From: Methanofollis ethanolicus
Lineage (GTDB): Archaea > Halobacteriota > Methanomicrobia > Methanomicrobiales > Methanofollaceae
Length of the DNA stretch: 64,000 nt
Assembly: GCF_001571385.1 (NCBI RefSeq)
Contig: NZ_BCNW01000001.1
Span: 2,271,470 to 2,335,469, forward strand
Direction: 5' to 3'
A program made the translations under genes and the position numbers. Shown here in pieces: positions 1 to 64,000 of the stretch (its first letter is position 1; each line of letters opens with the position of its first letter). The notes under the pieces are model-generated. The model searched no databases and was not told the origin of the DNA. It saw nothing but the letters and a program-made list of their open reading frames with translations.

Positions 1-2
1 TC

Positions 3-71
3 GAACCCGGCAGCCTGCCCCGCTTTGAGGGGAAGGCCCGCCATGTTGTGGACAGGAGAAGTGATATCTGA
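3..71 (+). CDS. C-terminal end of a phenylacetate-CoA ligase paralogue (partial)
   Basis: Only the last 22 codons are inside the window, ending at TGA 69-71. The tail reads GSLPRFEGKARHVVDRRSDI, nearly the same as the end of the next gene (GTLPRFEGKAKRVIDRRVY). This is therefore the C-terminus of a second AMP-forming aryl-acid CoA ligase of the PaaK type. Its stop overlaps the ATG of the downstream paralogue (TGATG), so the two are translationally coupled. The rest of the gene lies outside the window. Confidence 0.8.
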   Translation, partial: EPGSLPRFEGKARHVVDRRSDI

Positions 72-1375
72 TGATGATGTGGGACCCCCGCGTTGAAGAG
101 ATGCCGGTCGAGGACGTGAAAAAACTCCAGTACCGACTGCTGAAGACGCTCGTCTACCGGCTGTACAGTTTTTCCGACTTCTATCACACGCGGATGCGGG
201 AGGCCGGCGTCCACCCCGACGACGTCAGGACGCTCGGCGACATCACGAAACTCCCCTTCATGCACAAGAGCGACCTGCGGGACAACTACCCGAACCGGAT
301 CTTCACCGCCCCGCAGGAGGAGATCGCCCGTTACCATGTCTCGTCCGGGACGACCGGCAAGCCCACGGTCGTCGGCTACACCGCAAACGACCTTGAACTC
401 TGGACCACTTCCCTCGCCCGCGCCCTCACCTCCTGCGGCGTCGGCAGGGGCGACGTCTTCCAGGTGAGTTACGGCTACGGCCTCTTCACCGGCGGCCTCG
501 GCCTCCACTACGGCGTCGAAAGGGTGGGGGCGACGGTGCTCCCGACGAGCACGGGCAACACCGAGCGGCAGATCGAACTGATGCAGGACCTCCACGTGAC
601 GGCGATCGCCTGCACCCCGTCGTATCTCATGCACCTCGGCGAGACCGCCGGGAAGATGGGGATCTCGATCGCAAACGATACCGACCTCCGTCTCGCCGTC
701 CTCGGGGCCGAACCCTGGTCCGAGCAGATGAGAAAGAAGATCCAGGAGAACCTCGGGATCAAAGCCTACGACATCTACGGGACGAGCGAACTCTCGGGTC
801 CGATGTTCACCGAGTGCGCCGAACAGAACGGCATCCATATCTGGGGGGACATCGCATACCCCGAGATCATCGACCCGGAGACCGGCGAGCAACTCCCGCC
901 CGGGGAGAAGGGCGAACTGGTGATGACCATCCTGAAAAAGGAGGCTCTGCCAATGATCCGGTACCGCCTGGGGGACATTACGTCCCTCGACGACTCGGTC
1001 TGTGCCTGCGGCCGGACGTCGCCGCGGATCACGCGTATCCGGGGCCGCGTCGACGATATGCTCATCGTGCGCGGGATCAATGTCTTCCCGTCGCAGGTCG
1101 AGCACACTCTCATGGGCATCCCCGAGGTGGACGGGTCGGCCTTCCAGATCGAGGTGGACCGCCGCGGCGCGCTGGACTCCATGCTCGTGCGGGTGGAGAT
1201 GAGCAAGGAGGCCTTCTCCGACAAGATCAACGAGTTGATGAAGGTGCGGGCGAAGGTCGTCCACCAGTTGAAGAGTTCCCTCAATGTGGCTGCCGACGTC
1301 GAACTCGTGGCGCCGGGAACGCTCCCCCGCTTCGAGGGGAAGGCAAAGAGAGTGATTGACCGGAGAGTGTACTGA
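71..1375 (+). CDS. paaK: phenylacetate-CoA ligase (AMP-forming)
   Basis: 434 residues, usual length for PaaK. The family activates phenylacetate or related aryl acids (indoleacetate in some archaea) to CoA thioesters through an acyl-adenylate in the cytoplasm. Visible landmarks are the P-loop-like YHVSSGTTGKPTVVGYT near residue 90, AYDIYGTSELSGP near 235 (AMP-binding), YRLGDIT near 300, and the C-terminal lid starting at RGRVDDMLIVRGINVFPSQVE. Three ATGs in a row open the frame; the first overlaps the upstream stop (TGATG). It is followed after 2 nt by an ACT-domain gene. In methanogens such ligases accompany reductive synthesis of aromatic amino acids from aryl acids through indolepyruvate ferredoxin oxidoreductase; iorAB is not in view, so the pathway is inference. 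Confidence 0.92.
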   Translation: MMMWDPRVEEMPVEDVKKLQYRLLKTLVYRLYSFSDFYHTRMREAGVHPDDVRTLGDITKLPFMHKSDLRDNYPNRIFTAPQEEIARYHVSSGTTGKPTVVGYTANDLELWTTSLARALTSCGVGRGDVFQVSYGYGLFTGGLGLHYGVERVGATVLPTSTGNTERQIELMQDLHVTAIACTPSYLMHLGETAGKMGISIANDTDLRLAVLGAEPWSEQMRKKIQENLGIKAYDIYGTSELSGPMFTECAEQNGIHIWGDIAYPEIIDPETGEQLPPGEKGELVMTILKKEALPMIRYRLGDITSLDDSVCACGRTSPRITRIRGRVDDMLIVRGINVFPSQVEHTLMGIPEVDGSAFQIEVDRRGALDSMLVRVEMSKEAFSDKINELMKVRAKVVHQLKSSLNVAADVELVAPGTLPRFEGKAKRVIDRRVY

Positions 1376-1377
1376 AG

Positions 1378-1812
1378 ATGGCTGAGAAGAAGTATATCAT
1401 CAAGCAGGTCTCGATCTTTTCGGAGAACAAGCCCGGTCGCCTTGCGGCGATCGCCCGCGCCCTCGAAGAGGCCGGGATCAATATCCTCGCCTTCTCGATC
1501 GCGGAGGCGAACGGCTTCGGCGTCGTGCGGGCGCTGGTGAACAAGCCGGAGAAGGCCCACGACTGTCTCACGAAACTCGGTTTCATGATCTCCTTCACCG
1601 ATGTCATCGCCGTCGCCATGCGCGACGAGCCCGGCGGGCTCTTTGAGATCGCCCGCATCCTCGGCGACGCCGGGGTCAATATCGAGTACTCGTACGCCTA
1701 CTCGGGCAAGGATGCGGCGGTGCTCATCCTGCGGGTCGACCAGGTCGAGGAAGGGATCGACCGGATCCTGGCCGCGGGCGGGAAACTGCTCAGCGTTGAT
1801 CTTTTCCAGTGA
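1378..1812 (+). CDS. tandem ACT-domain protein
   Basis: 144 residues containing two ACT repeats: the first from about residue 8 (KQVSIFSENKPGRLAAIARA) and the second from about 75 (VAMRDEPGGLFEIARILGDA). ACT domains bind amino acids and usually regulate amino-acid metabolism. The gene starts 2 nt after the PaaK stop, so it is almost certainly co-transcribed and may sense the aromatic amino acid end product. This gene pair is common in methanogens and sulfate reducers. The ligand is not known from the sequence. Confidence 0.88.
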   Translation: MAEKKYIIKQVSIFSENKPGRLAAIARALEEAGINILAFSIAEANGFGVVRALVNKPEKAHDCLTKLGFMISFTDVIAVAMRDEPGGLFEIARILGDAGVNIEYSYAYSGKDAAVLILRVDQVEEGIDRILAAGGKLLSVDLFQ

Positions 1813-1998
1813 CGCCCCGCGGGGGCATGGCCCCTCTCTTTTTGTGCAAACTGAGGGGTTCGATAGGACGAAAATCGAAGATTATCTCGGACCCAAACCG
1901 GCATGGGCGGGAATACAGCGCCCTCCCCTCAGAAACTCTGCTCCGTGTTCCCCCACTGCCCCATTCATCTTATCTGAGGGTACAGTCTATCTGATTTT
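1813..1998 (+). other. intergenic spacer with possible oligo-T terminator
   Basis: 186 nt without a supported gene. A GC-rich inverted stretch (cccgcgggggcatggcccc) followed by CTCTTTTTGTG at about 1840-1850 could end the paaK-ACT transcript. A CTTATCT stretch near 1970 lies about 28 nt before the next ATG and could be a promoter of a leaderless mRNA. Both are weak. Confidence 0.3.
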
Positions 1999-2325
1999 AT
2001 GAGATCGATCGTCTCGGGCGCCGTGTGCTGCCTCCTGGTCTCAGTCGTTCTGCTCGCCGCCGGATGCACCGGTGCGGAAGAACCGGAGAAAGATTGTGTG
2101 AAAGAAGGTGTGACATTCAACGGCACCGTCACCTATGTGGACCTCGAAGGGGGTTTCTGGGGCATCACCGGCGACAATGGAGGGCACTTCTACCCGACGA
2201 ACCTGCCCGGAGAGTGCCAGGTCGAGGGCCTGCACGTGCGCATGACCGCCGTACCCGCCGAAGAGGGGGTGGGCATCCAGATGTGGGGCAAACGCATCAC
2301 GATCACCGAGATCGAGAGGATATAA
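1999..2325 (+). CDS. small exported lipoprotein of unknown function
   Basis: 108 residues. The N-terminus is a signal peptide ending in a lipobox (SVVLLAAGCTG, Cys23), so the mature protein should be lipid-anchored outside the cell. The remaining 85 residues (GVTFNGTVTYVDLEGGFWGI onward) look all-beta and OB-fold-like, a shape common in small secreted methanogen proteins that bind or stabilise partners. It is not in an obvious operon: 186 nt separate it from the ACT gene, and the next gene is convergent. No enzymatic motif is seen. Confidence 0.75.
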   Translation: MRSIVSGAVCCLLVSVVLLAAGCTGAEEPEKDCVKEGVTFNGTVTYVDLEGGFWGITGDNGGHFYPTNLPGECQVEGLHVRMTAVPAEEGVGIQMWGKRITITEIERI

Positions 2326-2388
2326 TAGTATTATCTTCCCTCTTTTGTCGTTCCACGTTCAAGTCTGAGAGCACAAAAAAGAATGAGA

Positions 2389-3444
2389 TCAGTCCCGGCG
2401 GCCCGCCAGCAGGACTGCCGCGCCCGCTCCCGCAAGGGCGGCAAGGGTACCGAAGCCCGGACTCCGTGCAGGCGTGGTCGGGGTCGCGGTCGCCGTGCCG
2501 GTGGTGACCGGTGCGGTGATCGGGACTGTTTCAGACGCCAGGGCCGCGGTCGGCGCTGGGGTGGGCGTCAGGGTCGGGGTGGCAGCAGCGCTATCGACCG
2601 CAGTCGGCACGCTGGCCGCGGCAGCACCGCTTCCCCCACCGCCGCCTCCTGATCCCCCGCCGGATGACGACGGTTTCGATGTCGGAGTCGGCGTGGTGGC
2701 TTTGACCGTGACCGTCACCGCCTCGGACGTTCTGTTCCCTGCCTTCGCGGTGACGGCGGTACTGCCGACACCAACCGCTGTGAAGAGGCCGGTGGACGCG
2801 TTGATCGTGCCGACCGTCGTATTGAAACTCGACCACGTCACCGGGACGGTCATCGCACTGCCATACTGGTCATAGACCTTCGCGGCAAACTGTTGCGTAC
2901 CGCCGGGGAAGAGAGGCGACACCGTCGTCGGCGTGACCGTAAGAGTCGTCACGACTGCGGGATCTCTTTGGGTGACGACCGTGCCGTTCACGACAGAATA
3001 TTTTCTGGAGACATCATCGCCGGGCGTGCCCGGAGAACCATTCTCCGCGATACACCCGACCGTCAGGTTCACGGGAGCGGAGAGGCCCGATTTCATCGGA
3101 GTGCAGTCCACGTAACAGAGCGTCAGGTCGCCGGTAACGCCGGTCGGGTGATAGAAACTGATCCTTGCGGTATTACCAACAGTATTCACCGTCAGCGTCG
3201 CTCCGTCGACGGGGTTCGTCGTGTTCGCAACAATGACGACACTCGACGCGTCCGCGGTGACACTGATATCGCATGCATCGAGTTTGTCCGCACCGATCAC
3301 AGTGACCGGCACAACAGCGGTCTCGCCGACAGGTATGGACCCGGTCGGCGTCTTCACCGTGATTTCAGCGGCACTGGCCGCACCGGCACTGCCCAAGAGG
3401 AGCAAGGCCAGCGCGACCAGCACCATAGATCGTAAGAATCTCAT
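2389..3444 (-). CDS. exported protein with BIG2 domain and PGF-CTERM tail
   Basis: 351 residues. A signal peptide (MRFLRSMVLVALALLLLGSA) is followed by a beta-rich domain to about residue 165, then a bacterial Ig-like BIG2 domain (TVSPLFPGGTQQFAAKVYDQ to VTAKAGNRTSEAVTVTV). A Gly/Ser/Thr/Pro-rich linker leads to the C-terminal signature SPGFGTLAALAGAGAAVLLA with RRD at the end. That tail is the PGF-CTERM sorting signal, processed by archaeosortase in known cases and giving a lipid-linked surface protein. First of a block of four exported proteins on the minus strand. The ligand is unknown. Confidence 0.85.
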   Translation of the reverse strand: MRFLRSMVLVALALLLLGSAGAASAAEITVKTPTGSIPVGETAVVPVTVIGADKLDACDISVTADASSVVIVANTTNPVDGATLTVNTVGNTARISFYHPTGVTGDLTLCYVDCTPMKSGLSAPVNLTVGCIAENGSPGTPGDDVSRKYSVVNGTVVTQRDPAVVTTLTVTPTTVSPLFPGGTQQFAAKVYDQYGSAMTVPVTWSSFNTTVGTINASTGLFTAVGVGSTAVTAKAGNRTSEAVTVTVKATTPTPTSKPSSSGGGSGGGGGGSGAAAASVPTAVDSAAATPTLTPTPAPTAALASETVPITAPVTTGTATATPTTPARSPGFGTLAALAGAGAAVLLAGRRD

Positions 3445-3447
3445 CCT

Positions 3448-4374
3448 TCACCTCTGCTGGAAATGTTCGTCCAGGAGACCGACGGTATATCCGGCCATGT
3501 CACGCACGTCGCCCTCGTCAAGGACGCCGTCGCCGTTCACGTCGCCGTAGAAGACGCCCGTTTCATCGAGGGCCGACAGATGCGCCAGGTGTCGTGCACC
3601 ATCGCGTGCATCCGCGGAGTTCACGACACCGTTGCCGTTCGCATCGCCGATGACCCTCCCGGTAAAGGCCAGGTCGAGTTTTGCGGCGGCACCCGGGTCT
3701 CCCGAGATCGTAACTCTGCCGTCGCCGGCGACACTGACATTCGACCGTGGCACATCGGTCCACGATCCCCCGGCACACTTTCTCACCGCCAGGTCGCCCA
3801 GGAGGACCGACCTCTCGCCGCGGGAGAGAGACGGTGCCCGGATAGTCGCGCCCGGCACAACCTCGTACCTGAGACCCGCGGGGGTCAGTGCGCTCCAGGT
3901 GCCGTCCTTCACCGTGTCGGCCACCATCTTTCTGAAGGAGAGGGTGTCGCAGGTCTCGTGGGCGAAGGCCAGGTTCTGGTAGCCGACGCTGTACTCGGAG
4001 TCGTGCAGCGTCATCCTGACAGATCCGGGTTCATCCGACCGGGTGACATACGCGACCGAGACGAGAGGTTCTTCAGCGGTCGCCGTCAGGGCCTCCGGGA
4101 AGATGAGCGCCACCGAGAGGGTGCCGTCGTGCGCATGGTGGTTCACGTACCCCGCAGAGATGTTCGTCACCCCGGTGATCTCCAGGTAGTCGGGGTCGTA
4201 TGAAAGCCTGAACCCGACTCCTTCGATCGCGTCCAGGTCGGAGGCGGCGATCGTGAACGCCCCCTCGCCGGTCTCGACCATCGATTCCTGTACTGCAATA
4301 TCTGCCGCGCAGGCCACGCCGCAGACCATCGCCAGGACGCAGACCGACAGCAGGCATATCTTCGTCAGTGTCAT
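3448..4374 (-). CDS. exported protein with cohesin-like and type I dockerin domains
   Basis: 308 residues from ATG at 4374; an upstream extension to 4677 is open but overlaps the next gene's C-terminus and lacks a signal peptide, so I reject it. The signal peptide is MTLTKICLLSVCVLAMVCGV. Residues about 25-150 resemble a cohesin or carbohydrate-binding-like fold (GVGFRLSYDPDYLEITGV). The C-terminus is a dockerin with two calcium loops, DANGNGVVNSADA and DVNGDGVLDEGDV. In bacteria such modules assemble cellulosomes; archaeal examples exist but their role is unclear. It ends 3 nt before the start of the BIG2 protein, suggesting one transcript. No PGF-CTERM tail. Confidence 0.8.
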   Translation of the reverse strand: MTLTKICLLSVCVLAMVCGVACAADIAVQESMVETGEGAFTIAASDLDAIEGVGFRLSYDPDYLEITGVTNISAGYVNHHAHDGTLSVALIFPEALTATAEEPLVSVAYVTRSDEPGSVRMTLHDSEYSVGYQNLAFAHETCDTLSFRKMVADTVKDGTWSALTPAGLRYEVVPGATIRAPSLSRGERSVLLGDLAVRKCAGGSWTDVPRSNVSVAGDGRVTISGDPGAAAKLDLAFTGRVIGDANGNGVVNSADARDGARHLAHLSALDETGVFYGDVNGDGVLDEGDVRDMAGYTVGLLDEHFQQR

Positions 4375-4463
4375 GTGCCGTACTCCTCGCACAAAAGAGA
4401 GGGGTCCCTGACAGGGACCCCGGTGCTCGTCATTCTGGTGTGCTGTCATTCTCCCCCACCGGA

Positions 4464-7400
4464 TCAGTCCCTGCGTCCCGAGAGGGCGACTGCAGCAGCC
4501 GCGCCCGCAAGGGCGGCGAGGACGCCGAAGCCCGGACTCTGTGCGGGCGTGGTCGTGGTGGAGGCAACCGGCGCGTCGGTCGTCGGCGCCCCTGTGGGCG
4601 CGACCGTCGGCGTCGGGGTGTCGACCGCCGCCGAACCGCTGCCCGCGGTTACCTCCTTCCCGTACACGATTGCGCATGTGCCTGCCGCGGGGATGTGCGC
4701 CGCGTACGAGGTCATGCCTCCCTCCTCGCCGAGACAGCGGGTGGACTGGACGGTCCAGTTCCCTCCCGCCAGGAAGGCGAGGGCGACATCGTCCTTCGTG
4801 TACCCGGCGCCGGTGCAGGCGGCGGTCGGCACGCAGAAGGTGATGTCGATGCCGTTCTCGACGGAGACGCGTTTGACGGTGACCGCGAAGGCCCGGTAGA
4901 ACGCCTGGGCGGGCCTGACGCCGGCGTCCTCGTCGACGACGACGAGAGCGCCCGCGGCGCCCGAACCCGGGGAAACGTCCCGCACGACGCCCTTGAAGTG
5001 GGCGACGCCGTCGCCGTCACAGACGGCCGCAACAAGGTCGCTCTTCCCGCCGCTCCCTGAGGAAACGACAGAGGGTGTCGACGGAGTGGGCGGTTCGGCC
5101 TTCGGGATGGCACGCACGGCCGTGAAGACGGAGAAGCCCGGCGTCTTCACCTCATAGTGGTGGTAGCCAGCCCTGGTCTTCGTCCAGACAGTCGGCAGCG
5201 CCTCCCATGCCGCGGTGACGGTGTTGTACCGGTACACTCTCATGTTGTACTTCTCGTCCTCCGGGACCGTGCTCGTCGGGATGCAGACGGTCAGCACCGC
5301 ACTGAAATTGAGTTTCTTCGCGTCTTTCAGGTTCTCCGGCGTGATGTCGAGGGAGAGGAACGCATCTTCAGGCCTGCCCATGCCCGCGACAAAGGTCGGG
5401 ACATCCCCGCTCGCCGGGGTCACGACCGTAACATTGAACCTGGCATCTCCGTCGACATCCTGCCGGTCGACACAGATCTCCGGGACGATTGCCGAAACAT
5501 CAGGGGAACCCGACTCGATCGTCGGCCTGACCGGGTTTTGGGGTGAGGGGGGCGTCGAGACCGCGGGCGTGACAGTCACGACTGCGGTGCAGACGACAAA
5601 ATCGGAAGGATACGTCTCCGCATCGACACCGCCGGGGGTCACGGTGAGTCTGATACCGCAGATGCCAGGCCGTGCAAAGGTGACGGTCGTCTCCGGGGTA
5701 TCGCTGGAGGAGAACGTACCGACGTCGCCACCGACAAACTCCCAGAGATAGGTTGCATTTTCCGGTTCCCTCAGGTCGGGGACGTCGGCCCGGAATGTGG
5801 CGCTGGTGGTGACGGTGAAGGCCGCACCGTCTTCGATGTCGTCGATCCCGACCTTCAGGGGCAGACTGGCCACGGTGCCCGCCCAGCGGGCGGTGCCGAT
5901 TGTCTGGCCGTCCCTGTCGGCGACGGTCAGGGTTACATTCGCAGGGCCGAAACGCGTGAAAGTGTGTTCCGCCTCCATCGCAGCAGAGGCGAAGGACAGC
6001 GTCGCGGTGCCGGCGGCATCGGTGAAGGTCCAGGTCCACGCACCGCACCAGTCGAGGCCGGTGCCGGCAGACTCCGCGGCGAAGACCGCGGGCATGCCGA
6101 TGACCACGTCACCGTCCGCAACGCGGAGGGCGGGGTCGAGGACGAGGTCGGTGGTCTGCACGAGGGGATAGTAGTCGCAGGCGCCGGGTGCGGGTTCGTA
6201 GCGGTTTGCCGGGTCCACGCCGAGATACCCGTTGACCGCATGGTTCGTCTCCGAGTATCCGTTCATGCCGCCGGGGGAACCCCACCAGTTGCCGGCGCGG
6301 ACACCGCCGCCGACGATGTTCTCTCCCTCTTCGGGCGTGATGTTCCAGGCATAGGCCGATGCGGCGATGCCGGAGACGTAGGTATCCGTGGAGAAGACAT
6401 TGTCATAGACGGAACCGCTGCCGCCGTCGGCCTCGACCGCACACCCGCCGACGCTGACAACCCTGTTCCCGGTGATCGCTGCGGGACGGACAGACCCGGC
6501 GGGAACGGCAATGCCGACGCCGCACTCTCTGACCGTGTTTCCGGCGATCTCGCCGTCGCCCGAGATGCCGGTGCCGCAGTCCGTAACAGTGTTGCCACGA
6601 GTTAGTTCAAGGGTCTTGACAGTCGAATCGATGCCGACCTCGCAGCCGGTCACAATATTGTCGAGCACGCGGACGGTGGCGCCCGCGATATCGGGGTTGT
6701 TCGTCCCGGGCGTGACGGAGATGCCGGCGTGCCGCATGGCGGTCACGGTATTGCCGGTGACGGTGGTGGTGCCGTCCTTCCCGGTGACTGAGATGCCGTC
6801 TCCCCTGCCGTCCATAACCCTGTTCCCGGCGATCTCGGCGCCGCCGGCACCGTCGGAGAGAGTGTTGGAGTAGTAGATGCTGCTTTTGGTGGCGCCGGAG
6901 ACGATGTTGTTCGTCACGCGGGCATGGTCGTAGGCAATGATGGACTGGTACCCGATGCCGCCGTAGGCGCAGTTCGTCAGGACGTTCCCATCGGCAACGC
7001 CGTTTTTGACATAGATGCCGTACGATTTCGTATTCTTCAGCGTGCAGTCGAGGACGGAGACATCAGTCCCCTCAGTCCCCTCTACCCTGATGCCGATGTA
7101 CCCGCCGTCGATGTAGCAGTTTTTGACGGTAATGTTCCTGTACTCTGTCCGGGCCTTTGTCGAGACGACCGTGCTCCTGGTGTCGGCGGTGAGCAGGACG
7201 TCGCGCCCGTCCATGACAACGTCGTCGCTCTCGATGCTGACGGTGTGGGGCTGGATCCCGAAGTAGTAGTAGCCCGGGGCCGTGATGGTGTACTTACCGC
7301 TGGCATACGTGTACCCGGCCTCTCCGGCCTCGGCCAGTTCCACGCCGCTGACCGGGGGCATGCCAACCCTGCACAGCGGGGCCCTGTCATAGACGCCGTC

Positions 7401-9986
7401 GGCCACCTCGAAGGGAGTCCGCGAGTACCCGGTCTCCGAGACGGCGGTGTCCGACCACCCGGTGCCGGTCGCGTTCGTCCAGTAGTTCCCCGCGATGTAC
7501 TTCCCGAGGACGATGTTCCGTCCCGACATATCGGTCGGGGCGATGTTCCAGGTGTAGGAGGCGGGCGCCGTGCCGGCGACATAGGTCGCGGCACTGAAGA
7601 GGTTGTTGTAGACCTGACCGCTCCCGCCATTGACGGCAAGGGCCGTCGCGTCCGACCGGACAATGTTTCCGGCGAGCGTCGCCGTGCCCGTCCACGCGGA
7701 CGGAACGGCGATGCCGGTGGTCGTGGAGGTCACCGTGTTCGCCTCAATGGAGACGGCCTCCACATCGGGCGTGACCTCGATGCCTGTCGGGGCTTCGACC
7801 GTGTTGCGGGAGATGGTGCCGCTTCCCCTGATGCCGACCGCCTTCGCGGTCACCTGGTTGTCGGTGACTGTCGCCGCGCCGGTGAAGATGCCGTACAGGG
7901 CGCTGCCGGTGACGGTGTTCCCGGTGAGGACGATCTCCGTCCCGGTAACATTGATGCCGACATCGCCGTTTTTGACCTGGCAGTTCTTAACGACGATATT
8001 CGACCGGTTCTCAGCAAAGATGCCGGTCTTGCCCGGTGTCTTCGCGCCGACAGAGAGGGAGAAGTACCCGCCGTCCAGCGTGACGTCGTCCGAGGCGATG
8101 ATCACTGGTTTGACATGGGCAGAGCCGGTGAACCAGTACTCGCCGGGCGCGGTGATCGTGTAGGTCATGGTGGCCCGGTCGTACGTGTATCCGCGTCCTC
8201 CTGTGATCTTCAACTCGCCGCCGCCAGACTCGGAGATCTTACAGAGGGGCATGGTGTCGTACACGCCCGACCCGGCGACGACCTCGAATGCCTCCTTGTC
8301 GTATCCCTTCACCGAGGAGTGGGTATCAGAGTACCCGCTCGCACCGTCGGTCGAACCCCACCAGTTGCCCGCGGTCCATTCCCCGCCGACGATGTTCCGT
8401 GCAAAGACCGGGGTCTCCGCATTCCACGCGTACTTCTCGATTGCCGCCGTCGTGACGTCGGGGTGGACGTAAGACGAGGTGTTGAAGGCGTTGTTGTAGA
8501 TCCGGGACGACCCGATCTGGCCGCCGGTGAGGGAGAGTGCCGGGCCGTCGGCACTGATCCGGTTCTCCGTCATGGTGAGGGCCGATACCGAGTTCAGTCT
8601 CAGGCCCGCGGTGGCGCTCGTGCCGGCGACCGTGTTGTTCCTGATGACGCTCTTCGAACCGGCTCTCGACCCGGCGTTCATGGCAACGATGCCATAGCCC
8701 TCGGCCGCGGAGACGCCGCAGCCGGAAACCTGGTTGTCGGCGAGGGTCAGGTCGGAAAACCCTCCGCTCAGGAAGATGCCGCAACCGCCTTTGACGCAGT
8801 CGATGCCCGAGTCGGAGACGCGGTTGCCCGTGACAGCGGCGCCGGCGACAGACTGGATGCCGTAGCCCATGGGACTCTCCCGGCCGCACCCGGTGACGAC
8901 GTTGTCCCTGACAGACCCGTCTTCAGTCCTGATGCCGAAACCGAACGAGAGGTCGCTCTCTCCGTTGCTGAAACCGCTGTCGGTGACGGTGTTCTTCTCG
9001 ATCGTCGTGCCGGCCATCCCGAAGATGCCGTTCCCGATGTTCTCGCCGCCGGCGCCGACGGTCTTGCCGCAGTCGGTGACGGTGTTACCGGAGATGATGC
9101 CGCCCTGGGCAAAGATGCCGGTGCCTGAGACCTCCTCGGCGCCTGAGGTGGTGACCTTGCCGCAGTCGGTGACCGTGTTGCCGGAGACGACGAGACCGGT
9201 CTTCGCATAGATGCCGTACGACCCCGTGCGCCCGTCGCGGCTCTCGGCGATCTGAGCGCACCCGGTCACGGTGTTGTCCGAGACTCTGCCGTCATAGCCC
9301 ATGGCCAGTATCCCGTAACTTCCCGGCCCCGGGGTCGTGCTGACCGGGGGGTTGCCGCAGTCTGTCACCGTGTTCGCGGTGACGACGACCTTCTGGGACG
9401 CTGCGTAGATGCCCTGGCACTCGGTGCTCTTCAGGGAGGTGATGGGTTCGTCGCCGCAGCCGTAAACGACGTTGTTGCGGACCGTGGTGGTCCTGAACGC
9501 CTCGGAGCGGATGCCCTGGCCGCGAAACCCGGTGATGTTCCCGAAGTTCTCGATGGTCGCACTGCCCGTGCCGTCCGTGACCTGCACGCCGTACGTCTGG
9601 CCGGCGGCATGGTCGGGGTCGGGCCTGAGTATATGCCCGTTGCCGTTCAGCACAACGCTCCCGTCGACCGCGACCTGGAACGTCCCGGAGACGTCCTCCT
9701 GCAGGGTGTACGTGCCGGGGACGGTGATCGTGCAGACGCCGTCCACGAATGCTTCCTGCGTGATATCTGACGGGGTGACGGCGAGGGCCGAGATGCCGTC
9801 CTCAGATGTTATTTCCGTGTCATTGCCGCCGGGAGTGACGGTCCCGACGATGTCTGTATCTTCGCCAGGGACTCCAGAGCCTGATACGCTCTCGTTTCCC
9901 TGCGTTTCTTCTGCCGCCGCACCGGGCATGCAGCAGAGTACCATTGCCGCCACAATGAGCAGCACCATCCATCGCATAGTTTTCAT
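4464..9986 (-). CDS. giant surface protein: parallel beta-helix repeats, PKD, PGF-CTERM
   Basis: 1840 residues. The signal peptide is MKTMRWMVLLIVAAMVLCCM. Residues about 100-1180 are right-handed beta-helix (NosD/CASH type) with dozens of turns of the form GNTVTDCG. The helix is built of three large modules, each closed by a GNWWGS or GNYWTN unit and a YD..PLC motif. A PKD-like domain follows (HTFTRFGPANVTLTV), then a region resembling the PGF-pre-PGF domain (KTPGFSVFTAV) and a second beta domain. A Thr/Pro stretch leads to the sorting tail SPGFGVLAALAGAAAAVALS. Such proteins are adhesin-like or matrix proteins. Cysteines recur in the helix turns. A TATA-like box is about 95 nt upstream of the ATG. 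Confidence 0.88.
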   Translation of the reverse strand: MKTMRWMVLLIVAAMVLCCMPGAAAEETQGNESVSGSGVPGEDTDIVGTVTPGGNDTEITSEDGISALAVTPSDITQEAFVDGVCTITVPGTYTLQEDVSGTFQVAVDGSVVLNGNGHILRPDPDHAAGQTYGVQVTDGTGSATIENFGNITGFRGQGIRSEAFRTTTVRNNVVYGCGDEPITSLKSTECQGIYAASQKVVVTANTVTDCGNPPVSTTPGPGSYGILAMGYDGRVSDNTVTGCAQIAESRDGRTGSYGIYAKTGLVVSGNTVTDCGKVTTSGAEEVSGTGIFAQGGIISGNTVTDCGKTVGAGGENIGNGIFGMAGTTIEKNTVTDSGFSNGESDLSFGFGIRTEDGSVRDNVVTGCGRESPMGYGIQSVAGAAVTGNRVSDSGIDCVKGGCGIFLSGGFSDLTLADNQVSGCGVSAAEGYGIVAMNAGSRAGSKSVIRNNTVAGTSATAGLRLNSVSALTMTENRISADGPALSLTGGQIGSSRIYNNAFNTSSYVHPDVTTAAIEKYAWNAETPVFARNIVGGEWTAGNWWGSTDGASGYSDTHSSVKGYDKEAFEVVAGSGVYDTMPLCKISESGGGELKITGGRGYTYDRATMTYTITAPGEYWFTGSAHVKPVIIASDDVTLDGGYFSLSVGAKTPGKTGIFAENRSNIVVKNCQVKNGDVGINVTGTEIVLTGNTVTGSALYGIFTGAATVTDNQVTAKAVGIRGSGTISRNTVEAPTGIEVTPDVEAVSIEANTVTSTTTGIAVPSAWTGTATLAGNIVRSDATALAVNGGSGQVYNNLFSAATYVAGTAPASYTWNIAPTDMSGRNIVLGKYIAGNYWTNATGTGWSDTAVSETGYSRTPFEVADGVYDRAPLCRVGMPPVSGVELAEAGEAGYTYASGKYTITAPGYYYFGIQPHTVSIESDDVVMDGRDVLLTADTRSTVVSTKARTEYRNITVKNCYIDGGYIGIRVEGTEGTDVSVLDCTLKNTKSYGIYVKNGVADGNVLTNCAYGGIGYQSIIAYDHARVTNNIVSGATKSSIYYSNTLSDGAGGAEIAGNRVMDGRGDGISVTGKDGTTTVTGNTVTAMRHAGISVTPGTNNPDIAGATVRVLDNIVTGCEVGIDSTVKTLELTRGNTVTDCGTGISGDGEIAGNTVRECGVGIAVPAGSVRPAAITGNRVVSVGGCAVEADGGSGSVYDNVFSTDTYVSGIAASAYAWNITPEEGENIVGGGVRAGNWWGSPGGMNGYSETNHAVNGYLGVDPANRYEPAPGACDYYPLVQTTDLVLDPALRVADGDVVIGMPAVFAAESAGTGLDWCGAWTWTFTDAAGTATLSFASAAMEAEHTFTRFGPANVTLTVADRDGQTIGTARWAGTVASLPLKVGIDDIEDGAAFTVTTSATFRADVPDLREPENATYLWEFVGGDVGTFSSSDTPETTVTFARPGICGIRLTVTPGGVDAETYPSDFVVCTAVVTVTPAVSTPPSPQNPVRPTIESGSPDVSAIVPEICVDRQDVDGDARFNVTVVTPASGDVPTFVAGMGRPEDAFLSLDITPENLKDAKKLNFSAVLTVCIPTSTVPEDEKYNMRVYRYNTVTAAWEALPTVWTKTRAGYHHYEVKTPGFSVFTAVRAIPKAEPPTPSTPSVVSSGSGGKSDLVAAVCDGDGVAHFKGVVRDVSPGSGAAGALVVVDEDAGVRPAQAFYRAFAVTVKRVSVENGIDITFCVPTAACTGAGYTKDDVALAFLAGGNWTVQSTRCLGEEGGMTSYAAHIPAAGTCAIVYGKEVTAGSGSAAVDTPTPTVAPTGAPTTDAPVASTTTTPAQSPGFGVLAALAGAAAAVALSGRRD

Positions 9987-10239
9987 CGAACCACGATCCG
10001 TCGTACAGGGTACACGATATCACCCGAACGGGCAACCGTGTAACCTGATAATAATTTTCAGAATAAAGGTAACACTCAGTTCGATATATACTGTATAGTT
10101 TCAAATCACGTATCCGTGACCCGAGGAAAACATATTACGCCATACCAGGACTGTCGAAGAAAGAAAGCACGAATAAAACGTTTAAAATAATTATGTGCGG
10201 CGAAGAGTCTGGCTGAGGCGGCGGATCAGTACCGTGCCG
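9987..10239 (-). promoter_or_regulatory. AT-rich upstream region of the giant surface protein gene
   Basis: AT-rich stretch between the beta-helix protein and the protease. On the minus strand it carries CAGTATATATCG (10082-10093) and GTTACCTTTATT (about 10058-10073), both TATA-like. The first would leave a leader of roughly 70 nt before the ATG at 9986. No gene is seen. Confidence 0.35.
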
Positions 10240-10269
10240 AAAAAAAAGAGTGCGCGGCCCCTGCCGCGC
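10240..10269 (-). terminator. hairpin plus oligo-T terminator of the subtilisin gene
   Basis: On the minus strand, a 7-bp GC stem (GCGCGGC at 10269-10263, GCCGCGC at 10258-10252) is followed by ACTCTTTTTTTT ending at 10240. It lies 8 nt after the protease stop and looks like a factor-independent terminator. Confidence 0.6.
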
Positions 10270-10277
10270 CACCGGTT

Positions 10278-12401
10278 TTACCTGCCTGGCGGCACCACCA
10301 CGCCCACATACAGGTCAGAGATGTACGTCGCATCCGCGAGGTCGACGACACCATAGGGCTCGGCATAATCGGCACGGAGGTCGGGTTCCGATGCCGTGTC
10401 CCGCGCACAGCTGTACACATAGGCGACATCCCCGATATCGGCCTCGACACCGTTGCCATTGAGGTCACGCGTCGTTATCGACGGCAGGGTCGCCCGTGCC
10501 ATCAGGACGGCACGGGAGGCGTTGACCCTCCCGCCCGAGGATATTTTCCCGTCAAGAGAGGGGATCCTGTCCACCGAGTCGATCAGGATCTGTTTGGTCT
10601 CTTCCGCGGTCAGACTCCGGTTCACCGACTTGATCAGCCCCGCAGTCCCCGAGACCATGGGCGTCGCCATGGACGTGCCGCTGTAGAACGCATACCCCTC
10701 TTCGGGGTCTGTATAGCGGGTGATCGTGAAACTGTCCAGCCAGGCAAAACTGCCCGGGTTTTTGGAATAATACAGGTACCCGATGTACAGGGGGTCGCCG
10801 CCGAGCATCGTGCCATACCTGTCCAGACCGACGACCCGGGAGACGATCTCCCCGTGCGAACTCCCGGTGACGACGTCGGCGATGTAACAACTCTCATTGT
10901 GGATCATGTCGTCATAGGACGGATAATTTCTGAAGTCGGTGGTGGAGACAAGGACCTGAAGTTTGTCCGTCCCCTCCCGGAGGGCGTACGCGGTGACGAA
11001 CTCCAGCGCGGTGTCCTCGAGGTCGGTGAACGGTGTGTCGGAGTACGTCAACGACACGTTCACGCCGGAGACGCCCAGGGCGTACCTGTCCGTCCCGCCC
11101 ATGTACCCCCCGCTCCAGTTGTCGCTCTCCAGATAGGAGAGCACATTCCAGGCGGCCGCCGACGACTCGGTGATATCGTCCTGATATGCCGCAGACCATA
11201 CGGGGACGGTGGAGAGGATGCCGACGCCCGGCGCCGCGACATGGACGCTGATCTTGCCGTAATTCGAGAAAATGGCCGGGTCGTCCCTGTTGTCGAGTGC
11301 GGCGACGGAGAGCACGTTCGGGCTGTTGTAGTTCGCCGGGTACATCGGGAAGGCGTCGTTGTCGGTGCCGTCATTGCCCGCGGCGCAGACGACCAGCGCC
11401 GACGAGGCCCGGATCGCATCCCTGTACGCCTCGCTCCCTTCGGCACCGCCGAAAGAGCAGCTGATGACGTCGGCCCCCATCGCAGTCGCGTACTTGATGG
11501 CGGCGATGGAGTGATAGACCGTGCCGTACCCCTGCGTATCGAGCACACGGACGGGCATGACCTTCGCCTCCCACATCACTCCGACAACGCCGGCGGTGTC
11601 GTTCCCGACGCCGGCAATGGTACCGGCACAGTGGGTGCCGTGCCCGTTAAAGTCCATGGGGTCGTTGTCGTCGTCGACAAAGTCCCAGCCGCGGATATCG
11701 TCGACATAGCCGTTGCCGTCGTCGTCGATGCCGTTGCCCGGTATCTCCCCGGCGTTTGTCCAGATGTTCGCCGCGAGGTCGGCGTGGGTGTACATGACCC
11801 CGCTGTCGACGACCGCGATGGTCACGTCGGACGACCCGGTGGTGACGTTCCAGGCGGCAGGGACGCTCATGTCGGCGCCCGGCGTCCCGGCCTGGTTATT
11901 GTAGTAGGCCAGCATGCCCTCGAAGCTCTGGCCGTCCTGCAGGACCTGGCCGGTGTTCTTCATGCCCCACAACCTATCAAAGTACGGGTCGTCAGGTTCT
12001 TTCAGGGCGTGCACGTAATAGTTCGGCTCGGCATATTCGACACTGGAGAGACCGGTGTAGTAGGCGACGGCCTCTTCGACGGAGACGCCGTCGGGAAGTT
12101 TCACGACCTGCATGCCGGGGACGAGGTCGCCCAGGTCGTCGGCAACGTCGGCACCGAGGGCGGCGTGGGCGTTCGCCGATGCCGAACAGAGGGACGGGCC
12201 GTCTCCTGCACCGTCGGCAAACCGTACGATGACGGTGTCTGGTTCGTACAGGGACGCATCGGGCACGACCTCGCCGCCGAAGCCCGAGCCCTGGGCCAGA
12301 GGGACGACCGACAGCAGGCAGAGGACTGCCAGGAAGGCATGAAATCCCCTGAATTGTATGAGGGGAGTATGAAAAATCATATTTGAGACATTGAAACGCA
12401 T
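10278..12401 (-). CDS. secreted subtilisin-like serine protease (S8) with dockerin-like tail
   Basis: 707 residues. The signal peptide (from either M1 or M8) ends near residue 38, followed by an I9-like propeptide (PDTVIVRFADGAG). The catalytic triad is D199 (AVVDSGVMYTHADL), H254 (NGHGTHCAGTIAGVGND) and S577 (YSGTSMATPMVSG), with oxyanion Asn343 (CAAGNDG). About 170 residues are inserted between VAAPGVGILST (to 398) and the Ser motif, where ordinary subtilases have 10-20; this inserted beta-rich domain is unusual. The C-terminus has a dockerin-like loop (DLNGNGVEADIGDV) and a weaker second one. It probably degrades extracellular protein or processes the neighbouring surface proteins. Minus-strand TATA-like AATTATATG lies near 12436. 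Confidence 0.9.
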   Translation of the reverse strand: MRFNVSNMIFHTPLIQFRGFHAFLAVLCLLSVVPLAQGSGFGGEVVPDASLYEPDTVIVRFADGAGDGPSLCSASANAHAALGADVADDLGDLVPGMQVVKLPDGVSVEEAVAYYTGLSSVEYAEPNYYVHALKEPDDPYFDRLWGMKNTGQVLQDGQSFEGMLAYYNNQAGTPGADMSVPAAWNVTTGSSDVTIAVVDSGVMYTHADLAANIWTNAGEIPGNGIDDDGNGYVDDIRGWDFVDDDNDPMDFNGHGTHCAGTIAGVGNDTAGVVGVMWEAKVMPVRVLDTQGYGTVYHSIAAIKYATAMGADVISCSFGGAEGSEAYRDAIRASSALVVCAAGNDGTDNDAFPMYPANYNSPNVLSVAALDNRDDPAIFSNYGKISVHVAAPGVGILSTVPVWSAAYQDDITESSAAAWNVLSYLESDNWSGGYMGGTDRYALGVSGVNVSLTYSDTPFTDLEDTALEFVTAYALREGTDKLQVLVSTTDFRNYPSYDDMIHNESCYIADVVTGSSHGEIVSRVVGLDRYGTMLGGDPLYIGYLYYSKNPGSFAWLDSFTITRYTDPEEGYAFYSGTSMATPMVSGTAGLIKSVNRSLTAEETKQILIDSVDRIPSLDGKISSGGRVNASRAVLMARATLPSITTRDLNGNGVEADIGDVAYVYSCARDTASEPDLRADYAEPYGVVDLADATYISDLYVGVVVPPGR

Positions 12402-12574
12402 AATACCGTTTAATCAGGTGGGAGGGTTTCACATATAATTATTCTTTTTTCACACGACCTATTACATAAAATGCAATATGTATTATGCAGGGGTGTGCGC
12501 AGGTCTGCCAGGAAAAAGAATGTCGACAGAAGAGGGTGGAGACTATCACCGAAAATTAGGGAGGGGAGACGTTT

Positions 12575-13861
12575 TCACTTCTTCTCCCACTTATACAGTT
12601 CCTGCACCTGCGCGAGGGTGCTCCCGCGTGCGATCTCCGCCCGCACCCGCTCCTCGTTTTTCTTCACTTCGAGGGCGCGGCGGGCGATCTCGTAGGCCCG
12701 CTCCTTCGGGATGACGACGACACCGCTCTCGTCCGCGATGATCCAGTCGCCGGGCCTGACCTGCTGGCCGCAGCAGGCGATCTCGGCGTTGATCTCGCCG
12801 AAGCCTTTCGCCTCCCCGGCGTTCGGGACGCAGGCGCGGGCGAAGAGGGGGTACTGCATCGCCCTGATGTCGTCGACGTCGCGGACGGCGCCGTCGATGA
12901 TGACGCCGGCGACACCCTGGACCTTTGCCGAGTGGGTGGCGAGTTCGCCCCAGGGGGCGACATGGGTCCGGCCGTCGTTGTTGATCACCAGGACGTCTCC
13001 GGGACGACAGAGGTCGATCGCCTCCACAGGCTTTGCCCAGTCGCCCGCAAAGGTCTGGACAGTCACCGCGGGGCCGGCGAACTTCACGCCCCTGGTGAGG
13101 GGGAAAAGGCCGGTCATCGCCCCTTTCCGGTGCATGGCGTCGGTGACGTTGGGCGCCGAGACCTGCATCAGGAGGGACCTGATCTCCTCGTCGGGGGACG
13201 CCTTCTTCTCGGGGACGATCGAGGGGTCGTCGATCGCCGCCCTGATCTTCTTCGCCGAGCTTTCGACGTCGCCAGACTTGACGATCCAGCCGCCGACGAT
13301 GACGATATCGGCCCCGGCCCGCACGGCCTCGGCCGCGGTCGCCGCGTCGAGGCCGCCCGCGACCGCGAGCTGGATGGAGACCGATCCTGCAAGGGTGCGG
13401 AGGAGGTCGACCGAACTCCTGCCGAGCATCTGCTGGTCGATCCCGACATGGGCGTTGACGATGTCGACGCCGAGGACTTCGAGGTCCTTCGCCCGCCCCA
13501 CCGGGTCGGCGACATGGATCAGGTCGGCCATGATCTTCACGCCGTACAGCCGTGCCGCCCGGACGCATTCGGCGATGACCGAGTCGTCGGCGTCGGCAAG
13601 GACGCAGACGATGTTCGCCCCGGCCTTGGCCGCCATCTCAACTTCCATCGTGCCGGTGTCGGCGATCTTCATGTCCGCAACGATCACCTGGTGGGGGAAG
13701 GCGCTGCGGAGTTCGCGCACCGCCGCCATTCCCTCGCTCTTGATCAGAGGGGTGCCCACCTCGATCCAGTCGGCGCCGCCCGCGACCGCTTCCCTCGCGA
13801 TCCGGGCGGCCCGGTGCAGTTCGAGGATATCGAGCGCCACCTGGAGCGTCGGACGTGTCAT
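12575..13861 (-). CDS. bifunctional 3-hexulose-6-phosphate synthase / RraA-like protein
   Basis: 428 residues from ATG 13861 (an open extension upstream is not conserved in type). Residues 1-210 are an orotidine decarboxylase-superfamily HPS domain, starting TRPTLQVALDILELHRAARI and carrying the metal and substrate motif VADMKIADTGTMEVEMA. Residues about 220-428 are an RraA/demethylmenaquinone methyltransferase-like domain (VIDGAVRDVDDIRAMQYPLF). HPS condenses formaldehyde with ribulose 5-phosphate or runs in reverse to make ribulose 5-phosphate; archaea without the oxidative pentose pathway use it for ribose supply. The role of the RraA half is unknown, perhaps an aldolase. It is divergent from gpmA across 115 nt. 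Confidence 0.88.
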   Translation of the reverse strand: MTRPTLQVALDILELHRAARIAREAVAGGADWIEVGTPLIKSEGMAAVRELRSAFPHQVIVADMKIADTGTMEVEMAAKAGANIVCVLADADDSVIAECVRAARLYGVKIMADLIHVADPVGRAKDLEVLGVDIVNAHVGIDQQMLGRSSVDLLRTLAGSVSIQLAVAGGLDAATAAEAVRAGADIVIVGGWIVKSGDVESSAKKIRAAIDDPSIVPEKKASPDEEIRSLLMQVSAPNVTDAMHRKGAMTGLFPLTRGVKFAGPAVTVQTFAGDWAKPVEAIDLCRPGDVLVINNDGRTHVAPWGELATHSAKVQGVAGVIIDGAVRDVDDIRAMQYPLFARACVPNAGEAKGFGEINAEIACCGQQVRPGDWIIADESGVVVIPKERAYEIARRALEVKKNEERVRAEIARGSTLAQVQELYKWEKK

Positions 13862-13976
13862 GCCTGAAAATGGGGCCGCGAAGGTGTTAAGACTTGCTTC
13901 GGCCTTGACAATGCAGGCGTCACCAATAAGAGGCAGTCCCGTAAACCAGTAGAAGAGAACACATCGAGGAATGGTC

Positions 13977-14726
13977 ATGATCAAACTCGTCCTATTACGG
14001 CATGGTGAGAGTGTCTGGAACAGGGAAAACCGGTTCACCGGGTGGACCGACGTCGACCTCTCGGAAAAAGGGGTGGAGGAGGCGCACGAAGCAGGCCGCG
14101 TCCTGCGGGAGGAGGGCTACACCTTCGACTGCGCCTTCACCTCGGTCCTGAAGAGGGCGGTCCGCACTCTCTGGATCGTCCTCGACGAGACCGACCTGAT
14201 GTGGATCCCGGTGACGCGCTCCTGGCGGCTGAACGAGCGCCACTACGGCGCCCTCCAGGGCCTGAACAAGGCCGAGATGGCGGCGAAGTACGGCGACGAG
14301 CAGGTCTTCATCTGGCGGCGGAGTTATGCGACGCAGCCGCCGGCGCTCGACCGGGACGACGACCGCCACCCGGCCCACGACCGCCGGTACGCGGGGATCC
14401 CTGAGGCCGCGGCCACGGGGACGGAGTGTCTGAAGGACACGGTCGGACGTTTCCTCCCGTACTGGGAGGAGGAGATCGTCCCGGCCCTGAAGGCGGGGAA
14501 GAGGGTGCTCATCGCCGCCCACGGGAACTCTCTCCGGGCCCTCGTGAAGCACCTCGACGCCATCCCGGACGACGAGATCGCGCACCTGAACATCCCGACA
14601 GGCATCCCCCTGGTCTACGAACTCGACGACGACCTGACGCCCCTGCGCCACTACTACCTCGGCGACCCGGCGAAGGTGAAGGCGGCGATCGAGGGCGTCA
14701 AGAAGCAGGGGACGGCAAAAAAATAA
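13977..14726 (+). CDS. gpmA: 2,3-bisphosphoglycerate-dependent phosphoglycerate mutase
   Basis: 249 residues, as for bacterial GpmA (250). It interconverts 3- and 2-phosphoglycerate. The phospho-acceptor motif is [20 protein letters not shown] and the second His motif [16 protein letters not shown]-terminal [16 protein letters not shown] matches the family closely. I choose ATG 13977 over 13971 because GAGGA (13966-13970) is 6 nt upstream of 13977 but abuts 13971. Many methanogens use the cofactor-independent enzyme, so a bacterial-type dPGM suggests transfer. It is followed by an oligo-T run. Confidence 0.92.
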
Positions 14727-14728
14727 TT

Positions 14729-14739
14729 TCTCTTTTTTT
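14729..14739 (+). terminator. oligo-T terminator after gpmA
   Basis: TCTCTTTTTTT begins just after the gpmA stop (T7 at 14733-14739). Archaeal RNA polymerase stops on such T-runs without a hairpin. No gene is seen in 14740-14885. Confidence 0.4.
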
Positions 14740-14885
14740 CGGTCCTGCCGGAACCACCCGACAGGTCAAAAAGATCCGGACGTCCCCGACCGCGGTCAGG
14801 GGAGGGGTCGCATGAATAGTATAGGGTATCAAAAAAGGGGCCTGGTGTGGTGTTCCAGAGATCCCCGCACAAAAGGACGTGCCAC

Positions 14886-15425
14886 CTATGCCAGCTGATA
14901 CTGCCGCTGAATGAGCTGCATCCCCCCGTCCTCAAGGAAGTTGTCCAGAAATATGTTCTGCACAAGTTCCCAGCCCTCCAGTTCCGTCTCCTCCTTTTCG
15001 GTCGGGAAGTAGAGCCAGAGGCGTTCTTTTCCCACCCTGAAGAGACAGAACCGCCGTCCTTCCTTGTAGAAGGTGACAAGGCCTTTCCCGGTTCTGTTGA
15101 GCGGCGACACCACAGGATCATACCCCACGGTGAAGGTGACGCCGCCGCCCAGGGCGAGCGTCCGGTCGAAGAGGTCGAGAGCAATTTTCCGGTAGACCGG
15201 GCTCTCCGGGAGCTCCACCCTCCCTTCGAAGTCAGATGAGTCGCGTGAGTGGATGCCGGCGTCATAGGCCTCGTAGAAATCGAGCAGACGCTCGATCACA
15301 TCGGAGAAGGAGTCCCGCACCGTGCCGAGGGCCTTGAGGCGGGCGTACTCCTGTTCCCTGACGCGGACCGTCCTCGTCTCCATCGCCCGTCCGGCCGCGA
15401 CCTGTTCGATTGCCGATTCAGTCAT
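14886..15425 (-). CDS. unknown protein with antitoxin-like N-terminal segment
   Basis: 179 residues from ATG 15425 (AAGGGGGA lies about 10 nt upstream). Residues about 17-52 (ETRTVRVREQEYARLKALGT and SFSDVIERLLDFYE) resemble ribbon-helix-helix VapB/DUF7557-type antitoxins. The remaining 120 residues are a separate alpha/beta region (GGGVTFTVGYDPVVSPLNRT and DNFLEDGGMQLIQRQYQL) that I do not recognise. No toxin gene is adjacent. It could be a transcriptional regulator in which a small DNA-binding segment is joined to a sensor domain; this is inference. Confidence 0.6.
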   Translation of the reverse strand: MTESAIEQVAAGRAMETRTVRVREQEYARLKALGTVRDSFSDVIERLLDFYEAYDAGIHSRDSSDFEGRVELPESPVYRKIALDLFDRTLALGGGVTFTVGYDPVVSPLNRTGKGLVTFYKEGRRFCLFRVGKERLWLYFPTEKEETELEGWELVQNIFLDNFLEDGGMQLIQRQYQLA

Positions 15426-15596
15426 AGAGTTTTTCCCCCTTGCACCGAAGTGCACATCCCTCTCTGTGCACAAATAATAAAAAAGTATCGAAACGTGTGA
15501 ACAATAAACACGACATCAGATATGGGTAACACCGCGGGGCGGCGGCAGAGGGAGATAATGAGGCACGAAAGAGGCTGAAAAAGGGAGGAGAAACTT

Positions 15597-16916
15597 TCAC
15601 CGTTCCCGCCGCCACCGGTCCAGGGCGGTGCAGAAGGCCCGGGCAAAGCGCTCCGTCATGTAGGCATGGCTGTAGCCGGCAAGGACGGCGTGCTCGGAAA
15701 GGCCGTCCCGCCCGTCGCCTATCCCTTTGCCGCGGGCGAGGCGGAGAGCGAAGCGGGCGTCGGCCGCCGGGTCGACGGAGGAGTAGTGGAACTCGTGGCC
15801 CCTGAAGGTGAGGCCGGCAGGGAGGAGGGGGGAGGTGCCGGTGCACTCGGCCTCCACGTAGCCGAGGGCCTGGAAACGCGTATTCATCCGGGCGTCGGCC
15901 GGGAGGACGCCGGCCATGGGATAGTCTGCGTCGGAGGAGAGGCGTTCGCAGAGATAGATGAGGCCGCCGCACTCGGCATAGACGGGCATTCCGTCCGCCG
16001 CGGCGGTCCCGACCGCACATGTGCAGGGGGCGCGGGAGAGGGCCGCCGCGTGGAGTTCGGGGTAACCGCCGCCGAGGTACAGGCCGTCGACGTCGGGGAG
16101 GGGGTCGACGAGAGGGGAGAAAAAGACCAGGTCGGCTCCGGCACGCCGCAGGAGGTCGAGGTTGTCCTGGTAGTAGAAGCAGAAGGCGGCGTCACGCGCC
16201 ACGCCGAGGCGGACGCGGGGGGAGTCGCCGGCGGCGGCCGGGGCCGGGACGGCCGCGGGGACCGAGGCGGCCGCGGCGATGAGGGCGTCAAGGTCGCAGT
16301 GTTCCTCGCAGACCGCACCGAAGGCGGCCATGCTCGCCTCTCCGGCCATCGCAAGGCCGAGGTGGCGGCTGGAGACGGCCTTCGCCTTCTCTGTCGGCAC
16401 CCAGCCCAGGGCCGGGACGGAGAGTTCTTCCTCGATCATCTGCCTGTGGCGGGGGCTCCCGACCCTGTTGAAGATCACGCCGGCAAAATGCACCGCGGGG
16501 TCGAAGGAGGTGTAGCCGCGGACGAGGGCGTGGGCGCTCCGCGACATGCCGCCGACGTCGGCAACGAGCACCACCGGCGCTCCGAGGGCCTTCGCCACGT
16601 GCGCGGTGGAGCCGAGGTCGCCGCCCTCCAGGCCGTCGTACAGCCCCATCACGCCCTCGATGACGGCGATGTCCGCGCCTGCCGATGCCGATGCGAAGGT
16701 CCGCACCACGCCCTCCTCCCCCATCATGAAGGGGTCGAGGTTCCTGCAGGGGCGGCCGCAGATCGCGGTGTGGTGCGAGGGGTCGATGAAGTCCGGGCCG
16801 ACCTTGAAGGGCTGGACGACGAGGCCACGCGCCCGCAGCGCCGCCATGACGCCGCACGCGAGGGTGGTCTTGCCGCAGCCGGAGTGGGTGCCTGCGATGA
16901 CGATTGCCGGGATCAT
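15597..16916 (-). CDS. cobyrinate or Ni-sirohydrochlorin a,c-diamide synthase
   Basis: 439 residues from ATG 16916. The N-terminal half is a P-loop dethiobiotin synthetase-like ATPase (AGTHSGCGKTTLACGVMAAL, then FKVGPDFIDPSHH). The C-terminal half is a class I glutamine amidotransferase-like domain with GGGYPELHA, the nucleophile Cys in VYAECGGLIYL and His in GHEFHYSS. The family amidates the a and c side chains of cobyrinate (CbiA) or Ni-sirohydrochlorin (CfbB, in F430 synthesis). Methanogens often carry both, and I cannot tell which this is. It stands alone, about 30 kb from the cbi operon. Confidence 0.85.
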   Translation of the reverse strand: MIPAIVIAGTHSGCGKTTLACGVMAALRARGLVVQPFKVGPDFIDPSHHTAICGRPCRNLDPFMMGEEGVVRTFASASAGADIAVIEGVMGLYDGLEGGDLGSTAHVAKALGAPVVLVADVGGMSRSAHALVRGYTSFDPAVHFAGVIFNRVGSPRHRQMIEEELSVPALGWVPTEKAKAVSSRHLGLAMAGEASMAAFGAVCEEHCDLDALIAAAASVPAAVPAPAAAGDSPRVRLGVARDAAFCFYYQDNLDLLRRAGADLVFFSPLVDPLPDVDGLYLGGGYPELHAAALSRAPCTCAVGTAAADGMPVYAECGGLIYLCERLSSDADYPMAGVLPADARMNTRFQALGYVEAECTGTSPLLPAGLTFRGHEFHYSSVDPAADARFALRLARGKGIGDGRDGLSEHAVLAGYSHAYMTERFARAFCTALDRWRRER

Positions 16917-17094
16917 GCCGGTGGATCTTGGCGAGGAAGAAAAATGAAGGTATGGTTTTTTTCGGCCTCCGCACACTCGACGGTTCAGTCTTGATCAGGA
17001 GAGGGGAATGTTGGGGAGGTGGGGCGAAGGGGCGAGCGAGGCATGGCAGGGTCCCTTACAATTCCCACAGAAAAAGAGTGAAAAAGATCAAAAC

Positions 17095-17693
17095 TCACGT
17101 CAGTTCATAAAAATTATTCAGATGCGAGCAGAGCGACCGCAGGAACCGCGCCCCGGACAACGACTCATCAGGCTCAGAATAATTCCCGGCCTTCATCTTC
17201 TCTTCCTTGTCTGCCAGCAGATAGCACACCTCAGAATAGACCCGCTCCCGCACCAGCCTTAAACAGGTCTGATGATAGCGTTCACCATAGGAGGCGTTCT
17301 TAAACTCAGGGAAGACCTCGAAGTGCGGTTCGTTATTTCTCACGCTCTTCCGGGACTTCTCACAGTCCTCCAGCAGGAGCAGATACCCCAACCACGGAGA
17401 CGGCGAGGTCCTGAACGCACCCTCACGGTAGGCCGTCCAGAGGTCATGTGCACTCCCCAGCACTTCCTCAGTCCTGTTGTTGATGGTGTTCCCGAAAGAC
17501 GGCCCTTTCTGAGACTTCAGTTCGAGAACAGCAACCAGTTCCTTCTTCCCGTCAGGATGGTGTTTGACGACAAGCAGGTCCCCCGGTTATTCTGGTCCTC
17601 TGCCTGCGACGCCCGCGTATCCCAGAAATACCGCACAGCGTCGGAAAAATAATCGTCCCGTAAAATATCTCGAAGAATTCGGTCATTCACCAT
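17095..17693 (-). pseudogene. PaeR7I/XhoI-family type II restriction endonuclease, broken by internal deletion
   Basis: From ATG 17693 the frame gives MVNDRILRDILRDDYFSDAV then RYFWDTRASQAEDQNNRG, matching the start of PaeR7I/XhoI enzymes, then shifts frame. From 17580 another frame resumes: DLLVVKHHPDGKKELVAVLE then LKSQKGPSFGNTINNRTEEV, and continues through GSAHDLWTAYREGAF and RLVRERVYSEVCYLLADKEE to a stop at 17095. The total is 599 nt, not a multiple of 3, whereas the family has about 245 codons. Roughly 140 nt between the DQ and DLLVV motifs are missing. The catalytic region after the deletion still reads like a real enzyme. It begins 14 nt after a methyltransferase remnant on the same strand. 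Confidence 0.8.
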
Positions 17694-17706
17694 GGTTATG
17701 CCTCAC

Positions 17707-17901
17707 TCAGAACAATCGAGACTGTTTAACCTGATGAATAAACCGATCAACCTCCATTGCGAAATATTTTTCTTCGACCTCGACGCTGATGCTGTTTCTC
17801 CCCCACCGTGCCGCAGCAAGGGCGGTCGTGCCTGTACCCCCGAAGGGGTCGAGCACCGTGTCGCCGACAAACTCTTCACCTACCTTCCTCCCCTTTTTTC
17901 G
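17707..17901 (-). pseudogene. C-terminal remnant of a DNA methyltransferase (N6/N4 class)
   Basis: The minus-strand frame ending at TGA 17709-17707 reads VGEEFVGDTVLDPFGGTGTT, then ALAAARWGRNSISVEVEEKY and a short tail. DPFGGTGTTALAA is the SAM-binding motif I near the C-terminus of beta-class adenine or cytosine-N4 methyltransferases. The frame is closed by a stop at 17902-17904 and I find no catalytic DPPY/SPPY half upstream. Only about 65 residues survive. It ends 14 nt before the endonuclease remnant, an arrangement of a dead restriction-modification pair; known PaeR7I partners are of another methylase class, so the pairing is uncertain. Confidence 0.65.
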
Positions 17902-18162
17902 TTACTCCCTATGCAACGCACGGCGGACCGTCGATCATGAAGAGACACCTTGCCACTCACCTCGTCTTCCCGCTCTCTTTCTCCCGCGATGACGACAAAC
18001 GCACGGAATGGTGTCTGGGGAAAAGTCGAACATGTACACCAGGTCTATCGTGTCGATACCTGCGAGGCACAGACACCGTCAATCCCCCCACAACTGACAG
18101 AATAATTCTCTCAGAATCGAAATTCGATCGAATTCGACCAGATTTTACCGGAGGTAGAGCGA
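17902..18162. other. no gene seen; probable decayed DNA
   Basis: 260 nt between the methyltransferase tail and the RelE-like tail. Short open frames in several phases give no recognisable protein. The end (18105-18150) is AT-rich with two AATTCGA-type repeats. It is probably further remnant of the restriction-modification gene. Confidence 0.3.
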
Positions 18163-18267
18163 TCAGTATCCGAACCGCCGTTCATAGGCGGTGTGGTCCA
18201 GCCACTCGATGATCACCACGATCATTTCCCCGTCGCTGGCCACGGTATAGATCAACCGCCACGAATC
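18163..18267 (-). pseudogene. C-terminal remnant of a RelE/ParE-like toxin
   Basis: The last 34 codons of a minus frame read SDSWRLIYTVASDGEMIVVI and IEWLDHTAYERRFGY. This matches the end of RelE-family toxins (R-x-IY-x(4-8)-V-I-x2-I-x-HR-x2-Y shape). The frame stays open upstream, but from about 18267 the sequence is the antisense of an Orc1/Cdc6 gene, so the toxin N-terminus is lost. No antitoxin is seen. Confidence 0.55.
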
Positions 18268-18813
18268 GGAGTGTATCCCGGCGTGGTGCCGCCGGCGGCC
18301 CTGGACCTCGTCGTCAGGCGGGCGGTGGCCTGCGGGGACTCGCGGGTCGGCCTCGGCCTGTTGAAGGAGGCGGTGCTCCACACCGAAAGGGCGGGGAGGA
18401 CGGCGGCAGAGGCCGGGGACGTCGAGGCGGCGGTTGCGGTCGCCCGGCACGCCCACCTTGCCGCCGGCGTGCGGGCTCTCACGCCCCCGGAGACGGCGGT
18501 GCTCTCCGTGCTCGCCGGCATGGCACGGCGGGGGGAGGAGACGACATCGGGCCGGGTGTACGAGGCCGTCTCCGCAATCGAGCCGATGAGTTACATGATG
18601 TTTTTTGAACGCCTGGAGAGGCTGGATGCGCTGCACCTGGTGGCGACGCGGCAGAGGAGGAAGGGGCAGGGGAGGACGCGGGAGATCGTGGTGCGGGAGG
18701 GAGTGGGGGACGCGGTCGCCCCTGTTCCGGCAGCGTCGTCGGGGACGTCGGTGAAGTGTCCTGCAGGCGTCGCGGACGACGAAAAACGTCGCTATGAAAC
18801 GGGACATGAATAA
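18265..18813 (+). pseudogene. Orc1/Cdc6 C-terminal fragment (replication initiator)
   Basis: From about 18265 the plus frame reads GVYPGVVPPAALDLVVRRAV, then GDSRVGLGLLKEAVLHTERAG, then LTPPETAVLSVLAGMARRGE and FERLERLDALHLVATRQRRK, then GQGRTREIVVRE. This is the AAA+ lid and winged-helix end of archaeal Orc1/Cdc6 proteins, which bind origin DNA. Full proteins have 370-420 residues. The ATPase half with Walker A and B is absent, so this is a remnant about 180 residues long. It begins exactly where the RelE-like remnant ends, suggesting a deletion or insertion junction. It may come from a lost plasmid or integrated element, or from an old chromosomal origin gene. Confidence 0.7.
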
Positions 18814-19045
18814 AAAAAAGTCACCGGACGACCGGCCTCTCGGCCGGACTCCGGTACAGGGCGTCGGCGGCGTTCTCGCCCGGGGTCGGAATTGCACGCC
18901 GGGTCAAAGACCGGCGGCCACCTGACCTTCCCGTTCGTTCAGGGTCGAGACTCTCTCCCTGTCGGCCGGGATGGGGTGCTCCCGTATCAGGGCGTCATTG
19001 ACGCAGGCGTATCGTCGCCCGGCATGAGGATGAGGTGAGGGAAAA
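18814..19045. other. no supported gene between Orc1/Cdc6 fragment and lipoprotein
   Basis: 232 nt. A minus frame ending at 18904 reads YACVNDALIREHPIPADRER and VSTLNEREGQVAAGL, which looks protein-like but is only about 40 codons long before it overlaps the BMP gene in another phase. It may be one more remnant. I cannot identify it. Confidence 0.25.
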
Positions 19046-20035
19046 TCAGTTCTCCGGCACGGAGCGGCGGAGGTACGCCTCTTCTGCGTCCTGCGCCCGC
19101 GCCTCCCACGCGCTGACGGTCTCGTTGTAGACGGCGAACGCCGGGTTGACGACGATGCCGGTCGCCCCGTCCTTGAGTCCACCGACCCTATCGCCGCCGG
19201 TGAACGTACCGTTGAGGTGCTCCGCGATGCCGGCGGAGACGACGCGGTCGACCCGTTTTATCGCGGACGCGAGCACGACGTCAGGGCCGAGCGGCGACTG
19301 GTCGGTGTCAGTCCCGATGATATACCGGCCGGTGGCATTCCCCGCCGCATCGAAGACCCCCATATTGGAGTACCCGGCGCACGTGAAGATCACGTCGGTC
19401 CCGTTCCCGTACATCCTTTCAGCGATCCGGCCCGCCTCTCCGGGGTCGGTGAACCCGTCGGTGGAGTGCTGCCGCACACAGGCATGGTCCACCGCGACCG
19501 AGGCATTGACGGCACGGGCGCCGTCCGTGTACCCCTGGAGGAACACGTCGAGGAGGGCGGACTGCGTGCCGAGGATGGTCCCGACCTTCCCGGTCTGCGT
19601 CGCCGATGCCGCAAGGACGCCGGCCAGGTAACTGTCGCCGTAGGAGACGAACTCGTATGCCCTGACATTGTCCGACCCGATGCCCATCTGGTCGACGGCG
19701 AGGAACCTGATGTCAGGGTGGTCCTGCGCAAGACGGCGGGTGAGGTTGGCGTACTGGTATCCGACCGTTATGACGAGGCCGGGTTTTTCCGTGCCGGCGA
19801 GAAGGCCGGGGAGGGTGTCGCAGTCGCGGGGGGTGAACTCCCGTGCGGTGAACGAGACGGTGTCGTGCGCCGCCAGAAGGCCCTGATATGCGGTGTCGGT
19901 ATAGGAGAGGTCGCCTTTCTCCGACCCGTACAGGATGTACACGGACGGGAGGGAGGACGACCCGGTGCACCCGGCGGCGGCGAGCAGGAGGGCGAGGACG
20001 ACGGTGAGTGAAACGAGGGGGAAGGACGGTTTCAT
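19046..20035 (-). CDS. BMP-family basic membrane lipoprotein (ABC substrate-binding)
   Basis: 329 residues. The signal peptide ends in a lipobox (LLAAAGCTG, Cys23). The mature protein has the Bmp/PnrA fold: VYILYGSEKGDLSYTDTAYQ at the N-terminus, LVITVGYQYANLTRRLAQDH near 95, DQMGIGSDNVRAYEFVSYGD near 125, and ILGTQSALLDVFLQGYTDGA near 165. Family members bind nucleosides or similar ligands and feed an ABC importer. No permease or ATPase gene is adjacent, so it may serve a transporter encoded elsewhere or act as a receptor. The gene points away from the exonuclease. Confidence 0.85.
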   Translation of the reverse strand: MKPSFPLVSLTVVLALLLAAAGCTGSSSLPSVYILYGSEKGDLSYTDTAYQGLLAAHDTVSFTAREFTPRDCDTLPGLLAGTEKPGLVITVGYQYANLTRRLAQDHPDIRFLAVDQMGIGSDNVRAYEFVSYGDSYLAGVLAASATQTGKVGTILGTQSALLDVFLQGYTDGARAVNASVAVDHACVRQHSTDGFTDPGEAGRIAERMYGNGTDVIFTCAGYSNMGVFDAAGNATGRYIIGTDTDQSPLGPDVVLASAIKRVDRVVSAGIAEHLNGTFTGGDRVGGLKDGATGIVVNPAFAVYNETVSAWEARAQDAEEAYLRRSVPEN

Positions 20036-20182
20036 GGGGAAAGGTGAGGCGGGAGGGGTATTAAACGGAGGGGACGGGATGGGGGAGGCGCTCTCCGGCC
20101 AATAGTGGCAGCGTTCACTCGCTGCATGGGACCATCCGACAAATCGGTGAGAGTTATGGCGTGCCCGGGATGTGCCGAATGA

Positions 20183-20189
20183 TTATATT
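20183..20189 (+). promoter_or_regulatory. TATA-like box of the exonuclease gene
   Basis: TTATATT lies about 27 nt upstream of ATG 20216, the spacing expected for an archaeal promoter giving a leaderless mRNA. Only AGGG touches the ATG as a possible ribosome site. Confidence 0.4.
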
Positions 20190-20215
20190 GCCGCCCATCC
20201 ATATATCCATCAGGG

Positions 20216-20803
20216 ATGTCCTCCTCCCTCCCATTAGATGGCAATGTCCTTGTCATCGACACCGAGACGACAGGCCGGTTCTTGAGCGGAAGGCCTCCTC
20301 CCCGTCTTGTCGAACTTGCATGGGTGCTCTGCGACAGCCAGGGGTTCCTTCTGGCAGAGCATGCGATGACCGTCGTCCCGGAGGGCTTCTCGATTCCCCC
20401 CTCTGCGGTGAAAATCCACGGCATCACAACGGTGGATGCACGCCGGGATGGCATCCGGATCAGGGATGCGTTGATAAACCTTGCACAGGCGGCCAAAAGG
20501 TCGGATTGGGTTGTTGCTCACAACCTTGCCTATGATCGCAGGGTCGTTGCCGAAGAGTGCGAACGGGCGGGGTGTGCCGACCCGCTTGAACCGCTCCGCG
20601 GCTGGTGTACGATGGTGGGGTCTGCCAGGTACTGCGGTATCAGGCGGCAGGGGGGGTACAAGTGGCCGACCTTATCCGAACTTCACCAGGTTCTCTTTGG
20701 GCGTCCCTATGACGGGGCGCACCGGGCGCGGGAGGATGCACGGGCATGTGCCCGGTGTTTTTTTGCTCTGGCGGAGGCGGGCGAAGTGAAAAAGGGAGGG
20801 TGA
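20216..20803 (+). CDS. DEDDh 3'-5' exonuclease (DnaQ-like) at the CRISPR trailer end
   Basis: 195 residues. All DEDDh residues are visible: D15 and E17 (VIDTETTG), D107 (VAHNLAYDRRVV), H169 and D174 (AHRAREDARA). Between them, IPPSAVKIHGITTVDARRDG is typical of DnaQ-family proofreading or trimming exonucleases. The family removes nucleotides from 3' ends; in type I-E systems without cas4, DnaQ-like enzymes trim new spacers to length, and some cas2 genes are fused to such a domain. Here the gene runs toward the CRISPR array from its trailer side, and its TGA (20801-20803) lies inside a degenerate CRISPR repeat. A link to adaptation is inference; DNA repair is the alternative. Confidence 0.85.
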   Translation: MSSSLPLDGNVLVIDTETTGRFLSGRPPPRLVELAWVLCDSQGFLLAEHAMTVVPEGFSIPPSAVKIHGITTVDARRDGIRIRDALINLAQAAKRSDWVVAHNLAYDRRVVAEECERAGCADPLEPLRGWCTMVGSARYCGIRRQGGYKWPTLSELHQVLFGRPYDGAHRAREDARACARCFFALAEAGEVKKGG

Positions 20804-20947
20804 TCCCCACGCGAGTGGGGAACATTTGCCCGAGGACGCAGACGATCGGCGTCCTGATCCGTGATCCCCACGCGAGTGGGGAACATTTCTGTCACATGAA
20901 TTGTCTGTAATCGCACCAGGGTTCAACCCCGAGATATCGGGGAACAT
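20798..20947 (-). repeat. three degenerate CRISPR repeats at the trailer end
   Basis: Three repeat-like units lie at exact 61-nt spacing: 20798-20825, 20859-20886 and 20920-20947. The first two keep the core CCCCACGCGAGTGGGGAACA but differ at both ends (TGAT for TTCAT, final T for C). The third keeps only GGTTCA, a CCCC/GGGG stem and GGGGAACAT, with the loop changed to GAGATATC. The first overlaps the exonuclease stop codon. They are decayed oldest units, separated from the intact array by a further 113 nt without a visible repeat. Confidence 0.85.
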
Positions 20948-21060
20948 CATCCACCCGAACAGAGCAGACGATATCATGTTGGTTATGGTATTTTATGATA
21001 TTTCCTGAGTGGAGAGAGGTGTGTTCTATGGTGGATGTGATGGATTTCCGGCAGCGCAGT
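20948..21060. other. trailer region between degenerate and intact repeats
   Basis: 113 nt without a gene. It contains a weak inverted repeat (ATATCAT near 20974, ATGATAT near 20994) and is AT-richer than its surroundings. At a 61-nt period one repeat would be expected near 20981 but none is visible, so this is lost array or foreign sequence. Confidence 0.4.
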
Positions 21061-24000
21061 GGTTCATCCCCACGCGAGTGGGGAACACATTGGCGCTATC
21101 ACCGCCCACTCCATAGACGCCGGTTCATCCCCACGCGAGTGGGGAACACTCACCAAGTAATCTCAGAATGCGTCTATGGTGCGGTTCATCCCCACGCGAG
21201 TGGGGAACACTCGCGGTGATGCGCCCCCGCAAGCTGATCCATCGGTTCATCCCCACGCGAGTGGGGAACACGCCGTCCGTCCATGGCTGTTCTCCCGGTG
21301 CATCGGTTCATCCCCACGCGAGTGGGGAACACGCAGCGCGGCAACTCCTGATCCGTGCGCTCAGCGGTTCATCCCCACGCGAGTGGGGAACACCTCGGCA
21401 TTTGCGGGCGCTGGCGAAGCGGCTGCGGTTCATCCCCACGCGAGTGGGGAACACAGCGCGAAGGCGATGCACGGAGAGAAATGCAACGGTTCATCCCCAC
21501 GCGAGTGGGGAACACCTCCCGGTCCTCCCCCTCCTGGTGATCCTGGCCGGTTCATCCCCACGCGAGTGGGGAACACACGTTCTGCGTGAAGAAGGACGAT
21601 GAACTGCTCGGTTCATCCCCACGCGAGTGGGGAACACCCCCGATCCCCGGGGACTCCCCCGAGGCGTCATCGGTTCATCCCCACGCGAGTGGGGAACACG
21701 TGCCGACCGTCAGCCCCATAGGGAGGATACCCGGTTCATCCCCACGCGAGTGGGGAACACGACCGCTTCGTCATTGAGAAGAATGTCGTTCTGGGTTCAT
21801 CCCCACGCGAGTGGGGAACACGACCGCTTCGTCATTGAGAAGAATGTCGTTCTGGGTTCATCCCCACGCGAGTGGGGAACACCCAGGAATTTCTTTCCTG
21901 AGAATCATGGACAACGGTTCATCCCCACGCGAGTGGGGAACACGAATAGCTGGGTGGCGCATCTAGGTGCTACAACGGTTCATCCCCACGCGAGTGGGGA
22001 ACACTTAATGCGGTGGTCTGGAAAAATCACTATCGTCGGTTCATCCCCACGCGAGTGGGGAACACCATCGACCTCCAGATATTTCCACCACACCCCTCGG
22101 TTCATCCCCACGCGAGTGGGGAACACCACACCCAGCACAAAGGGAATGGGGGGGTATACGGTTCATCCCCACGCGAGTGGGGAACACCTCAAGGTCCGCA
22201 ACCTGACCGCGCTCCGGGGCGGTTCATCCCCACGCGAGTGGGGAACACCTGGACGGGGGCGAGTTCACCGTCAAGGGGAACGGTTCATCCCCACGCGAGT
22301 GGGGAACACACCTCGACCAGATCGCGGACCCGGCATACGATCGGTTCATCCCCACGCGAGTGGGGAACACTAAGGTGGGAGCCTTAGCGAGCCAGTTCTT
22401 CTCGGTTCATCCCCACGCGAGTGGGGAACACTCACTGAGGAGGAGTTCGCGGGCGTTGACGACCGGTTCATCCCCACGCGAGTGGGGAACACTCTGCCGC
22501 TGGAGCGACGCGTACGTCCGGGACCGGTTCATCCCCACGCGAGTGGGGAACACTGTGTGCGGGTGTGGGCGATGATCGCCGCTTCCGGTTCATCCCCACG
22601 CGAGTGGGGAACACTTCGGCGGCGATCAGGTCCGGGTGCAGGTCCTCGGTTCATCCCCACGCGAGTGGGGAACACTTCTCCATGATGAACCGATAGAGGG
22701 GGTCGCTGGGTTCATCCCCACGCGAGTGGGGAACACTAGTGTCGTCCTCTGCCTCTACCCCCTCGTCCCGGTTCATCCCCACGCGAGTGGGGAACACTGC
22801 TCCAGTGCCGGTGCCACCTGATCGCCACGAGGTTCATCCCCACGCGAGTGGGGAACACCTCCAGCCACTCCCGCAGGGTCCGGCCGGTCTCGGTTCATCC
22901 CCACGCGAGTGGGGAACACGAATGCGCCGACGTGGTGCACCTCCCCCTTCTCGGTTCATCCCCACGCGAGTGGGGAACACGCAGGTCGTCGACGAACTAA
23001 CCCTCTAACTATCGGTTCATCCCCACGCGAGTGGGGAACACCCCTTCAGGGACCACTCGACATTCCAGCGGGCCGGTTCATCCCCACGCGAGTGGGGAAC
23101 ACTTCGTGAAGGAGCCCGGGGAGGTCTGGAAAAAACGGTTCATCCCCACGCGAGTGGGGAACACTCAGTGGCAGTGGCGCACACCTGATCCCCTCTCGGT
23201 TCATCCCCACGCGAGTGGGGAACACGGTGGCTTCGGCGGTCTTGGTGTCCCGGGCGACGGTTCATCCCCACGCGAGTGGGGAACACTCAGGTCCCTCGAT
23301 CCGGTAGCCGTTGGCATACGGTTCATCCCCACGCGAGTGGGGAACACCGGCCACCGACGCCGAGAAGGCACAGGCGAGGCGGTTCATCCCCACGCGAGTG
23401 GGGAACACGGCTTGTCGCCCTCTCCCTCTGTTTTCGGTACCGGTTCATCCCCACGCGAGTGGGGAACACGCTCCGGGGGCCCGGCCCGGGAAGAGCCGGA
23501 CCGGTTCATCCCCACGCGAGTGGGGAACACCAGACCGCCGTGTGCAGGGTCGAGTACTGATCCGGTTCATCCCCACGCGAGTGGGGAACACTCGATATCG
23601 ATCTGCTCGAACCGGTGCTCGACCGGTTCATCCCCACGCGAGTGGGGAACACCACGGCTGCAGGATCAGAAGAGGGGATGATCACGGTTCATCCCCACGC
23701 GAGTGGGGAACACATGCCCGAAGACATCGATGACCAGAGCCGGGCCGGTTCATCCCCACGCGAGTGGGGAACACTCCTCGAAAACAGCCGGGCAGATATC
23801 GAGGACCGGTTCATCCCCACGCGAGTGGGGAACACGGCGGGTCGGTGAACCTCGGGAACTACGAGAGCGGTTCATCCCCACGCGAGTGGGGAACACAGGA
23901 TCCGCACACGCGTGCGCAGGGGGAGGGGCGGTTCATCCCCACGCGAGTGGGGAACACGCAGGTATGCAAGCGCCTTCAAGACCCCGGTGCGGTTCATCCC

Positions 24001-27000
24001 CACGCGAGTGGGGAACACTCTCTTGGTGCGGGTAAAAAAGAGAATTAAATCGGTTCATCCCCACGCGAGTGGGGAACACGTTTTTCATTGCTGTAAATGG
24101 CCGTCTCAATTCGGTTCATCCCCACGCGAGTGGGGAACACATCTGCAAGCGCTGTTGAAAATGCCTCTGTTCCGGTTCATCCCCACGCGAGTGGGGAACA
24201 CATTATCCCAATCGTATTTATTTCCGGCGTAATCGGTTCATCCCCACGCGAGTGGGGAACACATGAGTTACTCGACATCGTCGCTCACCTCTCTCGGTTC
24301 ATCCCCACGCGAGTGGGGAACACGAATTGAGGAAAAAGAAGAAGAAGAACGTGTCCGGTTCATCCCCACGCGAGTGGGGAACACCATCGACCTGTCGACC
24401 ATGTCGTCGGCCGAATCGGTTCATCCCCACGCGAGTGGGGAACACATGAAAGGAATGGAAATGACGGTGCGTGTATCCGGTTCATCCCCACGCGAGTGGG
24501 GAACACCCGGAAATAACAGACCCGGCAGCGGAGGTCATCGGTTCATCCCCACGCGAGTGGGGAACACGGTGCGCTCCCGGCCCGGTCGCCCTGGAGGACC
24601 GGTTCATCCCCACGCGAGTGGGGAACACACCCGACAACACTTGCATTCAGGCACCCCCGGCGGTTCATCCCCACGCGAGTGGGGAACACTTGCCCGCGCC
24701 CCTCCCTCGGCCCCGTCTACCCGGTTCATCCCCACGCGAGTGGGGAACACTCTTCTTCTTCTTTTTCCTCAATTCCAAACGCCGGTTCATCCCCACGCGA
24801 GTGGGGAACACATTGACCTCGAAAAACAGAAACGGGATGATTGCGGTTCATCCCCACGCGAGTGGGGAACACCAGTGGAGTAAGTCCTTCCGTTCTTGCG
24901 TTCTCGGTTCATCCCCACGCGAGTGGGGAACACGACACCGGCGGCAGTCTTACGTATGTCTCCGCCGGTTCATCCCCACGCGAGTGGGGAACACGACACC
25001 GAGAAAATCGATGTGGTGGCGCACGCCGGTTCATCCCCACGCGAGTGGGGAACACTAGAAGAGATGCTGCAAGAGGCAGAGATTGCCCGGTTCATCCCCA
25101 CGCGAGTGGGGAACACCTCAGGGTAGAGACGACGGGCGCCGTGAAGTCCGGTTCATCCCCACGCGAGTGGGGAACACTCCTGTAATTTACGCTAAATCCA
25201 ACGGTAAATCGGTTCATCCCCACGCGAGTGGGGAACACTTGCTCTGACGTATAAAGGGCTGTTTCCGGTTCGGTTCATCCCCACGCGAGTGGGGAACACA
25301 AATCTGTTTTACCGAGTTTTGCAGCCGAAAACGGTTCATCCCCACGCGAGTGGGGAACACCGGCTCCACAACGCGTGACGGATAAGGAGACTCGGTTCAT
25401 CCCCACGCGAGTGGGGAACACGTTCAGCCGCCCGACTCGCCCACACCCACCAACGGTTCATCCCCACGCGAGTGGGGAACACCCTACCGTTAGCGTCTGG
25501 TCGCCTATCTGCACCGGTTCATCCCCACGCGAGTGGGGAACACAAGACCGCAGCGTTCTACCCTCAGGCTCAGGACGGTTCATCCCCACGCGAGTGGGGA
25601 ACACTGTGGGATCGTCGATGGAAAACGAGGCGATTACGGTTCATCCCCACGCGAGTGGGGAACACCCACCCAACGCCCTGAACACAATCTCGTCGTTCGG
25701 TTCATCCCCACGCGAGTGGGGAACACTCCCTGGATCTCGTCGATCAGATCGTCCATGTCGGTTCATCCCCACGCGAGTGGGGAACACGCAGGGTTTCCGG
25801 GCCTCTCGGCTCCTGGTCGAGGTTCATCCCCACGCGAGTGGGGAACACTTGCAAATCTCGACGCCGGAAATATCGCAACGCGGTTCATCCCCACGCGAGT
25901 GGGGAACACTTATCGTATATCGTCTCTGGCGTGGACGCGCCCGGTTCATCCCCACGCGAGTGGGGAACACCGACCCCTGAGGGGCACGATGCGTGCCTCG
26001 GACGGTTCATCCCCACGCGAGTGGGGAACACTTTCTATCTCAGAGGTTAAAGCGGATTTGTACTCGGTTCATCCCCACGCGAGTGGGGAACACCCCTACC
26101 AACGGACACGATGGTTTTTTGACACAGGTTCATCCCCACGCGAGTGGGGAACACCACCTTCCAGTGCCCCATGGCGTGCGCCACCACGGTTCATCCCCAC
26201 GCGAGTGGGGAACACGGGTCGTTGAGCCGCACGAATCCGGATATCCTCGGTTCATCCCCACGCGAGTGGGGAACACACCTCATGACTGTGAGTGCATCCT
26301 CCCGGGACCGGTTCATCCCCACGCGAGTGGGGAACACTCAGATCCATCCCCAGAAAAAGAGGAGGGAATCGGTTCATCCCCACGCGAGTGGGGAACACTC
26401 ATACAGGTCATCAATGACCTCAGAAAGTCTCGGTTCATCCCCACGCGAGTGGGGAACACAGTGCGTTCCACGCGGTAACTCCGTCGCCGATCGGTTCATC
26501 CCCACGCGAGTGGGGAACACGGGCCGTAAATATCGCCTTGTCGTGCCCAGGCCGGTTCATCCCCACGCGAGTGGGGAACACGAGCCGGAGGCTATCTAAA
26601 AAACCAGAACTGTCGGTTCATCCCCACGCGAGTGGGGAACACCCGATGCCCATTGCCCCAATGCCGGACTCGGCCGGTTCATCCCCACGCGAGTGGGGAA
26701 CACTGCTAAACGGCGTTCTCCAGATATCGTATCTCCGGTTCATCCCCACGCGAGTGGGGAACACTATCTGCGTCACAGTGTTCCCCCATCAATGTCCGGT
26801 TCATCCCCACGCGAGTGGGGAACACGACCGAGTTCTGGGCCTCAGATGGTGCGGTCGTGGTTCATCCCCACGCGAGTGGGGAACACAATCGGTGAACATC
26901 AAGGACGTTGGCGGGGTACGGTTCATCCCCACGCGAGTGGGGAACACTGCCCCCACAAGTTCGTTGTAACAGTCGAATACGGTTCATCCCCACGCGAGTG

Positions 27001-29021
27001 GGGAACACATACCACCGTGAAAAGAATTGGGACATGCTAACGGTTCATCCCCACGCGAGTGGGGAACACTTGCCGTGCAGTCTGATTTTTGACTTGGCAG
27101 TCGGTTCATCCCCACGCGAGTGGGGAACACTTTTCCTGAAACTGCCTAAACGTTTTAACCGCCGGTTCATCCCCACGCGAGTGGGGAACACCTCAGAGAG
27201 GTTAAATGAGGAAACAATAGCGTCGGTTCATCCCCACGCGAGTGGGGAACACACCTCGATCGCCCTGCAGGGACACTACTCTGACGGTTCATCCCCACGC
27301 GAGTGGGGAACACTTCAGATATCGGTTCTGAAGTTTCGATTCAACCGGTTCATCCCCACGCGAGTGGGGAACACACAGGGTTTTCAGGCACCGGGTGGAT
27401 GCATCTCGGTTCATCCCCACGCGAGTGGGGAACACTCGGAAGAGTCGGCCGATGCAATCATGAACGCCGGTTCATCCCCACGCGAGTGGGGAACACTTTG
27501 AACACACCTTCACTCCGTCGGTTGAATTCGGTTCATCCCCACGCGAGTGGGGAACACGTTGTATTCGTTCCGGTAGCCTGTTTTCTCTACGGTTCATCCC
27601 CACGCGAGTGGGGAACACCTCTGCAGGGTCGATGGCGAGACCGCGTATGCAGGTTCATCCCCACGCGAGTGGGGAACACGCCTCCTTCAAGATGAACAGG
27701 CCGTCTTTCGCCGGTTCATCCCCACGCGAGTGGGGAACACCTCCCGTCTTGTCGTCTTACCATGGGTCTTTTCGGTTCATCCCCACGCGAGTGGGGAACA
27801 CCCTCTCGATTGCCTGTGCACGCTGCGGATAGTCGGTTCATCCCCACGCGAGTGGGGAACACGCCCTCCGGAAGAAGCAGGCTCTGCCTCGTCACGGTTC
27901 ATCCCCACGCGAGTGGGGAACACGTCTGCTGCGAGGGGGGTAAACCGCTATCGTGCGGTTCATCCCCACGCGAGTGGGGAACACCACAACCCCCTCGGCG
28001 TCGAAGCCCTCGTGATCGGTTCATCCCCACGCGAGTGGGGAACACCGATGCTGGTTCTCTCTGGTGTGTTTCGGATGCGGTTCATCCCCACGCGAGTGGG
28101 GAACACTAGAATGGATGCAAAAGGAGTTTCTCGGACCGTGGTTCATCCCCACGCGAGTGGGGAACACGGCAACATGTTCCGGCCCCAGACTCAGACTCAC
28201 GGTTCATCCCCACGCGAGTGGGGAACACTTATACAGCGCTGCAACCTGGACAGCACTAACCGGTTCATCCCCACGCGAGTGGGGAACACTCGGACGCCAC
28301 GGCCCTTTGCCCGGTGGATCTCGGTTCATCCCCACGCGAGTGGGGAACACGTTCGGACGGGCGCGCAGGGTGCGACGCACGCCGGTTCATCCCCACGCGA
28401 GTGGGGAACACTTCTGGCGGGTCTCGTTGCGGGACTGACGGATCGGTTCATCCCCACGCGAGTGGGGAACACGGCTGCGACTACCCCGGCGCGGGGTAAC
28501 GCGTCGGTTCATCCCCACGCGAGTGGGGAACACGGGGTTGGAATGTGTCCCGATCCAGACTCTGGAGGTTCATCCCCACGCGAGTGGGGAACACTCCTGA
28601 GCGACGGCCTTCTGGTACGCCACTCCCGGTTCATCCCCACGCGAGTGGGGAACACAGTGCGTTCCACGCGGTAACTCCGTCGCCGATCGGTTCATCCCCA
28701 CGCGAGTGGGGAACACTTGAGGGCTGGAACGGCTCAGCCTGGGCAGCGCGGTTCATCCCCACGCGAGTGGGGAACACCGCTCTACAACCTGTTAAGGGAC
28801 GATGATGATCGGTTCATCCCCACGCGAGTGGGGAACACTCGCCCGGGCGGATCGCAAGACCTCCCCAGGTCGGTTCATCCCCACGCGAGTGGGGAACACG
28901 GACCAGGTTATGTGTATTGAGCATTTCCAGGCGGTTCATCCCCACGCGAGTGGGGAACACCTTTCTCGAGCTGGGTGATGGCACGGTCCCGCCGGTTCAT
29001 CCCCACGCGAGTGGGGAACAC
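21061..29021 (-). CRISPR. type I-E CRISPR array, about 131 repeats and 130 spacers
   Basis: A 28-nt repeat recurs every 61 nt (rarely 62) from 21061 to 29021. All copies I read are identical. In the transcribed (minus) sense it starts GTGTTCCCCACTCGCG and ends GATGAACC, with a CCCC/GGGG stem; this is close to the E. coli I-E repeat. The base after it is G in crRNA sense at all but about eleven junctions, as when the last repeat base comes from the PAM. Orientation is set by the repeat sense, the worn units at low coordinates and the cas2-side leader. Spacers are mostly 32-33 nt. Two spacers occur twice, and two others are reverse-complementary over 25 nt. Newest spacers should be those near 29 kb. 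Confidence 0.98.
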
Positions 29022-29151
29022 TCTTTCATTTATCATCCCGAGAAGGAAAGTTCTTTCTATGCTTTGCCGGGTGCGGCCCCGCACCCTCGTGCTGCGAGCG
29101 CCCCCGGCCAGATAGCGGGAGAGGGAGCAGAAAAGAGATCGGCATCCATCA
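29022..29151 (-). promoter_or_regulatory. CRISPR leader between cas2 and the array
   Basis: 130 nt between the cas2 stop and the first repeat. Close to the repeat it is AT-rich and contains a palindrome GAAAGTTCTTTC (29046-29057), 25-36 nt from the repeat, where adaptation motifs often lie. Further out is a perfect GC hairpin GGGTGCGG-CC-CCGCACCC (29069-29086), then a shorter palindrome CTCGTGCTGCGAG. The GC hairpin could end the cas transcript or bend DNA during integration. No clear TATA box is visible in the minus sense. Confidence 0.7.
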
Positions 29152-30329
<1,178 letters not shown>

Positions 30330-30342
30330 GGGGTTCGCCCCC

Positions 30343-31029
30343 TCACACCGGCCTGATGAGCAACAGACCGCACCCGAAACTCTTCGCAGGCCCCATCCCC
30401 CCATACAGGGTCTGCTCGAAACGGTCGGGATCCGTCACCGTCAACACACCGGCGAAGTCGATGGTGCTGATCGACATCCAGGTTTTACCCCTCGGTTTCT
30501 TGAAGCGGTGCTTCTGATAGCCGTCCGCACGGACCATCTCTTCATCCACGGCAAAACCCGCCGTCTCGGCCCGTGACGTCAGCCAGGATAAGCCTTCTTT
30601 CTGGACAAGCGCCGCCTGAGAGAGCATGACGTCAGGCGGGCACCCGGACTGCTCCAGCAACACCTTCGCGTCCATCACCACGTCATGGCGGTGCTGTCTC
30701 CCGTCGTCGTCCCGCTTCGCCCGGATCGGGTTCGCCCGCAGACTGAACCCGAGGCGCTGCCCCGTCCTGAGTACAGGCGCGTACTCCTTCCGCTCGACCG
30801 CCCAGATCCCGTCGCGGTCCACCGGGTCCGCCGTGGAGACCGCATAGATCACCGGGGACGACTCCTGCATCTCAAGCCGGTAGATGAAGTCGCGGTCCTT
30901 CCGTGCACCGTCCGAGAAGACCCGCCACACCATCCCGTGGACATCATAGGGGCTCCGCACACTCCGCCAGAAGGCCGGTGTCCGCTCGACGTCCTCCCTC
31001 AGGCGGATGCGGTAGAAATAGTACTTCAT
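30343..31029 (-). CDS. cas6e: crRNA-processing endoribonuclease Cas6e (CasE)
   Basis: 228 residues from ATG 31029. Starts MKYYFYRIRLREDVER, then SPYDVHGMVWRVFSD, whose His matches the catalytic His near position 20-26 of Cas6e. The C-terminal glycine-rich loop is GMGPAKSFGCGLLLIRPV. Cas6e cuts the array transcript in each repeat below the CCCC/GGGG hairpin and stays bound to the crRNA 3' end in Cascade. It overlaps cas5e by 4 nt (ATGA). Confidence 0.95.
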   Translation of the reverse strand: MKYYFYRIRLREDVERTPAFWRSVRSPYDVHGMVWRVFSDGARKDRDFIYRLEMQESSPVIYAVSTADPVDRDGIWAVERKEYAPVLRTGQRLGFSLRANPIRAKRDDDGRQHRHDVVMDAKVLLEQSGCPPDVMLSQAALVQKEGLSWLTSRAETAGFAVDEEMVRADGYQKHRFKKPRGKTWMSISTIDFAGVLTVTDPDRFEQTLYGGMGPAKSFGCGLLLIRPV

Positions 31030-31778
31030 CGCACCGCCTCCGGCACGCGCACCAGTGCGCCATACTCCTTTCTTTCGGCAAACTGCCACTGCCGCCTGTT
31101 CAGCGCCACATCACGCCTCCTGACAGTCTGCCTGCCCTCCGCCTCAAAGCCGGTCTCGTCCTCGCCTTCCCAGAAGAGCATCCCTCTCTCTTCCCGGGAA
31201 AGAGGTTTGAGCATCTCCTGGTCCGGGAAGGCCGCCGCTTCCATCGCTGCACGCAGATTATCCGCCCGGACCACCTGCGGTTGCAGGGGGAGGAAGACCG
31301 GACAGGACTTCCGCCCCAGATAGGGTACAAATGTCGGACCCCTGAGCGCCTCCGCAAGTGCGGAGAGGGGATAGGGCGTGGCGTCATGCGCCGGCCAGAG
31401 GCAGACCGTGTACAGGGCGTCGCAGAAGTACTCCCGCGTCGAGAGGATCGTGTTCAGATCATCCCGGGGAAGACTCACCTCCTCACGTCGGGTGGCAAAC
31501 GGCCAGGCCTGCTTCTTTGTCGTCTCGGAAGGCACCTGGGTGGTGTGATAGTCCCGAACCAGGTTTCCGGGAGCATTCACCAGTGCGGCCATCCGGTAGC
31601 TCTCCTGCAAACGCTTCAGTGGTGCTGTCTCCTCACGGCGGATGCCGAGAGCCGCCGCCACCAGCCCGAAGACAGCCGAGCGGGAGGGGTGGCTTTCCGC
31701 AGGTCGGTACTCTCCGACCGCCACCCCGCCCCAGGCCGCCATCGGGCCGCAGAGTCGGAACAGGAGATACTCAGGCAT
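31026..31778 (-). CDS. cas5e: Cascade subunit Cas5e (CasD)
   Basis: 250 residues from ATG 31778; upstream extension lies inside cas7. Begins MPEYLLFRLCGPMAAWGGVA then GEYRPAESHPSRSAVFGLVA, the Cas5 N-terminal RAMP motif followed by the conserved PTKS/HPSRS-type segment. Cas5e caps the 5' handle of the crRNA in Cascade. Start overlaps the cas7 end by 8 nt and the end overlaps cas6e by 4 nt, so all are translated together. Confidence 0.93.
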   Translation of the reverse strand: MPEYLLFRLCGPMAAWGGVAVGEYRPAESHPSRSAVFGLVAAALGIRREETAPLKRLQESYRMAALVNAPGNLVRDYHTTQVPSETTKKQAWPFATRREEVSLPRDDLNTILSTREYFCDALYTVCLWPAHDATPYPLSALAEALRGPTFVPYLGRKSCPVFLPLQPQVVRADNLRAAMEAAAFPDQEMLKPLSREERGMLFWEGEDETGFEAEGRQTVRRRDVALNRRQWQFAERKEYGALVRVPEAVR

Positions 31779-32898
31779 GGTCACCCGACACAAATTCGAG
31801 GATCTCGTCGAGCGTACCCGTGCCGGCACCGGCGTTCATCGTCCTGCACTCCCGGGCGCATGCCCCGTAGGTCTTCTCCATATTTTCCCGCGTCACTTCG
31901 AGGGCGGCCACCGCTGCCTTCAGGTAATCGTCGCCCCCGACCGGCTTGAGGAAGGCCACCGAGAGCGACCTGGGCTGCTGGCTCCCCCGTTCGGCAAGGA
32001 GGTAGGAGGCGTAGGCCCGCGAAGCGAAACTGTTCTGTTTCCCTTTCGGCCCGACCTTCGCCGCCGCCTCGGTGAGGGAGCGGATGGCTCTGTCGACCAG
32101 ATCCTCGTCCCCACCCAGGTTTTCCACCAGGAGGTCGCGGTTGATACAGAGATAGGCATAATAGAGACCGGCCGCAAACTCCGCCTGGCCCACATGCCCG
32201 GCACCGACATCCTCGACGCCGCGGTTGAGGTCGTCGACGGCGGTGAAGTAATCGTCCTCGACCGCCACCCGGTGGACCGTGACCGCGTGGGCCACCTGGA
32301 CCGCCGCCTCGCAGTTGAAGGACGGCGACGAGGCAAGCATCCGGCCGAACATGGCGATGTCAGCCGCCGAGTTCTCCTCACGCAAGAGTGCGAGGTCGTT
32401 CTCTGACGGGTCTCCGCCGCTCTCAGCAAGGTGCGCGAGCAGACCGTCGATCGCCACAATCTCGTCCGGGCTGAAATGGACCATCTGCTCGACACAGAGC
32501 GAGTCTTTCTTGTCCTTCTCGGTCGTGACGGATTCGATCTTCTTCAACTTGCCAAAGACGGCGGCGATCGCCTGGCCCCACGCCACCGCCTTCTTCTCCT
32601 CCACAGGGGACCGCACCGCCGCCGCATCCTTTCCATCGACGACATCGGCAAGCGCCTTCCCGCCCCGGAGGGCGAGGTAGATGTTCCAGCCCATCTCCTT
32701 GGTGCGGACACCGAGGTGGCCGCCGAGCGCCTCCTTGAATATTTCGGATGTTCTCCACGCCCTCTTCAGGCTCTGTGACGACACCCGCAGACGGTTGACC
32801 CCGCCCATCATCGCGGTCTTCGGCCTGCCCATGTCGTCACGGTTCAGGTTCGACGGCGGATACGATACAAGCATATGCAACTGGATAAATTCTGCCAT
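31771..32898 (-). CDS. cas7e: Cascade backbone subunit Cas7e (CasC/Cse4)
   Basis: 375 residues. It begins MAEFIQLHMLVSYPPSNLNR followed by DDMGRPKTAMMGGVNRLRVS, the Cse4/CasC signature (G-x-K-x-A-x-x-GG-x-R-R-x-S-SQSLKR). Six copies form the crRNA-binding backbone. A GAGGTG ribosome site lies about 6 nt upstream; the gene is 9 nt after cse2. Confidence 0.95.
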   Translation of the reverse strand: MAEFIQLHMLVSYPPSNLNRDDMGRPKTAMMGGVNRLRVSSQSLKRAWRTSEIFKEALGGHLGVRTKEMGWNIYLALRGGKALADVVDGKDAAAVRSPVEEKKAVAWGQAIAAVFGKLKKIESVTTEKDKKDSLCVEQMVHFSPDEIVAIDGLLAHLAESGGDPSENDLALLREENSAADIAMFGRMLASSPSFNCEAAVQVAHAVTVHRVAVEDDYFTAVDDLNRGVEDVGAGHVGQAEFAAGLYYAYLCINRDLLVENLGGDEDLVDRAIRSLTEAAAKVGPKGKQNSFASRAYASYLLAERGSQQPRSLSVAFLKPVGGDDYLKAAVAALEVTRENMEKTYGACARECRTMNAGAGTGTLDEILEFVSGDHA

Positions 32899-32907
32899 TT
32901 TTTCACC

Positions 32908-33426
32908 TCATTCTTTTTTCGTCGGGATGTTCATGTAATACGCTTCTGCCCAGTCTCTTTTCGTCTGGGGGTTCCAGCGGTACAGTCCCCACACCAGGTC
33001 GGGGATGTTTGCCGTGCGGTCGAGCATGCGGACCAGCCGTTTCATCATCGGGAAGAGTTCGGCATAGTCGTAGTCTTCCACGCGGAGAAGGCGGCGGAAC
33101 CGTGCCTCGCTCACCCGCGGTGTGGTGCCGCCGTCTTTCGGGCGGGCGAACTGCTCTGCAAGTCGGACACCCGCTGCAGGTGTCTCGACATCCGCGAGGA
33201 CGCCCGCGATCACGGCGAGTTTTTCCCGGTCCCATGTCGGCAACGCCGCTTTCAGCCGGTAATACGCCGGGACAAAGGCCACCTCGGCGGGCGTGCGGCA
33301 CCGCCGCAGTTCTGCCCGGTCCCCGCGGTGGCGGGGGTCCGTGATATCGTCCCACCAACCGCGGATCGCAGCCATCGGATCATCCTTATGGTCCCCTCCA
33401 TGCACAGGGGTCTGTGTCATCGTCAT
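32908..33426 (-). CDS. cse2: Cascade small subunit Cse2 (CasB)
   Basis: 172 residues, alpha-helical. It carries GWWDDITDPRHRGDRAELRR, which fits the Cse2 start (W-x2-L-x5-RG-x-R-A-x-LRR), and RFRRLLRVEDYDYAELFPMM near residue 110. Two copies stabilise the R-loop in Cascade. The ATG overlaps the casA stop (ATGA). Confidence 0.93.
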   Translation of the reverse strand: MTMTQTPVHGGDHKDDPMAAIRGWWDDITDPRHRGDRAELRRCRTPAEVAFVPAYYRLKAALPTWDREKLAVIAGVLADVETPAAGVRLAEQFARPKDGGTTPRVSEARFRRLLRVEDYDYAELFPMMKRLVRMLDRTANIPDLVWGLYRWNPQTKRDWAEAYYMNIPTKKE

Positions 33427-35024
33427 TTCTCACCTTTTCCGGATTTTTTCTGGTCCGGGAGGCGGAGTGCTTTCCAGACCGCTTTGTTCGACTTCGAAGC
33501 AGAGCTGTTCAGCAGTCCCCACGCCTTCACCGTCCGCTTTGCATTGATCTCGTCGATGGCATCGAACTGGGAGTACTCACTGAAGAGGGCCTTCGCCTTC
33601 TCCTGAAGAACATCCAGCCATGCCCGCCTGATCGCGAGCGTGTCCCCACCATCGGCGAGGGCCGCGGCGACGTCGCCGAGCATGGTGTAGAAGTCCTTCT
33701 CCGTCGCCTGGAGAAAACGGGCGGTGACGACCGAGAGATCGCCCTTCGCATCGGCAGGATTGTCGTAGAGGGCGACCTTCACGCACCACTGGACGTTCTT
33801 CCCCATCTCCGAGGCGGCCTTGATCATCCCTGCGGCCGTCTCCTCGAACTCCTCTTTCACGGCGTCGTCGACCTGGAAGAGGGGGAGGGTACCTTCGTAC
33901 CAGCACCGGGGTTTTTTGTTGTCCATGTCATAGCCAAAGGCCCAGAGGGACGGTCTTCGTCCGAGCAATTCACGAACACGGCCGTACTCGGATCTTTCAT
34001 TGACAAAGAGCGCGGTCGTCCTTGCGATCTGCTTTCCCTCCTCCTTATCGTTGATGACCAGGCCAAGCCAGTTCTGGTAGGTGATCCCGCCGGGCTGAGG
34101 GTGGACCGGCAGAAGTTCGGTGCTGTTTTTTCCGTTCCGGTAATACGGGCTGAGAGGATGGACCCAGCCGGCGTACTTCGTGCCGTAGGGTTTTGTCCAG
34201 AAGGACCTGATGCAGTGGTCAGTCTCGGCGCCGCAGAGATCGCAGGTTCCCGGTCTCGCCCCCCCCAGGTCGAGCAAGATCCGCCGCGGCAACCCCCAGA
34301 AGACCTGACAGGGATGGGCATCCTCCGGCGTTGTCTTCTCCCCGTTCTCGCTTGTCCGCACCTTGCCCATCCAGGGAAAGAGGCGTGCGTCGTCCGCGAC
34401 CGGAGGGTCGTCCACGGCGTGGGGGTAACTCTCCAGGTCGACGACATTCGCCCAGACCGTCTGCCAGAGTGTCTTCCCAAGGATAAGCGTGGTCATCGGG
34501 CCACCACCCCTGACCGAGGTCATGTGCCCGCGCCCCCCGCTCGGAGCATTGGTCTGAAGAGTGAAAAGGCCGAGGGCGGCACAGCGCGGGCAGAGTCCGT
34601 CGATCGTCCCCCGTTTCTGGAACCAATCCGTGTTGTCCTTGATCTTTTCTTTCTCGGGCAGACCAATGAGCAGGCTGTCAATCTGCCAGACCTTCTTATC
34701 CTCGATCCCCTTCTCCTGCATGAACTGCGGGCCGTCTCCTCCAATGGCAAACGCCCCGGCGAGGGGCGAGAAGGCGGTCTTCAGTTCGTCTGCGGTTGGC
34801 GGATCGGTCAGGCGTTTTCTCCACTCAGTTCTGTCCTCCGGGGGGAGAGCAGTCTGGCAGAGTCCGATCAGGAACTGCACCAGCGCCCCGTCGAAGTCAG
34901 GCCGCGGAGACGCTACCGCGGAGACGGTGGTGTCGGTGATCTGCCAGGGTGCGATCGTTTTCGCACTGCCGTCCTGGCATGTGATCGGGATCCAGGGGTT
35001 CTGGATCAGGTTGAGAGAGGCGAT
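33423..35024 (-). CDS. casA: Cascade large subunit Cse1 (CasA), apparent ATC start
   Basis: 533 residues if it begins at ATC 35024. The N-terminus SLNLIQNPWIPITCQDG is the conserved Cse1 start, and the protein continues VASPRPDFDGALVQFLIGLC, then PSGGRGHMTSVRGGGPMTTL and the C-x2-C pairs CPRCAAL and CDLCGAE. A perfect AGGAGG (35031-35036) lies 6 nt before the ATC. There is no ATG, GTG or TTG in frame between the upstream stop and GTG 34880; that GTG would remove 48 residues including NPWIP. Cse1 recognises the PAM and recruits Cas3. The start may be a rare AUC codon, a frameshift from the upstream small frame, or a sequence error. Confidence 0.92.
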   Translation of the reverse strand: MASLNLIQNPWIPITCQDGSAKTIAPWQITDTTVSAVASPRPDFDGALVQFLIGLCQTALPPEDRTEWRKRLTDPPTADELKTAFSPLAGAFAIGGDGPQFMQEKGIEDKKVWQIDSLLIGLPEKEKIKDNTDWFQKRGTIDGLCPRCAALGLFTLQTNAPSGGRGHMTSVRGGGPMTTLILGKTLWQTVWANVVDLESYPHAVDDPPVADDARLFPWMGKVRTSENGEKTTPEDAHPCQVFWGLPRRILLDLGGARPGTCDLCGAETDHCIRSFWTKPYGTKYAGWVHPLSPYYRNGKNSTELLPVHPQPGGITYQNWLGLVINDKEEGKQIARTTALFVNERSEYGRVRELLGRRPSLWAFGYDMDNKKPRCWYEGTLPLFQVDDAVKEEFEETAAGMIKAASEMGKNVQWCVKVALYDNPADAKGDLSVVTARFLQATEKDFYTMLGDVAAALADGGDTLAIRRAWLDVLQEKAKALFSEYSQFDAIDEINAKRTVKAWGLLNSSASKSNKAVWKALRLPDQKKSGKGEK

Positions 35025-35107
35025 AGTGCACCTCCTATAATCTCACCACATATTTTTGCCATTGATCCACCTATGAGAAGTGCATCCAATATATACCTGT
35101 CGATCAT
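35006..35107 (-). CDS. 33-codon open frame between cas3 and casA
   Basis: The ATG at 35107 overlaps the cas3 stop (TGATG), so it would be translationally coupled. It reads MIDRYILDALLIGGSMAKIC, then GEIIGGALSPLST. It ends at 35006, overlapping the casA 5' end by 19 nt in another phase. No homologue is recognised. It may be a real leader peptide that carries ribosomes to casA, the N-terminal half of a frameshifted casA, or chance. Confidence 0.4.
   Translation of the reverse strand: MIDRYILDALLIGGSMAKICGEIIGGALSPLST
35031..35036 (-). promoter_or_regulatory. Shine-Dalgarno site of casA
   Basis: AGGAGG on the minus strand with 6-nt spacing (TGCACT) to ATC 35024. It is the strongest ribosome site in the cas operon and points to translation beginning at this non-standard codon. 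Confidence 0.7.
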
Positions 35108-37791
35108 CAGGAATCCCTCCTCAGTCCGATGGTCGGATCGTACCTCAAGACAATCTTTTTTCCAGAACAGGTCCGTGCCGACCCTTCCCACGCCTCGCCG
35201 ACCGGGCGGAGCGGGACGATCACGACATCCTTTCCCCTGCCGCCCATCCGCACCCTGGCCTTCTCCACCGCTTCAGCAAGCGGGGGGGCAAACTCTGCCT
35301 CCCCGGCCACATACCTCTCCCTCACGCTCACCTGACTGAGATCCCAGGCGATCCCGGGGTCGGGGAACTCCGCCCAGGGCCGAACCTGCTCGGCGTCCCA
35401 CCGGGCAAGTCGCACCGTGACAGTCGGTTCACCGAGGCGAGTCGGTGTCCGGACGTCGCTTGCCCACAGCCCTTCGGTCACCATGTATCCCTTCTTCAAC
35501 TTCAGGGCGTTTTCCGCTGCAAACGCGGCATCGGCATTCTCTTCGCCTCGCACCTGTGCGGCCGCCCTCCTGAGACCGTCAGGGATGGCGGCCTCGCTCT
35601 CCGGCCCGAACACCCGTTCCACAAGGAGGCGGGCATCGCGGGGGACGACAATCTCCCCCGCGTCGCCGAGGACCCTGGCCGTCAGCCAGAGGCGGGCGGG
35701 ATCGGGGTACACCCGCGCACCCCCGGGGAAGAAGGCCGAGTACCATTTCTCGTCGGGATCGTCGGTGACCGGGGGGGAGAGGACAAGAAGGCGGGCCTCC
35801 CCGCGGGGGCCGCGAGCGTGGCGGTGAACACGCCCGGCCCGCTGTATCAGACGGTCCACCGGCGCGAGGTCGCTGACCATCAGGTCGAAGTCGAGGTCGA
35901 GGGACTGCTCCACGACTTGCGTCGCGACGAGGACCTGCCCGGCCCTGACCTCTGGCGTACTCTCCTTTCCAAATGTATCTGTCACCGATTTTTCGATCTG
36001 AAGACGGTCGGCGAGGGCGAACCGGGCATGAAACAGGCTGACCGTGCCCACCGGCAGTGCCTCTTTCAGCCGTAGATAGGCCCTCACCGCATCGTCCACC
36101 GTGTTCCTGACCCAGCAGGCGCACCCACCAGAACGGGTGGTCTCGATCAGCACCTCTTCCACTTCCTCCACCGATGCGATGAACCTGACCGCGACGCGTT
36201 TCTCCCTGTCATCGGTGAAGGAGTGTTCGTCAGGCGGCCCGGCGGACGAAAGATGGGTGAGCAGAGGATAGGTGCTCGACCCGAGGGAAGGCACCGCCCA
36301 TCCCGCCCCGCGCGCGAAACTGCGGGCCAGTTTTTCCCGCTGCTGCTGCGTCATCGTGGCCGAGAGCAGGACCGCACTGCCACCGAACGCGGCATGGAAC
36401 TCAAGAAGTCTCTGGAGCAGTTCGTGCATATAGCGATCACAGGCATGCACCTCGTCCACGACGAGGACGTTCCTGGCCAGCCCGAGCAGTCTGAGCGACT
36501 GGTGCCGCACCGGAAGGATGGAGAGGAGCGCCTGATCGATGGTCCCAACGCCGACCTGCGCGAGCAGGGCTTTTTTCCGGTTGTCTGAGAGCCATGCCGC
36601 CCCCGCGTCACCGGGACCGGCCCCGCCGCGGTTTGTCCCTCCGTCAAGGAATGTCTGCATGACCTTGTAGAGACGGTTGGCAGAGTGGGCAAGGATCCGG
36701 GAGTATGAATCATCTTCAAACAGAGCGTCCGACGTCCTCATGATCCGGGCATACATGGCATTGGACGTCGCCATCGTCGGGAGAGCAAAGAAAATACCCT
36801 CCCCGGCTCCCTGCGCCATCAGGCGGTGGGCAAGGGTGACGGCGGCCACCGTCTTCCCGCTGCCCGTGGTGTCCTCGATGATAAAGAGATGAGGACCGGT
36901 CCCGATAGGGCATTCGGCACAGTAGCGCTGGAGATCGGTGGGCGTATTTTTTGGGAATGTGTCGGGGAAAAGTGTTTCGAGCCCCTGCTCTGCGGAGGGC
37001 CGTGCCGGTATGACGCCTTTTTCCCGGACCGCCTTTTCTGCTTCACGCAATGCCGTCTTCCAGTATTCCCGGAGAGGGACCTGGTCCTGACGGGCGCGGA
37101 AGTACTTCTGGTCCGATCCGATCCAGTCGCAGAGAGTACAGAACCCGGCAAGGAGCCATGAACAGAGTGCGGTTCGTTTTGCAGGGCGGTCTTCGGCGGG
37201 GAGAGGCACCGGCCCGTCGCCGAAGAAGAGTGCGGCAGAATCCCGAACGAATTCTTCCGCCGCCTCGATATCGGCCGGAAGGAAGGAACGCCCGATCAGG
37301 CTGACATCCTCTGGCGGGGTACCATGATGGCCGCAGACGGCCTTGAGAAGGGGAGACATAATTTCCCACCATTCGTCGGGATCGATCCCGACGCCAAAGG
37401 ACAGCAGACCTTTGCAGCCTCTGTCGTCCCGGATGTGATCTTTCCAGAGGGCAAAACCCAGGTCCGTGTGGTAGCCGGGGAGGCATGCGCCTTCCGCACC
37501 CTGGAGGGATCGCGCTACTGAGGGCTCCATCAACTGGAAGGCAGGCGTGGAAAATTTTCCGATGTCATGGGTGGCGAGCAGGAAACAGGCGAGGGGAACG
37601 ACCTGAGGTGCGGGAACCTGCAGAGCGTTTGCCATGCGGTCCTGCAGGAGGGCGTCGGCCCCGAGGACCACAGAACCGACTGCGGCCACATCGAGGGCAT
37701 GGTAGGGCAGGAGGTGGACGGTGTGCGGGTCGTTCTCCGTCAGCCCCTTGCCCCAGTACCGGAAATACGAGGGGGGGAAGGAGGAATTCAT
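35107..37791 (-). CDS. cas3: CRISPR effector nuclease-helicase Cas3, type I-E
   Basis: 894 residues with N-terminal HD nuclease and superfamily 2 helicase domains. HD motifs are HLLPYHALDVAAVGS near 26-40 and LATHDIGKFS with H75-D76. Walker A is EDTTGSGKTVAAVTL near 305, the DEAD-like box is LVVDEVHACDRYMHELL, motif III is LLSATMTQQQREKLA, and motif VI is DLAPVDRLIQRAGRVHRHAR. Cas3 is recruited by Cascade and degrades target DNA. It is the first gene of the cas operon; the promoter lies upstream at 37.8-37.9 kb. Confidence 0.96.
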   Translation of the reverse strand: MNSSFPPSYFRYWGKGLTENDPHTVHLLPYHALDVAAVGSVVLGADALLQDRMANALQVPAPQVVPLACFLLATHDIGKFSTPAFQLMEPSVARSLQGAEGACLPGYHTDLGFALWKDHIRDDRGCKGLLSFGVGIDPDEWWEIMSPLLKAVCGHHGTPPEDVSLIGRSFLPADIEAAEEFVRDSAALFFGDGPVPLPAEDRPAKRTALCSWLLAGFCTLCDWIGSDQKYFRARQDQVPLREYWKTALREAEKAVREKGVIPARPSAEQGLETLFPDTFPKNTPTDLQRYCAECPIGTGPHLFIIEDTTGSGKTVAAVTLAHRLMAQGAGEGIFFALPTMATSNAMYARIMRTSDALFEDDSYSRILAHSANRLYKVMQTFLDGGTNRGGAGPGDAGAAWLSDNRKKALLAQVGVGTIDQALLSILPVRHQSLRLLGLARNVLVVDEVHACDRYMHELLQRLLEFHAAFGGSAVLLSATMTQQQREKLARSFARGAGWAVPSLGSSTYPLLTHLSSAGPPDEHSFTDDREKRVAVRFIASVEEVEEVLIETTRSGGCACWVRNTVDDAVRAYLRLKEALPVGTVSLFHARFALADRLQIEKSVTDTFGKESTPEVRAGQVLVATQVVEQSLDLDFDLMVSDLAPVDRLIQRAGRVHRHARGPRGEARLLVLSPPVTDDPDEKWYSAFFPGGARVYPDPARLWLTARVLGDAGEIVVPRDARLLVERVFGPESEAAIPDGLRRAAAQVRGEENADAAFAAENALKLKKGYMVTEGLWASDVRTPTRLGEPTVTVRLARWDAEQVRPWAEFPDPGIAWDLSQVSVRERYVAGEAEFAPPLAEAVEKARVRMGGRGKDVVIVPLRPVGEAWEGSARTCSGKKIVLRYDPTIGLRRDS

Positions 37792-37962
37792 TGAGTATCA
37801 TCTCACGGGAGGCAGACATCGTGAAGAATAATGCTTTGGATATTTTTACGTCTGGACGTCGCCGAAATTATTCTTTTACATTTTGTAGGATAAACATTTC
37901 TGGTGGAGGGTGAAGATAATGCCCGGATAGGAACGACGAACGGTTTAGAAGATGTATTTTTT
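37792..37962 (-). promoter_or_regulatory. cas operon promoter region with palindrome
   Basis: 171 nt AT-rich region upstream of cas3. In the minus sense AAAAATA (37847-37841) lies about 50 nt before the ATG and is directly preceded by the palindrome ACGTCCAGACGT (37848-37859). A regulator bound there would cover the TFB/TATA site. Further upstream is AAAAGAATAATTT. No gene is seen. Confidence 0.45.
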
Positions 37963-38376
37963 TCATTCCGTGTAAGCCAGCCAGACTGGAATCACGGTGC
38001 TGTCGCCCCGGACAAACACAAACATCGCCACGACGTACGGGTTCCCGGTCACGATCCCATACGCCACCCAGAACAAATTTCCCGCCACCCACGCAAAAAA
38101 TCCACACGCCCGCACGCCCGCACCCCTCCCGGCCACCAGCACCGCCCCCACCATCCCGAGCACCAACGCCGGCGCCTGCAGCGGGTCCAGGGGGATCACG
38201 CGATCCCCCTCCCCCCATTCCACGCCCGCACAAGCCGCGCATAGCACGCCCGGCAGGGGCACCACCCCGGCCCGGTTTGCACTGCCGCACCTGATTGCAC
38301 CGCCCTGCACTTCCGGGTTGCCACCAAACGGGGAGCGATTCTGGACGTGATTTTCGATCGGGGTCTTCTTGGCCAT
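37963..38376 (-). CDS. small membrane protein from an integrated-element remnant
   Basis: 137 residues from ATG 38376, which has AAGGGGG immediately upstream. The hydrophilic N-terminus (MAKKTPIENHVQNRSPFGGN, then RCGSANRAG and VLCAACAGVEWGEG) is followed by two clear membrane segments (APALVLGMVGAVLVAG and GFFAWVAGNLFWVAYGIVTG). A third hydrophobic stretch (NPYVVAMFVFV) ends in a polar tail. Similar proteins accompany virus-like integrated genes in methanogens, as I recall. Function unknown. It overlaps the upstream gene's C-terminus by 181 nt in another phase. Confidence 0.55.
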   Translation of the reverse strand: MAKKTPIENHVQNRSPFGGNPEVQGGAIRCGSANRAGVVPLPGVLCAACAGVEWGEGDRVIPLDPLQAPALVLGMVGAVLVAGRGAGVRACGFFAWVAGNLFWVAYGIVTGNPYVVAMFVFVRGDSTVIPVWLAYTE

Positions 38377-39167
38377 CCCCCTTCCCCTGTGTTCACCTGC
38401 ACACGGATCGCACACACACACACACCCGCAGCCACCCGCGGATCAGGGGTGGTGTGTGCCCCCTCAGTCTGGTGCAATAGAGTACTATGAGAGAGAGATC
38501 TCTCTCTCTTCTCTCTAGAATAGGTACTCCGGGGCCGTCCCTCCGTCCCCGTCCTCTGCACATCTTCGGTGCCATCCCGGTGCATTCCGGGTGCGAAAGT
38601 GTCGTCGTCCGGCGGGTCGCGGTCGAGCCAGACATGGGCCCCGGCCGTCCACCGCCGGTACGCCTCCGGGTCGAAGGAGAAGAGGTGCTCCCGCCGGCGG
38701 ACCAGGTAGCCGTCGACATCCGAAGAGACGGTGGTGTCCAGGTAACTGACCGCCGGACACTTCTCCAGCAGTCCCGAGTAGATGGTGCCGCGGCTTGCGT
38801 AGCCGTGGAGGATCCGGTAGGTCTGCTGGTACGACAGCCCCAGGGCGTCCTGGAGCATGCGGATCGTGAACACGCTCCACCCCATCGCCTCGACCGTCTT
38901 GATCGCCGCGGCCTCGTTCTTCGTCAGTTTCGTCTCCTGCCCGCCGGCATCGCTGTTGATCGCCGCATAGATCCTGGCGGCGGTCTCGAAGTCAGACCTG
39001 TCGGCCCGGATGCCGCCGCCGTAGTCCTCGCGCTCGAACCGGTGGAGGAGGGCGCAGGCCTTGATCAGGTCAAAGAAGATGCCGGGGTTCCGGCGGTTCG
39101 TGGTGGCGGAGAAGTGGACCCGCCGTGCGTACGGGATGGAGACGTGGAGCCTCTTCACCTCGGCCAT
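38196..39167 (-). CDS. C-terminal portion of a virus/plasmid-type DNA-binding replication protein
   Basis: 323 codons from ATG 39167 (the frame stays open to 39467, but that part looks random). It reads VKRLHVSIPYARRVHFSATT, then NRRNPGIFFDLIKACALLHR, then a winged-helix region AIKTVEAMGWSVFTIRMLQD and LGLSYQQTYRILHGYASRGT. This resembles the C-terminal part of helicase- or primase-like proteins encoded by integrated elements in methanogens. The expected ATPase half is absent. The tail is low-complexity and ends in a Cys-rich patch (RKCRAVQSG, then WCPCRACYARLV) possibly binding zinc. It is probably truncated at its N-terminus. Confidence 0.5.
   Translation of the reverse strand: MAEVKRLHVSIPYARRVHFSATTNRRNPGIFFDLIKACALLHRFEREDYGGGIRADRSDFETAARIYAAINSDAGGQETKLTKNEAAAIKTVEAMGWSVFTIRMLQDALGLSYQQTYRILHGYASRGTIYSGLLEKCPAVSYLDTTVSSDVDGYLVRRREHLFSFDPEAYRRWTAGAHVWLDRDPPDDDTFAPGMHRDGTEDVQRTGTEGRPRSTYSREKRERSLSHSTLLHQTEGAHTTPDPRVAAGVCVCAIRVQVNTGEGGWPRRPRSKITSRIAPRLVATRKCRAVQSGAAVQTGPGWCPCRACYARLVRAWNGGRGIA
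38411..38520. repeat. simple-sequence tracts and a GA/TC palindrome
   Basis: A (CA)n run (about 38409-38425) is followed at 38489-38505 by a GAGAGAGATCTCTCTC palindrome and further TCTC repeats. The tract lies in the low-complexity tail of the putative replication protein. It may be slippage-prone. Confidence 0.6.
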
Positions 39168-39541
39168 GACAGTAGGGACGATGAGGTACAGGGGCACCGG
39201 GCCGGTGGTGTGGACACCATTCGATGCACTTAATACCGCGGACGCCGACGTGGTGGTGGCGGTCTTCCTGGATCCGGTGTTGGCGCACGGGGAATCATGA
39301 AGGCTGCCGTCTATCCTGTCATCGCACGGCATTTCTCTCCCTCTGTGCAGGTTCCATTCGTCTGGCCGTACAGTCCCTGATCCGCGGACCCGGGACATCC
39401 TGAGATCTCGTGCATGTTTTTCAGTCCTCCTGTGCGGGCCGCCGCATCGGTCCGGGCGACGCCGCACCGACGAAAAGGTGGAAGAGAGAGGATAAAAAGA
39501 GGAGGCAAAAGAGCCGAAAGTCGGAACGTTATTCGGGCGGC
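39168..39541. other. no gene seen between element remnant and cbiE
   Basis: 374 nt. The minus frame of the replication-like protein stays open here without recognisable domains (CANTGSRKTATTTSASAVLS is an example). The last 70 nt before the cbiE stop contain GAGAGAGGATAAAAAGAGG purine runs. This is probably the edge of the decayed element. Confidence 0.35.
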
Positions 39542-40111
39542 TCAGAACCCCGCGACCACGACGAAGAGACCGGACACCGGCACCGGCGGGGCGACCGCCG
39601 TGCCGACATCGATCCTCTCCTCAGGGTAGCCGAGGTCCTCGCAGACGGCGATACGCACCTCGCCGTCCAGCGCCGCCGCAAGGTCGGGGACCGAGAACGC
39701 CGGGTCGGCGATGAGGAAAACGACACGGCCGCGGCCGATCTCCTCGGCCGCGAGGGTGACCGCCGCCGCGTGGTCCCTGCCGTGGGCGTTCACGACGACG
39801 CCCCGCACCAGCGAGACCCCGAGGCGGGCGAAGGCGACCTGCATCGAGGAGATGCCGGGCACCACCTCGCCGCCGAGATAGCCCAGGCCCGCGAGCATCG
39901 GGTCGCCGGTCGAGAGGACGACCGCGTCGGCCGGGAGGGAGCGGAGGGCTTTGTAGTCGTCTATCTCGTGCACCTCGCACCCGTCGCGGATATGCGGTCT
40001 GGCGAGGGCGATCGCACGGGCCGAACCATAGACGAGGGCGGCGGCTGAGATGACGCGGGCCGCCTCCCCGGTGAGCATGCCCGGGCCGCAGCCCACGCCG
40101 ACGACCTTCAT
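39542..40111 (-). CDS. cbiE: cobalt-precorrin-7 (C5)-methyltransferase CbiE
   Basis: 189 residues from ATG 40111, which overlaps the cbiD stop (ATGA). N-terminus MKVVGVGCGPGMLTGEAARV has the tetrapyrrole methylase GxGPG motif; ADAVVLSTGDPMLAGLGYLG holds the second SAM loop, and GEVVPGISSMQVAFARLGVS the third. It methylates C5 of the corrin ring; a separate CbiT handles C15 here. Last gene of the operon. Confidence 0.92.
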   Translation of the reverse strand: MKVVGVGCGPGMLTGEAARVISAAALVYGSARAIALARPHIRDGCEVHEIDDYKALRSLPADAVVLSTGDPMLAGLGYLGGEVVPGISSMQVAFARLGVSLVRGVVVNAHGRDHAAAVTLAAEEIGRGRVVFLIADPAFSVPDLAAALDGEVRIAVCEDLGYPEERIDVGTAVAPPVPVSGLFVVVAGF

Positions 40112-41145
40112 CCCGAGTCCCCCAGGACCGTTCCGGCCCGGTCCACCACGACGACCCGCACGCCGGGGTGATCCTCTCGGCAGCGTGCGAAGGCCCGTTC
40201 CAGGACGCCGGGCCAGGCCGGCGTGGCGGTCAGGTCCTCCACCGTGGCGCACCCTGTCCCCCGGAGGACGTCGGGGTCGATGAACTTCAGGACAAGGCCG
40301 GGCAGGCCGCAGATCACCGCCTTGCCCCGCACCTCGTCGAGGGCCCGGCCCAGGTTCACACCGACGAGCACGGCCTCGTGGGAGGGGAAGAGGAGGCGGG
40401 AATAGCGGAGGCCGGTCCTGCCTGTCGTCAGCACCACCCGCTCGGCCCCCCTGATCCTCTCGAAGGCCGCCTCGGAGAGGTGGTCGTCCCAGGGCTCAAC
40501 AAGGCCGGTCGACCCGAGGACAGAGACCCCGCCCTCGACGCCGACACGGGGGTTGAGGGTCTTCTGTGCGACGGCCGCGCCTTCCGGGATGGCGAGGACG
40601 ACACGCACGCCGGCACGGCCGACCTCCTTTCTGGCCTCGTCGGCCGCCCTCTCGATCGACGCCATGGCCGTCTGGCTGACCGCCGCGTCCCCGGCACGGT
40701 ACCGGGGTGTGTCGCGGACGAACCTCCCAATACCCTCGCCGGCGACGACCTCGACGCCCGCGGGGGCCGGTTCTGCCGTCGCCACGAAGAGGAGGCCCGC
40801 GGTGACGTCGGAGGGGTAGTCGCCCGAGTCCTTTCTCGCCTCGCCCCGGCCCCCCTCGCCGCGGGCGGGCACCGCGACCCTGAGGCCGCAGGGGAGAGTG
40901 ACGGCGACCCCGTCCACGGGCCGCCCGAGGGAGAGGACCGCCGCCTTCGCCGCGGCCGCGGCCGTCGTCCCGGTCGTGAAGCCCCGCCTGAGCACCCGGC
41001 CGTCGGCCGTCAGCACGCCGAGGCCCGACGCGGCGAGGGTAAGGGCCGCCGCGTCCTCGCACCTCGCGACCCACTCGTCGGGATAGGCGTACCCGGTCAC
41101 CGGGTCGACGACCCTCTCCTCACTCCCCACCTTTTTGCTCCACAT
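40108..41145 (-). CDS. cbiD: cobalt-precorrin-5B (C1)-methyltransferase CbiD
   Basis: 345 residues. The hallmark RRGFTTGTTAAAAAKAA lies near residue 53, followed by VDGVAVTLPCGLRVAVPARG. Near the C-terminus is GLPGLVLKFIDPDVLRGTGC. CbiD uses SAM to methylate C1 in the anaerobic pathway. The start lies inside the cbiC end (26 nt overlap) and the stop overlaps cbiE. Confidence 0.94.
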   Translation of the reverse strand: MWSKKVGSEERVVDPVTGYAYPDEWVARCEDAAALTLAASGLGVLTADGRVLRRGFTTGTTAAAAAKAAVLSLGRPVDGVAVTLPCGLRVAVPARGEGGRGEARKDSGDYPSDVTAGLLFVATAEPAPAGVEVVAGEGIGRFVRDTPRYRAGDAAVSQTAMASIERAADEARKEVGRAGVRVVLAIPEGAAVAQKTLNPRVGVEGGVSVLGSTGLVEPWDDHLSEAAFERIRGAERVVLTTGRTGLRYSRLLFPSHEAVLVGVNLGRALDEVRGKAVICGLPGLVLKFIDPDVLRGTGCATVEDLTATPAWPGVLERAFARCREDHPGVRVVVVDRAGTVLGDSG

Positions 41146-41749
41146 GCATCGTGACGATCTCGTTCATCGCCGCCACCGCGGGCGGCGTCCCGCCCCGCGT
41201 CCCCTGCGTCGAGATCGAGGGGACGTCGAGGGTGCGCAGTTCCTCCTTCGACTCCGCGGCATTCACGAAGCCGACGGCCATCCCGATGACCAGGGCCGGC
41301 CGCACGCCCTCCTCCCGCACCATCGTGCAGAGGGAGAGGAGGGACGAAGGGGCGTTGCCGATCACGACGATCGCGCCGTCCAGGCGGTCGCGCAATGCGA
41401 TGAGGCCCGCGGAGGAACGGGTGATCCCCCGTTCCGCGGAGATCTCCCGGCCGAAGTCCAGGGCGCAGAGCACCTCGGACGAGTGCTCCTTCTTCCGGAT
41501 CCCCATCTGCACCATGTGGATGTCGGTGACGATCGGGGCGCCGCGGGCGAGGGCCGCAAGCCCGGCAGAGATGGCGTCGCCCCTGAACCGCACCAGGTCA
41601 GCCATCACGAAGTCGCCGACCGAGATCGCGCACCTCTGCCTGATCCTGTCCTCAGGCGTCCGATCGCCGATCACCTGTCTGGCGAGGGCGCGGCTCGTCT
41701 TCGAGATCGTGTAGCCTTCGGGCGTGTCTGCCCCCGGATCAATATACAT
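41120..41749 (-). CDS. cbiC: cobalt-precorrin-8 methylmutase CbiC
   Basis: 209 residues from ATG 41749, chosen because GGGAGGA is 3-5 nt upstream; an ATG 12 nt earlier is possible. Key segments are QRCAISVGDFVMADLVRFRG and PIVTDIHMVQMGIRKKE, and GMAVGFVNAAESKEELRTLD near the end. It moves the methyl group from C11 to C12. Its start overlaps the cbiH end. Confidence 0.93.
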   Translation of the reverse strand: MYIDPGADTPEGYTISKTSRALARQVIGDRTPEDRIRQRCAISVGDFVMADLVRFRGDAISAGLAALARGAPIVTDIHMVQMGIRKKEHSSEVLCALDFGREISAERGITRSSAGLIALRDRLDGAIVVIGNAPSSLLSLCTMVREEGVRPALVIGMAVGFVNAAESKEELRTLDVPSISTQGTRGGTPPAVAAMNEIVTMHVEQKGGE

Positions 41750-42584
41750 ACTTCCTCCCATACCCCCGCGGCGTCAGCATGCCGCCGTCCTTCATCGCAA
41801 AGGTCTCCTTCCCGCCGATGAAGACGGCCGTGCGCATGTCCACCGCGGCGTCGTCCTCCGCAAGGGCGCCGAGGGTCGTTGTCGCCGTCTCCTGGCCGTC
41901 CCGGTAGGCGTTCCGCACAAGACCCACCGGCGTCTCCGGCGGGAGGTGGCGGGCGGCGATCGCAAGGGCGCGGCCCAGGTTCTCCGGCCGTCCGTGGCTC
42001 TTCGGGTTGTAGAGCACGATCGGCACGCCCATCTGGAAGGCGAGGTCGAGGCGGTGCTCGATCTCCTCCCAGGGGGTGAGCAGGTCGGAGAGGGAGAGGG
42101 TGACATGGTCGCCGGAGAGGGGCGACCCGAGGAGGGAGGCGCCTGCGCAGGACGCCGTGACGCCAGGCACGACCTCCCAGTCCACCGTCTCCCCGGCGCG
42201 GTCCAGCACTTCGAGGACGATGCTCGCCATCCCGTAGATGCCGGGGTCGCCGCCGCTCACCATGACGACCCGGTGGTCGCGGGCGAGGTCGATGCACGCC
42301 TTCGCCCTGTCGACCTCGCGGCCCATCGAACTCCTGACCACCTCTTTTCCCGGCAGGAGGGGGGCGATCTGGTCCAGGTAGAAGGCGTTCCCGACGACGT
42401 ACTCCGCCTCCTTGATCGCCTCCACGGCCCTGCCTGTCATCTGCGCCATACCGCCGGGGCCGATGCCCACGACGGAGAGTTTTCCTGATTTATTTTGCGA
42501 GGGTGAAGGTGGCAGATCGGGAAGAACCCGGTCTTCAGGCCGAGGATGAATACAGAGCCGCTCTTCTGATGTATTCACTTGCAT
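41739..42584 (-). CDS. cbiH: cobalt-precorrin-3B (C17)-methyltransferase CbiH
   Basis: 281 residues from ATG 42584, or slightly shorter from GTG 42578. The first 30 residues are variable; the domain begins KLSVVGIGPGGMAQMTGRAV, then VVMVSGGDPGIYGMASIVLE and WEVVPGVTASCAGASLLGSP. The enzyme methylates C17 and contracts the ring. The ATG belongs to the transposon flank: GTG 42578 is the likely original start, and it once overlapped the cbiG stop as GTGA before the TnpB element inserted at this junction. Confidence 0.92.
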   Translation of the reverse strand: MQVNTSEERLCIHPRPEDRVLPDLPPSPSQNKSGKLSVVGIGPGGMAQMTGRAVEAIKEAEYVVGNAFYLDQIAPLLPGKEVVRSSMGREVDRAKACIDLARDHRVVMVSGGDPGIYGMASIVLEVLDRAGETVDWEVVPGVTASCAGASLLGSPLSGDHVTLSLSDLLTPWEEIEHRLDLAFQMGVPIVLYNPKSHGRPENLGRALAIAARHLPPETPVGLVRNAYRDGQETATTTLGALAEDDAAVDMRTAVFIGGKETFAMKDGGMLTPRGYGRKYVY

Positions 42585-42626
42585 TACAGAAAAATATACC
42601 ATATTATAACACTTAATAACATTTGT

Positions 42627-43781
42627 ATGCTCCAAGCCTACAAATATCGGATGTACCCTTCTAGGGAGCAGGTAACGCTCCTCATGAGACACATCCATGC
42701 CTGTCGGTTTGTGTACAACAATTCTCTGGAGCAGAAGATCCGGGCATACGAACAGGAAGGTCGAAAACTCTCCTGCTTCGACCTGAACAACCGTCTTCCC
42801 GCACTCAAAGAAGAACACCCGTGGCTCAAGGAAGTGAACTCCCAGTCACTTCAGAGTGCAAACAAGAACCTCGACAACGCCTTCACCCGCTTCTTCAGGG
42901 AGAAGAAGGGATTTCCCCGGTTCAAGTCGAAGAAAAATCCAGTACAGTCTTTTCAGGTGCCGCAGCATTATCGCGTGAACTTCAAGCAGAGGAAGATCAA
43001 ATTCCCAAAGATTGGTGAGTTTAAGACCGTCTTCCACCGCGTCTTCACCGGCAAGATGAAGTACGCCACTGTTTCCGTGACTTCCACCAAAAAATGGTTT
43101 GTCAGCATCCTTGTCGATGACGGGGTGGCCGAGCCAGCACCTGCACCGTTCTCTCTGGACACCACCATCGGGATCGATGTCGGGCTGAAGGACTTCGCAA
43201 CCCTCTCTACCGGAGAGAAGATCGAGAACCCCCACTACATGAAGACCTCCCTTCAGCGCCTGAAAGTGTTGCAGCGGATGGTTTCGCGGAAGAAGAAAGG
43301 ATCGAAGAACCGGGAGAAGGCGATCCAGAGACTTGCCCGGTGCCATGAGAAGACCGCCAACCAGAGAAACGATTTCCTGCACAAACTCTCTTTTCGAGTC
43401 GTGAGCGAGAACCAAGCCATTGCAGTGGAATCGTTGAATGTTGGTGGGATGATGAAGAATCATCATCTGGCGCAGGGGATCGGGGATGTTTCGTGGAGCA
43501 TGTTCTTCACGATGCTGGAATACAAGTGTCAGAGGTACGGGAAGACGCTCCTGAAGATCGGGAGATTCGATCCCTCCTCAAAGATATGCAGTAACTGTGG
43601 GTATCTCAAACAGGATCTTGCCCTCTCTGACAGAGAATGGATCTGTCCCGATTGCGGTACCCATCACGACCGCGATATCAACGCGGCGATCAATATCAAG
43701 AAGTTCGCCCTGCAAGAACAGAACCTTGTCGGGGTATCAGGTGCGGAACGCACCGTTGAGCCTGTGGACTCGCCTCAGTAG
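42627..43781 (+). CDS. tnpB: RNA-guided endonuclease TnpB (OrfB of IS605)
   Basis: 384 residues from ATG 42627. N-terminal MLQAYKYRMYPSREQVTLLM is the OrfB helix-turn-helix start. RuvC residues are Asp in TIGIDVGLKDFATLS, Glu in AIAVESLNVGGMMKN and Asp in HHDRDINAAINIKKFA. A zinc ribbon CSNCGY...CPDCG sits between the last two. Length is normal and all catalytic residues are present, so it may be active. TnpB with an RNA from the element's right end cuts DNA next to the element's target motif. AT-rich DNA just upstream supplies a promoter. Confidence 0.94.
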   Translation: MLQAYKYRMYPSREQVTLLMRHIHACRFVYNNSLEQKIRAYEQEGRKLSCFDLNNRLPALKEEHPWLKEVNSQSLQSANKNLDNAFTRFFREKKGFPRFKSKKNPVQSFQVPQHYRVNFKQRKIKFPKIGEFKTVFHRVFTGKMKYATVSVTSTKKWFVSILVDDGVAEPAPAPFSLDTTIGIDVGLKDFATLSTGEKIENPHYMKTSLQRLKVLQRMVSRKKKGSKNREKAIQRLARCHEKTANQRNDFLHKLSFRVVSENQAIAVESLNVGGMMKNHHLAQGIGDVSWSMFFTMLEYKCQRYGKTLLKIGRFDPSSKICSNCGYLKQDLALSDREWICPDCGTHHDRDINAAINIKKFALQEQNLVGVSGAERTVEPVDSPQ

Positions 43782-43833
43782 AGGGAGAATGAAGCAGGAA
43801 GCCACGCCCACCAACAGGCGCGGGGTAGTTCAC
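43700..43833 (+). ncRNA. probable right-end guide RNA scaffold (omegaRNA/reRNA) of the TnpB element
   Basis: In this family the guide RNA scaffold overlaps the tnpB 3' end and finishes at the element right end, with the guide read from the flank. Here the right end forms CCACGCCC-ACCAACA-GGCGCGGGG then TAGTTCAC at 43802-43833. The natural guide would begin at 43834 (CGTCCGATTGCAACGG, end of cbiG). The 5' limit is a guess. Confidence 0.45.
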
Positions 43834-44702
43834 CGTCCGATTGCAACGGTCACATCCCCATAGACATGTTTTTTCAGCACCAGTTCGCCCCGGCGTGCGA
43901 GTGCGAGCACGGCGGGTTCGGCGACCCCGACAAGCCCGATGAGCCCGGCCCGCGAGGGCGAGGGGGGCGTCAGGGCGTTGAGCGTCGCGTCCGGGAGGCA
44001 GAGGAGGACGCCGCCGAGAGCGGCGACGCCGTCTCGAAGGCCCGGTTCGTCGCGTTTCTTTTCGGTCGTGGCGTACACGAGCACCTCATCCTGCCCGACC
44101 CCGACCTCCGCAAGGGCCGAGCGTATCGCCGCCTCGACCGCGGCCGCCGGCACGCCCCGCCGGCACCCGACGCCGACGACGTACTCCCCGCCCCGCACCA
44201 GCACGGAGACGGCGGAGGAGGCGACGACGATCGCCGGGCCGCCGACCGTATAGACGGGCACGTCGCCGTCGAGCATGGCGGCGTTCACCGGCAGGGTGGA
44301 TGGGGGGTTCGCGATGACGGTGCCGGTCGCGGCCGCCACGCCCTCGACGCAGGGGCGGCCCAGGGCCTCGGTCGCCGTCGAGATGACCGGCACGGCGCCG
44401 ATCGCCGCCCCGATCTCGCGGGCGAGGTCGTTCGCCCCGTGGTGGCCGCCGAGGACCGGGACCGCAAAGCGGAGGTCAGGACTCACGACGACGACCGCCG
44501 GGTCCCGCCACTTGGTGGCCAGGAGGGGGGCGCACTTCCGCACCGCGATCCCGGCCGACATCAGGGCGACGATCCGGTCAAAGCCGGCGAAGGCACGCTC
44601 GAAGACGTCGGGGGCGTACGGGAGGAACTCTCCCTCGATCGCCGCCGCAAGCCGCCTGGCCTCGTCCTCGAAGTGCTCCAGCGCGATGACCGCCGTCGTC
44701 AT
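43830..44702 (-). CDS. cbiG: cobalt-precorrin-5A hydrolase CbiG
   Basis: 290 residues. N-terminal TTAVIALEHFEDEARRLAAA, central FDRIVALMSAGIAVRKCAPL and VVVSPDLRFAVPVLGGHHGA, and C-terminal YVVGVGCRRGVPAAAVEAAI then GLIGLVGVAEPAVLALARRG are characteristic. The enzyme opens the delta-lactone and releases acetaldehyde. The ATG overlaps the cbiF stop (ATGA). The stop TGA is supplied by the TTCAC end of the adjacent transposon; the same triplet would be present without the insertion. Confidence 0.92.
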   Translation of the reverse strand: MTTAVIALEHFEDEARRLAAAIEGEFLPYAPDVFERAFAGFDRIVALMSAGIAVRKCAPLLATKWRDPAVVVVSPDLRFAVPVLGGHHGANDLAREIGAAIGAVPVISTATEALGRPCVEGVAAATGTVIANPPSTLPVNAAMLDGDVPVYTVGGPAIVVASSAVSVLVRGGEYVVGVGCRRGVPAAAVEAAIRSALAEVGVGQDEVLVYATTEKKRDEPGLRDGVAALGGVLLCLPDATLNALTPPSPSRAGLIGLVGVAEPAVLALARRGELVLKKHVYGDVTVAIGR

Positions 44703-45418
44703 CCGTAGAGGTCCGAGTTGGTGTAGGCCGACCTGGTGGCGTCGACCACGCCGCCGATGATGATCAGGGCCGAACGCTCGATCCCGGCCGCCCGCGCCTT
44801 CGCCGCGATGTCGGCGACCGTGCCCCGCACCACGATCTGGTCTGGCCAGGTGGCGTGGTACACGACGGCCGCCGGGGTCTCCGGCGGGCAGGCGGCCTTG
44901 GCGAGCACCTCCTCCATGTGCTCAGTCCCCAGGAAGACGACCAGCGTCGCCCCGGTCCGTGCGAACTCGGCGATCTGGTCGCTCTCCAGGGTCGCGCCCG
45001 CGGGCCGCGTGACGATCACCGACTCTGAGACGCCCCGGAGGGTGAACTGGGTCTTCAGGGCGGCGGCCGCCCCGAACATCGACGAGACGCCGGGGACGAC
45101 CTCGACCTCGATCCCGGCCTTTTCCAGGTCCGCGATCTGCTCGACGATCGCGCCGTACAGCGCGGGATCGCCCGAGTGGAGCCTGACGACGCACTTCCCG
45201 GCGTCGGCGGCCTCCTGCATGATCCCGACCATCTCCGGGAGTTTCATGCCCCAGGAGTCGTACTTCTCCGGGGCCGGCGACCTGGCGACGAGCGCCGGGT
45301 TCACGAGCGACCCCGCATAGATGAGCACGTCGGCCCGCATCAGGAGGGCGTTGCCCTTCACCGTGATCAGGTCGGGGTCGCCCGGCCCTGCGCCGACAAA
45401 ATACACTGTCTTCGTCAT
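44699..45418 (-). CDS. cbiF: cobalt-precorrin-4 (C11)-methyltransferase CbiF
   Basis: 239 residues from ATG 45418. N-terminal TKTVYFVGAGPGDPDLITVK, then VVRLHSGDPALYGAIVEQIA and VEVVPGVSSMFGAAAALKTQ, are SAM-binding loops of tetrapyrrole methylases; ATLVVFLGTEHMEEVLAKAA is typical of the C11 enzyme. It overlaps the cbiL stop by 4 nt. Confidence 0.94.
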   Translation of the reverse strand: MTKTVYFVGAGPGDPDLITVKGNALLMRADVLIYAGSLVNPALVARSPAPEKYDSWGMKLPEMVGIMQEAADAGKCVVRLHSGDPALYGAIVEQIADLEKAGIEVEVVPGVSSMFGAAAALKTQFTLRGVSESVIVTRPAGATLESDQIAEFARTGATLVVFLGTEHMEEVLAKAACPPETPAAVVYHATWPDQIVVRGTVADIAAKARAAGIERSALIIIGGVVDATRSAYTNSDLYG

Positions 45419-46029
45419 CTCTTCTTCCTCGCAAACAGGACGCTGAAGTAACTGCTCTCCTCCGGGAGGGCGTCGTTCCTGACGACCTGCTGGCCGTCCA
45501 TGTACATCTTCTCGACCAGCACGAAGTCGTCGAAGCCCTCGGTGCGGAGACGGGCGGCCGTCTCCTGCGGCCTCTTCACCTTCAGGAGGAGACGCGCCTC
45601 CTCCTCGGACCCGTCGCTCACCCCGATGCCGCCGGCGACATGGACGCCCGCGACCGAGGCGAAGGCGGTGATGGCGCTGATGCCAGGGACTGTCGAGCAC
45701 GCCACGTTAGGGTGGCGGGCGGCGAGCACCTCTGTCAGGCGGGAGAAGGTGCCGTAGAAGTTCGGGTCGCCGAGGATGCAGAAGACCGCAAGGCCGTCCC
45801 GCGCATGGGGGGCGATCCTCTCAGCGTTCTCCTCGATGCACCGGGAGATATACGCTTCGTCGTCGGTCATCGGGAAGGAGAGGACCTCGACGTCGGTGCG
45901 GTACGGGGCGATGATCGTCGCCGCCACCCTGCCCGGCACGAAGACGGCGTCCGCCTCCCTGATCAGGCGTGCCGCCCTGACGGTGAGGAGTTCGGGGTCG
46001 CCGGGGCCGATGCCCACGCCGACGAGCAC
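45415..46029 (-). CDS. cbiL: cobalt-precorrin-2 (C20)-methyltransferase CbiL
   Basis: 204 residues, starting at GTG 46029 directly after the cbiT stop. N-terminal LVGVGIGPGDPELLTVRAAR, GLAVFCILGDPNFYGTFSRL and STVPGISAITAFASVAG are the SAM-binding loops. It adds the C20 methyl group that is later lost in ring contraction. Confidence 0.93.
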   Translation of the reverse strand: MLVGVGIGPGDPELLTVRAARLIREADAVFVPGRVAATIIAPYRTDVEVLSFPMTDDEAYISRCIEENAERIAPHARDGLAVFCILGDPNFYGTFSRLTEVLAARHPNVACSTVPGISAITAFASVAGVHVAGGIGVSDGSEEEARLLLKVKRPQETAARLRTEGFDDFVLVEKMYMDGQQVVRNDALPEESSYFSVLFARKKR

Positions 46030-46560
46030 TCAGGCCACCTCCCCGATGACGAGCCAGACCGGGTTCGCCGGTCTGAACATCAGGCCTGTGCCGAGGGGGC
46101 GGGTGCGGGCGACCTGGAGGGAGACGGCCTCCCTGAATATGCCGAGTCTCTGCATCTCCTTCACCGCCCGCTCCAGGGACTCCAGGAGGACGCAGTCGAC
46201 GACGATACGGCCCCGCACCGTCCGGGCGAGGACGCCGAGCACCTCTTCGAGGTCGCGGGAGCCCCCGACGAACGCGGCGCCGAGGGGGCCGGCGGTTCTG
46301 AGAACCTCCGACGCCTCCCCGCAGACCACCTCAATATTGTCGGCCCCGGCCTCGTCGGCCGACTGCCGTGCCACGGCGACCGCCTCGGGGCGGCGGTCGA
46401 TCGCGATCACCCGTCCGGCCGTGCGGGCGGCGGCGACCGCGATCTTCCCGGTCCCGCACCCGACATCGGCGACGGCGCACCCCGGCACGATCCCGAGGTG
46501 CCAGAGTGCCACGGCCGCCACCTCGTCCTGCGTCGGGCCACCCGAAAGTCCCCTGTCCAT
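46030..46560 (-). CDS. cbiT: cobalt-precorrin-6B (C15)-methyltransferase, decarboxylating, CbiT
   Basis: 176 residues from ATG 46560. Class I methyltransferase with motif I AVADVGCGTGKIAVAAART and motif II VIAIDRRPEAVAVARQSA; the N-terminus GLSGGPTQDEVAAVALWHLG is typical of CbiT. First gene of the operon. The 120 nt upstream contain a TTTGCGCAGGGTAAATAACC stretch. No cobalamin riboswitch is visible. Confidence 0.93.
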   Translation of the reverse strand: MDRGLSGGPTQDEVAAVALWHLGIVPGCAVADVGCGTGKIAVAAARTAGRVIAIDRRPEAVAVARQSADEAGADNIEVVCGEASEVLRTAGPLGAAFVGGSRDLEEVLGVLARTVRGRIVVDCVLLESLERAVKEMQRLGIFREAVSLQVARTRPLGTGLMFRPANPVWLVIGEVA

Positions 46561-46680
46561 GTAGGTAAAGGTGATTTGCGCAGGGTAAATAACCCTTGTT
46601 TTCCGCGGCCACGAAACCCGGAAATCAGGCGATGGCACACGACAGGGAAAAAAAGATCGGGGGGAACGGCCTTGCGCCGT

Positions 46681-47199
46681 TCAGTTCCCGGAATAGCGTT
46701 CCCGGAAGACGAGGTCGTCCAGGTCTTTCTTCTCGGCGATGGTCAACTCCTTCGGGTACCCGGCCGGGAGGAGGGAGACGAGGGTGTACTCCTCGGGGAC
46801 GCCGAGGAGCGCACGCACGTCCCCGGCATACTCCTTCTTCTCCCCGGCGACCCAGCAGGAGCCGACGCCATAGGCCCACAGCCCGAGGATGAGCTGGGTG
46901 GTGGCCGCGGAGCAGTCTTCCAGATAATATTTCGCGTCCCTCTTGCCGAAGACCGCGAAGCAGACCTGGGCGCCGGCGATGAACTTCCCGTGGTCGGCGA
47001 GACCGGCGATCTTCGCGAGGGTCTCCTTGTCCTGGACCACGCCGAAGAGCCACGGCTGCTCGTTTCTGGCCGTCGGGGCGAGACGGGCGCAGTCCAGGGC
47101 GTTCTGGATGATCTTCTCCTCGATGGGTTCATCCTTGTACTGCCTGATGGAGTGACGCGTCTTGATGATGGTAAGCCCAAGGTTCGGACCAAGATACAT
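46681..47199 (-). CDS. nitroreductase-family FMN oxidoreductase
   Basis: 172 residues from ATG 47199. IIKTRHSIRQYKDEPIEEKI is the FMN-binding N-terminus, followed by CARLAPTARNEQPWLFGVVQ and WAYGVGSCWVAGEKKEYAGD near the second flavin loop. The family reduces nitro groups, quinones or flavins with NAD(P)H, or removes halogens. The BluB branch makes dimethylbenzimidazole for cobalamin, but this protein is shorter and I cannot assign that role; proximity to cbi genes is suggestive only. Confidence 0.82.
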   Translation of the reverse strand: MYLGPNLGLTIIKTRHSIRQYKDEPIEEKIIQNALDCARLAPTARNEQPWLFGVVQDKETLAKIAGLADHGKFIAGAQVCFAVFGKRDAKYYLEDCSAATTQLILGLWAYGVGSCWVAGEKKEYAGDVRALLGVPEEYTLVSLLPAGYPKELTIAEKKDLDDLVFRERYSGN

Positions 47200-47311
47200 G
47201 CTCCTCACTAGGCCGTGAAATAGGATAAGATTTGCGCAGAGGGGGATTCGGGTGGGGGCGGAGGAGAGGAGTCTTCCGGTCGGCAGGGGAAGCCCACAAT
47301 ATGGGATGCCG

Positions 47312-47396
47312 GTCCGCCGACTGCCCCCCGGTGTCCGCCGGGGGACTGCCTCGAAGGTCTTCGACCTTCTCGTTGCCCCCGGACCCCCGAAATTAA
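47312..47396. repeat. dispersed intergenic hairpin repeat, copy with nested hairpin
   Basis: CCGGGGG (47338-47344) pairs with CCCCCGG (47376-47382). The loop contains a second hairpin GAAGGTC-TTC-GACCTTC (47353-47369). The tail GGACCCCCGAAATTAAGATA then AGCGCCGGGGAAGGG resembles the two other copies in the window. Confidence 0.65.
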
Positions 47397-47559
47397 GATA
47401 GCGCCGGGGAAGGGGGAAGAGGAGACGCAAAGGATGAGCATATCCCAAAACTCTCGTTCATTCCCCCCATCTCTGCATGCAGGAACCGGGAGAGAATATC
47501 ATGTTCGGGTCGATATCTTCCTGAATTCCCTGAAGAATCGTGCGAAACCCCCGCCTTCC

Positions 47560-47725
47560 CCTGCCTCTCTGCCGGGGGACTACGCCCCCGGACCCCCGAA
47601 ACAGGATAGGGTCAGGGAAGAGAGATCCTGATGAAGGAGATTGCCCTCCGCTCCCTCTCGCAATGATGGGGGGATCGGGGGGTGAAACCCCCCGGACAAG
47701 ACGCCAGAACAGGATTTTTCAGAAC
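47560..47725. repeat. dispersed intergenic repeat with hairpins at both ends
   Basis: About 165 nt. Hairpin 1 is CCGGGGG-ACTACG-CCCCCGG (47572-47591), followed by ACCCCCGAAACAGGATAGGG. Hairpin 2 is GGGGGG-TGAAA-CCCCCC (47677-47693), then AGAACAGGATTTTTC. It aligns along its length with 58640-58808, with the same order of hairpin 1, GGGAAG, GGAG, CCCT.TCG.AATG, hairpin 2 and final ACAG.ATTTTT. No coding potential. Confidence 0.7.
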
Positions 47726-47820
47726 CGAATGTGAGTCCTTTCATCGGCGTGCATGAAGGTTCGGATCAGTTTTGGGATGACCTCGATGAAAAAAACCGAC
47801 ACGAATCGTCCAAAAAAAAG

Positions 47821-49023
47821 TTAGAACGGCAGGAGACTGCCGAGCCATCCGACAAAGTTTGCAAAGCCCTGCGGGATGATCACCGTCGGGTCGATCCCGA
47901 GAATCGGGGAGATGAACGCGAAGTAGGCGATCGTCCCGAGAGTCGAGCCCACATTGGCGAGGGCGGCGACAAGCACCACCCGGAAGATCGGAACTTTCCG
48001 CATCTCCGAGAAGTTTGCGGCGTCCATGATCTTCTGGAAGTCCGCGGCCGAAGGTTTCCTGATCTTCGCCTCCGTCAACGCCGCAAACCAGCCCGCGGCG
48101 ACGAGGGGGTTGAGAGACGTCGCCCACGCCACCGCAAAGGCCGTCGCCGCCGAGAGGGGGTGGCCGCCCGCGGCAAGGGTGAAGGCCGCCGCAAGGACGC
48201 CGTTGATGAGCACCCAGTACAGGACCGCCCAGACGAGCACACCTGCCCCGACACCCGAGAAGGCGATCGAGATGATGAGCAGGGCGAAGATCACGACGAC
48301 GATCCCACCCAGGATCTTCCCCCAGGGGTACGTCTTCGGCGCCGCGGTGAGTTCCGCGTCCGACGGGAGGAGGTCGGGCGCCGCAAGGTAACGCTCCACG
48401 CCCCGCACGTGCCCGGCGCCGATCACCGCCATCACCCGGTCGTAGCGCCGCGAGAGGTCGAGAAGGCGGCGGGCAAGATAGGCGTCCCTCTCGTCGATGA
48501 GGGCCCGCGCCCCGTTCGGCGAGAACTTCCTGAACTCCTCCAGAGCCACGGCGACGACGTCCTGGTTCTTCAGGGCCTCGATGTCCACTTTCTGGTCCTC
48601 GGTCCCGCCGAGAGAGACCGCCAGGGCGTAGACCATTTTCACCTTCTCCCAGAGGGTCATCCCCTGCCAGAACCGGGCCAGGGTCAGCCTGATATCGCGG
48701 TCGATGAGAGCCAGGGGCAGGCCGCGGCTCTCCACCTCCTCGATGGCAGCGACCATCTCCGCGCCCGGTTCCACCCCGACGTCCATCCCGATCTTGCGCT
48801 GGAGATAGGCCAGAGTCCACTGGAAAAGGATCTGCGAGAAGTTCCCGGCCTTCAGGACCTCTTCGACCTTCGGCGGCGCCTGCTCCTTCCGGAGAGCCGA
48901 ATATCTTCCGGGATCGAGTTCGACCCCGACGATATCGGGCGAGAACTCCTCGATCGTCGCCCGCACCTCTTCGACGCTCTTCTCCGATACATGCGCCGTT
49001 CCGACAAGCCTGATCTCACCCAT
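47821..49023 (-). CDS. TraB/PrgY-family membrane protein
   Basis: 400 residues from ATG 49023. N-terminal GEIRLVGTAHVSEKSVEEVR and GVELDPGRYSALR carry the TraB GxxH and E residues; the third motif is VIGAGHVRGVERYLA. The family resembles erythromycin-esterase/Tiki-like metalloproteases. After residue 250 come membrane segments: ILGGIVVVIFALLIISIAFS, VLVWAVLYWVLINGVLAAAF and others near the C-terminus. In Enterococcus PrgY/TraB reduces pheromone activity; archaeal function is unknown. It overlaps the next gene by 8 nt. Confidence 0.85.
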   Translation of the reverse strand: MGEIRLVGTAHVSEKSVEEVRATIEEFSPDIVGVELDPGRYSALRKEQAPPKVEEVLKAGNFSQILFQWTLAYLQRKIGMDVGVEPGAEMVAAIEEVESRGLPLALIDRDIRLTLARFWQGMTLWEKVKMVYALAVSLGGTEDQKVDIEALKNQDVVAVALEEFRKFSPNGARALIDERDAYLARRLLDLSRRYDRVMAVIGAGHVRGVERYLAAPDLLPSDAELTAAPKTYPWGKILGGIVVVIFALLIISIAFSGVGAGVLVWAVLYWVLINGVLAAAFTLAAGGHPLSAATAFAVAWATSLNPLVAAGWFAALTEAKIRKPSAADFQKIMDAANFSEMRKVPIFRVVLVAALANVGSTLGTIAYFAFISPILGIDPTVIIPQGFANFVGWLGSLLPF

Positions 49024-49558
49024 GAACGACCCACACTCCTTCGCTGTCAATCACCGCAACACTTCCTGACGGGACCGGCACGGCCTCCATGACCGCCCTG
49101 ATCCCTGCTTCCTCACGGGCCTCAGCCTTCTGCCGATCGAGCAGGGCGCGGGCAAGGGCGACCGCCGCCTCCCGACCGATCGGCCGCCCGAGGCCCGGGC
49201 ATTCCGAGACGATCAGTCGGTCGCCGTCGAGCATAAATGGGTAGGTCCGGCAGATCCAGGGACGGGCGGCGTACACCCTGCACCGCCCATCGCCGAGAAA
49301 CCGGCAGCGTCCGCCCTCGCGCCGCAGGCACCAGTCGAAGGTGAAACGCCGGCCGTCCTCGCCGTCCAGATATTCGGGGAAAGGGTCCGCGACCTCGTCG
49401 GCAGGGATGCCCGCCGCCCCGGCCACCGCCCGCACCTCGGCCGGCGAGACGATGACAAGGTTCGAGTCCCCGGAGACCTCGGTGCAGCAGGCGCCGCACC
49501 GCGTACAGGCGAACCCGATCTTCATGACCTCGTCGGCGAGGTCGTCTACTCCCCGCAT
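49016..49558 (-). CDS. YkgJ-family cysteine-cluster protein
   Basis: 180 residues from ATG 49558, though ATG 49525 (MKIGFACTRCGACC) is possible. The pattern FACTRCGACCTEVSGD, then FDWCLRREGGRCRFLGDGRC and RPWICRTYPFM, is the CxxCxxCC...C...C...C zinc or iron-sulfur chelating signature of the UPF0153/YkgJ family. Function unknown; members may bind an Fe-S cluster. Start overlaps the guaA-subunit end by 13 nt. Confidence 0.85.
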   Translation of the reverse strand: MRGVDDLADEVMKIGFACTRCGACCTEVSGDSNLVIVSPAEVRAVAGAAGIPADEVADPFPEYLDGEDGRRFTFDWCLRREGGRCRFLGDGRCRVYAARPWICRTYPFMLDGDRLIVSECPGLGRPIGREAAVALARALLDRQKAEAREEAGIRAVMEAVPVPSGSVAVIDSEGVWVVHG

Positions 49559-50103
49559 ATCCTCTCGAAGTTGCGGAAGACCAGGTCGCCGTTCTCGGTG
49601 TGACTCACCTCGGGGTGCCACTGGACCCCGTAGATGCGGTCCGTCTCAGACCCCATCGCCTCGACAGGGCAGATGTCCGACCGGGCATAGACCGCGAAGC
49701 CCTCGGGGACCGCCTTGACTTCGTCCGCGTGCGAGGCCCAGACATGGATCTGGTCCGGGTAGCCCGCGAGGATCTCGCTCTTCCCGGCGATCTCGACGGC
49801 GACGCCGCCGTACCCGCCGTGGGCGCCCGGCCCGACGATGCCGCCGCGTGCCGTCGCGATGATATGGAGACCGAGACAGATGCCGAGCACCGGCAGTCCG
49901 AGGTCCAGGTACGCAGCAGCGTTGCCGGCGCGTTCAAGCGTGGGCCCGCCGCCGAGAATGATCCCCCTGCACCCCTTCTCGACTTCGGCCGGAGAGGTGG
50001 TGTTCGGGACCATCGCCACCTCTATCTCCAGGTCCCGCAGTTTGCGGTGGATGAGGTGGTTGAATTGCCCATGGTTGTTCACGACAAAAATGGGAAGCAT
50101 CAA
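49546..50103 (-). CDS. guaAA: GMP synthase glutamine amidotransferase subunit A
   Basis: 185 residues, normal for the separate archaeal subunit. Catalytic Cys in VLGICLGLHIIATARGG, His and Glu in GVQWHPEVSHTENG. VVNNHGQFNHLIHRKLRDLE opens the protein. It hydrolyses glutamine and passes ammonia to the GuaB-like ATP pyrophosphatase subunit to turn XMP into GMP; subunit B is not in the window. It lies in an overlapping operon with the YkgJ and TraB genes. Confidence 0.94.
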   Translation of the reverse strand: MMLPIFVVNNHGQFNHLIHRKLRDLEIEVAMVPNTTSPAEVEKGCRGIILGGGPTLERAGNAAAYLDLGLPVLGICLGLHIIATARGGIVGPGAHGGYGGVAVEIAGKSEILAGYPDQIHVWASHADEVKAVPEGFAVYARSDICPVEAMGSETDRIYGVQWHPEVSHTENGDLVFRNFERICGE

Positions 50104-50135
50104 AAAGGTATGGAGATGTCAGGCTATATCATTTT

Positions 50136-51146
50136 TCAGCGGAAGGAGATCGCGGTCGAGAGGATCGCGGACCTGATCTCTTCAGGGGAGTGGCCCATGA
50201 GCCGCGCCAGGAACATGGCGCCGCCGGCACCCATACCCTCCTTCACCTCGCCCTCGCAGTACCGGGCGATGCCGGTGTCGCCGATGGTCCCGAAGTCGGG
50301 ATCGACAAAATAGGCCTTCACCCCGATCGCGGCCGCGATCGCCTCCACGTTCGCCGAGGCGTCCCTGCGCACGTACTCGGTCGTCGCAATGGGCACCGTC
50401 TTCTTCCCGAGGCCCTTCAGGACGGCGTCGACGGCGAGCATCTGGGTGCCCCCGCCAAAGACCAGGGTGCCCGTATAGGTACTCGCAATACCGGCGGCCA
50501 CCGGCATCATGGGGTCGCCGCCGATCCGCACGACGTCGAGGGAGTCCCGGATATCAGCCTTTTCGACCTTCTCCATCACCGCCCGGCAGATCTCCTCCTT
50601 CAGGCCCACCGGGTTCTCGATGAAACTGCTCGACACCCGCGCCTCGTAGCCGAGGGCGCGCAGCACGCAGAGGGCCGTCGTCGTCCCGCCGGGGACGCAC
50701 TCGCCGAGGACGAGGAAATCGGCGCAGCGCGAAAGGTGACGGCCGACCCGCTCGCCCGCGGCGAAGAGGGCCCGCGCCTTCGGCACGGCCTCCCCCTCGC
50801 GGGGGTCGCCCGCGGCCTCGCCGTACACGTCGATGCAGGGCACGGTCGGCGGATTGAACATCCCGGCATTCACGAAGACCGGGTCGATACCGGCGAGGGC
50901 CATCATCGACCGCGTGATCACCGCCGGCGTCGGGCACCCGGTGGGAGTGTTCGGCTTGTAGGGCATGGAGGTGATCGAACCGGTGGTGATCAGTTCGGCG
51001 TCCAGGATCGGGGTGTAGACCGTCATCCTGGGAGACGACCCGGCCCCGGAGACGCCGGGCACCATCGAGAGCGCGGTGTTCCCGAGCACGCTCGCAAAGA
51101 GCGGCCTGGAGAACCGTATCGAGGGAACCTCGGAGAGAAATGCCAT
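50136..51146 (-). CDS. cobT: nicotinate mononucleotide-dependent phosphoribosyltransferase CobT
   Basis: 336 residues. Archaeal CobT type: VPGVSGAGSSPRMTVYTPIL, then PTGCPTPAVITRSMMALAGI, FLVLGECVPGGTTTALCVLR and GGDPMMPVAAGIASTYTGTL, with GTQMLAVDAVLKGLGKKTVP near 240. It activates the lower-ligand base (benzimidazole-type) to its alpha-ribotide for cobamide synthesis. It starts the set cobT-guaAA-YkgJ-TraB, 32 nt before guaAA. Confidence 0.9.
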   Translation of the reverse strand: MAFLSEVPSIRFSRPLFASVLGNTALSMVPGVSGAGSSPRMTVYTPILDAELITTGSITSMPYKPNTPTGCPTPAVITRSMMALAGIDPVFVNAGMFNPPTVPCIDVYGEAAGDPREGEAVPKARALFAAGERVGRHLSRCADFLVLGECVPGGTTTALCVLRALGYEARVSSSFIENPVGLKEEICRAVMEKVEKADIRDSLDVVRIGGDPMMPVAAGIASTYTGTLVFGGGTQMLAVDAVLKGLGKKTVPIATTEYVRRDASANVEAIAAAIGVKAYFVDPDFGTIGDTGIARYCEGEVKEGMGAGGAMFLARLMGHSPEEIRSAILSTAISFR

Positions 51147-51284
51147 ATCAGGTATATCAGGGCCTGCCTTAATACTCTCTTCGTCGGCAGGATCGGCAAA
51201 AGGGTCAGGGCGTACCTGAAAGCCGCCTGAATCTTTCTTTGAGGAGCGATTTTTCTTAACCTGTCTCAGGTAAAGAAGGGGTTT

Positions 51285-52370
51285 TTATCCCCTCTTCTTC
51301 CAGGAATACACTCCGATCACGGCCAGCAGAAGAATCAGGCACCCTGCGCCGATGACCGGCAAGGGGAGTGTTTCGCCGGGAGTCTGCGTCTCTGCGGGCG
51401 GCGTGGCGGTGGTCGCTGCTGCGGCCTCCTGTCCTGCCGATGCCGTCACTTCCTTCAGGACAGACGGCCACGCGAGGGCGTAGGTGCTGAAGTGGGAGAC
51501 GCGTGCGGTCACAGTCCTCGTGACTGGATCCACGGTGGCCGGGACCTCCTGCCAGGTGCCGGCGGCGGCGTCGTACAAGAACACCGTCAGGGTGGCGGGG
51601 TCGTCGATCCCGGCCCACTCATCCTCGGTGAGGGTGAAAGTGAGAGTGACGGCCGGGTCGAAGGTGGCGCCGTCAGGGCCGCAGGTCAGTGCGATGCCGA
51701 GGGTGTTCCCGGCCGGGACCGGGGGAAGGGTGACGGGGTCGAGGGTTGTGACCGAGACCTCGCCGAGGGGGTCGCCGCGACTGTCGAGGGCGGTCGTGCC
51801 GGCTGGAACGGTGACGGAACCACTGCCGTCGGCGGTTCTGACCTTCACCGATTCGAGCACTTCCCCGGACTTCGAAGAGCCAAGGGACGCCTGGCCGGTG
51901 TACACCCTCGGTGCAGCGGCGGTAACGGTCGGCGACGACGAACCGCCGCCGCTACCGCCGCCACTGTTCCCACCGCTCGATGAGGTGGGAGTGGGGGTGA
52001 CGGCACTGCCGACGCTCAGGTCGAGGCAGGTCGTGCCGTTCGGCGTGAACGTCGCGGTCCGGCCGGCCTCTTTGCCGTCGACCAGGAACGTGATCGTCGC
52101 ACCGGCCTGGTCTTCGTTCGCAAGGACAAGCAGGCGGTTCCCGTCGTACCGGCTGGAACTGCCGTATGTACCGGATTTCGTCGTCGTGATCGAACCGCAT
52201 CCTGTCCCCCCGATCATGGCGATGATCTCGGTCCCGGCCGGGGCCGGGGAACCGCCGATCGTCACGGTTCCCCAGAACTCGTGGGGAAAGGAAGGGACGC
52301 TCTCATCGGCCGTCACACCGGCGACCAGCGCACAGAGGAGGATCAGGGCACAGCAATACTGTATCTTCAC
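51285..52370 (-). CDS. exported surface protein with C-terminal membrane anchor
   Basis: 361 residues. A signal peptide (MKIQYCCALILLCALVAGVT) precedes a beta domain (HEFWGTVTIGGSPAPAGTEI, residues 30-115) of a type found in methanogen surface proteins. A Ser/Gly linker (SSSGGNSGGGSGGGSSSP) leads to a second beta domain ending in RVSHFSTYALAWPS. The end is a membrane helix PVIGAGCLILLLAVIGVYSW and positive tail KKRG, an anchor unlike PGF-CTERM. It follows the large protein 52381-57012 by 10 nt and is probably co-transcribed. Confidence 0.8.
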   Translation of the reverse strand: MKIQYCCALILLCALVAGVTADESVPSFPHEFWGTVTIGGSPAPAGTEIIAMIGGTGCGSITTTKSGTYGSSSRYDGNRLLVLANEDQAGATITFLVDGKEAGRTATFTPNGTTCLDLSVGSAVTPTPTSSSGGNSGGGSGGGSSSPTVTAAAPRVYTGQASLGSSKSGEVLESVKVRTADGSGSVTVPAGTTALDSRGDPLGEVSVTTLDPVTLPPVPAGNTLGIALTCGPDGATFDPAVTLTFTLTEDEWAGIDDPATLTVFLYDAAAGTWQEVPATVDPVTRTVTARVSHFSTYALAWPSVLKEVTASAGQEAAAATTATPPAETQTPGETLPLPVIGAGCLILLLAVIGVYSWKKRG

Positions 52371-52380
52371 CTCATCACCT

Positions 52381-55300
52381 TCATGCTCCGATTACGCAGA
52401 GCGTGTCCGGGTTGTTCATGTAGATCCAGTATCCGTGGAATGGGTTCATGGTGCGGTCGTCGCCGTGGCGTCCCGTCGCTCCGCGAATGATGGAGACGTC
52501 GTATGCCTGTGCTTCGGCGTTGAAGCCGAAGAGTGTCGCCCAGGTGTCTTCGACCGACCTGAGGGTGGTGACCGCGGGTTCGGGCACGGTGTCGGTGAAC
52601 CCGATGGCGTTCCAGCCTCTGTCGAGGTCTTTCGTCGGGGGGGTGTCGTGCGTGTCGGCGGCGAAGGAGAGCGGGATCGTGTACGTGCCGTTTGCGAAGA
52701 TCCAGACGCCATCGAGGGGCTGGAACGATTCCTGCGAACTCATCGCCTCCCAGCCGCGGGTGCCGTTGTACAGCAGGACGGAGTGGCCGTCGGTGTCGAC
52801 GCCGTCGAAGAGGGCGATGGAGTCCGCTCCGGCGTCGAGGGTCTTCGGCGTCGAGACGAAGTTCCAGCCCGGATGGAGGGTGATCGCGGCGTTGCCGAGG
52901 GCGAGGTGGACCTTTGCGGTCTCGCCTGCGGCGACGGTCACGGTCTCCTCGGCGGCGAGGTAGCCGTCGAGGGCGAGGGTGACGGTGTGCTCGCCCGGCG
53001 CAATGCGGGTAAGGGTGGTGTTCGTCATCTCGCCGGTGTCTGTGCCGTCGAGGAGGATGCGGGCGCCGTCAGGGGAGGAGGTGACCAGGATGCTGCCCGA
53101 GGGTTCGACGAGGGCGAAGGAGACGGTGACGGTCTCTCTATCGACGACGGTCACGGTCTTCGCGGCGTCGGCATACCCGCTCTTCTTCACGGTGATCGTG
53201 TGCTCGCCGGCCGGGATATTCTCCAGGGTGACGTTCGTCGTCCACTCGGTGGCGGCACCGTCGAGGAAGATCCTGGCACGGTCGGGAGAGGAGGAGACGG
53301 TGATGTTTCCGGTCGCCTCGACGAGGTCCAGGTGGAGGGTCGTCGTCTCGTTGTGACGGACCGTCACGTTCGCCCCGGCGCTGCGGTAGCCGTCCTTCGT
53401 CAGGGTGACGAGATGGTCGCCGATGCCGATCCGGTCGACGGTGGCGTCGGTGGTCTTCCCGGTGGCGGCGCCGTCGATGAGGATCAGAGCCCCGGTGGGC
53501 GCGGAGGTGACGGCGAGGCTGCCGGTGTGGGTGGTCAGCGTGAGGGAGACGGTCGCGGTCTCCTCGCTCACGACGGTGACCGGGGTCGAGGCGTCGGCGT
53601 GATCGGCGAGTTTCAGGGTGACGACGTGGTCGCCGGCCGGGACGTTCTCCAGGGTTGCAGGGGTGACGAGGCCGGTGTCGGCACCGTCAAGGGAGATCAG
53701 AGCACCGGCGGGGGTCGAGGCGACCGAGATGCTGCCGGGCGGGAGGGGGTATTCGACGACGAGGAATGCGGCGGCGGCCTCCATCCAGTCGCCGCTGCTC
53801 TGGAACGCGGCGGTGTTCTCTCCGCCGAGGTACGCCGTCACGTCCCGATCGTCGATGCCGATCTCGGTGGTGCCGGTAAAGTTCCAGACGTCGGTCCAGG
53901 TCTCGCCATTGAAGAGCAGTTCACCTTCGGTCGGTCCGGCGCCCGGGGCGACGGTGATGAGCGTCGCATCGACGGCGCCGCTCTCGACGGTGGCGAAGGG
54001 CGCATACGCGGTCGCCTGCTCGGGCGTTGTGCCCTGCCCGCTGCCGCCATACAGGAGGTCGAAGCCTTCGTTGATCAACACGGTATGCGGGGCGGTGACG
54101 CCGTCGTCATAGACGACCGCAAGCACCATCCCGCGCACGGAGACGTTGCCGCCGCCGGGGAAGGTGCTCGTGAGCACGGCGGCGTTGCTGTCCTTGCTGA
54201 AGGCGTCTTTCACGTCATACACGGTCATGCCGTACGGGTACGAGGATCCCCACATCTTCTCGTCCTCGTAGAGGGCGACACGCTCGGGGGTCACACCGTT
54301 GAAGGTCAGCGTGACGTTGTCGGGGAAGACCGGGCCCTTGTCCCAGGTGTACGGGACGTAGAGGCGGGCGGCGGTGATCGTGGCGTTGGTTGGCACGGCC
54401 AGATCCGCGGACGTCCAGTTCGCGCTGTATGTCGTCCAGTGCGGAGACTTCGAGGCGCTCAGGTACGCACTGTCGCCGGTCGACCACACGAGGTCGCCGC
54501 GGACGTCATAGGTCTTCGCGGTCGGGATGTCATCGCCGCCAGTCCACCGCTTGCCCCGGTACCCGTTGGCGACGACGGTCTTCTCGATGGTCTTAAGGTT
54601 GTTCTCTTCGTTCGATTCGGTGACCGCACCCTCCACGTCGGCCGTCGCTGTGACAGTCACGGTCTCACCGGCGGTACGTATCGTCTCGTCGGTCCAGGTG
54701 ACGGTGGTGTTCGCACCGGCGGCGAGGCCGTCGATGGAGACAGTGCCCGTCGTGCCGCTCACGTTGAACTCGACGGCGAAGGCGCCGGCGGCGGCGTTAC
54801 CGATGTTCGTGACCTTCGTGGTGTAGGTGTTGTTCGAGGCGGAGAAGACCTGACCGCAGTTCGAGGCGAGGGTCGAGACCGTCAGGTCGGGAGAGGCGGG
54901 ATCGGCATATTCGACGACCAGGAAGGTCTGTGCCGCGACCATCAGTGGTTGGTTGCCTTCAGAACTCTGGACCGCCGCCTCGTTCCCGGTCGCGTTCAGG
55001 TACGCCGTCACCTCACGGTCGTCCACAGCCACCTGCGGGGAGTCGGAGGCGCCCACCGCACGCGGACCGTAGTTCCACACCCCGGTTCCGATCTGGTCCC
55101 CGTTGAAGTACAGGTTGCCCTCCCCGTCATTGCCCCACGGGACGAAGGTCGTGAGGTTCGCACGGGCGATGGTCGCCGTATCGATAGCCCTGCCGGTGAA
55201 CGGCGCATACGCCGTCGCACCGCTCTCGTTCGTGCCATAATTCACGGGATCGGCACCGAGGGCGTCGAACTCCTCGTTGACGAAGATCTGCTTTCTGGTA

Positions 55301-57012
55301 GCAGAGGCATCTTCGTAGATCACGGCAAGGGTGAACCCGGCTGGCGATATCTTGGCGTTGGTCCCTTCCCGGGTGAAGAGCGCCGTGTTGCTGGCGCCGG
55401 CCGCGTAGAGATCGGTCACGTTGTAGGTCATCATACCGTAGACAAAGTCGCCAAACGCCCCAAAGTTCGCCTTATCGTGGTACCAGTGCACATAGGGCAC
55501 GCGGACGCCGTTGAAATCGATCGAGACGTTTTCAGGCGCCGAATACGTGTTGTCCCAGCAGTACGGAACATAGAGGCAGGCGTCGCGGACAGTCGCACCC
55601 GCCGGCAGAGGAAGGTCAGACCCTGTCCAGGTCACGGTATAGTTCGTCCAGCCCTCATCTCCGAAGCTGCCGGAGACATACTGACTGTTGCCGAAAGAGT
55701 GGACGATGTCGCCGCGGAGGTCGTAGGTCCGCACTGTATTGATGTCGCTGCCGTTCTCCCAGTAGCGTTTGCCCATATAGCCGTTGTACTTGACGTTTTT
55801 TGGCTGACTTGTTACGGCGTTGTTGGTCTCATCGGTCTCGACGACGGTGTTGTCGGGGTCGATGATGGCGGTGTAGGTCACAGTTCCGCCAGACTCCCTG
55901 ATAGTCGTGTCGTTGAGGAATAGGAATGGCGCTCTCTCTCCGGGCTCGATCGGGGGGACGGTGACCCTGCCGACGAAACCGTCGCTTGAGCGAACCTCGA
56001 CCTCTGTTTCAGGAGACATACCTGGACCGAGATTGGTAAGGCTGATGATCCGGATGGTGTTTTGCATGCAGGCGAATACAGTGCCTCCAGTGATGGGATG
56101 TGCTCCGCCACTCGGGAAGGTAAGGTCGCAGGTCGGCACAACCACGTTTATCGTCGCTGTCCCGCTCGCATTCTCCGCTGACGCGGTGACCGTGGTCGCG
56201 CCGGCGGCGAGGGCGGTGAAGTACCCGGTCTGGTTCACCGTGCCGACAGTCTCGTTGCTGCTCGTCCAGGCGAAGGAGACGCCGCTCATCTCAGCGCCGT
56301 TCTGGTCCAGTGCTGTTGCGTTGAATTGCTTCGTGGCGTTCACCGCCACGCTCGCCGTCGCGGGAGAAACTTCGATCGTGGTCAGGACGAGGGGGGGGAT
56401 TGTGTAGGTTACGTTCAGGTAGGGGCGTTGCGTGGATTCAGAATATTCACGGCTTCCCATCTGAACTTTCTGCAAAGTAGAAGTAGCGGATTCATTTGTA
56501 AATGCAAGCATCCACCCATAGTTTGCAGTAATGTCCGCGTATGCCTGTACGTCCTGCGTGACGTTCCAGCAGATCCAGGTATTCGCTGTCGATCCGGGAT
56601 CGATCGAACTGGTCGGTTGCGTATTTACCGAAGGTTGCGTATTCCAGGTGACACTGGACTCATTCCACGTATCGGTCACGCGGTAAGCACCGACCTCTCT
56701 GTCGCCTGCCCTGTCGTACATATATCCATAGAGCGTTGCCGACTCGATCATCGCCCCTTCGGGGATCGACGAGAGGTCGAAGTGGATAAGGCACCTATAG
56801 AGTGTACCAGCTGAAGACCCCAGAGGATTGCCAGATTCTCGAATATACAGACTTGTCTGAGTGCCATAATTCGTATTTCCGGGAAGATCACCCCATCGGA
56901 TCTGTGCGTCGGCGTCTGCCGGGAATGTTTCGTTGGCGGCCATCGCCGGTACAACGAATGCGGTCATGCACAGCAGTGCAGCGATACAGAAAACCAGAAA
57001 TGTTTTTCGCAT
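52381..57012 (-). CDS. multi-domain surface protein: DNRLRE, BIG2, CARDB, DUF3344, PEGA
   Basis: 1543 residues from ATG 57012. Signal peptide MRKTFLVFCIAALLCMTAFV. A DNRLRE-like domain (LYRCLIHFDLSSIPEGAMIE) fills the first 200 residues. Next come BIG2 (VAVNATKQFNATALDQNGAE), a CARDB-like domain, two DUF3344 modules (YMGKRYWENGSDINTVRTYD and YRGKRWTGGDDIPTAKTYDV, each introduced by a CARDB-like unit), and four PEGA repeats (GSISVASTPAGALISLDGAD and kin). The C-terminal domain (LHPGWNFVSTPKTLDAGADS) resembles S-layer-associated modules. No C-terminal anchor. It probably forms part of the envelope or matrix. Confidence 0.85.
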   Translation of the reverse strand: MRKTFLVFCIAALLCMTAFVVPAMAANETFPADADAQIRWGDLPGNTNYGTQTSLYIRESGNPLGSSAGTLYRCLIHFDLSSIPEGAMIESATLYGYMYDRAGDREVGAYRVTDTWNESSVTWNTQPSVNTQPTSSIDPGSTANTWICWNVTQDVQAYADITANYGWMLAFTNESATSTLQKVQMGSREYSESTQRPYLNVTYTIPPLVLTTIEVSPATASVAVNATKQFNATALDQNGAEMSGVSFAWTSSNETVGTVNQTGYFTALAAGATTVTASAENASGTATINVVVPTCDLTFPSGGAHPITGGTVFACMQNTIRIISLTNLGPGMSPETEVEVRSSDGFVGRVTVPPIEPGERAPFLFLNDTTIRESGGTVTYTAIIDPDNTVVETDETNNAVTSQPKNVKYNGYMGKRYWENGSDINTVRTYDLRGDIVHSFGNSQYVSGSFGDEGWTNYTVTWTGSDLPLPAGATVRDACLYVPYCWDNTYSAPENVSIDFNGVRVPYVHWYHDKANFGAFGDFVYGMMTYNVTDLYAAGASNTALFTREGTNAKISPAGFTLAVIYEDASATRKQIFVNEEFDALGADPVNYGTNESGATAYAPFTGRAIDTATIARANLTTFVPWGNDGEGNLYFNGDQIGTGVWNYGPRAVGASDSPQVAVDDREVTAYLNATGNEAAVQSSEGNQPLMVAAQTFLVVEYADPASPDLTVSTLASNCGQVFSASNNTYTTKVTNIGNAAAGAFAVEFNVSGTTGTVSIDGLAAGANTTVTWTDETIRTAGETVTVTATADVEGAVTESNEENNLKTIEKTVVANGYRGKRWTGGDDIPTAKTYDVRGDLVWSTGDSAYLSASKSPHWTTYSANWTSADLAVPTNATITAARLYVPYTWDKGPVFPDNVTLTFNGVTPERVALYEDEKMWGSSYPYGMTVYDVKDAFSKDSNAAVLTSTFPGGGNVSVRGMVLAVVYDDGVTAPHTVLINEGFDLLYGGSGQGTTPEQATAYAPFATVESGAVDATLITVAPGAGPTEGELLFNGETWTDVWNFTGTTEIGIDDRDVTAYLGGENTAAFQSSGDWMEAAAAFLVVEYPLPPGSISVASTPAGALISLDGADTGLVTPATLENVPAGDHVVTLKLADHADASTPVTVVSEETATVSLTLTTHTGSLAVTSAPTGALILIDGAATGKTTDATVDRIGIGDHLVTLTKDGYRSAGANVTVRHNETTTLHLDLVEATGNITVSSSPDRARIFLDGAATEWTTNVTLENIPAGEHTITVKKSGYADAAKTVTVVDRETVTVSFALVEPSGSILVTSSPDGARILLDGTDTGEMTNTTLTRIAPGEHTVTLALDGYLAAEETVTVAAGETAKVHLALGNAAITLHPGWNFVSTPKTLDAGADSIALFDGVDTDGHSVLLYNGTRGWEAMSSQESFQPLDGVWIFANGTYTIPLSFAADTHDTPPTKDLDRGWNAIGFTDTVPEPAVTTLRSVEDTWATLFGFNAEAQAYDVSIIRGATGRHGDDRTMNPFHGYWIYMNNPDTLCVIGA

Positions 57013-57386
57013 CTCCCTATCAACTCCGTCTTTCATTCACGATTCTTCTGCCACGCCAAGATCCTGGTGAGAGGCCAGGAGAGGCCGAGAGACTAATCGA
57101 GACGCGTAAGATCACTCTATTGTCACATATAAACGTACATCATTCATATTAGATCATATCATTTAAATATAAAGTAACACTAAAGAGACGAAATAATGCC
57201 ATTTTAGTTACTTAATCTGCGCAAACGATAACTCAAACACAATCGTACAGCCAAAATGGATGTTGTTTTTCACACGAGAAAAAAACGATGCCGCCGGCCG
57301 TCTGGCCGCAGAACGGCATCAAAAAATGAACGCAGATGGAAGGCCTTCGGGCCTTCCGCTCTTTCAAAGATCTCAGAGGGGCGCGA
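57013..57386 (-). promoter_or_regulatory. AT-rich promoter region of the multi-domain surface gene
   Basis: 374 nt. In the minus sense TTACTTTATATTTAAATG (about 57176-57159) is a TATA-like box, followed by TATGATCTAATATGAAT (57158-57142). The same 17-nt motif with one change occurs near 58418-58434 upstream of the next surface gene. The leader to ATG 57012 would be about 130 nt. The terminator of the upstream gene occupies 57277-57320, and a perfect hairpin GGAAGGCC-TTCG-GGCCTTCC lies at about 57338-57357. Confidence 0.5.
57277..57320 (-). terminator. hairpin plus T-run terminator of the DUF3344 gene
   Basis: On the minus strand GATGCCG (57320-57314) pairs with CGGCATC (57293-57287), with internal GGCC pairing in the loop, followed by GTTTTTTT. 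It is about 70 nt downstream of the stop at 57388. Confidence 0.55.
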
Positions 57387-57387
57387 T

Positions 57388-58338
57388 TTACTCCTCCTTC
57401 ACGGTCAGGAGCGCGAGCGGAATCTTGAAGTAGCCGCTGTACGAGCCGGAATGGGTCGTGTTCCGGTCGAACGTCATGAAACTGTTCCCACCGGTGGCGT
57501 AGTTGGTGACGTCCCAGCTCTGGTGCCCGAAGTACGACCCCTGGCACGGGTTGCTCCAGGGCAGGGCATTACCGTTGAAGGTGTAATTTCCGTTGTAGCT
57601 CCCCAGGTAGATGGCCGTGAGGTTTGCATTATCGACTGCAAGTCCTGATGTGCTGAATGTGGTGTTCCCGATGTAGGAGCAGTCGTAATCGTCGGCCTTA
57701 TATGAGTCGGTGTCGTGTCCCTGGTTCACCCAGTAATGAATAGTGTCGGATCCGCCGTTATACGCCACCACGAGGGCGATCATCTTCACCCTACCGTCAT
57801 TCGGCTGCGTGCCGTCGGGCTTGGCCGTGTGCACGCGCGCCGCGACGCTCGACGAAGTGATACTGTTCGTCACGTCATACCACATCAGGCAGTCGCTCGT
57901 CACCCGGTTGCAGTGGCCGTTGATCCAGACCGTTCCGTCAGCACCGCTGCCCGCGGGATAGGTGTAGGTCGTGTTCATGATCTCCGAGCCGAGGGTCGAG
58001 TATCCCGATCCGCCGTCGAACTCCACCGTCGTGTTCAGGGGGTAATTCGAGGTCATGCTCCCGATGTAGGTCGCCACGTAGAGCCGCGCCCAGGCAACAT
58101 TGGCGGAAGTGCAGGGAAGAGAGAAGTCTTTCGTCACCGGCGTCGTGTACGCATAGTCGAATCCCGGATATGCGTCGAACCAGAGGCCGCCGGATACTGT
58201 CCCGCTCGTCCCGTTCGCGGTGACCAGTTTGTCTCCTCCAATGTACGGATCGGCCGCCGCCGGCGCCGCCATCAAGAGCAGCGCCACAAGCATGCCTGTC
58301 AGCATGCATATCCTGCTTGTTTTCATCATTTGCTTCAT
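57388..58338 (-). CDS. secreted DUF3344-domain protein
   Basis: 316 residues. The signal peptide is TSRICMLTGMLVALLLMAAP, cleaved near ADPYIGG. The rest is one DUF3344 domain: LPCTSANVAWARLYVATYIG, then MWYDVTNSITSSSVAARVHT and HYWVNQGHDTDSYKADD, closing SYSGYFKIPLALLTVKEE. The domain recurs in methanogen surface proteins and also forms the N-terminus of the gene at 58860-62900 (MWYDVTDAI is the same motif). No anchor is seen, so it may be released or associate non-covalently. Confidence 0.85.
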   Translation of the reverse strand: MKQMMKTSRICMLTGMLVALLLMAAPAAADPYIGGDKLVTANGTSGTVSGGLWFDAYPGFDYAYTTPVTKDFSLPCTSANVAWARLYVATYIGSMTSNYPLNTTVEFDGGSGYSTLGSEIMNTTYTYPAGSGADGTVWINGHCNRVTSDCLMWYDVTNSITSSSVAARVHTAKPDGTQPNDGRVKMIALVVAYNGGSDTIHYWVNQGHDTDSYKADDYDCSYIGNTTFSTSGLAVDNANLTAIYLGSYNGNYTFNGNALPWSNPCQGSYFGHQSWDVTNYATGGNSFMTFDRNTTHSGSYSGYFKIPLALLTVKEE

Positions 58339-58859
58339 CTACTGATTTTTTTACTGCGGGGGGCGTGAGCCTCCCCGGCACGGGGGATCTCACCACAGTA
58401 ATACATAAATTATAATTATTCATATCAGATCATACAATTTTTATACTTGGTAATATCTGGGTGAAAAGAGCCGAGACACAATGCGGAACGCAGGACGTAC
58501 GGGACGGCCGGATCGCCGCCGGCAGTGCCATTCTGCCGCGGAAATGGCGCACTTCCGCAAAAAAAGTGGGTTGATGGATCATTCGGCTTTGTAGAAATCC
58601 TCCTCCATCGGTTGATAGTGCGTGCTGATCCTCTGCCTTCCCGTTCTCCGGGGGACTACGCCCCCGAACCCCCGCGCGAGGATTGGTCCCGGGAAGAAAG
58701 GGTCGGAGTCCTGGAGGAGGAGGTTATCCCTGCCCCTATCGTAATGGCAGGGGGTATGGGGGGCGGCAGCCCCCCCGGACCTGGCACTTCTGAACAGAAT
58801 TTTTTCCCCTATCACTTCAGGAAGTACTTTCCCGCAAGGGTTTCTACAGGGCCGATCAT
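58339..58859. other. 520-nt intergenic region with promoter motif and dispersed repeat
   Basis: No gene. The part nearest 58338 carries the shared promoter-region motif at 58418-58434 and a TATA-like AGTATAAAAATTG (minus, about 58451-58437). The middle has purine and GC stretches. From 58640 to 58808 lies the third copy of the dispersed intergenic repeat, and 58802-58840 is T/C-rich, near the 3' end of the next gene. Confidence 0.5.
58640..58808. repeat. dispersed intergenic repeat with hairpins at both ends
   Basis: Hairpin 1 is CGGGGG-ACTACG-CCCCCG (58649-58666), then AACCCCCGCGCGAGGATTGG. Hairpin 2 is GGGGGGC-GGCA-GCCCCCC (58758-58775), then GAACAGAATTTTTTC. It aligns along its length with 47560-47725. 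The conserved end hairpins and divergent middle suggest a structured element rather than a gene. Confidence 0.7.
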
Positions 58860-61800
58860 TCACTGTTTTGAAAGATCCACCCGGCATTCGGTATTCGTAT
58901 ACGGTTCCACCGCCACGTCCGGAACCGTCTTCGACCCGTCCTTCGCCACCACCTTCACGTCATAGGACCCGATGGGGATGTAGTAGAACGTAAACGGCGT
59001 CTTCTCCCCCGTATCCTTGCCGAACAGGTAGATCTTCGCACCAGACGGCGTGCTGTCGACAGACAGCGACCCGTAGGCGTAGGGGTCCATCCTCAGGTCC
59101 ACATTCGCAGACAGCCCCGGCGTCCCCGCACCCTTCAGCATGACAGTCTGCTCCGCCGGCGTGTACCCCGGTTTCGAGACCGAGATCAGGTGCCAGCCCT
59201 CGGAAAGATTCCCGACGCAGTACGGCGTGGCAAGGCCCGTCGCAAACCCGTCGACAAAAATGTCGGCGCCCGCCGGTTTCGACGTGACCATAACCGAATA
59301 CGGCGTCGGCACGTCCTTCCTGATCGTGAGAGTCTCGTTCGAGACCATGAAGTCCGAGACCCTCTCGGAGATGTAACTCCCATTCACGCACACCGTCACA
59401 TACCTGTTGATCCCGCCGCCGACATCGACCGTCTTCGGGAGTTTGTACCCGAGGTACCGACCATTCACCGAGAACGGAGATCCCGAGAAACCTCCCCCAT
59501 CCACGGAGATCGAGCACCCGATCTCCTCCGACCCCGTCGTGAACGTCACCGAAGAGACGGCGTTTTTATTCACCCATACACTCTCCTTCTCTGATACGAA
59601 CGTCACCTTGCCCAGTTTGGCTTTGATCGAGTGCAGGCCCTCCTTCAACCCGTACACCGTCCACGGCGTCTTCCTTCCCGTCTTCTTGCCGTCCACATAG
59701 ATCTCGGCCCCTGCAGGATAGGACTCGACATACACCCCGCCGTACCTGTTCGCGTCCCACGCACGCAATGAATCGAGATCGAACTGCTGGCCCCGGATAT
59801 TTTCGGTCTCGAAATCGAGGACAAGTTCGTCGTCATGGGAGAGATGGACCGTCCTTTCCACGGGTTCGGCGCCCTCCAGCCTCATCCTTACCATATGGTC
59901 GCCCCCCGCCGCCGTGACCGTCACCGGTGTCGTCTTCCCGAGGTACGTCCCGTCGAGATCGACCAGCGCTCCCGGCGGGTTCGAGAGAAGCGAGACAGCA
60001 AACGTCATCGATGAAATATCGACCGGCGTTTCGGTCGCGACAGGGGCAATCGTCTCGACTGCCGCAGGCACTGTTTCGTTCCTCTCCACAGACACGACCT
60101 TCTCGTCGGCGTGGACGCCGAAGATACCGAGGACCGCCGTGACGACACCCCCGACGAAATCGGAGACCCGGTCGAAGACACTCTTTTCCGGCTGCTCCTT
60201 GCCGCCGACCACCAGGGTATGGACCCCGCCCCGCGTGATCCTGGCAGAGAGATCGCCCTCCCCGGACGTCGCCTTGACGGTCTGCCCGTCAGGCCCGAGG
60301 AGACCGAAGGTGCCTGAAAGGTTGAGGCGGCCCGTGTGGACGACCAGCAGGAGGGGGATATCGGCCTGCATATCTTCGTCCCCCACCGTACAGGTCCAGG
60401 CATCGCCGGCCCACGCCGACTTCAGCGTCAGCACCGTGACGCGTTTCCCCGCACCGTCGACGATCACCGTCCCCTCGGGAATGAACACCTCAAAAGCGCC
60501 GTCATCGGAGAGAAGACGCGTCGCCTCCAGTCGTCCAGCCGACTCGTTGAGCGCGACCCGCATGGTGCTCCCGGTTGCGGACGGCCGCGGCGACGTCTCC
60601 GTCTCGCTCACTAAAGCACCAGTCTCACCCGTGACGGCCTCACCCTTGCTGACGACCAGGACCGCACCCCTGTTCTCCATATAGTCACCCTTCGTCGTGG
60701 TGATGTAACTCTGAACCCCGGCCAGGTTCCCCGACGCCGCCAGGTAAGGCCTGACATTCAGTTCGGCGACACTGATCGCCGACGAACCGGCAGTGAGCAG
60801 GTTGAACCACTCGCCGTCGTTGAACGTGATCCTGTGCTCGTCATTGTCCTCGCCCGACCCTGCCGTGGCTATGAGAATCAGCCTGGCGGCCCCGCTCCCG
60901 GCAAGGTCGATCGTGCCGTCGAACGGCATCGTCGTGATACAGTCGTCGCTCGTCGTCCCGAAGTCAGGGTTCGCGTAGAGGGTATCGGAACCTTCATCGA
61001 TCCAGTAGGTGATCTCGGGGAGAGACGGGTCCTCGGTGACGACAAGGACGCCGACACCGTAGGTCGCGAAGACATCGTCTTTCCGCCCGTCGTTCGTGAC
61101 CGTCACCGTGTGCATCCCCGCGACGCCGCCCTTCAGACCGGTCACATTGTAGGCAAACGTCTCCAGAAGATAATCATAGACCCCCTCGTTCTTCCTGTCA
61201 CCGTACACCGTATCTGCCGGGAAAACGATACCGTCGACCTTCAGGGTGATCCTCTGCTCCGTTCCCTTCTTCTCTTTCTCATCGTGCCCCCACGTCGTAT
61301 AGATGTACAGCCTGGCCATCCCGACCGTGCTGTTCGAGGGAATATCGATGGAAAACTCCCTGCTCTCTCCGGCATGGATCAGGCCCGTATAACTGCTGAA
61401 CGGATAATACGAGACATTCCCGCGGGTCGTCCCGGCCAGGCAGGTTTTCAGCGGCATCCCGGTATATCCATAGTCAGGCACCGACCCATCGCCCGAATCG
61501 CCCCCGGACACGAACGCCAGGTCCACGACGACAGTCTCGTCCTCCTGGACGGTCACGGTCTTATATGAACTCTGGCCGCCCAGCCGCACCTCCACCGTAT
61601 AATCCCCGATGATGAGATCGCTCAGCGTCGCCGGCGTCTGAACCGACATGTTCACATTATGGTATTTCCCGCCGTCGAGGTACACCCACGCTCCCGAAGG
61701 CTCAGACGTCACCTCGATGCTCCCGGTGATCGGCTGGAGATCAAAGTGGACCGTAGTATTCGCACCCTTCTTCACCTCGACGGAGCGGTCGTCGGGGATG

Positions 61801-62900
61801 CGGTACCTGTCCAGTTCGACCCTGACCATGTGGTCTCCCGCGGCGATGCCGTTGATCGTCGCATTCGTGACCCGGGAGGTCTGTTCGTCGTCAAGGAAGA
61901 CCGCCGCACCGGCAGGGGACGAGGTCACCGCGAGGCCCCCGACATCCTTTGCAGGATACTTCACCGCGAGAACGGCCAGCGGGATCTTGAAGAAAGCACC
62001 GAGATAACCGCTGCCGCTTCCGCTGACGCTCAGGTCGCGGGTGTAGGTGAGTTCGCTGTTCTTCTCCGGCGAGACATCGGCAGTGACGTCCCAGGTCTGG
62101 TAACCCGAATAGGCTCCCTGGGGCGGATTGGTATCGAGGTCCTCCCCATTGAAAGCAAATTCCCCGACGTGACTTGCCAGGTACACCACCGAGAGTTCGG
62201 CCGCATGCTCGCGCTCGTCGTCGTCGGGGAGATTGGTGGTGGCAAAGGTCGTCTCGCCCTCGTACGTCTCGCCGAGGTACTCCTCGACATAGTATGAATG
62301 GACGTCGTGGCCCGGGTTCACCCAGTAATACACCTCGTCGCCGTCGCTGTCGTCGTAGGCGACGACCAGGGTGACGATCTTGATCCGCCCATCGAAAGTC
62401 CCCTTGAACCCTTCGGGCTGCTCCGTCTTGACATGCGCCGTCACCGTGTTTTTCTTGATCGCGTCGGTGACGTCGTACCACATCAGGTAGTCGCTCGTCA
62501 CCCTGTTGCAGTGGTCGTTCACCCAGACCGGCCCTGTCCCCCCGTTCGCCGGGAAGGAATACGACTTCCGCAGGTCCTCGACCCCCAGCGTCCGCATACC
62601 ACTGCCGCCGTCGAACTGGACGGTCGCCCGGTGCTCGTAGTTGTTCTGCATATGCCCGCAATAGACGGAGGTGTAGAGACGGGCCCATTTGATCTTCGTG
62701 TACGCCGGGAGAGAGAACGTCTTCGTGACATCACGCTCGTTCGCCACCCCGACAAAGGAGTCTACATAGACCCCGCCGGAGACCACGCCTTCGGCCTCGG
62801 TCGTGAGCGGGATCCCGCCCACGTACTGGTCTGCAGCCGCACAGACGGGCAGCAGGAGCAGCAGGAGGAGAAGAGACGCCATTCTATATGCAGATGCCAT
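58860..62900 (-). CDS. giant surface protein with DUF3344 and at least six PEGA repeats
   Basis: 1346 residues from ATG 62900, 2 nt after the permease stop. Signal peptide YRMASLLLLLLLLPVCAAAD. DUF3344 at about 25-320 (SLPAYTKIKWARLYTSVYCG, MWYDVTDAIKKNTVTAHV). Two PEGA repeats follow (GGLAVTSSPAGAAVFLDDEQ; GSIEVTSEPSGAWVYLDGGK), then a second DUF3344-like module (GMARLYIYTTWGHDEKEKKG) to about 800. The C-terminal third has four more PEGA repeats, e.g. GVYVESYPAGAEIYVDGKKT and LSVDSTPSGAKIYLFGKDTG. No C-terminal anchor. Its tight link to a MacB-type permease suggests that the transporter handles or senses an envelope component. Confidence 0.87.
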   Translation of the reverse strand: MASAYRMASLLLLLLLLPVCAAADQYVGGIPLTTEAEGVVSGGVYVDSFVGVANERDVTKTFSLPAYTKIKWARLYTSVYCGHMQNNYEHRATVQFDGGSGMRTLGVEDLRKSYSFPANGGTGPVWVNDHCNRVTSDYLMWYDVTDAIKKNTVTAHVKTEQPEGFKGTFDGRIKIVTLVVAYDDSDGDEVYYWVNPGHDVHSYYVEEYLGETYEGETTFATTNLPDDDEREHAAELSVVYLASHVGEFAFNGEDLDTNPPQGAYSGYQTWDVTADVSPEKNSELTYTRDLSVSGSGSGYLGAFFKIPLAVLAVKYPAKDVGGLAVTSSPAGAAVFLDDEQTSRVTNATINGIAAGDHMVRVELDRYRIPDDRSVEVKKGANTTVHFDLQPITGSIEVTSEPSGAWVYLDGGKYHNVNMSVQTPATLSDLIIGDYTVEVRLGGQSSYKTVTVQEDETVVVDLAFVSGGDSGDGSVPDYGYTGMPLKTCLAGTTRGNVSYYPFSSYTGLIHAGESREFSIDIPSNSTVGMARLYIYTTWGHDEKEKKGTEQRITLKVDGIVFPADTVYGDRKNEGVYDYLLETFAYNVTGLKGGVAGMHTVTVTNDGRKDDVFATYGVGVLVVTEDPSLPEITYWIDEGSDTLYANPDFGTTSDDCITTMPFDGTIDLAGSGAARLILIATAGSGEDNDEHRITFNDGEWFNLLTAGSSAISVAELNVRPYLAASGNLAGVQSYITTTKGDYMENRGAVLVVSKGEAVTGETGALVSETETSPRPSATGSTMRVALNESAGRLEATRLLSDDGAFEVFIPEGTVIVDGAGKRVTVLTLKSAWAGDAWTCTVGDEDMQADIPLLLVVHTGRLNLSGTFGLLGPDGQTVKATSGEGDLSARITRGGVHTLVVGGKEQPEKSVFDRVSDFVGGVVTAVLGIFGVHADEKVVSVERNETVPAAVETIAPVATETPVDISSMTFAVSLLSNPPGALVDLDGTYLGKTTPVTVTAAGGDHMVRMRLEGAEPVERTVHLSHDDELVLDFETENIRGQQFDLDSLRAWDANRYGGVYVESYPAGAEIYVDGKKTGRKTPWTVYGLKEGLHSIKAKLGKVTFVSEKESVWVNKNAVSSVTFTTGSEEIGCSISVDGGGFSGSPFSVNGRYLGYKLPKTVDVGGGINRYVTVCVNGSYISERVSDFMVSNETLTIRKDVPTPYSVMVTSKPAGADIFVDGFATGLATPYCVGNLSEGWHLISVSKPGYTPAEQTVMLKGAGTPGLSANVDLRMDPYAYGSLSVDSTPSGAKIYLFGKDTGEKTPFTFYYIPIGSYDVKVVAKDGSKTVPDVAVEPYTNTECRVDLSKQ

Positions 62901-62902
62901 CG

Positions 62903-64000
62903 TCACACCCCCGTCCTGATCGCCGCCACGGGATCGAGTTTCGCCGCCTTCAGTGCCGGGTAGAACCCAGAGATCTGGGAGAGGGCGATGGCGATGGCGA
63001 TGCCGAGCAGGAGAAGGCCCGGTGTGACCATCGTGATGTCGGTATCGGCAAACGTGGCAAAGGTGTCGCCGAGCTGGGCGATGATAAAGGGTTTTCCGAA
63101 GACGTTGATCACGCCGGCGAAGACGATGCCGAGCAGATCCCCGAGTATCCCACCGATCAGGCCGATGAAGAGGCACTCATAGAGGATCAACCTGACCACG
63201 TCCCCGGACGACGCACCGATGGCCATCGTGATCCCGATCTCGCGAGTCCGCTCGAAGACCGACGTGATCATCGTGTTCATGATCATCAGCGCACCCACGA
63301 TCAGTGCCACGCCCGCAAAGAACGCAAGGAGCAGGACGACCACGTCCATAAGTTTGTTCACCGACTCGATCTGCTCGAACGCTCCGGTGGCGGTGAGACC
63401 GAGGCCCTGGATGCCGTCCACGACCGAAAAGACCGTATCCGGGCTGTCGACCCTGACGAGGACGCCGTCGAACGATGTCGAGGTGTCGCCGCGCAACTCC
63501 TGCGCGACACCGCGGTCGATGAGCATCGCCTGGTCGAACGGGTCGTCCCGCTCCTGCAGGACACCGACAAGGGTGAAGTCCACCTCGGTATCGACGGGCA
63601 TCCCGTCCTCGTCGTATTCACGGACCAGGATCGGGATCGTGTCGCCCAGGCGGATCCCCTCGTACCTCTGGAGGGACTCCGCAAGGTCGTGGCCGAGGAC
63701 CGCCTGTCGCGTCCCGGCCTCGAAAGGTACTCCTTTCAGGTACTTCGGCTGGATCACCCCGCCGATCCCGTCCGGGTCCACGCCCACGACCCCGAGATAG
63801 GTCTGTCGTTTTGTCGCATAGGCGCCCCGGACAATTGCCGAAGACGCCCCGATATGCGACAGACTCGAAATTTCATCGATCTTCGCCGGCGTGATCAACT
63901 GGAGCGTCCCGCCCCGCATATCGGCCGTCGCCTCGATGAGGGTCAGGTCGGACTGGTCCTTGATCGCCTCCACCGCCTGGTAACGGATCCCCTCCCCGAG
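62903..64000 (-). CDS. MacB/FtsX-like ABC transporter permease (N-terminus outside window)
   Basis: At least 365 residues, the frame being open to the window edge (LGEGIRYQAVEAIKDQSDLT). The periplasmic-type MacB core domain (VVGVDPDGIGGVIQPKYLKG, VDFTLVGVLQERDDPFDQA) is followed by three helices of the FtsX fold: VVVLLLAFFAGVALIVGALM, LILYECLFIGLIGGILGDLL and PGLLLLGIAIAIALSQISGF. Between them is SVFERTREIGITMAIGASSG, the coupling helix motif. It ends YPALKAAKLDPVAAIRTGV, typical of lipoprotein or macrolide exporters. The ATPase gene should lie just beyond 64000. Confidence 0.9.
   Translation of the reverse strand, partial: LGEGIRYQAVEAIKDQSDLTLIEATADMRGGTLQLITPAKIDEISSLSHIGASSAIVRGAYATKRQTYLGVVGVDPDGIGGVIQPKYLKGVPFEAGTRQAVLGHDLAESLQRYEGIRLGDTIPILVREYDEDGMPVDTEVDFTLVGVLQERDDPFDQAMLIDRGVAQELRGDTSTSFDGVLVRVDSPDTVFSVVDGIQGLGLTATGAFEQIESVNKLMDVVVLLLAFFAGVALIVGALMIMNTMITSVFERTREIGITMAIGASSGDVVRLILYECLFIGLIGGILGDLLGIVFAGVINVFGKPFIIAQLGDTFATFADTDITMVTPGLLLLGIAIAIALSQISGFYPALKAAKLDPVAAIRTGV

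Follow-up and report, generated by a model that had tools for sequence, protein, structure and literature searches.

We found that a stand-alone DEDDh (DnaQ-like) 3′-5′ exonuclease gene meets the trailer of a type I-E CRISPR array in the window (the whole 64,000-nt stretch of DNA analysed, from the 2.71-Mb Methanofollis genome G000), that its association with type I-E systems recurs across species, and that, by analogy with known systems, the encoded protein is probably a dedicated accessory of the cassette that trims the 3′ ends of prespacers bound by Cas1-Cas2. Arguing for this role are a complete active site and fold, selection on the gene, recurrent linkage, and the lack of the gene in relatives whose CRISPR systems are all of other types. 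A sequence-only reading of the same DNA had suggested a dedicated trimming enzyme; that interpretation is partly supported, largely as an association, and the association itself is much stronger than the sequence of the window alone could show.

The locus is a complete type I-E CRISPR-Cas system, with the full gene set and an I-E repeat. About 131 repeats with the consensus GGTTCATCCCCACGCGAGTGGGGAACAC make up the array (21061..29021, crRNA strand minus), which has its first canonical repeat at 21061, its leader at the right end, and units that are nearly all 61 nt long; one spacer, GACCGCTTCGTCATTGAGAAGAATGTCGTTCTG, occupies two adjacent units (21761-21793 and 21822-21854), a tandem repeat-spacer duplication. 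The cas operon runs from 37791 to 29152 on the minus strand in the order cas3-cas8e-cas11-cas7-cas5-cas6e-cas1-cas2, comprising cas3 (35107..37791; PADLOC Cas3e, 2.2e-199), a block with cas8e, cas11e, cas7e, cas5e and cas6e (30343..34880), cas1e (29433..30404; TIGR03638, 3e-112), and cas2e (29152..29445; PF09707, 1.1e-34, and TIGR01873). Since the leader is at the cas2 side and the crRNA strand is minus, the exonuclease gene (20216..20803, plus strand) runs toward the trailer, as had been read from the sequence, and the array end that it faces is the old, leader-distal one. The further claim that cas4 and a Cas2 fusion are lacking is correct for the I-E operon, which has no cas4 and no Cas2-DEDDh fusion (Cas2e is 97 aa in the window and 96-131 aa in the relatives examined), but elsewhere the genome encodes four Cas4-family proteins, and at least two of these adjoin other Cas1 genes away from the I-E locus. 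Two Cas4-Cas1 pairs are located at C1:1416753-1418190 (L176) and 1444772-1446393 (L177), the latter with an array that has about 68 repeats (GTTTCAATCCACGCACCCGCGAAGGGTG), and a further Cas1 gene, at 2259689, is found about 11 kb to the left of the window.

By residues and fold, the 195-aa product is a member of the DEDDh / DnaQ-like exonuclease superfamily. It matched Pfam RNase_T at 2.4e-9 and, as its best profile, PADLOC PDLC01247 DEDDh ("CAS associated") at 4.5e-24 over residues 12-182, a match that is weak alone because the profile also scores general DnaQ proteins in control genomes. The DEDDh motifs are D15/E17, D107, H169 and D174, and all five catalytic residues are invariant in every full-length I-E-linked copy. 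The AF2 model (pLDDT 92.9) has an RNase H-like exonuclease fold, for which Foldseek returned TREX1/TREX2, ExoI and DNA polymerase exonuclease domains as the nearest solved folds (E about 1e-10). A profile search identified it as the sole PF00929 (RNase_T-family) protein of its genome. A housekeeping DnaQ, that is, a replicative proofreading subunit (DnaQ epsilon), was rejected on patchy distribution, half of the near-complete Methanofollis genomes being without an intact copy, and on the NCBIfam DnaQ models, every one of which scored far under its cut-off. The gene is under purifying selection, with dN/dS of 0.14-0.30 across pairs of four Methanofollis copies. It probably has its own promoter, judging from a TATA-box-like stretch, TGATTATATT (20180..20189, plus strand), about 30 nt 5′ of the ATG, and from similar AT stretches at the same distance in G003 and in the congener G009 (record JASGMW010000070.1).

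Within Methanofollis, the gene goes with type I-E rather than with CRISPR in general, since all 12 genomes carry Cas1 genes, mostly non-I-E. Among the eight assemblies of at most 20 contigs, four (G000, G003, G006 and G011) carry the exonuclease as well as Cas8e and share the order of cas operon, array and convergent exonuclease with arrays of 33 to about 367 repeats, and neither is intact in the other four (G001, G002, G004 and G005). A service to CRISPR adaptation in general was thus rejected within the genus, where genomes with other Cas1 genes and no Cas8e are without the exonuclease. The presence/absence rule is weakened by two fragmented assemblies, G008 and G010, which have Cas8e but no exonuclease match. 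Decayed copies were also observed: a broken pseudogene (L027:8963-9271) with a single orphan I-E repeat in G007 (81% complete, no Cas8e found) is a relic of the same locus, and a fragment in G002 resembling about the first 25 exonuclease residues is probably, from its sequence, another. That such relics occur where the cas operon is missing, and that the gene is absent from Methanofollis relatives without I-E, speaks against the exonuclease being a general 3′ exonuclease or repair enzyme that travels on a mobile cassette and has no CRISPR role, an explanation that we consider improbable.

For a broader comparison, 232 Methanomicrobiales genomes were surveyed, with Cas8e detected in 42 and an exonuclease relative in 67. 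The expected neighborhood of exonuclease and I-E array was found in the four Methanofollis genomes named above and at about 20 further Methanomicrobiales loci, so that the association recurs across species and the gene has the adjacency of a CRISPR-associated DEDDh. Two arrangements account for nearly all cases: convergent at the array trailer (13 loci), and co-directional with cas3, 60-360 bp upstream of it (9 loci, "upcas3"), with one further case, G115, in which the gene is downstream of the array and oriented like it. In Fisher tests that ignored genome kinship, association with Cas8e was seen for the upcas3 clade (8 of 8 genomes, p = 6e-7) and for the trailer clade (p = 3e-6), but not for unlinked DEDDh clades (p = 0.29). 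No exonuclease relative was detectable in 15 of the 42 Cas8e-bearing genomes, some of them near-complete (G154), and an HMM of the exonuclease family found no other DEDDh genes beside the I-E loci that lack it.

Placement beside cas3 rather than cas1-cas2 at nine loci counts against a trimming role, and would suit an enzyme of interference or primed adaptation that degrades or tailors the 3′ ends of Cas3-released DNA, feeding adaptation indirectly; there the two genes, co-directional and 60-360 bp apart, apparently form one operon. We nevertheless think this reading rather unlikely, as the window and 12 other loci have the exonuclease at the trailer, far from cas3 and separately transcribed, and structural and biochemical precedent places DEDDh on Cas1-Cas2 (PMC10284694). 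Retention of an intact gene in three genomes without Cas8e (G023, G024 and G092) is a second point against the accessory role, and these copies, outlasting cas loss beside orphan I-E repeats, are what a passenger without CRISPR function would lead one to expect. All the same, the trailer clade does not show the gene at random sites in CRISPR-less relatives, the outcome that the sequence-only reading would have taken as contrary to its proposal: four members without an adjoining cas operon (G092, G023, G024 and G213) keep 2-3 I-E repeats beside the gene, and G087, with neither cas operon nor I-E repeats there, is the exception; in two further members with no cas operon alongside, G009 and G071, the locus ends at a contig edge. 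The coordinates of intact copies that have 2-3 orphan I-E repeats but no Cas8e in the genome are L103:9449-9537, L105:10397-10485 and L090:9203-9291.

In the phylogenetic tree, the trailer exonucleases form one clade of 21 (support 99/96), most upcas3 genes fall in other clades, and more distant, unlinked DEDDh paralogues form separate clades. From this topology, in which deep branches are weak, DEDDh proteins appear to have been taken up by type I-E systems on at least two occasions. Linkage arising in at least two separate clades is again at odds with a mere passenger, as is the retention of a separate unlinked paralogue in G168 and G195, each of which has one I-E-linked and one unlinked copy; other archaeal DEDDh clades being unlinked, and the family likeness to bacterial proofreading exonucleases, some of them N-terminal in 1,400-aa proteins, speak for it. 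Sequence comparisons indicate that the exonuclease tracks the cas cassette, not the host. Genus g11 harbors two different cassettes, each with its own exonuclease: G082 and G058 share 53% identity in the exonuclease and 42% in Cas8e, whereas the values for G082 against G122, which belongs to another family, are 84% and 79%, and although the G122 contig could be mis-binned, the contrast within g11 stands regardless. Across the trailer set, exonuclease and Cas identities correlate (r = 0.78-0.89). The exonuclease is the outermost conserved cassette gene, as no gene beyond it is common to the Methanofollis loci fetched. Among 28 bacterial loci with relatives of the gene, none was beside a type I-E system, and several of these relatives continue into proteins of about 1,430-1,460 aa. 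In the bacterial relatives at L070-L088, mostly from Saprospiraceae, N stands in the alignment consensus where the third catalytic D and the H would be expected, for which reason they may be inactive homologues. Unlinked DEDDh paralogues (L121:9107-10572 and L136:9534-12009) lie close to a conserved protein that begins MAELDPFF..INSWSFTKHRVWNRCQRQYYFEYIAPY and may be a PD-(D/E)xK nuclease.

The closest functional model is the type I-E Cas2-DEDDh of Megasphaera (PDB 8FY9-8FYD), a fusion whose same-class exonuclease serves a Cas4-less I-E Cas1-Cas2. This enzyme shortens the 3′ overhangs of prespacers bound to Cas1-Cas2 and takes off the PAM end once half-integration has occurred; the authors of that work describe stand-alone DEDDh exonucleases as widespread ancillary components expected to act likewise in trans (PMC10284694), and PMC10504553 gives further mechanistic precedent. 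The window's Cas2 matches the Cas2 part of this fusion, but its exonuclease is a separate gene next to a 97-aa Cas2, and direct sequence kinship with the fused DEDDh domain of 8FY9 was dropped after no match was found at E 0.01. The same role in trans is the best explanation because Cas4 and a fusion are both missing from the cassette and G000 encodes its Cas4 proteins elsewhere. Acting like the fused domain, the stand-alone exonuclease would chew prespacer 3′ overhangs on Cas1-Cas2 back to the Cas1-Cas2 ruler length, the PAM end would be trimmed last, after half-integration, and the outcome would be uniform 33-nt spacers (61-nt units). Cas4 likewise processes prespacer ends, in other subtypes, but has an unrelated fold. 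E. coli DnaQ and ExoT resemble the window's enzyme in being separate polypeptides with proposed 3′ trimming of Cas1-Cas2-bound DNA, and differ in being housekeeping, unlinked to cas and dispensable in vivo (PMC9699676), in contrast to a cassette-linked sole RNase_T protein. Deletion of both left prespacer ends unchanged and lowered adaptation only about twofold (PMC9699676), which cautions against assuming a strong effect of the exonuclease here.

Spacer lengths agree weakly with prespacer trimming and are at most suggestive. Units other than 61 nt made up 30 of 1607 (1.9%) in exonuclease-linked genomes and 20 of 404 (5.0%) in unlinked ones (pooled Fisher p = 0.001), but the per-genome Mann-Whitney comparison was not significant (p = 0.12), and spacer-length precision was therefore not upheld as proof of trimming. 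The enzyme is not indispensable, since the 15 I-E genomes without the gene still have arrays of about 92-93% 61-nt units. An RNA substrate was also considered, on the view that an RNase T-like enzyme shortens crRNAs or clears away the tail of the array transcript that runs antisense. RNase T was indeed the best, though weak, match in a single-sequence PDB search, and the convergent geometry yields antisense RNA; however, type I-E crRNAs are not known to undergo 3′ trimming after Cas6e, the upcas3 copies have no convergent geometry, and the nearest folds are mostly those of DNA exonucleases, all of which makes this reading very improbable.

The exonuclease gene and the array are physically joined. 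As the sequence-only reading had it, the stop codon TGA (20801-20803) is within the first degenerate repeat, GGGTGATCCCCACGCGAGTGGGGAACAT (20798..20825), which matches the consensus GGTTCATCCCCACGCGAGTGGGGAACAC at 25 of 28 positions. A second degenerate repeat (20859..20888) matches at 23 of 28 and a third (20920..20947) at 20 of 28, followed by a conserved AT-rich trailer motif, AGACnATATCATnTTGnTTATGGTATTTTATGATA (20966..21000), that lies between the hairpins described below and the array in an alignment of G000, G003 and G009. An exact 28-bp duplication (20800-20827 and again from 20861) at 61-nt spacing adds one extra repeat-spacer unit of 61 nt at this array end in the window, which G003 and G009 do not have; a spacer may have been inserted off-site into the terminal repeat, or the others may have lost a unit. 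Exact 28-base copies at 61-nt spacing, together with a junction that recurs in related species, show that the degenerate repeats are not a chance likeness.

Upon comparison between species, the terminal degenerate repeat turned out to be conserved and not a product of random decay. It holds a hairpin (CCCCAC-GCGA-GTGGGG, 20805-20820) whose general form is TCCCCAC-loop-GTGGGGAA, with a variable loop of 3-4 nt. The exonuclease TGA is directly joined to this hairpin in G000, G003, G009 and G092 and a few nt away in G122, G082 and G069; in G006 the final codons of the gene contain the hairpin, and another copy follows 60 nt on. In G011, an insertion of about 600 bp parts gene and hairpin, and the hairpin has stayed with the array. 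The 12-nt stem shows no difference among the eight species listed before G011, with exonuclease proteins only about 50% identical between families, and the 3-nt-loop form, sought in 14 genomes, occurred eight times, each time at the exonuclease/array end, and never in genomes without that locus. Random decay as the sole account of the terminal repeat was rejected on these grounds, the stem being constant, the loop variable, and the 3-nt-loop form found nowhere else in the genomes searched. About 62 nt beyond, the third repeat holds another hairpin (CCCCGA-GATA-TCGGGG, 20927-20942) common to G000, G003, G009 and G122, the G009 copy showing a paired change (CCCTGA..TCAGGG). Terminator-like patterns numbered 5 in the junction region against 0.8 expected for a generic pattern, and the junction matched no known RNA family in Rfam. 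An array transcript running antisense into the exonuclease gene, as earlier proposed, follows from the geometry, but the conserved junction hairpin may block it. Our best guess, from the sequence, is that this hairpin forms a boundary for the two convergent transcripts or serves as a site for Cas6e; the exonuclease's 3′ end would then meet the oldest array repeat at what is now a conserved hairpin, probably marking that boundary. More tentatively, and less likely than not, the oldest repeat could have become a selected boundary hairpin, possibly a Cas6e cleavage site or bidirectional terminator, that parts pre-crRNA from the exonuclease mRNA and so couples the trimming enzyme's expression to the processing of crRNA.

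The stand-alone CRISPR-linked DEDDh class is already catalogued (PADLOC DEDDh; PMC10284694), and the window's protein resembles its members in profile match over the whole domain (PDLC01247), in size, and in adjacency to cas genes or arrays. It differs in belonging to archaeal type I-E systems, in its conserved position, convergent at the trailer or upstream of cas3, and in having its stop codon inside the terminal repeat; no description of the trailer arrangement was found in our searches, which covered open-access literature. As far as our searches show, the new elements are the order-wide linkage in two arrangements in methanogens and the conserved gene-array junction hairpin. The exonuclease speaks to the question of which enzyme makes prespacer 3′ ends in vivo in Cas4-less type I-E systems. 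The E. coli candidates are redundant housekeeping exonucleases (PMC9699676), and here deletion or reconstitution would be informative without redundancy because the protein is the sole RNase_T protein, linked to the cassette, and absent from relatives without I-E. The linkage suggests more than one recruitment of trimming nucleases by archaeal I-E cassettes, and the conserved terminal-repeat hairpin points to a boundary element of the array.
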